The notes beneath the pieces were generated by a model that saw only the letters and a program-made list of their open reading frames with translations, had not been told where the DNA came from and ran no database searches. Made by a program: the position numbers and the translations under genes. Of a DNA stretch of 36,952 nt, positions 1-36,952 are shown one piece after another; within the stretch, counting starts at the first letter, position 1, and each line of letters begins with the position of its first letter. Origin of the DNA: Ideonella azotifigens (GTDB taxonomy: Bacteria; Pseudomonadota; Gammaproteobacteria; Burkholderiales; Burkholderiaceae_C); NCBI RefSeq assembly GCF_006519715.1, contig NZ_VIDT01000005.1, forward strand, positions 1 to 36,952, in the 5' to 3' direction.

Positions 1-507
1 CCCGCCACGCCGCAAGGCGTGCAGGCTGCGCAGCAACCGGGCCGCCGTCCGCAGGCACAGGACGAGGACGACAACCGCGTTGGCCACCGTCCGGACGTGC
101 CGCACAACCCGAACGCTGCCTTCAACGGCAACCCGCGCAACGGCCAGCTCAACAGTGGCCAGCCGCAGCAGCGGGACGATGGCGACGACAACAACGGCAT
201 GTGGCACCGCGGCGCGCAGGTGGTGAGGCCACAGGCCCCGGCTGTGCAGCAGCCAGAGCGGGTGCAGCCGCAACAGGTGGAGAGGCCACAGGTCCAGCGC
301 CTGCCCCAGGCAGTGGAAAGGCCGCAGCCTGTGGAACGCCCTCAGCCGGCGGAGCGGCCGCAGGCCCAGCAACCGCAACCGCAGGCTCGCCCGCAGGTCC
401 AGCCCGTGCCGCAACCACAGCAGCAACCACGTGCCGAACCCGCCGAACGGCAGGACAAGGGCCAACAGCGTGGCCGCCCGGGCGATCCGCGTCGCGACCC
501 GAACTGA
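1..507 (+). CDS. C-terminal part of a Pro/Gln/Arg-rich low-complexity protein (partial)
   Basis: The reading frame is open from base 1, so the true start lies outside the window and only the last ~168 residues are visible. The visible part is almost pure low complexity. An Asp/Asn/His-rich stretch is followed by many short PQ, RPQ and ERPQ units and an Arg/Asp-rich end (RRDPN). No catalytic motif, membrane segment or fold can be recognised. Tails of this sort occur in Burkholderiales exported proteins with a globular front part, for example FecR- or DUF6600-type proteins, but that assignment is a guess from style alone. The frame is real rather than a shadow: it has strongly biased codon use and ends just before a good terminator. 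GTG at 19 is an in-frame codon, not a credible start. Confidence 0.6.
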   Translation, partial: PATPQGVQAAQQPGRRPQAQDEDDNRVGHRPDVPHNPNAAFNGNPRNGQLNSGQPQQRDDGDDNNGMWHRGAQVVRPQAPAVQQPERVQPQQVERPQVQRLPQAVERPQPVERPQPAERPQAQQPQPQARPQVQPVPQPQQQPRAEPAERQDKGQQRGRPGDPRRDPN

Positions 508-525
508 ACCGCTTCAGGCCCAATG

Positions 526-553
526 AAAAACACCCGCTTCGGCGGGTGTTTTG
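526..553. terminator. Bidirectional Rho-independent terminator
   Basis: An 11-bp perfect stem (527-537 with 542-552, arms ending CACCCGC / GCGGGTG) closes a TTCG tetraloop. It is flanked by an A-run on the left and a T-run on the right, so it works for the plus-strand gene ending at 507 and for the minus-strand esterase ending at 564. These two genes converge on it. Confidence 0.9.
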
Positions 554-563
554 TTGAGTGGGT

Positions 564-1256
564 TCAGCGCAGCAGCGGCTTGAGCACCGGCCAGACGTTG
601 TCCAGCATGCGCGGATGCGCTTCGGCCTTGGGGTGGATGCGGTCGGGCTGGAAGAGCTGCTCTGCATCCGGCCGGTCGGCAATGCCGACCAGCAGAAAGG
701 GCACCAGCGCGGCTTTTTGTGCCTGGGCGGTGCTGCTGAACACGTCGGCGAAGTCGCGCGTGTATTGCGCGCCGTAGTTGGGCGGCACCTGCATGCCGAT
801 CAATAGCAGCTTCGCGCCTGCGGCCTTGCCTGCCAGTGCCATCGCGGTCAGGTTGTCCCGCGTGCTGGCCAGCGGCAGGCCGCGCAAGGCATCGTTGCCA
901 CCCAGCTCGATCACCAGCACCTTGGGCTGGTACTGCTTGAGCAGGGCCGGCAGCCGGCTGCGGCCGCCGGCGGTGGTGTCGCCGCTGATGCTGGCATTCA
1001 CCACTTCGAACGGCAGCTTCTCGGCCGCCACCCGCTGGCCCAGCAAGGCCACCCAGCCACTGCCACGTGCCAGGCCGTATTCGGCCGACAGGCTGTCGCC
1101 CACGACCAGCACCCTGGATTGACCGGCAGCCGGTGCGGTAGATGCCGCAGGCGTGGCCGCGAGGGCCATGCCGCCACTGGCCGACAGCGCGGCCAGCAGC
1201 ACGCTACAGTGCAAGATCCGGCGTCGCAGCCCCTGCAGGCGCGGTGCGGTTTCCAT
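564..1256 (-). CDS. tesA: TesA-like SGNH/GDSL arylesterase / acyl-CoA thioesterase I
   Basis: This is an exported lipolytic hydrolase of the GDSL/SGNH family (TesA / multifunctional esterase). Block I is GDSLSAEYG with catalytic Ser near residue 55. Block II has the conserved Gly in SGDTTAGG, block III is GGNDALRG, and block V is DRIH with the Asp/His pair near 205/208. The N-terminus has three Arg followed by a hydrophobic stretch ending in ALA, a signal peptide, so it should act in the periplasm on acyl esters or thioesters. The start at 1256 (230 aa) is preferred because AAGGCGAAGAAG precedes it as a Shine-Dalgarno-like run. A start five codons upstream (1271) is also possible. TesA proteins are ~180-210 aa, so the length fits. 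The frame stays open far upstream, but that extension is antisense to the ABC ATPase gene. Confidence 0.9.
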   Translation of the reverse strand: METAPRLQGLRRRILHCSVLLAALSASGGMALAATPAASTAPAAGQSRVLVVGDSLSAEYGLARGSGWVALLGQRVAAEKLPFEVVNASISGDTTAGGRSRLPALLKQYQPKVLVIELGGNDALRGLPLASTRDNLTAMALAGKAAGAKLLLIGMQVPPNYGAQYTRDFADVFSSTAQAQKAALVPFLLVGIADRPDAEQLFQPDRIHPKAEAHPRMLDNVWPVLKPLLR

Positions 1257-1269
1257 CTTCTTCGCCTTC

Positions 1270-1965
1270 ATGTCAGAACCCATCATTGCCGTTGAACAGG
1301 TCACCAAACGGGTGAGCGATGCCACCGGCACGCTGACCATTCTCCACGACATCTCTTTTGTGCTGCAGGCCAGGGAATCGGTCGCCATCGTCGGCGCCTC
1401 GGGTTCCGGCAAGAGCACCTTGCTGGCGCTGCTGGCCGGGCTGGACACGCCCAGCGAAGGCCGGGTCATGCTGGACGGGCAGGACCTGTTCGCGCTGGAC
1501 GAGGACGCACGCGCTGCGCTGCGCGCACAGAAGCTCGGCTTCGTGTTCCAGAGCTTCCAGTTGCTGGCCAACCGCACCGCGCTGGAAAACGTGATGCTGC
1601 CGCTGGAGCTGGCCGGACGGCGCGATGCGCGCAGCCAGGCGCAGGAGATGCTGCAGCGTGTGGGCCTGGGTGAGCGCCTGGCCCACTACCCGCGGCTCAT
1701 GTCTGGCGGCGAGCAGCAGCGCGTGGCGCTGGCCCGGGCCTTTGTTGTGCAGCCCAAGGTGCTGCTGGCCGACGAGCCCACCGGCAGCCTGGACCACGCC
1801 ACCGGCGAGCGGGTGATGCAGCTGATGTTCGACCTGAACCGCGAGCTGGGCACGACGCTGGTGATGGTCACGCACGACCGCGCCATTGCCGCCCGCTGCG
1901 CCCGCCAGCTGCGCATCGAAGCCGGCAGGCTGATGCCGGAAACCCTGGCCGACCTGCCTGCTTGA
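1270..1965 (+). CDS. ybbA: YbbA-like ABC transporter ATP-binding protein
   Basis: This is a 231-aa ABC ATPase of the LolD/MacB/YbbA class. Walker A is GASGSGKST (Lys near 48), the Q-loop is FVFQSF, the signature is SGGEQQR, Walker B is VLLADEPTGSLD and the H-loop is MVTHD. It closely resembles E. coli YbbA, which is also encoded divergently from tesA. In E. coli the partner permease YbbP follows directly. Here the next gene is an unrelated minus-strand DUF808 gene, so the permease is not local. The ATG at 1270 matches the family N-terminus. No clear ribosome site precedes it (the upstream bases are pyrimidine-rich), which fits a leaderless or very short-leader message. A longer frame from 1153 would run through the tesA coding region and is rejected. 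Confidence 0.9.
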   Translation: MSEPIIAVEQVTKRVSDATGTLTILHDISFVLQARESVAIVGASGSGKSTLLALLAGLDTPSEGRVMLDGQDLFALDEDARAALRAQKLGFVFQSFQLLANRTALENVMLPLELAGRRDARSQAQEMLQRVGLGERLAHYPRLMSGGEQQRVALARAFVVQPKVLLADEPTGSLDHATGERVMQLMFDLNRELGTTLVMVTHDRAIAARCARQLRIEAGRLMPETLADLPA

Positions 1966-1974
1966 TGGAGCCCC

Positions 1975-2045
1975 CAGGACTGTGCTGCGCCCAGCCCGCC
2001 CCCCGCGGGGGACAAGGAAACTTGGGGCGGCCCGGCGTTTCCTTG
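1975..2045 (-). repeat. Dispersed intergenic repeat, copy 1 (with GC-rich palindrome)
   Basis: Read on the minus strand this segment contains GCCGGGCCGCCCCAAG (2036-2021), then a C-run/G-run palindrome (perfect 12 bp at 2000-2011), then a GGGG-rich end. The same 16-base core in the same order recurs at 29817-29832 on the plus strand. I recognise this style of element from intergenic regions of Comamonadaceae-type genomes, as recall and not a search. It lies between the convergent ends of ybbA and the DUF808 gene, and its hairpin may act as a terminator. Confidence 0.65.
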
Positions 2046-2051
2046 GCTTCT

Positions 2052-2984
<933 letters not shown>

Positions 2985-3063
2985 GGATCGTGGGTTCCTT
3001 TGTGGTGGTGGTCAGGCGTGCCACCGCGCGCCATGGTAGCCGGCCGCTGCGGTGCGAATGCCG

Positions 3064-4611
3064 TCAGGGCTTGGCACCCAGGACCTTCAATTGGGCCACC
3101 GCGTGTTCGTTTTTCGGGTTCAGCACCAGTGACTGGCGGTACGCTGCAATGGCCTGCGCCTTGGCGCCGTCGTTCGCATACGCCTCGCCCAGACTGTCGA
3201 AGGCGTTCCAGCTTTCCTTGTTCAGCTCGGCCGCGAGGCGGAGCAGGGCGACCGCAGCCTTGCGGTCGCCCATGCCTATCAGCTGGTAGCCCCAGGCATT
3301 GAGTTCGTCTTCAGACAGCGAGAAGTCGGGCTCCTGTGCCTTGAAGGACTGGTAGATCTCGGACGCATGGTCCGCACCGCGGCGGGCCAGTTCGGCGGCA
3401 AAGCTGGCGCGGGTTGGCGGCGTACCTTGGCTGTGGCTGGCATTGACCTTCAGCAGGTGCGCTGGCGCACCGCTGCTGGCGGCCGGCAGGTCCAGGAAGG
3501 CCCGGCTGGCGGTGTCGCCCTTCAGGTAGGCGTCCAGGAAGCGGCGCACATAGGTTTCCAGCCAGGCGTAGGCGGTCGACAGTTCGGCCTTGTCGTAGTC
3601 TTGGTATTGCTCGTCGGGCCGCAGGCGCTGGTCGAACATCACCGAGAAGTTGGGATGCGTCATCGGATACAGCGTGACCCGGTAGACGTCGGCGTATTTC
3701 AATCGATTGAGGTAGCTGGTGGCCTTGTTGCGGCCTTCCGAGAGTTCTTCGATCTCCACCGGCCGCGCTGCAAGGTAGAGCAAGGGCGCGGTGTTGCGCG
3801 CCGGTGTCGCGTAGCCGGCCTGCTTGACCAGGTCGGGCCAATAGCGCACCGAACCGTCCAGGCTGACCACGGCGCCGATGCGGCTGTCCTTGGCGGCGGC
3901 CAGCACATTGGCCAGCCCGCCCCAGCTGTAGCCGATCACCGCGACGCGGCTGCTGTCCGCCTGCGGCAGGCCGTGGGCAAAACCGATCAGGAAACGGATG
4001 TCGGCCACCTGGGCTTCGACCCCTTCCAGGTCGCTGGTCATCTCACGCGAGCTCTGGCCGATGCTGGGGCTGGCGATGACCAGGTAACCCTGGCTGGCCA
4101 GGTATTCGCAGAGGTCAGCGTTCTCGAACGACCAGGCGCCGAAGCTGGGCGCGTAGATCACCACCGGCCACTGGCCAGTGGCCGCGGCTGCGTCCCGCAC
4201 CGCGAGCATCGGCGCGGCCAGTTCGGCCTGTGCACGCGCTGGCGGCAGTGCGGCCACACGGCCTTGCACGAACTGGGCGGCCTGGGCCGCGCGTTCGGCG
4301 GGTGGGCGTGAGAAGTCGTCGTCACCGGCGCCCAGGCGCAGGTAGTCCACCACCTTCATCGCCGGGGCTGCGCCGGTCTCGGCCGGGTACCAGATCAGGG
4401 TCTGGACCGGCCGGGCGCGCTCGCCGGTCACTGGCTTGCCGGTGACCGTGTCGGTGGGCCCGCGGTAGCCACGCGAGAAGTCGTATTGCTCAATCACCCG
4501 CAGGCCCACGGCATGGGGGCCCGGCGGGTTGAGCCGGGTGAAGTTGGATTCGGCGCGGGCTGCGCAGGGCAGGCCGAGCAACAAGGCCAGTGACAGCAGG
4601 AGAGAGCGCAT
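3064..4611 (-). CDS. Exported alpha/beta hydrolase with C-terminal TPR repeats
   Basis: This 515-aa protein starts with a signal peptide (MRSLLLSLALLLG…ARA). An alpha/beta-hydrolase domain of the PAF-acetylhydrolase/dienelactone-hydrolase type follows. The nucleophile elbow is GYSWGG (Ser near 229), with a probable acid Asp near 252 (SLDGS) and His near 319 (MTHPNF). The last ~90 residues form about two TPR units (ELNAWGYQLIGMGDRKAA, then DSLGEAYANDGAKAQA). The start at 4611 is chosen for the signal peptide and a GGAG ribosome site; the longer frame to 4695 runs into the next gene's terminator. The substrate is unknown. The TPR tail suggests that it docks on a protein partner or forms an assembly in the periplasm. 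Confidence 0.82.
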   Translation of the reverse strand: MRSLLLSLALLLGLPCAARAESNFTRLNPPGPHAVGLRVIEQYDFSRGYRGPTDTVTGKPVTGERARPVQTLIWYPAETGAAPAMKVVDYLRLGAGDDDFSRPPAERAAQAAQFVQGRVAALPPARAQAELAAPMLAVRDAAAATGQWPVVIYAPSFGAWSFENADLCEYLASQGYLVIASPSIGQSSREMTSDLEGVEAQVADIRFLIGFAHGLPQADSSRVAVIGYSWGGLANVLAAAKDSRIGAVVSLDGSVRYWPDLVKQAGYATPARNTAPLLYLAARPVEIEELSEGRNKATSYLNRLKYADVYRVTLYPMTHPNFSVMFDQRLRPDEQYQDYDKAELSTAYAWLETYVRRFLDAYLKGDTASRAFLDLPAASSGAPAHLLKVNASHSQGTPPTRASFAAELARRGADHASEIYQSFKAQEPDFSLSEDELNAWGYQLIGMGDRKAAVALLRLAAELNKESWNAFDSLGEAYANDGAKAQAIAAYRQSLVLNPKNEHAVAQLKVLGAKP

Positions 4612-4644
4612 GGGACTCCGATTGAAGCTTGCCTTTCGGCGGAC

Positions 4645-4671
4645 GAAAAAAAGGCGCCTGTTGGCGCCTTG
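4645..4671 (-). terminator. Rho-independent terminator of the PPIase gene
   Basis: On the minus strand, AAGGCGCC-AACA-GGCGCCTT is followed by a T-run (complement of the A-run 4646-4652). The stem is 8 bp, perfect and GC-rich with a tetraloop. It lies ~20 bases past the PPIase stop codon and insulates the hydrolase gene downstream. Confidence 0.93.
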
Positions 4672-4691
4672 GTTCGCTGGGTGATCAGCGC

Positions 4692-5486
4692 TCACTGGCT
4701 GAACTTGTAGTCGGTCTTCGCCGCGGCGCGCAGGTCTTCCTGGTATTTCTGCAGCTTGGCTTGCGACAGGCGCTGCATCAGCTGGGCCTTCACGTCGTCG
4801 AAGGCCGGGAACTGGGCTTCGCGGGAGTCTTCCAGCTTGATGATGTGGTAGCCGAACTGGGTCTTGACCGGCTCCTGCGTCATCTCGCCCTTCTTCAGCG
4901 CGGCCATGGCCTGGCCGAATTCCGGCACGTAGGCGTCAGGCTTGGCGAAGTCCAGGTCGCCGCCGTTTTCGGCCGAGCCCGGGTCCTTGGAATTCTTCTT
5001 GGCCAGGTCTTCGAACTTGGCGCCGGCCTTGATCTCGGCGATCAGGCGCTTGGCGTCTTCTTCCTTCTCGACCAGGATGTGGCGGGCACGGTATTCGGTG
5101 CCGCTGGAAGAAGCCTTCACCTTGTCGTATTCGGCCTTGGCTTCGGCGTCGGTGACAGGGTTCTTCTTTTGATAGTCGGCAAACAGCTCGCGGATCAGCA
5201 CGGTCTGGCGCAGCAGTTCGAGCTGGGCCTTGTAGTCTGCCGTCGCGGGAATGCCTTTCTTCTCGGCTTCCTGGGCGAAGATCTCGCGCAGCACGACTTC
5301 GTCTTTCGCGCGGGCTTCCATTTCAGGGGCAACCGGCTGGCCGTTGCGGCTTGCCTGTTGCATCAGCATGCTCACACGCGCCTTCGGAACAGGCTTGCCA
5401 TTCACGATGGCAATGTTCTGGGCGTATGCGCCCATCGGCAGGATCACGGCCATGGCCGCCAGCAAGACAGTGGACTTCAAGTTCAT
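4692..5486 (-). CDS. Parvulin-type peptidyl-prolyl cis-trans isomerase, exported
   Basis: This 264-aa protein has a signal peptide (LLAAMAVILPMGAYAQ). A SurA/PrsA-like helical N-domain covers about residues 30-125, and a PpiC/rotamase domain runs from YRARHILV through EDLAKKNSKDPGS, GGDLDF and TQFGYHIIKLED. It should assist folding of outer-membrane or exported proteins in the periplasm. The ATG at 5486 has AAAGGCGAC upstream. The frame opens further to 5558, but that part lacks a signal peptide. It is the last gene of the selO-msrB-yciB-bolA strand run. The yciB-bolA-PPIase order is a common Burkholderiales arrangement (from memory). The 189-base gap upstream leaves room for its own promoter. 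Confidence 0.93.
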   Translation of the reverse strand: MNLKSTVLLAAMAVILPMGAYAQNIAIVNGKPVPKARVSMLMQQASRNGQPVAPEMEARAKDEVVLREIFAQEAEKKGIPATADYKAQLELLRQTVLIRELFADYQKKNPVTDAEAKAEYDKVKASSSGTEYRARHILVEKEEDAKRLIAEIKAGAKFEDLAKKNSKDPGSAENGGDLDFAKPDAYVPEFGQAMAALKKGEMTQEPVKTQFGYHIIKLEDSREAQFPAFDDVKAQLMQRLSQAKLQKYQEDLRAAAKTDYKFSQ

Positions 5487-5615
5487 GCGTGTCGCCTTTC
5501 GGGGGACTCGATTTTGTCGATGAGATGAAAAAGGAAGGCGCGAGGCAGATATACCCACGCAGCCGCGATCACAGGAGATATTGGGTTCAGGCCAGATTCG
5601 GCGATGAAGACAAGA

Positions 5616-5629
5616 CCTTCATTTGAAGG
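5616..5629. promoter_or_regulatory. Short perfect inverted repeat upstream of the PPIase gene
   Basis: CCTTCA-TT-TGAAGG is a 14-base perfect inverted repeat in the bolA-PPIase gap (5487-5675). The surrounding DNA is AT-richer than the genes, so this gap probably holds the PPIase promoter. The repeat could be an operator or simply an RNA hairpin. No -10/-35 pair is convincing. Confidence 0.3.
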
Positions 5630-5675
5630 ACCTGATTTGACGCGGATGGGTGATGGGTGGATTCGCTGTTCGCGG

Positions 5676-5960
5676 TCAGACTTCGCCCGGAGCGCGTGCG
5701 TCCAGTGCCAAGGCATGGATGCCCCGGCTCATCAGGGGGCCCAAAGCATCATACACGAGGCGATGCCGTGCAATTCGTGACAGTCCGGTGAAGCTTTCGC
5801 TGACCACACGGACCGAAAAATGGCTGCCTTCACGGGCGCCGGCATGGCCGGCATGCGAGGCGCTGTCGTCCTGCACGACGAGCGCGCTGGGCTGCAGCGC
5901 GGCCTGCAACACCGCTTCGAGTGCCGCGGCTGTGGCATGGGTGGGCAGAGCGTTTGTCAT
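5676..5960 (-). CDS. bolA: BolA family protein
   Basis: This small 94-aa protein has the BolA/IbaG fold pattern. It has an N-terminal helix, then a DDSASHAGHAG segment, the GSHFSVRVVSESFTG strand-turn, and the RHRLVYDALGPLM helix followed by HALALDARAP. BolA proteins partner with monothiol glutaredoxins to handle Fe-S clusters, and they influence cell shape and envelope genes under stress. It lies 16 bases after yciB in the same orientation and is probably co-transcribed. The start at 5960 gives the normal family length. Confidence 0.92.
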   Translation of the reverse strand: MTNALPTHATAAALEAVLQAALQPSALVVQDDSASHAGHAGAREGSHFSVRVVSESFTGLSRIARHRLVYDALGPLMSRGIHALALDARAPGEV

Positions 5961-5976
5961 GGGAGTTTCTCAGCCT

Positions 5977-6636
5977 TCAAAGGCCGCTGCCAGGGCCTGG
6001 TGCCGGCGCGGAAGCTTCACCTTCTTCGGGCATGTATTTGCTGACGTAAAGGCCTTGGCCCAGGATGAACAGCAGCATCAATCCGGTGCCGCCGAACAGT
6101 TTGAAACTGACCCAGGTTTCTGTCGTGAAGCTGTACGCGACCCATAGATTCAGCAAACCCATCATGCCGAAGAAGCCGACCCAGGCGAAATTCAGGCGCT
6201 GCCAGATGGCGTCCGGCAAAACCAGTTGATCGCCCATGGTGCTGCGCAGCAGGTTCTTGCGAAACAGCGCCTGGCTGATCCACAGCGTCAACCCGAAAGC
6301 CCAGTACAGGCCGCTGGGCTTCCACTTGATGAAGGTTTCGTTGTGCAGCCACACGGTCAGCCCACCCAGCACGGTGACCAGCGTCAGGCTGATCCACAGC
6401 ATCAGGTCGACCTTGCGGCCGCGCAGCTTCAGGTAGATGACCTGGCACAGCGTGGCCACGATGGTGACCAAGGTGGCCAGCATCACCGGCCCTTCGCTGG
6501 CCGCGACCACGCCGCCCGAGACCAGTGCGCCGAAATGCTGGGTGGCGAATTCGCCGGCCCATTCCTTGTGCGATTCGGTGGCGCGGAAGGTCAGGAAAAA
6601 GAGGATGACGGGCAGCAGGTCGAACAGCAGTTTCAT
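5977..6636 (-). CDS. yciB: Inner-membrane septation protein A (YciB/IspZ)
   Basis: This 219-aa integral membrane protein begins MKLLFDLLPVILFF, the diagnostic YciB/IspZ start. About five transmembrane segments follow, with the conserved ESHKEWA-type and WLHNETFIKWKPS motifs. Family members act in the inner membrane in cell-envelope elongation and septation. The start at 6636 is set by homology; the frame extends to 6750, but that part overlaps msrB and looks non-native. The tail after residue ~200 (EEGEASAPAPGPGSGL) is a flexible extension. It sits 11 bases downstream of msrB and 16 bases before bolA. Confidence 0.95.
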   Translation of the reverse strand: MKLLFDLLPVILFFLTFRATESHKEWAGEFATQHFGALVSGGVVAASEGPVMLATLVTIVATLCQVIYLKLRGRKVDLMLWISLTLVTVLGGLTVWLHNETFIKWKPSGLYWAFGLTLWISQALFRKNLLRSTMGDQLVLPDAIWQRLNFAWVGFFGMMGLLNLWVAYSFTTETWVSFKLFGGTGLMLLFILGQGLYVSKYMPEEGEASAPAPGPGSGL

Positions 6637-6647
6637 GTCGAGGCGTT

Positions 6648-7067
6648 TTACGGTTTCGGCGCGAAGTCTATCGCTGCCGAATTGATGCAGAAACGCTCGC
6701 CGGTCGGCTCGGGGCCATCTTCGAACACATGACCCAGGTGGGAGCCGCATTTGGCGCAGCGCACCTCGACCCGCGTCATGCCGTGCGTGGTGTCGACCAC
6801 GCGCTCGATCTTGCCGTCGTCAATCGCCTGCCAGTAGCTGGGCCAGCCGCAGCCTGCGTCGAACTTGCTGTCCGAGCTGAACAGCGGCTCGCCGCAGCCA
6901 ATGCAGCGGTAGGTGCCGCCTGCGAAGTGGTCCCAATATTTGCCGGTGAAGGCGCGTTCGGTGGCGGCGTGGCGGGCAATCGCGTACTCGGTCGGGTCCA
7001 GCTCTTCGCGCCATTGCGCATCGGTCTTGCGCACGGGGTAGCGCGGGTCGTCGTGATCGTGGCTCAT
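6648..7067 (-). CDS. msrB: Peptide-methionine (R)-S-oxide reductase MsrB
   Basis: This 139-aa enzyme reduces methionine-R-sulfoxide in proteins. Zinc ligands are in two CxxC pairs (C55/C58 in CIGCGEP, C104/C107 in CAKCGSH). The GCGWPSYW motif contains C73 as candidate recycling cysteine. The catalytic Cys127 lies in [11 protein letters not shown]. There is no signal peptide, so it acts in the cytoplasm. Its ATG overlaps the selO stop as ATGA on the minus strand (7064-7067), so the two are translationally coupled. That pairs oxidative-damage repair with the SelO AMPylase. Length and motif order are standard. Confidence 0.97.
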
Positions 7068-8581
7068 GAGGAACAGGAAACTTCCAGGTGATGGGCCCAG
7101 TCGGGCGGGAAGCCGGCGTCGGCATCGTGTTCAGGCTGTTCGTCGAACGGGCGCGACAAAACTTTCAACAGGCGCTGCACTTCGCTGAAGTCGCCACCTT
7201 CGGCCTGCCGGATGGCCTGTTCGGCCAAATGGTTGCGCAGCACGTACTTGGGGTTGGCCTGGCGCATGCGCAAGGCCCGCGCAGTGTCGTCGCTCATTTC
7301 CTGGCGCAGGCGCTGGGTGTAGTCTGCCGCCCAGGCGTCGAAAGCCTCGCGGTCGACGAAAAGGTCGCGCACCGCGTCGTTGCGGGCCTCGAGTGCCGTG
7401 CTGAAGTCGCACAACCGGCGCCAGGCGATGGTGTGGTCGGCGCGCTGTGCGGCCATCAGGCGGAGTAGGCCGTCGGCCAGCGCGCCGTCGCCAGCCTGGG
7501 TGTCCTGCAGGCCCAGCTTGGCCAGCATCAGCGAGGTCATGGCCTCGCTGAACGCGGGGCCATAAGGTTCCAGTTCGGCGCGCAGCAGTTCGGCATCGGC
7601 CTCCTCGCCCTTGCCACTGCCCACCAGTGGCAGCAGCGCCTGGGCCAGCGCATGCAGGTTCCACCAGGCCACCTGCGGCTGGCGCGCGAAGGCGTAGCGG
7701 CCACTGTCGTCCGAGTGGTTGCAGATGTGGTTCGGGTCGAAGGCGTCGAGGAAGCCGAACGGGCCGTAGTCGATCGTCAAGCCGAGGATGGACATGTTGT
7801 CGGTGTTCATCACGCCATGTGCAAAGCCGACAGACTGCCACTGCGCGAGCAACCGCGCGGTGCGCCGCGTGACCTCGCCGAGCAAGGCCAGCACCGGCTG
7901 CGGTGCCTCGGCGCAAGCGGGGTAGTGATGGGCGATGACGAAGTCCACCAGCTGGCGCAGCCGCTCGGGTTGGCCATGGTGCGCGAAGTGTTCGAAGTGG
8001 CCGAAGCGGATGAAGCTGGGCGCCACGCGCGTGACGACTGCCGCCGTCTCCACGCGCTCGCGCCGCACCGGCAGCGCCGAGCCGGTGAGGCACAGCGCGC
8101 GGGTGGTCGGAATGCCCAGGTGGTGCATGGCCTCGGAGCAGAGGAATTCGCGGATCGACGAGCGCAGCACCGCGCGGCCATCGCCCATGCGCGAGTAGGG
8201 CGTGAGTCCGGCGCCCTTGAGCTGCAACTCCATCGGACCGGCAGGCGTGTCCAGCTCGCCCAGCAGCAGCGCGCGGCCGTCGCCCAGCTGGCCGGCCCAG
8301 ACGCCGAACTGATGCCCGCTGTAGACGCTGGCCAGCGGCGCCATGCCGGGCCAACTGCCATTGCCGCTGAGCACGGCCAGCGCGCCTTCACTTTGCTGCC
8401 AGTTTTCGGGCCAGCCCAGCAGTCGTGCGCAATCCTCGCTGGCGGCAATCCAGTGCGGGTCTGGCAGGCCCTGCGCGGGCAGGCGGGTGGCAAAGCCTGC
8501 ACCCAGCGCCGCAAAGCGGTTGAGCCAGGCGGCGGGCGGTGGCGGCAGGGCGGCTTGCGGGGCAACTTGTACGGCAGACAT
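7064..8581 (-). CDS. selO: SelO/YdiU protein adenylyltransferase (pseudokinase-fold AMPylase)
   Basis: This 505-aa protein is of the SelO/YdiU (UPF0061) family. It transfers AMP to Ser/Thr/Tyr of proteins involved in redox homeostasis. Diagnostic stretches are [49 protein letters not shown], and the metal-binding/active-site region [10 protein letters not shown]…DYGPFGF. The C-terminus is VSCSS: the Cys third from the end takes the place of the selenocysteine in eukaryotic SelO (ending Sec-Ser-Ser). The start at 8581 (MSAVQVAP) suits the family; an upstream in-frame extension to 8704 is antisense to the ligase leader and unlikely. It is the first gene of a five-gene minus-strand run and overlaps msrB by 4 bases. 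Confidence 0.95.
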
Positions 8582-8721
8582 GTCGGCAGTGTAGGCAGGC
8601 GCGACTGTCGCCTTGGCGACGAGGGGCATTCGGGTTTCATCTGAGGCCGCGCAAGGCCTCTGGCGCTGCTGCGTGCCTATCATCGAGCGAGCTTGTTTTG
8701 CCACCTTGCAGGAGACACCCG

Positions 8722-10377
<1,656 letters not shown>

Positions 10378-10381
10378 AGCC

Positions 10382-11641
10382 TCAGGGGCGGCGCAGCAGC
10401 CGATCCGGCGAAGTCGCGTCGTCACCCAGCTCGGCCTTCACCCGGCGTTCGATCTCCAGCATCAGCTTGAGCAGGTCCGCGCGCGGGTTGAGCTGGAAGG
10501 CCTTGGCACCGGCCTGCTCGGGGAAGAGCTGGGCCAGCACGGGCTGCAGTTCGCGCGCGGTCGAGTCGATGCGCAACTGGAGCACAAAGGGTGCCGGGAC
10601 CGGCGCGGCGCCATTTGCAGTGGCGGACACCGCGGCTTCGGCCGGGTCGGCCAGGGTGGGCATGGCGCCAGAGGTCGATGGCTCGGACGGCGGATGTTGC
10701 GCTCCATCGGCGGGGGCGTCGAACACCAGTTCGCGGCTGCTGAAGCTGCGTGGCGCGCTGCCGGCACAGGCGGCCAGGTCGGGCACCGTCCAGGGCTGGA
10801 GCGGCGAGCCATCCAGCCCGAGGGCCAGGTCCCGGCCCGTGATGAACTCGTTGTGCGGCCAGCCGCTGTCGCCGCGCCACCAACGGTTTCTCACGCGCGC
10901 AAAGGTCTGCCGCGTGACCGCGATCGGCTGGGCCCCGTAGCGCTCCGGCAGGGCCTTGAGTTCCTCGTCCACTGCGGTGGCGTAGGCCACGCCTGCCCGG
11001 GCCACCGCGCGCGCGCCGATCTCGATGCCGACAACGTGCGAAAGCGTGTCCTCATAGGTGAAGGCCGAGATCTTCTCGGGGGCCAGGAAGGTGCTGCGGT
11101 AGTCGAACCAGGTCAGCACTTCGTGCCAGGTCATCATCAGGAACGCCATGCGGCGTGCGAGCGTGTCCAGTTCGGGCCAGGGCGGGGGCGATCCCTGCGC
11201 CAGCGCAGGGCGCTGCAAGGTGACGCGCACTTGCATGCCGCGGTCGCCGGCAGGCACGGTGAACTTGAGCGTCTGGTCCTGGCGGGCCCAGGCCGCGCCC
11301 AGCCGGCCGTGCAGGTAGGCCACCCAATCTGCGGACTGGCGCAGGTGGTCCACGTCCAGGAAGCCGGCTGCGCAGGTGTAAACCAGCCCCCCTCTTTCGC
11401 CGCGATGGTCGCGATAGCCGTGCTGGCCGACGAAGTGGACGTCGAAGAACATGTTGTCCACGCCGCGCAGCGTATGCAGCGCCGGGATGGTGCCCAGGCG
11501 CACCCCGGGGGCGAAGCCGGCCTCCTGCGCATCGAGCGCCGCGGCCCTGCCATTGCCCGCGCACATGGCCAGGCCAAGAACTGCCGCGGCAAGCTTCAGT
11601 CGCGCTGCGCAACTGTGTCTGATGCGATGGGAATTCCACAC
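10382..11641 (-). CDS. Exported DUF4056-like protein of unknown function
   Basis: This 419-aa protein appears to belong to DUF4056, judged from RGGLVYTCAAGFLDVDHLR…ADWVAYL near residues 80-115 and a later TWHEVLTWFDY / FTYEDTLSHVVGIEIG pair. I assign it from memory of the family pattern. I prefer a GTG start at 11641. A GAGGGAGGCGG ribosome site lies just before it, and the N-terminus then forms a signal peptide (basic residues, LKLAAAVLGLAMCAG, cleavage near GRA/ALD). Longer frames to 11764 have no such support. Conserved His, Asp and Glu residues would allow a hydrolase role, but none is proven. The C-terminal third is Ala/Pro-rich. Its stop lies 4 bases from the stop of the convergent ligase gene. 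Confidence 0.7.
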   Translation of the reverse strand: MWNSHRIRHSCAARLKLAAAVLGLAMCAGNGRAAALDAQEAGFAPGVRLGTIPALHTLRGVDNMFFDVHFVGQHGYRDHRGERGGLVYTCAAGFLDVDHLRQSADWVAYLHGRLGAAWARQDQTLKFTVPAGDRGMQVRVTLQRPALAQGSPPPWPELDTLARRMAFLMMTWHEVLTWFDYRSTFLAPEKISAFTYEDTLSHVVGIEIGARAVARAGVAYATAVDEELKALPERYGAQPIAVTRQTFARVRNRWWRGDSGWPHNEFITGRDLALGLDGSPLQPWTVPDLAACAGSAPRSFSSRELVFDAPADGAQHPPSEPSTSGAMPTLADPAEAAVSATANGAAPVPAPFVLQLRIDSTARELQPVLAQLFPEQAGAKAFQLNPRADLLKLMLEIERRVKAELGDDATSPDRLLRRP

Positions 11642-11704
11642 GATGCCGCCTCCCTCTCCACATTGGGCCGAACCGGCCCGCATGCTAGGCCTGGCCCGCG
11701 ATCC

Positions 11705-11727
11705 GCTTGTGGGCGACGGGCACAAGC
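11705..11727. promoter_or_regulatory. Inverted repeat GCTTGTG-N9-CACAAGC in the divergent promoter region
   Basis: Two 7-base perfect arms (11705-11711 and 11721-11727) lie 64 bases upstream of the DUF4056-like start, in the 269-base space between that gene and the Liv binding-protein gene. A regulator binding site for either gene is possible. No regulator gene is adjacent. Confidence 0.3.
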
Positions 11728-11834
11728 AATCGTCGGAAGAGGGGTCTTGCATCGCTCGCTGCACGGCCGGCCCGCGCGCATGGCGTTTTCCCGCGGCTTT
11801 GTCCCGGGCGCGACAAGCTTTAGTGGTAGTCCCT

Positions 11835-11855
11835 GAAGCCCTGCACAGGGGCTTC
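11835..11855 (+). other. Hairpin-forming repeat in the leader of the Liv operon
   Basis: GAAGCCC (11835-11841) pairs with GGGCTTC (11849-11855) around a 7-base loop, 56 bases before the binding-protein start codon. No T-run follows, so it is not a normal terminator. It may be an mRNA-stabilising 5' hairpin or an operator. A further partial copy of the arm (TGGCTTCAG) lies at 11869-11877. Confidence 0.3.
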
Positions 11856-11910
11856 CGTTACCGTTGACTGGCTTCAGTGCAGCGCATCAAACACAACAGG
11901 AGACGGCCCG

Positions 11911-13149
11911 ATGAAGATCAGCTACAAATGGCTTGGCATGGTGGTCACGGCATCGCTGGCGATGACCACCGGCCTGGCCCACGCCCAGAAGGGCGAAACG
12001 GTCAAGGTCGCGTGGATCGACCCCTTGAGCGGGCTGATGGCCCCGGTCGGCCAGAACCAGGTCAAGAGCTTCCAGTTCATTGCCGAGCAGTTCAACAAGG
12101 GCAATGCGGCCGGCGTGAAGTTTGAAGTCGTCCCGATTGACAACAAGCTCAGCCCGGCCGAGTCGTTGAATGCCTTGAAGTCGGCCATCGACCAGGGTGT
12201 GCGCTATGTGACCCAGGGCAATGGCTCCAGCGTTGCACTGGCGCTGATCGATGCGATCAACAAGCACAACGAGCGCAACCCGGGCAAGGAAGTCGTCTAC
12301 CTCAATCATTCTGCGGTAGACCCCGACCTGACCAACAGCAAGTGCAGCTACTGGCACTTCCGGCTGGACGCCGACACCTCGATGAAGATGGAGGCCTTGA
12401 CCACCTTCATGAAGGACCAGAAGGACATTCAGAAGGTCTACCTGATCAATCAGAACTATTCGCATGGCCAGCAGGTGGCCAAATACTTCAAGGACGCGCT
12501 GGCGCGCAAGCGTCCGGACGTGCAGGTGGCGGGCGAAGATCTGCATCCCCTGGCCCAGGTGCGCGACTTCGCGCCATATGTCGCCAAGATCAAGGCCTCC
12601 GGCGCCGACACCGTGGTGACCGGCAACTGGGGATCCGACCTCACCCTGCTGGTGAAGGCGGCCAACGACGCCGGCCTGAACGTCAAGTTCTACACCTACT
12701 ACGCCGGCGTGACAGGCACGCCCACCGCGCTCGGTGCCGCGGCAGCCGGTCGTGTGTTCCAGGTCGCCTACGCCACCTCCAACATGGGTGGCGCGACCGC
12801 CAAGCTGATGGCTGACTTCAAGACCAAGTTCAACGACGACTGGTACACGGGCTCCAGCTACCACCTGTTCGCGCTGCTGAGCGACGCGATGGCCAAGGCC
12901 AAGTCCACCGACCCGGTGAAGGTCGCCGCTGCCATGGAAGGCCTGAAGTTCAAGAGCTTCAACGGCGAGGTCGAGATGCGCAAGACCGACCACCAACTGC
13001 AGCAGCCGCTGTTCATCTCGGTTTGGCAGAAGACTGACGCGAAGAACAACTACAGCGTCGAGAACACCGGCTACACCTTCGCCGAGGTCAAGGCCTACGA
13101 CGCGTATGTTTCCAGCACGCCCACCTCGTGCCAGATGAAGCGGCCCTGA
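11911..13149 (+). CDS. Branched-chain amino-acid-type ABC transporter substrate-binding protein
   Basis: This 412-aa periplasmic binding protein is of the LivK/HAAT type I fold. The signal peptide spans residues 1-25 (MKISYKWLGMVVTASLAM…AHA). The mature start VKVAWIDPLSGLMAPVGQ is the typical ligand-pocket strand, followed by NALKSAIDQGVRYVTQGNGS and the inter-lobe segments. The RBS AGGAGACGG precedes the ATG. It is the first gene of a five-gene transporter operon. The ligand may be a branched-chain amino acid, amide, urea or aromatic or aliphatic acid. Neighbouring acyl-CoA catabolism makes an organic acid plausible, but this cannot be decided from the sequence. Confidence 0.93.
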   Translation: MKISYKWLGMVVTASLAMTTGLAHAQKGETVKVAWIDPLSGLMAPVGQNQVKSFQFIAEQFNKGNAAGVKFEVVPIDNKLSPAESLNALKSAIDQGVRYVTQGNGSSVALALIDAINKHNERNPGKEVVYLNHSAVDPDLTNSKCSYWHFRLDADTSMKMEALTTFMKDQKDIQKVYLINQNYSHGQQVAKYFKDALARKRPDVQVAGEDLHPLAQVRDFAPYVAKIKASGADTVVTGNWGSDLTLLVKAANDAGLNVKFYTYYAGVTGTPTALGAAAAGRVFQVAYATSNMGGATAKLMADFKTKFNDDWYTGSSYHLFALLSDAMAKAKSTDPVKVAAAMEGLKFKSFNGEVEMRKTDHQLQQPLFISVWQKTDAKNNYSVENTGYTFAEVKAYDAYVSSTPTSCQMKRP

Positions 13150-13181
13150 GCAGGGTGAGCGCGCCGCTGCGCGCCTGAACC

Positions 13182-13216
13182 GGGCCCGCCGGACGCCGCT
13201 CCGCCGGGCCCTTTTT
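13182..13216 (+). terminator. Intra-operon terminator between binding protein and permease
   Basis: GGGCCCG (13182-13188) pairs with CGGGCCC (13205-13211), and T5 follows directly. It lies 33 bases past the binding-protein stop and 34 bases before the first permease. Partial termination here would give more binding protein than membrane subunits, a usual need in binding-protein-dependent importers. Confidence 0.8.
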
Positions 13217-13249
13217 GTCGACCTTTCTACGTCACTGGAATCACCTGCC

Positions 13250-14281
13250 GTGGACCAGATCCTGATCAACCTGCTGAACGGCTTCAGCTCCGGGCTGTTG
13301 CTGTTCATGCTCAGCTCCGGGCTGACGCTGATCTTCAGCATGATGGGCGTGCTGAACTTCGCCCATGCCAGCTTCTACATGCTGGGCGCCTACGTGGCCT
13401 ATTCGCTGAGCAACTGGCTGGGCTTCACCGCTGCGCTGGTGCTGGCCCCGCTGATCGTCGGCGGCCTGGGCGCCTTGTTCGAGCGCACGGCACTGCGCCG
13501 CGCGCACAAGTTCGGCCATGTGCCCGAACTGCTGATCACCTTCGGCCTGTCCTACGTGGTGCTGGAAGTGGTGCAGCTGATCTGGGGCCGCACGCCGGTG
13601 CCGGCGGTGCCGCCGGCCTGGCTGCAAAGCTCGGCCTTCACGGTGGTGCAGTCGGCCCAGCACGGGCTGTCCATCGTGGCGGGCGTGGCGCCGCCGGAGA
13701 TGTGCCAGTCCGCAGGCGAGGCGGCAGCCAGCTGCTCGCGTTTCCCGATGACCCGCGCCTTCATGATGCTGGTCTCGCTGGGCATGCTGCTTGCGCTGTG
13801 GCTGCTGCTGACGCGCACCCGCATCGGCCTGGTGATCCAGGCGGCGCTGACCCACCCGGAAATGGCCGAGGCGCTGGGCCACAACGTGCCGCGCGTGCTG
13901 ATGCTGGTGTTCGGCTCCGGCTGCGCACTGGCGGCGCTGGCCGGCGTGATCGGCGGTGTCACCTTCGTCACCGAGCCGGCGATGGCCGCGGTGGTCGGCT
14001 CCATCATCTTCGTGGTCGTGGTGGTGGGCGGCATGGGCTCGCTGGCCGGGGCCTTTGTCGGCTCCATCGTCATCGGCCTTTTGCAGACGCTGCCGCTGAC
14101 GGTGGACGCTTCGCTGGCCGACCTGTTCAACCGCTTCGGCGCTTCGGTGCACGAAGGCTCGCGGGGCTGGCCGCTGCTGCGCATCACGCTGGCGCAGGCG
14201 GCGCCCATCCTGCCGTACCTGCTGCTGGTGTTGATCCTGATCTTCCGGCCCAAGGGCTTGATGGGCACACGGGAGGAATGA
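13250..14281 (+). CDS. livH: LivH-type ABC transporter permease
   Basis: This 343-aa inner-membrane permease belongs to the branched-chain amino acid family. The start, LINLLNGFSSGLLLFMLSSGLTLIFSMMGVLNFAHASFYMLGAY cut here into its two parts LINLLNGFSSG and GVLNFAHASFYMLGAY, is the LivH hallmark. The EAA-like coupling region is RTRIGLVIQAALTHPEMAEALG, and the end GTREE follows IFRPKGLMG. Eight or so hydrophobic segments are visible. It starts with GTG at 13250 with only a weak ribosome site, and pairs with the LivM protein 4 bases downstream. A Ser/Cys/Ala-rich insert near residues 145-165 (PPEMCQSAGEAAASCSRF) lies in a periplasmic loop and is longer than in E. coli LivH. Confidence 0.93.
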   Translation: MDQILINLLNGFSSGLLLFMLSSGLTLIFSMMGVLNFAHASFYMLGAYVAYSLSNWLGFTAALVLAPLIVGGLGALFERTALRRAHKFGHVPELLITFGLSYVVLEVVQLIWGRTPVPAVPPAWLQSSAFTVVQSAQHGLSIVAGVAPPEMCQSAGEAAASCSRFPMTRAFMMLVSLGMLLALWLLLTRTRIGLVIQAALTHPEMAEALGHNVPRVLMLVFGSGCALAALAGVIGGVTFVTEPAMAAVVGSIIFVVVVVGGMGSLAGAFVGSIVIGLLQTLPLTVDASLADLFNRFGASVHEGSRGWPLLRITLAQAAPILPYLLLVLILIFRPKGLMGTREE

Positions 14282-14285
14282 GGCA

Positions 14286-15695
14286 ATGAGCATGGCTGTA
14301 CAACCTGACATGGCGGCTTCGCCCGCGGCCATCCGTCCTGCCGCGCCGGTGCTGGCCGCGGTGCCCAGCGGCCCGCCGCCAGTGGCCACCGTGCGCCGGC
14401 AACCCAGTCCGCGCAGCTACCACTTCAAGCCCTGGAATGTGGGCCGCGCGCTGATCTGGAGCCTGTTCGCCGTGACCTTGCTGGTCGTGCCGCTGCTGTG
14501 GACCACCAGCTTCGCGCAGACCATGCTGTGCCAGATGGGCATCGGCATCATCGCCTGCCTTGCCTACAACATCCTGCTCGGCCAGGGCGGCATGCTGAGC
14601 TTTGGGCATGCGGTCTACAGCGGTCTCGGCGGCTTTGTTGCGATCCATGCGCTGAACGCCGTCAGCGCCGGCAGCCTGCACCTGCCGGTCAGCCTGGTGC
14701 CGATCGCGGGCGGGCTGGGCGGCCTGTTCTTCGCCGCGCTGCTGGGCTACGTGACGACCAAGAAGAGTGGCACGACCTTCGCGATGATCACGCTGGGCCT
14801 GGGCGAGCTGGTCTGGTCCATGTCGCTGATGCTGCCGGAGTTCTTCGGCGGCGAGGGCGGCGTCTCGGGCAACCGCGTGGTCGGCGAGAAGGTCTTCGGC
14901 ATCAGCTTCGGGCCGCAGATCCAGCTGTACTACCTGATCGCCGTCTACTGCTTCGTCTGCACCGGGCTGATGTTCGCGCTGACCCGCACGCCGCTGGGCC
15001 GCATGCTCAACGCCGTGCGCGACAACCCGGAGCGCGTCGAGTTCATCGGCTACTCCACGCAGCGCGTGCGCTACCTGGCCTTCATGATCTCCGGCTTCTT
15101 CGCCGGCATTGCGGGCGGGCTGAGCGCGCTGAACACCGAGATCGTCAATGCCGAAGTGGTCGGCGCCGCGCGTTCGGGCTCTTACCTGCTGTTCGTGTTC
15201 CTCGGCGGCGCCACTTTCTTCTTCGGGCCCATCATCGGCGCGGTGCTGATGGTCGTGGCGCTGGTGCTGCTGTCGGAGCTCACGCAGGCTTGGCTGCTCT
15301 ACCTGGGCCTGGTCTTCATGTTCATGGTGATGTTTGCGCCCGGTGGTGTGGCCGGACTGGTCATGATGAACCTTCGCGTGGCTGCGCACGGCAAGCTGGG
15401 CCGCTTGTGGACAGGCTACCTGGCGCTGGCTGGCACGGCAGCCACGGTGCTGCTGGCCGCGGCGGTCTGCATCGAGATGGTCTACCACCTGCGGCTCAAC
15501 GAGGCGCTGGGCCCGCAGATGAACTTCCTCGGCGTGACGCTGGATGCCAAAGGCCTGGATGCCTGGTGCGGCGCAGCGCTGCTGCTGCTGACCGGTGCCG
15601 GGTTGTTCGAAGTTTCGAGGCGGCACTTTGCCCAGCAATGGGGCGAGGCGCAGGAAGAGATCGAGCGCGAGATGAAGCGCAGGGAGGCCTTGTGA
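14286..15695 (+). CDS. livM: LivM-type ABC transporter permease with N- and C-terminal extensions
   Basis: This 469-aa partner permease has the family core LAYNILLGQGGMLSFGHAVY, GTTFAMITLGLGELVW, the coupling loop RTPLGRMLNAVRDNPERVEFIGY, and SGSYLLFVFLGG…FFGPIIGA. It carries ~55 extra N-terminal residues rich in Pro/Ala before the first membrane helix. After the usual end (FAPGGVAGLVMMN, residue ~360) there is a ~105-residue extension with two more hydrophobic helices and a charged tail (EIEREMKRREAL). The start at 14286 has GAGGAATGAGG upstream; 14292 is an alternative. Its stop overlaps the livG start by one base (TGATG). Confidence 0.93.
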   Translation: MSMAVQPDMAASPAAIRPAAPVLAAVPSGPPPVATVRRQPSPRSYHFKPWNVGRALIWSLFAVTLLVVPLLWTTSFAQTMLCQMGIGIIACLAYNILLGQGGMLSFGHAVYSGLGGFVAIHALNAVSAGSLHLPVSLVPIAGGLGGLFFAALLGYVTTKKSGTTFAMITLGLGELVWSMSLMLPEFFGGEGGVSGNRVVGEKVFGISFGPQIQLYYLIAVYCFVCTGLMFALTRTPLGRMLNAVRDNPERVEFIGYSTQRVRYLAFMISGFFAGIAGGLSALNTEIVNAEVVGAARSGSYLLFVFLGGATFFFGPIIGAVLMVVALVLLSELTQAWLLYLGLVFMFMVMFAPGGVAGLVMMNLRVAAHGKLGRLWTGYLALAGTAATVLLAAAVCIEMVYHLRLNEALGPQMNFLGVTLDAKGLDAWCGAALLLLTGAGLFEVSRRHFAQQWGEAQEEIEREMKRREAL

Positions 15696-16528
15696 TGAGC
15701 AGTTCGGTTGCCGTGTCTTCCAACGGGTCCAGCCCGTACGCCTTGGAATTGTTAGGGGCGCACAAGCGGTTTGGGCTGACGGAAATCATCCGCGGCGCAC
15801 AGCTGCAGGTGAAGCCGGGCGAGCGCGTGGCCATCATCGGGCCCAACGGCGCGGGCAAGTCCACCTTGTTCAACCTGATCTCCGGGCGCTTCGGCCTCAG
15901 CAGCGGCGAGATCCGCCTGCACGGCGAGCGCATCGACGGGCTCAAGCCTTACGAAATCAACCGCCGCGGACTGTCGCGCAGCTTCCAGGTCAGCAACCTG
16001 TTCACCCGCCTCTCGGTGTTCGAGAACCTGCGCTGTGCGGTGCTGTGGTCCATGGGCCAGCGCTACGCGTTCTGGCGCTTCCTGTCCAACCAGCACGAGG
16101 CCAACGCGCGTGCCGAGGAGGTCATGCAGATGATCAAGCTCGACAAGCGGCGCGACCAGCTGGCAATGAACCTCACCTATGCCGAGCAGCGTGCGCTGGA
16201 GATCGGCATCACCATCGCCGGCGGCTCCAGCGTGATCCTGCTGGACGAACCGACCGCCGGCATGAGCAAGAGCGAAACCAAGCGCTTCATCCAGCTGATC
16301 CGCGAGGTCACCGAAGGCAAGACGCTGCTGACCGTGGAACACGACATGGGCGTGGTCTTCGGCCTGGCGGACCGCATTGCGGTGCTGGTCTATGGCGAGG
16401 TGATCGCCTTCGACACGCCAGATGCGGTGCGCGCCAACCCGCGCGTGCAGGAGGCCTACCTCGGCTCGGTGCTGGCTGATCACCAGGCGGCCGAAGCTGT
16501 GGCGCAGCCGATGGGGTGCGCTGCATGA
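15695..16528 (+). CDS. livG: LivG-type ABC transporter ATPase (non-canonical signature motif)
   Basis: This 277-aa ATPase has Walker A GPNGAGKST (Lys55), Q-loop SFQVSNLF, Walker B VILLDEPTAGM and switch His in TVEHDMG. The ABC signature, normally LSGGQ or LSYGQQ in this family, reads LTYAEQ at residues 160-165 (16172-16189), so the glycine that contacts the gamma-phosphate is replaced. It overlaps livM by one base and livF by four (ATGA), which couples translation. It powers uptake through the LivH/LivM pair. An N-terminal Ser-rich stretch of ~13 residues precedes the fold. Confidence 0.93.
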   Translation: MSSSVAVSSNGSSPYALELLGAHKRFGLTEIIRGAQLQVKPGERVAIIGPNGAGKSTLFNLISGRFGLSSGEIRLHGERIDGLKPYEINRRGLSRSFQVSNLFTRLSVFENLRCAVLWSMGQRYAFWRFLSNQHEANARAEEVMQMIKLDKRRDQLAMNLTYAEQRALEIGITIAGGSSVILLDEPTAGMSKSETKRFIQLIREVTEGKTLLTVEHDMGVVFGLADRIAVLVYGEVIAFDTPDAVRANPRVQEAYLGSVLADHQAAEAVAQPMGCAA

Positions 16529-17232
16529 CAAAAGAACTGCTGCAGCTGTCCAATGTGCATGCCTACTATGGCAAGAGCCATGTGCTGCACGGCGTGTCGC
16601 TGAACATTGGCGAAGGCGAGATCGTCAGCCTGCTGGGTCGCAACGGCGCGGGCCGCTCCACCACCGTCAAGGCCATCATGGGCCTGGTGGACGCACAGGG
16701 CTCGGTCAAGTGGCGGGGCCGCGAACTGGTCGGCCGCAAGGCCTTCGAGATCGCCCACGAAGGCATTGGCTACGTGCCCGAGAACCGCGACATCTTCCCG
16801 CGCCTCACCGTGGGCCAGAACCTGCTGCTGGGCGTGAAGAGCGGCAACAAAAAAGGCCGCTGGAGCCTGGACGACATGTTCAAGCTGTTCCCTCGCCTGA
16901 AGGAGCGTGAACACACCGCCGCCGGCGTGCTCTCAGGCGGCGAGCAGCAGATGCTCACGCTGTGCCGCACGCTGATGGGCGACCCGGACCTGATCATGAT
17001 CGACGAGCCCACCGAAGGCCTCGCCCCGAAGATCGTGGAACTCGTCGCCGACTACCTGCGCGAACTCAAGCGCCGCGGCATCTCGGTCCTGCTGGTCGAA
17101 CAGAAGCTCACCATCGCCCTCGAAGTCTCCGAACGTTGTCTGGTGATGGGCCACGGCCGCATCGTGTTCGAGGGCTCGCCGGCAGAACTGAAGGCCAACA
17201 GCAACGTCCGCAAGGAGTGGCTGGAGGTTTGA
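16525..17232 (+). CDS. livF: LivF-type ABC transporter ATPase (Walker A Lys replaced by Arg)
   Basis: This 235-aa second ATPase of the importer begins with LLQLSNVHAYYGKSHVLHGV, the LivF pattern. Walker A reads GRNGAGRST: the invariant Lys is Arg44 (codon CGC at 16654-16656). The signature LSGGEQQM, Walker B LIMIDEPTEGL and VEQK in place of the usual H-loop VEQN follow. The ATG at 16525 overlaps the livG stop as ATGA. Arg in Walker A usually weakens hydrolysis. I recall GRNG.GRST in other beta-proteobacterial LivF-like proteins, so this is probably a subfamily trait and not a sequencing error. It is the last gene of the operon. Confidence 0.93.
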   Translation: MTKELLQLSNVHAYYGKSHVLHGVSLNIGEGEIVSLLGRNGAGRSTTVKAIMGLVDAQGSVKWRGRELVGRKAFEIAHEGIGYVPENRDIFPRLTVGQNLLLGVKSGNKKGRWSLDDMFKLFPRLKEREHTAAGVLSGGEQQMLTLCRTLMGDPDLIMIDEPTEGLAPKIVELVADYLRELKRRGISVLLVEQKLTIALEVSERCLVMGHGRIVFEGSPAELKANSNVRKEWLEV

Positions 17233-17373
17233 ACGGGGCGACTTCGGCAGGCATGCGTGCCCGGAGGGGCCCGTACGGCGCGCGGCGTTGTCCTGCCCGC
17301 TGCCAAGGTCTTCTTGGTGTTTTCCCTCCCCCCACCTGTCGCAGCAGGGACATCATCTGAAACGTCCTCGTTC

Positions 17374-17396
17374 TTAGAATCGAACGATCGTGCTAA
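17374..17396. promoter_or_regulatory. Possible TetR-family (fatty-acid regulator type) operator
   Basis: The 244-base gap before the fad cluster contains TTAG…CGAACGATCGTGCTAA (17374-17396), built on the perfect 8-base palindrome ACGATCGT (17384-17391) with partly symmetric flanks. CG-centred palindromes of this look are typical of TetR-family fatty-acid regulators (FadP/PsrA-like) in beta/gamma-proteobacteria. It lies 82 bases before the start codon. No regulator gene is in the window, so the assignment is inference. Confidence 0.4.
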
Positions 17397-17477
17397 TTCT
17401 GGTCGGGACGCTTTCTCCACCGGGTCAGCACGTCGCCTTCCGGCGTCTTTCCTCTCCTTTCCCAAAGGGATACCGAC

Positions 17478-19571
17478 ATGAGCGCAAGCTATGAAGTCCG
17501 CGGCAATGTGGCCGTCATCACGCTGAACAATCCTCCCGTCAACGGCTTGGGCGCGGCGACCCGCCTGGCGATCGCCGACGGGCTGGAGAAGGCGCAGGCC
17601 GATGCGGCCGTCAGCGCCATCGTGGTCACTGGCGCCGGCAAGGCGTTTTCGGGGGGCGCGGACATCAAGGAATTCGGCACCCCGCGCGCGCTGGCCGAGC
17701 CCAACCTGCTGTCGCTGATCAAGCTGGAAGAGGCCTGCAGCAAGCCCATCGTCGCGGCCATTCATTCGGTGTGCATGGGCGGCGGGCTGGAGCTGGCGCT
17801 GGGCGCGCATTACCGCGTCGCCGCGCCGGGCACCAACGTGGCCTTGCCGGAAGTGAAGCTGGGCCTGGTGCCGGGCGCTGGTGGCACGCAGCGCCTGCCG
17901 CGTGTGCTGGGGCTGGAAACCGCGCTGAACATCATCGTCAGCGGCGAGCCGGTGAAGAGCGAGTTGCTGGCGATGCAGCCAGGCCAGAAACTGTTCGACC
18001 GCATGATCGACGGCGACCTGCTGGAAGGCGCCATCGCGTTCGCCAAGGAAGTGGCCGAGGTGCGGCCGCTGCCGCTGGTGCGCGACCTGAAGGTCAAGCA
18101 TCCGGAAGCGCAGGCTTTCCTGCAGTTCTCGCGCAACACCGTGGGCGCGATGTCCAAGAATTTCCCGGCGCCGCTGCAGTGCGTGGAAGCCGTGGCGGCC
18201 TCGCTGGGCAAGGACTTCGAGGCCGGCATGAAGGTCGAGCGAGAGGCCTTCATCGCGCTGATGTTCACGCCCGAAAGCAAGGCCCTGCGCCATGCCTTCT
18301 TCGCCGAGCGCGCCGCAAGCAAGATCTCCGACGTGCCGGACGGCACGCCGGTGCGCCCCATCAACAAGCTGGCCGTGATCGGCGCCGGCACGATGGGCGG
18401 CGGCATCGCGATGAACTTCCTGAACGCTGGCATTCCCGTCGTGATGCTGGAGATGAAGCAGGACGCGTTGGACCGTGGCGTGGCCACGATGCGCAAGAAC
18501 TATGAAGGCCAGGTCAAGAAGGGCAAGCTGAAGCAGGAGAAGTACGACGAGCGCATGGCGCTGCTGTCGACCACGCTGAGCTACGACGCACTGGGCGACG
18601 CCGACATGGTGATCGAGGCCGTGTTTGAGGACATCGACGTGAAGAAGGCCGTGTTCCAGGAGCTGGACCGTGTGATGAAGCCCGGCGCCATCCTGGCCAG
18701 CAACACCTCCACGCTGGACGTCAACAAGATCGCAGCTTTCACCAAGCGCCCGCAGGACGTCATTGGGACCCACTTCTTCAGCCCGGCCAACGTGATGAAG
18801 CTGCTGGAGGTGGTGCGCGGCGCGGCCACCGCCAAGGACGTGCTGGCCACCGTGATGCAGCTGGGCAAGAAGATCAAGAAGACCTGCGTGGTCTCGGGCG
18901 TGTGCGATGGCTTCATCGGCAACCGCATGATCGAGCAGTACAGCCGCCAGGCCGGCTTCCTGCTGGAGGAAGGCGCCACGCCGGCGCAGGTGGACAAGGC
19001 GGCCGAGAAGTTCGGCTTCGCGATGGGCCCGTTCCGCATGGGCGACCTGGCCGGCAACGACGTGGGCTGGTACATCCGCAAGCGCCGCTACCTGGAGAAG
19101 CCGGACCTGCGCTACTCCAAGACGGCCGACCTGCTGTGCGAGATGGGCCGCTTCGGCCAGAAGACGGGGGCCGGCTGGTATGACTACGTGCCCGGAAAGC
19201 GTGACGCGATCCCGTCGCCGCTGGTCGAGCAGATGATTGCCGACTACCGCAAGGACCTGGGCATCACGCCGCGCAAGATCAGCGACGACGAGATCGTCCA
19301 TCGCCTGGTGTTTGCGCTGGTCAACGAAGCCGCGCGCTTGCTGGAAGAGGGCATCGCCCAGCGCGCGTCGGACGTGGACATGGTCTACCTGACCGGCTAC
19401 GGCTTCCCGCTGCACCGCGGTGGTCCGATGTGCTACGCCGACACGGTCGGCCTCTACAACGTGGTGCAGATGATGAAGCGCTTTGCGCAGAACCCGCATG
19501 ACGACGCGACCTTCTGGCAGCCCGCGCCGCTGCTCGCGAAGCTCGCAGCCGAAGGCAAATCCTTCAGCTGA
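17478..19571 (+). CDS. Bifunctional enoyl-CoA hydratase / 3-hydroxyacyl-CoA dehydrogenase
   Basis: This 697-aa fused beta-oxidation enzyme has a crotonase domain at about residues 1-190. The oxyanion-hole segment is [11 protein letters not shown], with catalytic Glu105 (GGGLELALG) and Glu125 ([19 protein letters not shown]). These positions match the hydratase pair of peroxisomal MFE-1 closely. The NAD-binding dehydrogenase domain begins near 297 ([12 protein letters not shown]), with His432 ([15 protein letters not shown]) and its partner Glu444. C-terminal dehydrogenase domains follow to the end. It hydrates 2-enoyl-CoA and oxidises the 3-hydroxyacyl-CoA to 3-ketoacyl-CoA. AAAGGGAT lies before the ATG. 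Length and domain order resemble MFE-1/FadJ rather than being a split pair. The thiolase gene follows after 37 bases. Confidence 0.95.
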
Positions 19572-19608
19572 TCGCGCCCCACCACATACAGAACACACAG
19601 GAATTGCC

Positions 19609-20784
19609 ATGACCGATGCCGTCATTGTTTCCACCGCCCGCACCCCGCTCGCCAAGAGCTGGAAGGGCGCTTTCAACATGACCCATGGCGCGACGCTGGG
19701 CGGCCATGCCGTCAAGGCCGCTGTCGAGCGGGCCGGCATCGAAGCCGGTGCCATCGAAGACGTGCTGATGGGCTGCGCCAACCCCGAAGGTGCTACCGGC
19801 GCCAACATCGCGCGTCAGATCGCGCTGCGCGCCGGCCTGCCGATCACCGTCAGCGGTGTCACCGTGAACCGTTTCTGCTCCAGCGGCCTGCAGACCATCG
19901 CGATGGCTGCGCAGCGCATCATTGCCGGCGAGGGCGATGCCTACGTGGCCGGTGGCGTGGAAAGCATCTCCTGCGTGCAGCAGGAAATGAACCACCACAT
20001 GCTGCACGAAAGCTGGCTCATGAAAAACAAGCCGGAGATCTACTGGAGCATGCTGCAGACCGCCGAGAACGTGGCGCAGCGCTACAAGATCCCCAAGGAG
20101 CGCATGGACGAATACGGCGCGGCCAGCCAGCAGAAGGCTTGCGCCGCACAGGAAGCGGGCCTGTTCAACGCAGAGATCGCGCCCATCACCGTGACGGCCG
20201 GCGTGATCGACAAGACCCTGGGTCTGCGCAGCAAGGAAGTGACCTGCAGCGCCGACGAGGGCCTGCGTCCGGGTACCACGCTGGAAGCGGTGCGCGGCAT
20301 CCGCACGGCGCTGCCGGGCGGCGTGATCTCCGCCGGCAATGCCAGCCAGTTCAGCGACGGCGGCGGCGCCTGTGTGCTGGTCAGCGACAAGTACGCGCAG
20401 CAGAAGGGCCTGACGCCGCTTGGCCGCTTCCTCGGCTTTGCCGTGGCCGGTTGCGAGCCTGACGAAATGGGCATTGGCCCGGTCTTCGCGGTGCCCAAGG
20501 TCTTGAAGCGCCTGGGCCTGATGGTGGCCGACATCGACCTCTGGGAGCTGAACGAAGCCTTCGCGGTGCAGGTGCTGTACTGCGCCGACACGCTGGGCAT
20601 TCCAATGGACAAGCTGAACGTCAATGGTGGCGCGATTGCGGTCGGCCACCCGTATGGCGTTTCTGGCCAGCGCCTGACCGGCCACGCGCTGATCGAAGGC
20701 AAGCGCCGTGGCGCGAAGAAGGTCTGCGTGACCATGTGCATCGGCGGCGGCATGGGCGCCGCCGGCGTCTTCGAGGTCCTGTAA
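19609..20784 (+). CDS. Acetyl-CoA acyltransferase (3-ketoacyl-CoA thiolase)
   Basis: This 391-aa thiolase cleaves 3-ketoacyl-CoA to acetyl-CoA and a shortened acyl-CoA. The nucleophile is Cys90 in [10 protein letters not shown]. The active-site His347 lies in [16 protein letters not shown], and the second Cys377 in [10 protein letters not shown]. The [13 protein letters not shown] motif is typical of degradative thiolases. CAGGAATTGCC precedes the ATG at 19609; the longer frame from 19483 lies inside the upstream gene. It forms a FadBA-like pair with the fused hydratase/dehydrogenase. Confidence 0.96.
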
Positions 20785-20797
20785 GCCATGGCCGGTG

Positions 20798-20817
20798 GCA
20801 CCGCGCGCCCACGGTGC
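20798..20817 (+). other. Intercistronic hairpin between thiolase and acyl-CoA dehydrogenase
   Basis: GCACCG (20798-20803) pairs with CGGTGC (20812-20817) in the 91-base gap. There is no T-run, so it is more likely an mRNA-processing or stability element than a terminator. Confidence 0.3.
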
Positions 20818-20875
20818 GCGGGCCGCTGCTGCATGGGCGACCGCTGCTGCCGCCCGTCATCTCAAAGGAGGGACC

Positions 20876-22708
20876 ATGCGCGCCCTGGTGGACTTTTTGC
20901 TGCGTGACTGGCTGCACGCCGACACGCTGACCGAGCGGCCGCGTTTTGCCGACCACAGCCTGGAAACCTTCGCCCAGGTGCTGGACACCTGCGAGCGCAT
21001 CGCGCGTGAGAAGTACGCGCCGTTCAACCGGCTGGTGGACACCGAGGAGCCGCGCTTCGACGGCGAGAAGGTGATCCTGCCGCAGGCCACGCACGACGCC
21101 GTGAAGGCCTACGCGGCCTCCGGCATGCTCAGCGCCGCGCAGGACTATGAACACGGCGGCATGCAGCTGCCGTACACCGTCGAAGCGGCGGCGAATGCGT
21201 TTTTCGCCAAGGCATCGGTCAGCATCGGCACCGGCATGCTGACCACCGGCAATGCCAACCTGCTGATGAAGCATGGCACCGAGCTGCAGAAGACGGTGTT
21301 CGCACTCAACGAGTTCAGCGGCCGCTGGTCCGGCACCATGTGCCTGTCCGAGCCGCAGGCCGGCTCCAGCCTGTCGGACGTGGCAACCAAGGCCGTGCCC
21401 GATGGCGACGATTTCGAGGCCGAACCCTTCGGCGCGCGCTACCGGCTGACCGGCAACAAGATGTGGATCTCGGCCGGCGAGCACGAGCTGAACGAAAACA
21501 TCATCCACCTGGTGCTGGCCAAGATCCCTGGGCCGGACGGCAAGCTGGTGCCCGGCACGCGCGGCATCTCGCTGTTCATCGTGCCGAAGAAGCTGGTGGA
21601 CGCGCAAGGCCGGTTGACCGGTGAGCGCAACGACGTGGCACTGGCCGGCCTGAACCACAAGTGCGGCTGGCGCGGCACGACCAACACCTTGCTGAACTTC
21701 GGCGAAGGCAGGTTCCCGGTGCGCGGTGGCCCAGGCGCCATCGGCTACCTGGTGGGCCGAGCCGGCGAAGGGCTGCGCTGCATGTTCCACATGATGAACG
21801 AGGCGCGCATCGGCGTGGGCATGGCGGCCACGATGCTGGGCATGGCGGGCTACGAGGCCTCGCTGGCCTATGCGCGGCAGCGGCCGCAAGGCCGGCCCAT
21901 CACCGAAGGCGGGAAAGACGCTGCGGAGCCGCAGGTCCCCATCATCGAACACGCGGACGTGAAGCGCATGCTGCTGGCGCAAAAGGCGTATTGCGAAGGT
22001 GCGCTGGCGCTGGAGCTGTATTGCGCGCGGCTGGTGGACGAGTCGCACACCGGCACGCCGGAAGCGGCGGCTGAAGCCAGCCTGCTGCTGGAAGTGCTCA
22101 CGCCGATTGCCAAGAGCTGGCCCAGCGAGTGGTGCCTGGAGGCCAACAGCCTGGCGATCCAGGTCCACGGCGGCTACGGCTACACGCGGGACTTCCCTGT
22201 CGAGCAGTACTGGCGCGACAACCGCCTGAACATGATCCACGAAGGCACGCACGGCATCCAGGCGCTGGACCTGCTGGGCCGCAAGGTGGTGATGCAGGGC
22301 GGTGCGGGCCTGAAGCTGCTGGCCACGCGCGTGGGCGAGACCATCCAGCGTGCGGGCCAGGTCCAAGGTCTGGCCGAACCGGCCAACGGCCTGGCCGCGG
22401 CGCTGCAGCAGCTGGGCGCGGCCACCAAGTCCGCCTGGGCCACGGGCGTGCCGGAAGAGGCGCTGGCCAATGCCACGCCTTACCTGCAGGCTTTCGGCCA
22501 TGTGGTGCTCGCGTGGATCTGGCTGGAGCTGGGACTGGCCGCGAAGCAGGCTGCACCTGCGACCGATGAGCAAGCCGCGCGCAACGCCGGCCTGCTGGCC
22601 GCGATGCGCTACTTCCACGTCTACGAGCTGCCCAAGATCGGCGCCTGGCTGGCCGTCGTCAGCCAACGTGAAGCGGTCTGCCGCGAGATGCAAGACAGCT
22701 GGTTCTGA
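20876..22708 (+). CDS. Long-form (~600 aa) acyl-CoA dehydrogenase, DmdC-like
   Basis: This 610-aa flavoprotein is of the acyl-CoA dehydrogenase superfamily and introduces the 2,3-double bond into an acyl-CoA. FAD/substrate segments are CLSEPQAGSSLSD, YRLTGNKMWIS, NHKCGWRGTTN (strand leading to the helical domain), NEARIGVGM, and VHGGYGYTRDFPVEQYWRDN. The probable catalytic Glu456 lies in MIHEGTHGIQ. About 150 residues beyond this make the extra C-terminal helical domain of the DmdC/FadE-type ~600-aa group. AAAGGAGGGACC lies directly before the ATG at 20876, one of the strongest ribosome sites in the window. It supplies the first oxidative step for the fused enzyme and thiolase upstream. Confidence 0.94.
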   Translation: MRALVDFLLRDWLHADTLTERPRFADHSLETFAQVLDTCERIAREKYAPFNRLVDTEEPRFDGEKVILPQATHDAVKAYAASGMLSAAQDYEHGGMQLPYTVEAAANAFFAKASVSIGTGMLTTGNANLLMKHGTELQKTVFALNEFSGRWSGTMCLSEPQAGSSLSDVATKAVPDGDDFEAEPFGARYRLTGNKMWISAGEHELNENIIHLVLAKIPGPDGKLVPGTRGISLFIVPKKLVDAQGRLTGERNDVALAGLNHKCGWRGTTNTLLNFGEGRFPVRGGPGAIGYLVGRAGEGLRCMFHMMNEARIGVGMAATMLGMAGYEASLAYARQRPQGRPITEGGKDAAEPQVPIIEHADVKRMLLAQKAYCEGALALELYCARLVDESHTGTPEAAAEASLLLEVLTPIAKSWPSEWCLEANSLAIQVHGGYGYTRDFPVEQYWRDNRLNMIHEGTHGIQALDLLGRKVVMQGGAGLKLLATRVGETIQRAGQVQGLAEPANGLAAALQQLGAATKSAWATGVPEEALANATPYLQAFGHVVLAWIWLELGLAAKQAAPATDEQAARNAGLLAAMRYFHVYELPKIGAWLAVVSQREAVCREMQDSWF

Positions 22709-22738
22709 TCACACGCACACACACAAGGAGACACAGAC

Positions 22739-23530
22739 ATGAGCACCCCGATTGCCAAGTTGATGGACCTCAGCGGCCAGACGGCCGTGGTCACCGGCGG
22801 CTCGCGCGGCCTGGGCCTGCAGATCGCCGAGAGCCTGGGCGAAGCCGGCGCGAAGCTCGTGTTGAGCTCGCGCAAGGCCGGCGACCTGGAAGAGGCCGCG
22901 GCCATCCTGAAGGCCAAGGGCATTGACGCCAGCTGGATCGCGGCCGATGCCAGCCAGCCCGAAGACGCCAAGCGCGTCGTGGCCGAGGCCATGCAGCGCC
23001 TGGGCCGGATCGACATCCTCGTCAACAACGCCGGCGCCACCTGGGGCGCACCGGCCGAGGACCACCCGCTGGAGGCCTGGGACAAGGTGATGAACCTGAA
23101 CATCCGCAGCCTGTTTGTCTTCAGCCAGCTGGTGGCGCAGGCCAGCATGATCCCGCGCCGCCACGGCCGCATCATCAACGTGGCCAGCATCGCCGGCCTG
23201 GCCGGCAACACCCACGAGATGAAGACCATTGCCTATAACACCAGCAAGGGCGCGGTGGTGAACTTCACCCGCGCGCTGGCTGGCGAGTGGGGCGAATACG
23301 GCATCACCGTGAACGCCATTGCCCCGGGCTTCTTCCCCAGCCGCATGACCAAGGGCCTGCTGGCCGCGGTGGGGGAGGAGAACATGGCCGCCAAGGCGCC
23401 GCTGCGCCGCCTGGGCGACGACGACGACCTCAAGGGTGCCGCGCTGCTGTTCGCCTCCGCCGCTGGCAAGCACATCACCGGCCAGATCCTGGCGGTGGAC
23501 GGCGGTGTCAGCGCCATCCATGGGGGATGA
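22739..23530 (+). CDS. Short-chain dehydrogenase/reductase (FabG-like)
   Basis: This 263-aa classical SDR has the NAD(P) motif TGGSRGLG at 19-26, the NNAG strand motif at 96-99, and a catalytic Ser150 / Tyr166 / Lys170 triad (NVAS, YNTSK). The end GQILAVDGGVSAIHGG is a usual SDR dimer tail. It probably oxidises or reduces a 3-hydroxy/3-keto acyl intermediate, for example of branched or hydroxylated acids, but the substrate is not defined. AAGGAGACA precedes the ATG. The 30-base gap before it is a CA-rich run. It is co-directional with, and probably in the operon of, the upstream dehydrogenase. Confidence 0.92.
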   Translation: MSTPIAKLMDLSGQTAVVTGGSRGLGLQIAESLGEAGAKLVLSSRKAGDLEEAAAILKAKGIDASWIAADASQPEDAKRVVAEAMQRLGRIDILVNNAGATWGAPAEDHPLEAWDKVMNLNIRSLFVFSQLVAQASMIPRRHGRIINVASIAGLAGNTHEMKTIAYNTSKGAVVNFTRALAGEWGEYGITVNAIAPGFFPSRMTKGLLAAVGEENMAAKAPLRRLGDDDDLKGAALLFASAAGKHITGQILAVDGGVSAIHGG

Positions 23531-23583
23531 TCAGGGCCATGCCGCCGGGCTGATTTCCGGCAGCCCAGCCTCCTGAGGATTTC

Positions 23584-24042
23584 ATGTCGTCCACGCCCCA
23601 AGCCTTCCCGATCCCCATCCCTTTCGCCCACCACCTGGGCCTGCAGTTCTACGGCTGCACCGAAGACACCGCCGAAGTGCGCGTCTGGTTGCAGCCGCCG
23701 CACCTGAACGGCTGGGACGTGGCCCATGGCGGCCTGTTGATGACCATGCTGGACATTTCGATGGCGCTCGCCGCGCGCAGCGGCCAGATGGAAGGCCCGG
23801 GTGTGGCCACCATCGAGCTGAAGACCAGCTTCCTGCGCCCCGCCGAGGGTGAGTTGCGCGGCATCGGCCATGTGCTGCAGCGCACCGTCACGATGGCCTT
23901 CTGCGAGGGCCGCATCCTCAACAGCGCGGGCGACCTGTGCGCCCACGCCACGGCCACTTTCAAGTTCCTCCGCGCGATGCCGGTCAACCCGCATCGCGTG
24001 AACCCTGCGCAACGCGGCGTCCCGTCCTCCGGCGACGCCTGA
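23584..24042 (+). CDS. PaaI-like hotdog-fold acyl-CoA thioesterase
   Basis: This 152-aa protein has the PaaI/4HBT hotdog pattern: Asn42, His48-Gly-Gly and the helix Asp57 (DVAHGGLLMTMLDISMA), then TIELKTSFLRPA and CEGRILNSAGDLCAHATATFKF. It would hydrolyse acyl-CoA esters to free CoA when intermediates accumulate. TGAGGATTTC lies before the ATG. The last ~20 residues (PHRVNPAQRGVPSSGDA) are a disordered-looking tail. A small hairpin (GGGCTG 23547-23552 / CAGCCC 23561-23566) lies in the gap upstream. Confidence 0.92.
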   Translation: MSSTPQAFPIPIPFAHHLGLQFYGCTEDTAEVRVWLQPPHLNGWDVAHGGLLMTMLDISMALAARSGQMEGPGVATIELKTSFLRPAEGELRGIGHVLQRTVTMAFCEGRILNSAGDLCAHATATFKFLRAMPVNPHRVNPAQRGVPSSGDA

Positions 24043-24072
24043 GCGCATCACACCTCTACAAGGACCTTCACC

Positions 24073-25092
24073 ATGTCGCTCACCAACCGCCAGATCCTGC
24101 TCGACAACCGCCCCACGGGCGAGCCCAGCGTGGCCAACTTCAAGCTGGTCGAGACGCCGGTCTCGGCGCTGGCCGATGGCGAGGTGCTGGTGCGCAACCA
24201 TTACCTCAGCCTGGACCCCTACATGCGCGGCCGCATGAACGACAGCAAGAGCTACGCGCAGCCGCAGCCGCTGGGCGAGGTGATGATCGGCGGCACCGTG
24301 GGCGAGGTCGTCGAATCGCGCAACAGCCATTTCAAGGCGGGTGACAAGGTGGTCGGCATGGGCGGCTGGCAGGAGTACCAGCGCGTGGACGCCAACCAGC
24401 GTGGCGTGCTGCAGAAGGTCGACACGACGCACATCCCGCTGTCGGCCTACCTCGGCGCGGTCGGCATGCCGGGCGTGACCGGCTGGTATGGCCTGGTCAA
24501 GATCATCACCCCCAAGGCCGGCGAGACGGTGGTGGTGAGCGCGGCCAGCGGCGCGGTGGGTGGCGCCGTGGGCCAGCTGGCCAAGGCACGTGGTTGCCGC
24601 GTGGTGGGCATTGCCGGCGGGCCGGACAAGTGCGGCCAGGTGGTCAGCGAACTGGGCTTCGATGCCTGCATCGACTACAAGGCCCACCCGGACCTGAAGT
24701 CGCTGTCCCGCGCGCTGAAGGAAGCCTGCCCGGATGGCATCGACGGCTACTTCGAGAACGTCGGCGGCATGATCCTGGACGCGGTGATGCTGCGCTGCAA
24801 TGCCTTCAGCCGCATCGCCTTCTGCGGGATGATCTCCGGCTACAACGGCGATCCGATCCCGATGACCAATCCGTCGCTGATCCTGGTCAACCGCATGAAG
24901 CTGGAAGGCTTCATCGTCAGCGAGCACATGGGCGTGTGGCCCGAGGCGCTCAAGGAGCTGGGCGCCTTGGTGGCCACCGGCCAGCTGAAGTACCGCGAGA
25001 CCGTGGCCGAAGGCATTGCCAGCGCGCCGGAGGCATTCCTCGGCCTGCTCAAGGGCAAGAACTTCGGCAAGCAGCTGGTGAAGCTCGTCTGA
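24073..25092 (+). CDS. NADP-dependent MDR oxidoreductase (CurA / leukotriene B4 12-hydroxydehydrogenase type)
   Basis: This 339-aa zinc-free medium-chain reductase is of the CurA/prostaglandin-reductase group. It starts SLTNRQILLDNRPTGEPS, a hallmark of this group, with LSLDPYMRGRMND, GMPGVTGWYGL, and the Rossmann motif AASGAVGGAVGQLAKARG. GYFENVGG and AFCGMISGYN follow. It reduces activated double bonds of enones or enoyl derivatives with NADPH, so in this cluster it may deal with unsaturated intermediates. AAGGACCTTCACC precedes the ATG. Its stop overlaps the next start by one base. Confidence 0.93.
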   Translation: MSLTNRQILLDNRPTGEPSVANFKLVETPVSALADGEVLVRNHYLSLDPYMRGRMNDSKSYAQPQPLGEVMIGGTVGEVVESRNSHFKAGDKVVGMGGWQEYQRVDANQRGVLQKVDTTHIPLSAYLGAVGMPGVTGWYGLVKIITPKAGETVVVSAASGAVGGAVGQLAKARGCRVVGIAGGPDKCGQVVSELGFDACIDYKAHPDLKSLSRALKEACPDGIDGYFENVGGMILDAVMLRCNAFSRIAFCGMISGYNGDPIPMTNPSLILVNRMKLEGFIVSEHMGVWPEALKELGALVATGQLKYRETVAEGIASAPEAFLGLLKGKNFGKQLVKLV

Positions 25093-25577
25093 TGGCGGCG
25101 CTGGCGATCACCTGGCAATGGTCGCGCTTTGGCGACCTGTCGGCCCGCGACGTGTACGACGCGCTGCGGCTGCGCGCCGAGGTCTTCGTGCTGGAGCAGG
25201 CCTGCGCCTACCTGGACGTGGACGGCGTGGACCTGGACAGCTGGCACCTGCTGGGCCGGCTGGCGCAGCCCATTGGCGAGCTGCCTGCAGGCCAACTCGT
25301 GGCCTACCTGCGCATGGTGGACCCGGGCGTGAAATACGCCGAGCCTTCGATGGGCCGCGTGGTCAACGACCCGCGGTTGCGCGGGCAGGGCGTGGGCCGG
25401 CTGCTGGTGGGCGAGGCACTGCGCCGGGCCGACCAGGTGTGGCCCGGGCAGGGCAACCGCATCAGCGCGCAGGCCCACCTGGCGAAGCTGTACGGCGAGT
25501 TTGGCTACACGTTGGTGGGCGAGCCTTACCTGGAAGACAACATTCCCCACCACGAAATGTGGAGGTCGCCGCGATGA
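25092..25577 (+). CDS. ElaA-like GNAT family N-acetyltransferase
   Basis: This 161-aa GNAT protein matches E. coli ElaA in pattern: the start ITWQWSRFGDLSARDVYDALRLRAEVFVLEQ, quoted here as its parts DVYDALRLRAEVFVLEQ and CAYLDVDGVD, then SMGRVVNDPRLRGQGVGR (the acetyl-CoA pyrophosphate loop R-G-x-G-x-G/R) and LYGEFGYTLVGEPYLEDNIPHHEM. The acceptor substrate is unknown. The ATG at 25092 uses the A of the preceding stop, and the stop overlaps the next gene as ATGA, so all three are translationally coupled. Confidence 0.92.
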   Translation: MAALAITWQWSRFGDLSARDVYDALRLRAEVFVLEQACAYLDVDGVDLDSWHLLGRLAQPIGELPAGQLVAYLRMVDPGVKYAEPSMGRVVNDPRLRGQGVGRLLVGEALRRADQVWPGQGNRISAQAHLAKLYGEFGYTLVGEPYLEDNIPHHEMWRSPR

Positions 25578-26527
25578 GCCAAGCCACCACGCCGGAGTGT
25601 CTCAGCCTGGTGCTGCACCACTACGAGGGCTCGCCGTTCTCGGAAAAGATCCGCCTGATCCTGGGCTACAAGGGCCTGGACTGGTACAGCGTGCACATCC
25701 CCGAGATCATGCCCAAGCCCGACGTGGTGGCGCTCACCGGCGGCTACCGCAAGACGCCGGTGCTGCAGGTCGGCGCCGACGTCTACTGCGACACGCGGCG
25801 CATCGTGGACCTGCTCGAGCAGCGCCGCCCCGCGCCCAGCCTGTTCCCGGCGGGTGAAGCGGGCACGGCCAGCATGCTCTCGCAATGGGCCGACACCACG
25901 CTGTTCTGGGCGGCGATTCCGTACACGCTGCAGCCAGCCGGCATCGCCTACGCGCTGAAGGGCCTGTCGCCCGAGGCGATGAAGGCCTTTGCGGTGGACC
26001 GGGCCAGCTTCACCGCCGGCATGCTGCGCCCGTCGCTGGGCGACCTGGCGGCGCAGTTGAAGAGCTACCTGAATTGGCTGGAAGCGCACCTGGCTGGCAG
26101 TGGCGACTTCATGGCCGGCGGCCAGCCCAGCGTGGCGGACTTCTCGGTGGCTCAGTCCATCTGGTTCATCCTTCGCGTGCCGCCGGTTGCGGGCGTGCTG
26201 GACGGCCACCCGAAGCTGCTGGCCTGGTACGAACGTGTGGCGGCCTTCGGCCATGGCCGCATGCAGCCGCTGGGCTCAGGCGCGGCGGTGGCACTGGCGC
26301 TGTCCAGCGGCGGCCGCTATGCCGAGACGGCGGTGGCGCCCGGCCAGGGGCTGGAAGCTGGCACGCAGGTCACCGTCACGCCGACCGACTACGGCCGTGA
26401 TCCGGTGCCGGGCATGCTGGTTGGCCTGGATGACAGCGAGGTCGTGCTGGCCCGCGAGGACGCGCGTGCGGGCCGTGTGCACGTGCACTTCCCGCGCATC
26501 GGCTTTGCCCTCAAACCCGTGGCTTGA
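25574..26527 (+). CDS. Glutathione S-transferase-like protein with extra C-terminal domain
   Basis: This 317-aa protein has a thioredoxin-like GST N-domain at about 10-90 (HHYEGSPFSEKIRLILGYKG, then YRKTPVLQVG with the cis-Pro, and DTRRIVDLLE). The helical GST C-domain is at about 95-230 (PSVADFSVAQSIWFI with the capping Asp). After that, ~80 residues form a separate beta-rich module (GTQVTVTPTDYGRDPVPG, DDSEVVLAREDARAG, VHVHFPRIGF). Normal GSTs end near 220 residues. Glutathione binding by SPFS at the active site is plausible; the substrate is unknown. It overlaps the GNAT gene by 4 bases. Confidence 0.9.
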   Translation: MSQATTPECLSLVLHHYEGSPFSEKIRLILGYKGLDWYSVHIPEIMPKPDVVALTGGYRKTPVLQVGADVYCDTRRIVDLLEQRRPAPSLFPAGEAGTASMLSQWADTTLFWAAIPYTLQPAGIAYALKGLSPEAMKAFAVDRASFTAGMLRPSLGDLAAQLKSYLNWLEAHLAGSGDFMAGGQPSVADFSVAQSIWFILRVPPVAGVLDGHPKLLAWYERVAAFGHGRMQPLGSGAAVALALSSGGRYAETAVAPGQGLEAGTQVTVTPTDYGRDPVPGMLVGLDDSEVVLAREDARAGRVHVHFPRIGFALKPVA

Positions 26528-26555
26528 AGCACAAAAACACCGACAGGAGACAAGC

Positions 26556-27461
26556 ATGAAGACATTCCAGGGCCGCACCGCGGTGATCACCGGCGCCGGT
26601 TCCGGCTTCGGGCTGGAGGCCTCGCGCATTGCCGCCCGCGAGGGCATGCGCATCGTGATGGCCGACGTGCAGCAGGACGCGCTGGACAAGGCCGTGGCCG
26701 AGATCCGAGGCCTGGGCGCCGAGGTGCTGCCGTTCCAGCTGGACGTGGCCAAGGCCGAGCGCGTGGAGGCGATGGGTGCGGCCACGCTGGAGACCTTCGG
26801 CGCGCCGCACTTCGTGTTCAACAACGCCGGCGTGGGCGCGGGCGGCCTGATCTGGGAGCACACGCTGAAGGATTGGGAGTGGGTGGTGGGCGTGAACCTG
26901 ATGGGTGTCGCCCACGGCGTGCGCGTCTTCACGCCAATGATGCTGGATGCGGCGAAGGCTGACCCTTCGTACGAGGGCCACATCGTCAACACCGCCTCGA
27001 TGGCCGGCATGCTGAACGCGCCCAACATGGGTGTCTACAACGTGACCAAGCATGCGGTGGTGGCCATGAGCGAAACGCTCTACCAGGACCTGGCTTTGGT
27101 GACCGACCAGATCGGCACCAGCGTGCTGTGCCCGTACTTCGTGCCCACCGGCATCAGCCACAGCGAGCGCAACCGGCCGGCGGACTTCAACGACGGTGAC
27201 CACAAGCCCACCAAGAGCCAGCTGATCGCCCAGGCCATGTCCGACAAGGCGGTGAGCAGCGGCAAGCTGACGGCCGAGCAGGTCATGCAGTGGGTGTTCG
27301 AGGCGGTGCGCAAGCGCCAGTTCTACGTCTTCAGCCACCCGCATGCGTTGGGTGGCGTGCAGATGCGCATGGAAGACATTCTGCAGCTGCGCAACCCGAC
27401 CGATCCGTTCAAGGAGCGACCGGAGGTGGGCGCGAACCTGCGGGCGCAACTGCGCGGCTGA
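26556..27461 (+). CDS. Short-chain dehydrogenase/reductase
   Basis: This 301-aa classical SDR has TGAGSGFG near 12-19, NNAG at 89-92, and the Ser148 / Tyr161 / Lys165 triad (NTASM, YNVTK). It is longer than a FabG. The extended C-terminus (EAVRKRQFYVFSHPHA…LQLRNPTDPF) is typical of SDRs that act on hydrophobic alcohols or aldehydes. ACAGGAGACAAGC lies before the ATG. It is the last gene in the co-directional fad run. Its stop codon falls inside the first unit of the short repeat that follows. Confidence 0.92.
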   Translation: MKTFQGRTAVITGAGSGFGLEASRIAAREGMRIVMADVQQDALDKAVAEIRGLGAEVLPFQLDVAKAERVEAMGAATLETFGAPHFVFNNAGVGAGGLIWEHTLKDWEWVVGVNLMGVAHGVRVFTPMMLDAAKADPSYEGHIVNTASMAGMLNAPNMGVYNVTKHAVVAMSETLYQDLALVTDQIGTSVLCPYFVPTGISHSERNRPADFNDGDHKPTKSQLIAQAMSDKAVSSGKLTAEQVMQWVFEAVRKRQFYVFSHPHALGGVQMRMEDILQLRNPTDPFKERPEVGANLRAQLRG

Positions 27462-27540
27462 GCCACCATCCCCGTTCGGGCCGCCACCTTCTCCGTTCGG
27501 GCTGAGCCGGATCCCCGTTCGGGCTGAGCCTGTCGAAGCC
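27455..27540. repeat. Degenerate ~22-base tandem repeat between convergent genes
   Basis: Four units are visible: 27455-27477, 27478-27498, 27499-27520 and 27521-27540. Units read approximately GGGCTGAGCC-n(2-3)-TCCCCGTTC. The last ends with TGTCGAAGCC, so the right-hand part matches a CGTTCGGGCTGAGCCTGTCGAAGCC-type element, here given as CGTTCGGGCTGAGCC plus TGTCGAAGCC, that I recall as dispersed in many proteobacterial genomes. It fills the gap between the SDR and lacI stops. Confidence 0.7.
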
Positions 27541-27562
27541 TTCCCCTTGCGGTTCAGCCGGC

Positions 27563-28672
27563 TCAGGCCTTGAAGGTCGGGCTGCGCTTGCGGGCCATCT
27601 TGACCTGCACGGCCGGCGTGGACTCGTTGGCATGCGGCCCCGGCCGCACCGAGTCACGCCACACGACCTCCGGCGGGAACTCGCGCTGCACCGGCAGCGT
27701 GAGGCCGTAGCAGAGGTTCAGCAGGAAGCGGCAGCCGTTGGCGGCCATGTCCACGCTGGGCACGCGCACGGTGCTCAGCGCGGGCGTGGTGTAGCGGGCC
27801 AGCACGCTGTCGTCGAAGCCGAGCACCGAGAGCTGGTCCGGCACTTTGACGCCCGCCTTGCCCAAGCAGGCAATGGCGGCCATGGCCATGGTGTCGTTCG
27901 CGCAGAAGAGGGCACTGAAATCCAGCCCCTGCGCCAGCAGCGCCTGCGCGGCGGCGTGTCCGCCATCGAAGCTGAACTGGCCTTCGCGCTGATGCGAGGG
28001 CGGAATGATCACGCCATGCTGCGCCAGCTCGGCATGGAAGCCGGCCATGCGCAGCGCGTTGTCTGGCGCGGTGTGAAGGCCGCTGATGCAGGCCAGTTCG
28101 CGGTGGCCTTGCTGCAGCAGCGCATGCGCGGCCAGCCGGCCGGCGAGTTCGTGATCGGTCGAGAAGCAGTGCTCGGGCTTGGAAGGGCTGGTCTGGTTCA
28201 GCACCACCAGCGGTGCCTTCTCGCTCCACAGCATGTCCAGGTCTTCGGAGCTGAGGGCGTTGCTGACGACGAGCACGCCATCGCATTCCCTTTCGATCAG
28301 GAAGCGGATGCCGTCCAGCGCCCGCTGGCGGGCGTCACCATCGTCCGGCCCGGCACCCACGCCCAGGCCGCAGCCATTGGCCGCGACCATGTGCCGGTTT
28401 GCGCCGCGCAACTCGCCGTCCACCGCCTGCAGGATGGGACCGAAGAAGTCGCCGGCGAAGTCGTGCACGTAGATGCCCACCATGCCGGTGCGCTTGGTGG
28501 ACAGCGCCCGCGCCGCGTTCGACGGGCGGAAGTTCAGCGCCGCCACCGCCTCCCGCACACGGGCCAGCGTCTCGGGCGAGACCGCGCCGTTGCCCGAGAT
28601 GGCGCGCGAGGCCGTGCCCTTACCCACCCCTGCGAGGCGGGCGACGTCGGCGATGGTGGGCGTGCGGGTCAT
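27563..28672 (-). CDS. LacI-family transcriptional regulator
   Basis: This 369-aa repressor has the N-terminal helix-turn-helix TIADVARLAGVGKGTASRAIS with the hinge helix SNAARALST. A periplasmic-binding-protein-like sugar-sensing core follows (about 62-340), including LFCANDTMAMA and SVLGFDDSVLARYTTPALSTVRV, both family hallmarks. It is the last gene of the beta-glucoside operon, 25 bases after the ATPase. It probably represses the operon through the palindrome at 34546-34559 and is released by a glucoside or its product. About 20 residues longer than LacI at the C-terminus (RPGPHANESTPAVQVKMARKRS), basic and likely disordered. Confidence 0.94.
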   Translation of the reverse strand: MTRTPTIADVARLAGVGKGTASRAISGNGAVSPETLARVREAVAALNFRPSNAARALSTKRTGMVGIYVHDFAGDFFGPILQAVDGELRGANRHMVAANGCGLGVGAGPDDGDARQRALDGIRFLIERECDGVLVVSNALSSEDLDMLWSEKAPLVVLNQTSPSKPEHCFSTDHELAGRLAAHALLQQGHRELACISGLHTAPDNALRMAGFHAELAQHGVIIPPSHQREGQFSFDGGHAAAQALLAQGLDFSALFCANDTMAMAAIACLGKAGVKVPDQLSVLGFDDSVLARYTTPALSTVRVPSVDMAANGCRFLLNLCYGLTLPVQREFPPEVVWRDSVRPGPHANESTPAVQVKMARKRSPTFKA

Positions 28673-28697
28673 CAGCGCAGGATTGTCCTGGAAACGC

Positions 28698-29783
<1,086 letters not shown>

Positions 29784-29809
29784 GTTCGGAAATCCTTTAG
29801 CCGATGCGG

Positions 29810-29880
29810 GACTGCCGCCGGGCCGCCCCAAGGCTGGCCCGCGCCCCCTTGGTGGGCTGCGAACGAAGTGAGCTGGGGAT
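29810..29880 (+). repeat. Dispersed intergenic repeat, copy 2 (inside the sugar operon)
   Basis: GCCGGGCCGCCCCAAG at 29817-29832 is identical to the core on the minus strand at 2036-2021. It is followed in the same order by a C-run/G-run hairpin and a GGGG end (GAGCTGGGGA). It occupies most of the 104-base gap between the second permease and the ATPase gene, the widest gap in the operon. It could form a hairpin in the mRNA that lowers downstream expression. Confidence 0.65.
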
Positions 29881-29887
29881 GGTCATG

Positions 29888-30835
29888 TCATCCCTTCACG
29901 GCGCCAGCCGCAATGCCTCTGACGAACCAGCGGCCGGAGACCAGGTAGACCACCAGCGGGACCAGCGAGGTCAGCAGCGTGGCGGCCATGTTGACGTTGT
30001 AGAGGCGCTCGCCGGTGGTGGTGTTGATCACGTTGTTCAGCTGCACCGTCATGGGCAGGTTCTCGCGGCCGGCGAAGACAAGGCCGAGCAGGAAGTCGTT
30101 CCAGATGTTGGTCAGCTGCATGATCACGGCCACCGCGATGATGGGCAGCGACATCGGCAGCATCAGCTGGAAGAAGATGCGCCAGAAGCCGCCACCGTCG
30201 ATGCGCGCGGCCTTGAACAGCTCGCCGGGCACGCTGGCGTAGTAGTTGCGGAACAGCAGCGTCATCACCGGCATGCCGAAGATGGTGTGGACCAGCACGA
30301 TGCAGGGCAGGGTGCCGAACATGCCGGCGGCCGAGAAGATGCGCACCAGCGGGTACAGCGTGACCTGGTAGGGCACGAAGGCGCCGAACATCAGCACGCC
30401 AAAGATCACGCCGGCCCAGCGCACGCGCCAGAAGGACAGCGCGTAGCCGTTCAGCGCGCCGAAGAAGATCGACAGCACGGTGCTGGGCAGCACGATCTTC
30501 ACCGAGTTCCAGAAGCCGACCTGGATGCCGTTGCAGTCCAGCCCGGTGCAGGCGCTGGACCAGGCGTCCACCCAGGCGGCCGCGGTGGCATGCGTGGGCA
30601 GTGCAAACAGGTTGCCCAGCCGGATCTCGACCATCGGTTTGAGCGAGGTCGAGATCATCACGTACAGCGGCACCAGGAAGAAGGCCGCGGCGCTGATCAG
30701 CAGCGCATACAGGCCGATGCGCGCGGGGCTGAACAGGCCGCGCTTGGGCCGCGTTGCATGGCGCGACCCAGGCTTGGCAGGCGGGGCGATGGTGGGCATG
30801 GGAGGCGTGGGCACGGCGGTGGTGGCGGTGTTCAT
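29888..30835 (-). CDS. MalG-type sugar ABC transporter permease
   Basis: This 315-aa permease carries six membrane segments starting at about residue 38 (IGLYALLISAAAFFLVPLYV). The EAA coupling motif reads YYASVPGELFKAARIDGGGF, followed by LPMSLPIIAVAVI. It has a ~35-residue Thr/Pro-rich cytoplasmic N-terminus. The ATG at 30835 overlaps the stop of the partner permease as ATGA (30832-30835). A much longer reading frame to 31705 is only an accident: the front is a shadow of the partner gene. The pair forms the inner-membrane channel of the glucoside importer. Confidence 0.94.
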   Translation of the reverse strand: MNTATTAVPTPPMPTIAPPAKPGSRHATRPKRGLFSPARIGLYALLISAAAFFLVPLYVMISTSLKPMVEIRLGNLFALPTHATAAAWVDAWSSACTGLDCNGIQVGFWNSVKIVLPSTVLSIFFGALNGYALSFWRVRWAGVIFGVLMFGAFVPYQVTLYPLVRIFSAAGMFGTLPCIVLVHTIFGMPVMTLLFRNYYASVPGELFKAARIDGGGFWRIFFQLMLPMSLPIIAVAVIMQLTNIWNDFLLGLVFAGRENLPMTVQLNNVINTTTGERLYNVNMAATLLTSLVPLVVYLVSGRWFVRGIAAGAVKG

Positions 30836-31749
30836 GAATGGCGCGCCTTTTTCGCTTGCACCGCACGGGCATACCACCAGGGCGTGAGCAGGGCCAGCAC
30901 GGTCAGCAGCATCACGGTGGAGGCGGCGGAGGCCAGGCCAACGTTGGCGCGGCCGAACAGGTTGTCCATGATGAACTTGGCCGGCACTTCGCTGGCATTG
31001 CCCGGGCCGCCCTGGGTCATGGCCACGACCACGTCGAAGACCTTGACCACGCCAACGGCCAGCAGCACGAACGAGGTGCCAATGGCTGGCCCGAGCTGCG
31101 GCAGCACGATGCTGAGGTAGTAGCGCCAGCGCGGCACGCCGTCGACCCGCGCGGCATGCCACAGCGATTCGTCCACGCCGCGCAGGCCTGCCAGCAAGAC
31201 CGCCATCACCACGCCCGAGGCCTGCCAGACGGCGGCGATGACGATGGTGTAGATGACCTGGTCCTGCTGCACGATCCAGTCGAACTTGAAGTCCGGAAAG
31301 CCCAGCGCCCGCACGGTGGACTGGATGCCCAGCTCGGGGTTCAGCATCCACTGCCAGACAAGGCCGGTGGCGACGAACGAAACGGCATAGGGGTACAGGA
31401 ATACGGTGCGCAGCACACCTTCGCCGCGCACATGCTGGTCCAGCAACACCGCCAGCAGCAGCCCCAGCACCAGGCAGGCGGCGACGAACAACACGCCGAA
31501 GACGGCGAGGTTCTGCACCGAGACATGCCAGCGCTCGGTTTCGAACAGCCGCTGGTACTGCGACAGGCCGACAAAGTCGTCGCGCGGGAAGATGCGCGAG
31601 CTGCTGACCGAGATGCGCATCGACCACAACACGGTGCCGATGTAGACGCCCAGCGCGGTCAGTGCCATCGGCAGCAGCGCGATCTGCGCGGTCAAGGCCC
31701 GCCATGGCCGTGCCCGGCTCGGCCTGTGTCGGGAAGAAGATATGGCCAT
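30832..31749 (-). CDS. MalF-type sugar ABC transporter permease
   Basis: This 305-aa permease has six or so membrane helices. The FVGLSQYQRLFE segment after helix 1 is usual in MalF/UgpA proteins. EAA coupling motif: LRGVDESLWHAARVDGVPRW, then LPQLGPAIGTSFVLLAVG. The GGPGNASEV loop is also a CUT1-family hallmark. It begins 31 bases after the binding-protein gene. The end ARAVQAKKARHS is basic and cytoplasmic. Confidence 0.94.
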   Translation of the reverse strand: MAISSSRHRPSRARPWRALTAQIALLPMALTALGVYIGTVLWSMRISVSSSRIFPRDDFVGLSQYQRLFETERWHVSVQNLAVFGVLFVAACLVLGLLLAVLLDQHVRGEGVLRTVFLYPYAVSFVATGLVWQWMLNPELGIQSTVRALGFPDFKFDWIVQQDQVIYTIVIAAVWQASGVVMAVLLAGLRGVDESLWHAARVDGVPRWRYYLSIVLPQLGPAIGTSFVLLAVGVVKVFDVVVAMTQGGPGNASEVPAKFIMDNLFGRANVGLASAASTVMLLTVLALLTPWWYARAVQAKKARHS

Positions 31750-31780
31750 GGCGGTTTCCTGTTTCAGCGCCTGACGGCGC

Positions 31781-33013
31781 TCAGCCCTTGATGGCGCCTT
31801 GCAGCGCCTTGACCACGTCGTCGACCGACTGGTTGCTGTTCCAGAACTTGGTGATCACGTCCTGCACCGCGCCGACCATGTCAGGCGTCATCAGCATGTC
31901 GGGGTTGGCAATCTGCCGCGACGCATCCTTCATCGCCGCCACGCCAGCCTGGGCGCAGACGTCCATCTTGCCGGTGTCGACGTCGGTGCGGATCGGGATC
32001 GAGCCCTTCTTGTTGTTGAACGCGACCTGCGTGGCCGGCGAGGTGAAGACGGTGGCCAGCTTGTGCTGGGCTTCGATCTGCGCCTTGTTGGTCGTCTTCG
32101 GGAAGACGAAGACGTCGCCCGCCACCATGTAGGGTGCGCTGGGGCCGAAGCCGGCGAAACAGCCGAATTCCTTGCCTGCTGTCTGGCCTGCGGCGCCGAA
32201 CTCGCCCTTGGCCCAGTCGCCCATGATCTGGAAGCCGGCCTTGCCGCTGATGACCATCGCGGTGGCGTCGTTCCAGTTGCGGCCCGGCGAGCCAGCGTCC
32301 ACATAGCCGTGCAGCTTCTTCAGCGCCGTCATGGCCTTGCGGAAGGGCTCGGAGTTGACGCTGGCCACGTCATGATCGCGGAAAAACTTCAGGTAGGCGT
32401 CCCGGCCGCCCACATGCAGCACGAAGCTGTAGAAGGTGATCCATTCCTGCCAGCTCTGGCCACCCAGTGCCAGCGGCACCAGGCCGGCGGCCTTCAGCTT
32501 GTCCAGCGCGGCGAAGAATTCGTCCACCGTCTTGGGCTCGGCGGCCACGCCGGCCTTGGTCAGTGCGGATTTGGAGTACCAGAACCAGGTCGGGTTGTGG
32601 ATGTTGACCGGGACCGCGTAGTAGTGGCCCTTGATCTTGATGCTGTCGATGATGGGCTTGGGCAGGAGCTTGTCCCAGCCTTCCTTGGCCGCCACCGGGT
32701 CGATGTCGTTCAGCAGGCCCTCGTCAATCACGTCGTGGTACTGCTTGGAGGTGTTGAACTGGGCGGCGGTCGGCGGGTTGCCGCCGGCGATGCGGTTGAT
32801 GGCGGCGGCGCGGGCGTTGTCCGCACCGGCCACGGCCGCGTCGACCCAGGTGCCGCCAGCCTGGTTGTAGGCGTCGGCCAGGGTCTTCACCGCGGCCGAT
32901 TCACCGCCGGAAGTCCACCAGTGGATCACCTCGGCCTTCTGGGCGTGGGCGGCGTTGGCGGCCAGCGCGACGAAGGCGGCAGCGGCAAGGGTCTTGAACT
33001 TCATTGGGGCCAT
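31781..33013 (-). CDS. Sugar ABC transporter substrate-binding protein (CUT1 type)
   Basis: This 410-aa periplasmic binding protein has a signal peptide (KFKTLAAAAFVALAANAAHA). EVIHWWTSGGESAAVKTLADAY is the usual opening of CUT1 sugar-binding proteins, cut here to EVIHWWTSGGES and AVKTLADAY. FNTSKQYHDVIDEGLLNDI and AVPVNIHNPTWFWYSKSAL carry probable sugar-stacking aromatics. The start at 33013 is preferred (GGAGACAAAGCC upstream); 33004 is possible. Given the GH1 gene upstream, a beta-linked disaccharide such as cellobiose, or a related glucoside, is the likely ligand. The long frame to 33226 is not coding upstream. Confidence 0.93.
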   Translation of the reverse strand: MAPMKFKTLAAAAFVALAANAAHAQKAEVIHWWTSGGESAAVKTLADAYNQAGGTWVDAAVAGADNARAAAINRIAGGNPPTAAQFNTSKQYHDVIDEGLLNDIDPVAAKEGWDKLLPKPIIDSIKIKGHYYAVPVNIHNPTWFWYSKSALTKAGVAAEPKTVDEFFAALDKLKAAGLVPLALGGQSWQEWITFYSFVLHVGGRDAYLKFFRDHDVASVNSEPFRKAMTALKKLHGYVDAGSPGRNWNDATAMVISGKAGFQIMGDWAKGEFGAAGQTAGKEFGCFAGFGPSAPYMVAGDVFVFPKTTNKAQIEAQHKLATVFTSPATQVAFNNKKGSIPIRTDVDTGKMDVCAQAGVAAMKDASRQIANPDMLMTPDMVGAVQDVITKFWNSNQSVDDVVKALQGAIKG

Positions 33014-33056
33014 GGCTTTGTCTCCAGTATCTGTCTTTGAAATGACCGGGGGAAAG

Positions 33057-33071
33057 GGCCGCTTGGCGGCC
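33057..33071 (-). other. Hairpin between GH1 and binding-protein genes
   Basis: GGCCGC (33057-33062) pairs with GCGGCC (33066-33071) over a 3-base loop in the 89-base gap. On the minus strand it is followed by CTTTCC and not a clear T-run, so it is at best a weak attenuator or mRNA-processing hairpin. Confidence 0.35.
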
Positions 33072-33102
33072 TGTAGGGAAGCGAGCAGCGCGAAAAAGGT
33101 TG

Positions 33103-34476
33103 TCAGCCTTGCTTGCGGGCGGCGAGGAAGGCCTGGAAGGCCAGCGCACTGTCTTTCAGCGTGCGCTGCTGGGTCTGGTAGTCCACATGCACCAGGCCGA
33201 AACGGCGCTCGTAGCCGAAGGCCCATTCGAAGTTGTCCATCAGCGACCAGACGAAATAGCCGCGCACGTCCACGCCGGCTTCGATGGCCCGCGCCACCGC
33301 GGCGAAGTGGCGGTTCAGGAAGCTGATGCGCTGCGCGTCGTGCACCTGGCCGGCCTCGACCTGGTCGTCCGAGGCCATGCCGTTTTCGGTGATGAAGACG
33401 GGCGGCAGGTTGGGGTAGCGGGACTTGAAGTCCCGCAGCAGGTCTTCAAGGCCTTGCGGGTAGACCTCCCAGCCCATCTGCGTGCGCTCGACGTTGGGCA
33501 CGTCGGTCTCGATGTAGCCGTGGCCGCCGTCGCTCTTCAGCTGGGTGCGGAAGTAGTAGTTGGCGCCGAGGAAGTCCAGCGGCTGCGCGATGGTGGCCAT
33601 GTCACCTTCGAGCACCAGCGGCGCGCTGCCTGGCCACAGGCTGTCCAGGTCGGCAGGGTAGGCGCCCTTGAGCAAGGGGCCCAGCACCCAGTCGTTGTGC
33701 TGCAACTCGAACAGCTGGGCGGCGCGCACGTCGGCCGGGCTGCTGGTCTCGGGCGTGCCGCGGCCGAAGTTGGCGACGATGCCGCGCTGCGCGCCTGGGT
33801 CGTTGGCCTTCAGCGCCTGCAGCGCCAGGCCGTGGCCCAGCAGCAGGTGGTGCATGGCCTGCCGGGCGTAGCGCACGCTGCTGCGGCCGGGTGCGTGGTG
33901 GCCATTGCCGTAGCCCAGGAAGGCCGAGCACCAGGGCTCGTTCAGCGAGGCATAGGACGTGACGCGGCCTTGCAGCTCGCGGCTCATCAGGTCGGCGTAT
34001 TCGGCGAAGCGGTAGGCGGTGTCGCGGTTCAGCCAGCCGCCGCGGTCTTCCAGGTGCTGCGGCAGGTCCCAGTGGTAGAGCGTGACGAAGCGCTGCAGGC
34101 CCTTGGCTTCGAGCCGGTCCAGCAGGTGCTTGTAGAAGTCGATGCCTTTCTGGTTCGGCCGGCCCTTTTCGTCCATGACCCGCGGCCAGGCCAGCGAGAG
34201 GCGGTAGGCGTCCACGCCCAGCGCCGCGATCATGTCCACGTCGGCTTCCCAGCGGTTGAAATGGTCACAGGCATTCGCGCCGGTGTCGCCGTTCAGCACC
34301 TTGCCGGGCGTGTCGCAGAAGGTGTCCCAGATCGAGGCCAGGCGGCCGTCCGCGTGGGTGGCGCCTTCGATCTGGAACGAGGCGGTCGCCACGCCCCAGG
34401 TGAAGCCGGGCAGCGCCATGGGCGACTGCGGCGGCGGGGCGAGCGGCGGCAGGGGCGAAGGCGATGAGCTGGACAT
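33103..34476 (-). CDS. Glycoside hydrolase family 1 beta-glucosidase
   Basis: This 457-aa GH1 enzyme has TWGVATASFQIEGA at the family start, the acid/base Glu180 in SLNEPW, and the nucleophile Glu364 in FITENGM. YRLSLAWPRV, LYHWDLPQ and the C-terminal WSLMDNFEWAFGYERRFGLVHVDY (given here as WSLMDNFEWAFGY and RFGLVHVDY) complete the hallmarks. There is no signal peptide, so it hydrolyses imported beta-glucosides in the cytoplasm. The start at 34476 has AAGGAACG upstream; a frame to 34578 would cross the operator. It is the first gene of the glucoside operon. The first ~20 residues are a Ser/Pro-rich run. Confidence 0.95.
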   Translation of the reverse strand: MSSSSPSPLPPLAPPPQSPMALPGFTWGVATASFQIEGATHADGRLASIWDTFCDTPGKVLNGDTGANACDHFNRWEADVDMIAALGVDAYRLSLAWPRVMDEKGRPNQKGIDFYKHLLDRLEAKGLQRFVTLYHWDLPQHLEDRGGWLNRDTAYRFAEYADLMSRELQGRVTSYASLNEPWCSAFLGYGNGHHAPGRSSVRYARQAMHHLLLGHGLALQALKANDPGAQRGIVANFGRGTPETSSPADVRAAQLFELQHNDWVLGPLLKGAYPADLDSLWPGSAPLVLEGDMATIAQPLDFLGANYYFRTQLKSDGGHGYIETDVPNVERTQMGWEVYPQGLEDLLRDFKSRYPNLPPVFITENGMASDDQVEAGQVHDAQRISFLNRHFAAVARAIEAGVDVRGYFVWSLMDNFEWAFGYERRFGLVHVDYQTQQRTLKDSALAFQAFLAARKQG

Positions 34477-34545
34477 GAGACGTTCCTTGTTGGGAGCTGG
34501 CGGCCATGGGCGGGCCGGTTGTGGGTGCGTTGGGTGGAACGGATA

Positions 34546-34559
34546 TGGAACCGGTTCCA
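34546..34559. promoter_or_regulatory. LacI-type operator palindrome
   Basis: TGGAACCGGTTCCA is a perfect 14-base palindrome with the central CG step that LacI-family hinge helices bind. It lies 70 bases upstream of the GH1 start codon and in the leader side of the divergent tex gene. It is the natural site for the LacI regulator encoded at the end of the same operon. No second copy is seen near 33014-33102 or 29784-29887. Confidence 0.75.
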
Positions 34560-34715
34560 ATGGCTGGCATTGCACCAACGATGGCCGGCGTCGTCATCAG
34601 GGAGAACCCGAGCTTCTGCCGTTCCGAACCCGTGCCGGTTGTCATGGCGGCGGCGTCCGGGCTGCCAGGCTTCTGGCAAACTGCCGCGCTCTCCCGGTCA
34701 CCGAAGACACGAGTT

Positions 34716-36952
34716 TTGGAAAAGATCCTGTTGCAAATTGCCGCCGAGCTGAAGGCTCGACCGGCCCAGGTCCAGGCGGCCGTCTCCTTGCTGGACGGCG
34801 GCGCCACGGTTCCCTTCATTGCCCGCTACCGCAAGGAAGCCACCGACGGGCTGGACGACATCCAGCTGCGCGAACTGGAAGCCCGGCTGGGCTACCTGCG
34901 CGAGCTGGAAGACCGGCGCGAGGCGGTGCTGAAAAGCATTGCCGAGCAGGGCAAGCTGACGCCGCAGCTACAGGCCGCCATCGAGGCCGCGCCGACCAAG
35001 CAGGATCTGGAAGACCTCTACCTGCCCTACAAGCAGAAGCGCCGCACCAAGGGCATGATCGCCCGCGAGGCCGGGCTGGAGCCGCTCGCGGACAAGCTGT
35101 TCGCCGACCCCACGCTGGACCCGATGACCGAGGCCGCGGCCTTCATCAATGCAGACGCCGGCTTTGCCGATGCGTTTGCCGTGGTGGACGGCGTGCGCGA
35201 CCTGCTCAGCGAGCGCTGGGCCGAAGACGCCGCGCTGGTCGGCAAGCTGCGCGAGTGGCTATGGGCCGAAGGGCTGCTGCGTTCCAAGCTGGTCGAAGGC
35301 AAGGACCCGAACAACGCGGACCATGCCAAGTTCCGCGACTATTTCGAGTACGACGAGCCGATCCGCACCGTGCCTTCGCACCGCGCGCTGGCCGTGTTCC
35401 GCGGCCGCACCCAGGAGATCCTGGACGCGAAGCTGGTGCTGGACGAGGAGGTGGTGCCCGGTCAGCCAACGCTGGCCGAAGGCCGCATTGCAGGCCACCT
35501 GGGCTGGCGCCATGCCAAGCGCGTGGGCGACGAGCTGATCCGCAAGACGATTGCCTGGACCTGGAAGGTCAAGCTCTCGATGAGCCTGGAGCGTGATTTG
35601 TTTGCGCGTCTACGTGAAGATGCCGAGAAAGTGGCCATCAAGGTCTTCGCCGAGAACCTGCGCGACCTGCTGCTGGCCGCACCCGCAGGCAAGCGCGTGG
35701 TGATGGGCCTGGACCCAGGCATCCGCACCGGCGTGAAGGTGGCCGTGGTGAGCGACACCGGCAAGGTGCTGGACACCCACACCGTCTACCCGCACGAGCC
35801 GCGCAAGGACTGGGAAGGTTCGATCCACACGCTGGGCCGGTTGTGCGCCACGCACGGCGTGAACCTGATCGCGATTGGCAACGGCACTGCCAGCCGCGAG
35901 ACGGACAAGTTGGCCGGGGACCTGATCAAGCGCATCCAGCAGCTGGCGCCCGGCACGTTCATCGAAAAGGTGGTCGTCAGCGAAGCCGGCGCGTCGGTCT
36001 ACTCGGCCTCCGAGTTCGCGTCCAAAGAGTTGCCTGATCTGGACGTGAGCCTGCGCGGCGCTGTCTCCATTGCCCGCCGTCTGCAGGACCCGCTGGCTGA
36101 ACTGGTGAAGATCGATCCGAAAAGCATTGGCGTGGGCCAGTACCAGCACGACGTGAACCAGAGCGAGCTGGCGCGCACGCTGGACACCGTGATCGAGGAC
36201 TGCGTGAACTCGGTCGGCGTGGACCTGAACACCGCCTCGGCGCCGCTGCTGGCGCAGGTCTCCGGCTTGTCGAATGCAGTCGCGGCCAGCATCGTGCGCT
36301 GGCGCGACGCCAACGGCGCGTTCCGCAACCGCCAGCAACTGATGGACGTGGCCGGGCTGGGCGCCAAGACCTTCGAGCTGGCGGCCGGCTTCCTGCGCAT
36401 TCGCGGCGGCGACAACCCGCTGGACTTCTCCGGCGTGCACCCGGAAACCTACCCGCTGGTGCAGCGCATGGCCGAGAAGCTGGGCCGCCCCGCCGGCGAG
36501 CTGATGGGCAAGAGCGATGTGATCCGCACGCTCAAGCCCGAAGCCTTTGCCGACGAGAAGTTCGGCGCCATCACGGTCAAGGACATCCTGGCCGAACTGG
36601 AAAAGCCGGGCCGCGACCCGCGCCCGGACTTCAAGGTGGCGCGCTTCAACGACGGCGTCGAAGACATCAAGGATCTGCAGCCCGGCATGACGCTGGAAGG
36701 CACGGTCAGCAATGTCGCGCAGTTCGGCGCGTTCGTGGACCTGGGCGTGCACCAGGACGGCCTGATCCACGTCAGCCAGCTGTCGAACAAGTTCGTCACC
36801 GACGCGCGCGAGGTCGTCAAGACCGGCGACATCGTCAAGGTCAAGGTGCTGGAGGTGGACCTGTCGCGCCAGCGCATTTCGCTGACGATGAAGCTGGACG
36901 CCCCCACCGGTGCCAAGGCCCAGGCCGCCCGCGGCGACAACAACTACCGCCC
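34716..36952 (+). CDS. tex: Tex, S1 RNA-binding transcription accessory protein (3' end outside window)
   Basis: About 745 residues are visible, still open at the window edge; Tex proteins are ~770-800 aa, so only the tail is missing. An N-terminal helical domain ([22 protein letters not shown], cut to [17 protein letters not shown]) is followed by a YqgF/RNase H-like domain ([18 protein letters not shown]). Helix-hairpin-helix units come next ([33 protein letters not shown]). The S1 domain is at about 670-735 ([21 protein letters not shown], cut to [26 protein letters not shown]). I use TTG at 34716 because [12 protein letters not shown] is the family start. ATGs at 34581 and 34644 are also in frame and cannot be excluded; the ribosome site is weak. 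Tex binds nucleic acid and affects transcription and gene regulation. Confidence 0.93.

Follow-up and report, generated by a model that had tools for sequence, protein, structure and literature searches.

The question raised by this locus is whether the two ATP sites of an ABC importer are equal. In an ABC dimer, each composite site is made up of the Walker A of one subunit and the signature of its partner, as stated in the available part of PMC7756269. A window from Ideonella azotifigens (the whole stretch of 36,952 nucleotides analysed here) encodes two ATPases, LivG and LivF, that both carry altered motifs, and the answer depends on how these motifs are shared out between the two sites.

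The Importer Operon and Its Surroundings

The transport operon spans positions 11911-17229 and holds a PF13458 binding protein, two PF02653 permeases, LivG, and LivF, the start of LivF overlapping the stop of LivG (Table 1). A binding protein and two permeases of these families adjoining two ABC ATPases, together with the BCA_ABC_TP_C domain (PF12399) on LivG at 40.1 bits against a cut-off of 25.5, assign it to the HAAT importers (LivFGHMK), which we take to be TC 3.A.1.4. The two ATPases scored below the curated cut-offs of the E. coli-type LivG and LivF equivalogs (NF008449, 171 against 362 bits; NF008626, 188 against 441 bits). A urea transporter was rejected, as the UrtD and UrtE models (TIGR03411, TIGR03410) also stayed below their curated cut-offs (193 against 304 and 225 against 286 bits). 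The closest named LivF matches, among the best 80 kept, were from Burkholderiales (Sphaerotilus, Rubrivivax, Ideonella, and others) and were at most 83% identical.

Table 1: Features of the importer operon and motifs of its ATPases (positions in the window).
Feature	Positions	Strand	Domain evidence or ATP site
Substrate-binding protein of the importer (Peripla_BP_6)	11911-13146	+	PF13458, E 8.1e-73
LivH-type permease (BPD_transp_2)	13250-14278	+	PF02653, E 3.8e-32
LivM-type permease (BPD_transp_2)	14286-15692	+	PF02653, E 5e-32
LivG ATPase, 277 aa	15695-16525	+	PF00005 and PF12399
LivG Walker A GPNGAGKST, residues 49-57	15839-15865	+	Canonical, site 1
LivG signature position LTYAEQR, residues 160-166	16172-16192	+	Degenerate, site 2
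LivG H-loop LTVEHDM, His present	16328-16348	+	Site 1
LivF ATPase, 235 aa	16525-17229	+	PF00005
LivF Walker A GRNGAGRST, residues 38-46	16636-16662	+	Site 2
LivF Q-loop VPENRDIF, Glu86 for Gln	16774-16797	+	Site 2
LivF signature LSGGEQQ, residues 136-142	16930-16950	+	Site 1
LivF H-loop LLVEQKL, Gln193 for His	17089-17109	+	Site 2
FadB-like beta-oxidation protein, downstream	17478-19568	+	PF00378, PF02737, PF00725

A beta-oxidation set (FadB-like protein, thiolase, and acyl-CoA dehydrogenase; 17478-23527) follows the importer, and an AMP-binding enzyme (PF00501, 8539-10374) lies upstream of it. A DUF4056 protein, encoded on the minus strand (10382-11764), separates this enzyme from the binding protein. 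Over the loci of the 80 best LivF relatives, which differ in where the fetched stretch ends, a binding-protein relative was found in 66, a FadB-like ORF in 61, a thiolase in 48, and an acyl-CoA dehydrogenase in 28; for the 73 loci with at least 1500 bases past LivF, the FadB-like ORF was present in 58. The beta-oxidation genes nearby suggest an organic-acid cargo instead of branched-chain amino acids, and the importer, as judged from its neighbouring genes, may carry an organic or fatty acid.

Motifs of the Two ATPases

LivG is intact in Walker A, Q-loop, Walker B, and H-loop. Its signature alone is altered, Ala163 sitting where the conserved second Gly of the signature belongs. LivF has an intact signature with an altered Walker A, Q-loop, and H-loop, and Arg44 (codon CGC, 16654-16656) stands in place of its Walker A Lys. 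The Walker B Glu is kept in both proteins. An initial annotation of the interval 16172-16656, which runs exactly from the start of the LivG signature to the end of the Arg44 codon, had reported the GRNGAGRST Walker A of LivF, the LTYAEQ signature of LivG, and the canonical LivG Walker A and LivF LSGGEQQ, and all of these readings were confirmed.

The pairing of LivG with LivF is assumed here from family knowledge. In such a heterodimer, site 1 would consist of the Walker A, Q-loop, Walker B, and H-loop of LivG with the LSGGEQQ of LivF; it is canonical and should hydrolyse ATP. Site 2 would bring together the Walker A, Q-loop, and H-loop of LivF with the LivG signature, and would depart from the canonical motifs at four places (Arg44, Glu86, and Gln193 of LivF and Ala163 of LivG). 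ABC-dimer geometry thus bears out the earlier proposal that both altered motifs share one composite site and that the other site is canonical, the altered Walker A facing the altered signature of its partner as in asymmetric ABC proteins. Glu86 and Gln193 are two more site-2 departures, absent from that annotation. We consider it probable that the window encodes a heterodimeric HAAT ATP motor with unequal sites, site 1 being hydrolytic and site 2 ATP-holding.

The Layout among Separately Encoded Pairs

To place this pair among its relatives, the LivF and LivG ORFs of 231 loci (L001-L231) and of the window were collected, the sampling being by similarity to the LivF of the window and the genome searches within its phylum. 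The 231 LivF and 228 LivG ORFs extracted (2 others were unassigned) yielded 226 distinct pairs, 228 of the LivF having a nearby LivG. At site 1, all 226 pairs had Gln in the Q-loop, Asp-Glu in Walker B, and His in the H-loop of LivG, and Ser-Gly-Gly in the LivF signature; the Walker A of LivG could be read in 225 rows and had Lys in each of them. In the remaining row, L104, the reading frame is off at Walker A, perhaps through a frameshift or a sequencing error; its column shows Lys by accident only, and it was left out of the 225.

At site 2, the LivF H-loop position was Gln in 220 pairs and Lys in 6, never His, and the Q-loop position was Glu in 215, Gln in 7, and Asp in 4. The LivF Walker A carried Arg in 134 pairs and Lys in 92. 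In the LivG signature, the fourth residue was Ala (113 pairs), Gly (106), Ser (3), Pro (3), or Val (1), and the third was Tyr (190), His (25), or another residue (11), in no case Gly. Taken together, the LivF Walker A and the fourth LivG signature residue were Arg with Ala in 113 pairs, Lys with Gly in 88, Arg with Gly in 18, Arg with Ser in 3, Lys with Pro in 3, and Lys with Val in 1. Leaving out the 80 best relatives gave 148 pairs with 88 Lys and Gly, 35 Arg and Ala, 18 Arg and Gly, 3 Arg and Ser, 3 Lys and Pro, and 1 Lys and Val. Each of the 226 separately encoded pairs shows the one-sided motif layout, which is not peculiar to the pair of the window.

Some smaller groups were also seen. 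In one LivF lineage (L124, L186, L207, L209, L210, and L222), an H-loop Lys (VDK or IDK) goes with Walker B DEA and Walker A Lys. In L191, L197, L205, and L226, the LivG signature is LTLPDRK, LTLPERK, or LTQVDMR, with the Gly lost, and Walker B is DEV or DEA; the partner LivF of these LivG retains the Walker A Lys.

Loss of the Walker B Glu is a hallmark of degenerate exporter sites according to the available part of PMC7544095. No such loss was found here, Asp-Glu standing in LivF as well as in LivG in 226 of 226 pairs, so that site 2 may keep some activity. The retained Glu on both sides and the positive charge that Arg preserves would also suit a functionally symmetric motor, in which site 2 still hydrolyses and HAAT pairs use a different catalytic set. 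Against this stand the LivF H-loop, which lacks His in every one of the 226 pairs, and the comparable ABCG5/G8 site, which the available part of PMC7756502 reports as inactive for hydrolysis, and we regard a symmetric motor as improbable.

The layout was also met beyond the surveyed pairs. E. coli K-12 LivF has VPEG (Q-loop Glu) and VEQN (H-loop Gln), and its LivG has IEHD (H-loop His), as in the window; unlike the clade of the window, with its Arg and Ala, E. coli keeps the Walker A Lys and the signature Gly (LAYGDQR). The solved LivF-like chain 1ji0, which we take to be from Thermotoga maritima, shows the same VPEG and VEQN. Five LivF from other phyla (three from Halobacteria, one each from Actinomycetota and Deinococcota; plasmids), picked by phylum from the 60 rows listed, all had the H-loop Gln, with Glu (2), Gln (2), or Asp (1) in the Q-loop. 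The LivG adjoining four of them had the H-loop His, the fifth LivF having no adjoining LivG. One haloarchaeal LivG carried ISGGQMK, which shows that not every LivG has the changed signature.

Conservation in the Clade and the Question of Co-Evolution

The ortholog clade was defined as the pairs whose LivF is at least 54% identical to that of the window, no pair lying between 50 and 54%. It comprises 116 pairs, 78 of them from the search for the best 80 relatives, which favours close relatives. LivF Arg goes with LivG Ala (113) or Ser (3) in all 116. Arg44 is invariant over five codons (CGC 88, CGT 14, CGG 8, CGA 5, AGG 1), LivG residue 163 is never Gly, though Gly is one base change away, and LivF identity within the clade falls to a minimum of 48%. 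Altered motifs of this constancy are neither a sequencing slip nor chance, and the invariance of Arg44 across five codons points to selection rather than decay. Whatever its origin, the altered state is kept up within the clade.

The same constancy bears on whether site 2 was simply released from constraint. After the change of the LivF H-loop and Q-loop, site 2 might have had no further need of the Lys or the signature Gly, and lineages would have gone on to different outcomes: Arg with Ala, Arg with Gly and DEI, Lys with DEA and an H-loop Lys, and Lys with Pro. At least four distinct site-2 states are indeed found in separate lineages of the tree. Within the clade, however, Arg44, Gln193, and Glu86 are among the 47 of 235 LivF columns that are invariant in 116 of 116 pairs, and residue 163 is restricted to Ala and Ser, which looks like purifying selection once the change had taken place. 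Relaxation of this kind seems to us rather unlikely as the explanation.

The initial annotation had gone further and held that Arg44 and the signature change co-evolved, that is, that the Lys-to-Arg change in LivF and the loss of Gly in LivG compensate for each other, each selecting for the other. The joint occurrence of both in 116 of 116 clade pairs, and the lack of any pair with Ala or Ser in LivG and Lys in LivF (0 of 226), would agree with this. On the other side, 18 of the 110 pairs outside the clade have Arg with the Gly kept, and 4 have lost the Gly (to Pro or Val) with the Lys kept, the latter being 4 of 226 overall. LivF proteins with GRNG.GR[ST] have a Gly-bearing LivG partner in 18 of 226 pairs, all of one lineage, so that the case named beforehand as counting against co-evolution is realised in part.

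In a tree of 150 pairs, calculated after the columns of Walker A and of the signature had been taken out, the Lys/Arg state changes twice and the signature Gly is lost twice, with one joint origin in HAAT, and the tree-corrected test has 2 independent contrasts only. We therefore make no statistical claim on co-evolution, and the proposal is unsupported beyond one lineage. The pairs with Arg and Gly form one branch of this tree, and its sister is a group with Lys and LSYGRKR. The 150 rows leave the placement of both against the Arg and Ala clade unsettled; in a tree of 60 rows, all three form one group with a support of 95. LivF Arg arose either by two gains or by one gain and one reversion. 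The 18-pair lineage also has DEI for DEP in the LivF Walker B and mostly LPYGRKR as the LivG signature; it includes L002, L099, L169, L180-L182, and L188-L190, L002 being from the genome of the window itself.

Fused LivG-LivF ORFs

When the LivF portion of one fused ORF was used as the query, 30 loci were obtained; these, with L216 and L217, provided 32 LivF and 32 LivG domains, a number of which had been part of the earlier survey. The LivF H-loop position was Gln in 23, His in 7, and Lys in 2. All seven His belong to the seven fused LivG-LivF ORFs (L216, L217, L312-L315, and L340, of which L312 and L340 run off the start of the fetched stretch), and six of these seven also have the Q-loop Gln. 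The 25 separate LivF of the same set have Gln or Lys in the H-loop. A PF02653 permease domain is also present in the fused ORFs L216 and L217. The fused LivG-LivF are a HAAT motor with symmetric motifs.

An asymmetry running through the whole HAAT family is ruled out by the LivF H-loop His in 7 of 7 fused LivG-LivF ORFs. The initial annotation understated the asymmetry: the trait holds for 226 of 226 separate pairs and is absent from the fused ones.

Fused Sugar/Nucleoside ATPases and a Control

A second kind of importer was explored with 34 fused sugar/nucleoside-type ATPases, presumably of the RbsA and NupO kind. Of 60 genomes of the order, 25 had a match and supplied these sequences, and the genome of the window added four more. 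The N-terminal halves have the Walker A Lys, Q-loop Gln, Walker B Glu, and H-loop His in 34 of 34, and the C-terminal halves the signature Ser-Gly-Gly in 34 of 34. The remaining C-half positions are altered: Walker A is Arg in 20, Gln in 12, and Lys in 2; the H-loop position is Ser in 23 and Glu in 11, with no His; the Q-loop position is Glu in 32 of 34; and the Walker B Glu is kept in 21 and lost in 13. The fourth signature residue of the N-half is Gly (19), Ala (13), or Ser (2). The one-sided layout therefore recurs in a second kind of importer. These proteins resemble the LivG-LivF pair in the deviant signature of one domain and the altered Walker A and missing H-loop His of the other; they differ in being one polypeptide, in having Ser or Glu where LivF has Gln in the H-loop, and in the loss of the Walker B Glu from some C-halves. 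LivG and LivF were found as separate ORFs in separate clades, not as two nucleotide-binding domains of one polypeptide.

The combinations in this set were Arg with Ala (11), Arg with Ser (2), Arg with Gly (7), Gln with Gly (12), and Lys with Ala (2). On an Arg background the signature residue can thus be Ala, Ser, or Gly, as relaxation would have it. For co-evolution, the recurrence of Arg with Ala or Ser in 13 of 34 proteins, in clades apart from LivF and LivG, is a favourable point, set against the 7 with Arg and Gly and the 2 with Lys and Ala. The Gly status changes five times on the best tree, in which many branches are weak, and the independent contrasts number 1 (starred branches) or 2 (all branches). 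Mutual compensation appears very doubtful to us as the origin of the paired changes.

As a control, fused dipeptide-type ATPases, one fused kind only, were read in 30 loci of the 56 genomes with a match, and 30 of 30 were canonical at both sites over all seven residues read per domain. Of the two proteins beside the control ATPase, one has PF00528 and one had no match. In the genome of the window, the three sugar/nucleoside-type operons looked at all contain a PF02653 permease, as do LivH and LivM.

In a quick domain tree of 82 rows, in which 23 of 79 inner branches are open, LivF and LivG each group by themselves, as does either half of each fused kind. Descent of the asymmetry here and in the fused sugar-type ATPases from one ancestral state is unsupported, since LivF lies apart from the C-terminal halves, and the likeness looks convergent or very old.

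Comparison with Known Systems and a Model

The initial annotation had likened the layout to that of asymmetric ABC exporters, and the exporters in question agree with it. In ABCG5/G8, a changed signature and a Walker A Lys-to-Arg change from two subunits are paired in one site (available part of PMC7756269), with GSSGCGRAS in ABCG8 and ISTGE in ABCG5, the site being called inactive for hydrolysis in the available part of PMC7756502. Unlike the pair of the window, ABCG5/G8 is a sterol exporter, and its ISTGE signature retains a Gly. In yeast Pdr5, the Walker A Lys, the H-loop His, and the partner signature are all changed in one site, as in the window; the degenerate site of this exporter has Cys in Walker A, Asn in place of the Walker B Glu, Tyr in the H-loop, and LNVEQ as the signature (available part of PMC7756269). 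The further statement that the layout is not usual for importers stands with a caveat, as RbsA and NupO of B. subtilis have one degenerate site, with a second Walker A lacking the Lys, according to the available part of PMC11466899. Our literature search, whose coverage excluded most subscription journals, found no description of unequal sites in LivF/LivG.

Returning to the heterodimeric motor with unequal sites, we infer from the motifs that site 2 probably serves to bind ATP and to keep the dimer together, its turnover being slow or nil, and that one ATP would be split per transport cycle, at site 1. The clade of the window would have deepened an asymmetry that already existed by adding the Lys-to-Arg and Gly-to-Ala changes.

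The more useful result is the wider one-sided pattern, with its exceptions. We tentatively extend the model, with less confidence than we have in the motor of the window itself, to importers with PF02653 permeases: the separate LivF/LivG, those of E. coli included, and the fused sugar/nucleoside ATPases might form a large class with built-in asymmetry that spends a single ATP per cycle, at one site only. LivF of the window clade could then be a nearly pure ATP holder, and the LivM-LivG-LivF fusions the natural symmetric counterpart. The class offers natural contrasts between separate and fused symmetric LivG-LivF, between Arg with Ala, Arg with Gly, and Lys with Gly, and between PF02653 and PF00528 permeases. 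If the model is true, a textbook importer class, including LivFGHM of E. coli, works with one catalytic ATP site, the assumed ATP cost per substrate would change, and the question of degenerate sites would reach beyond exporters to importers.
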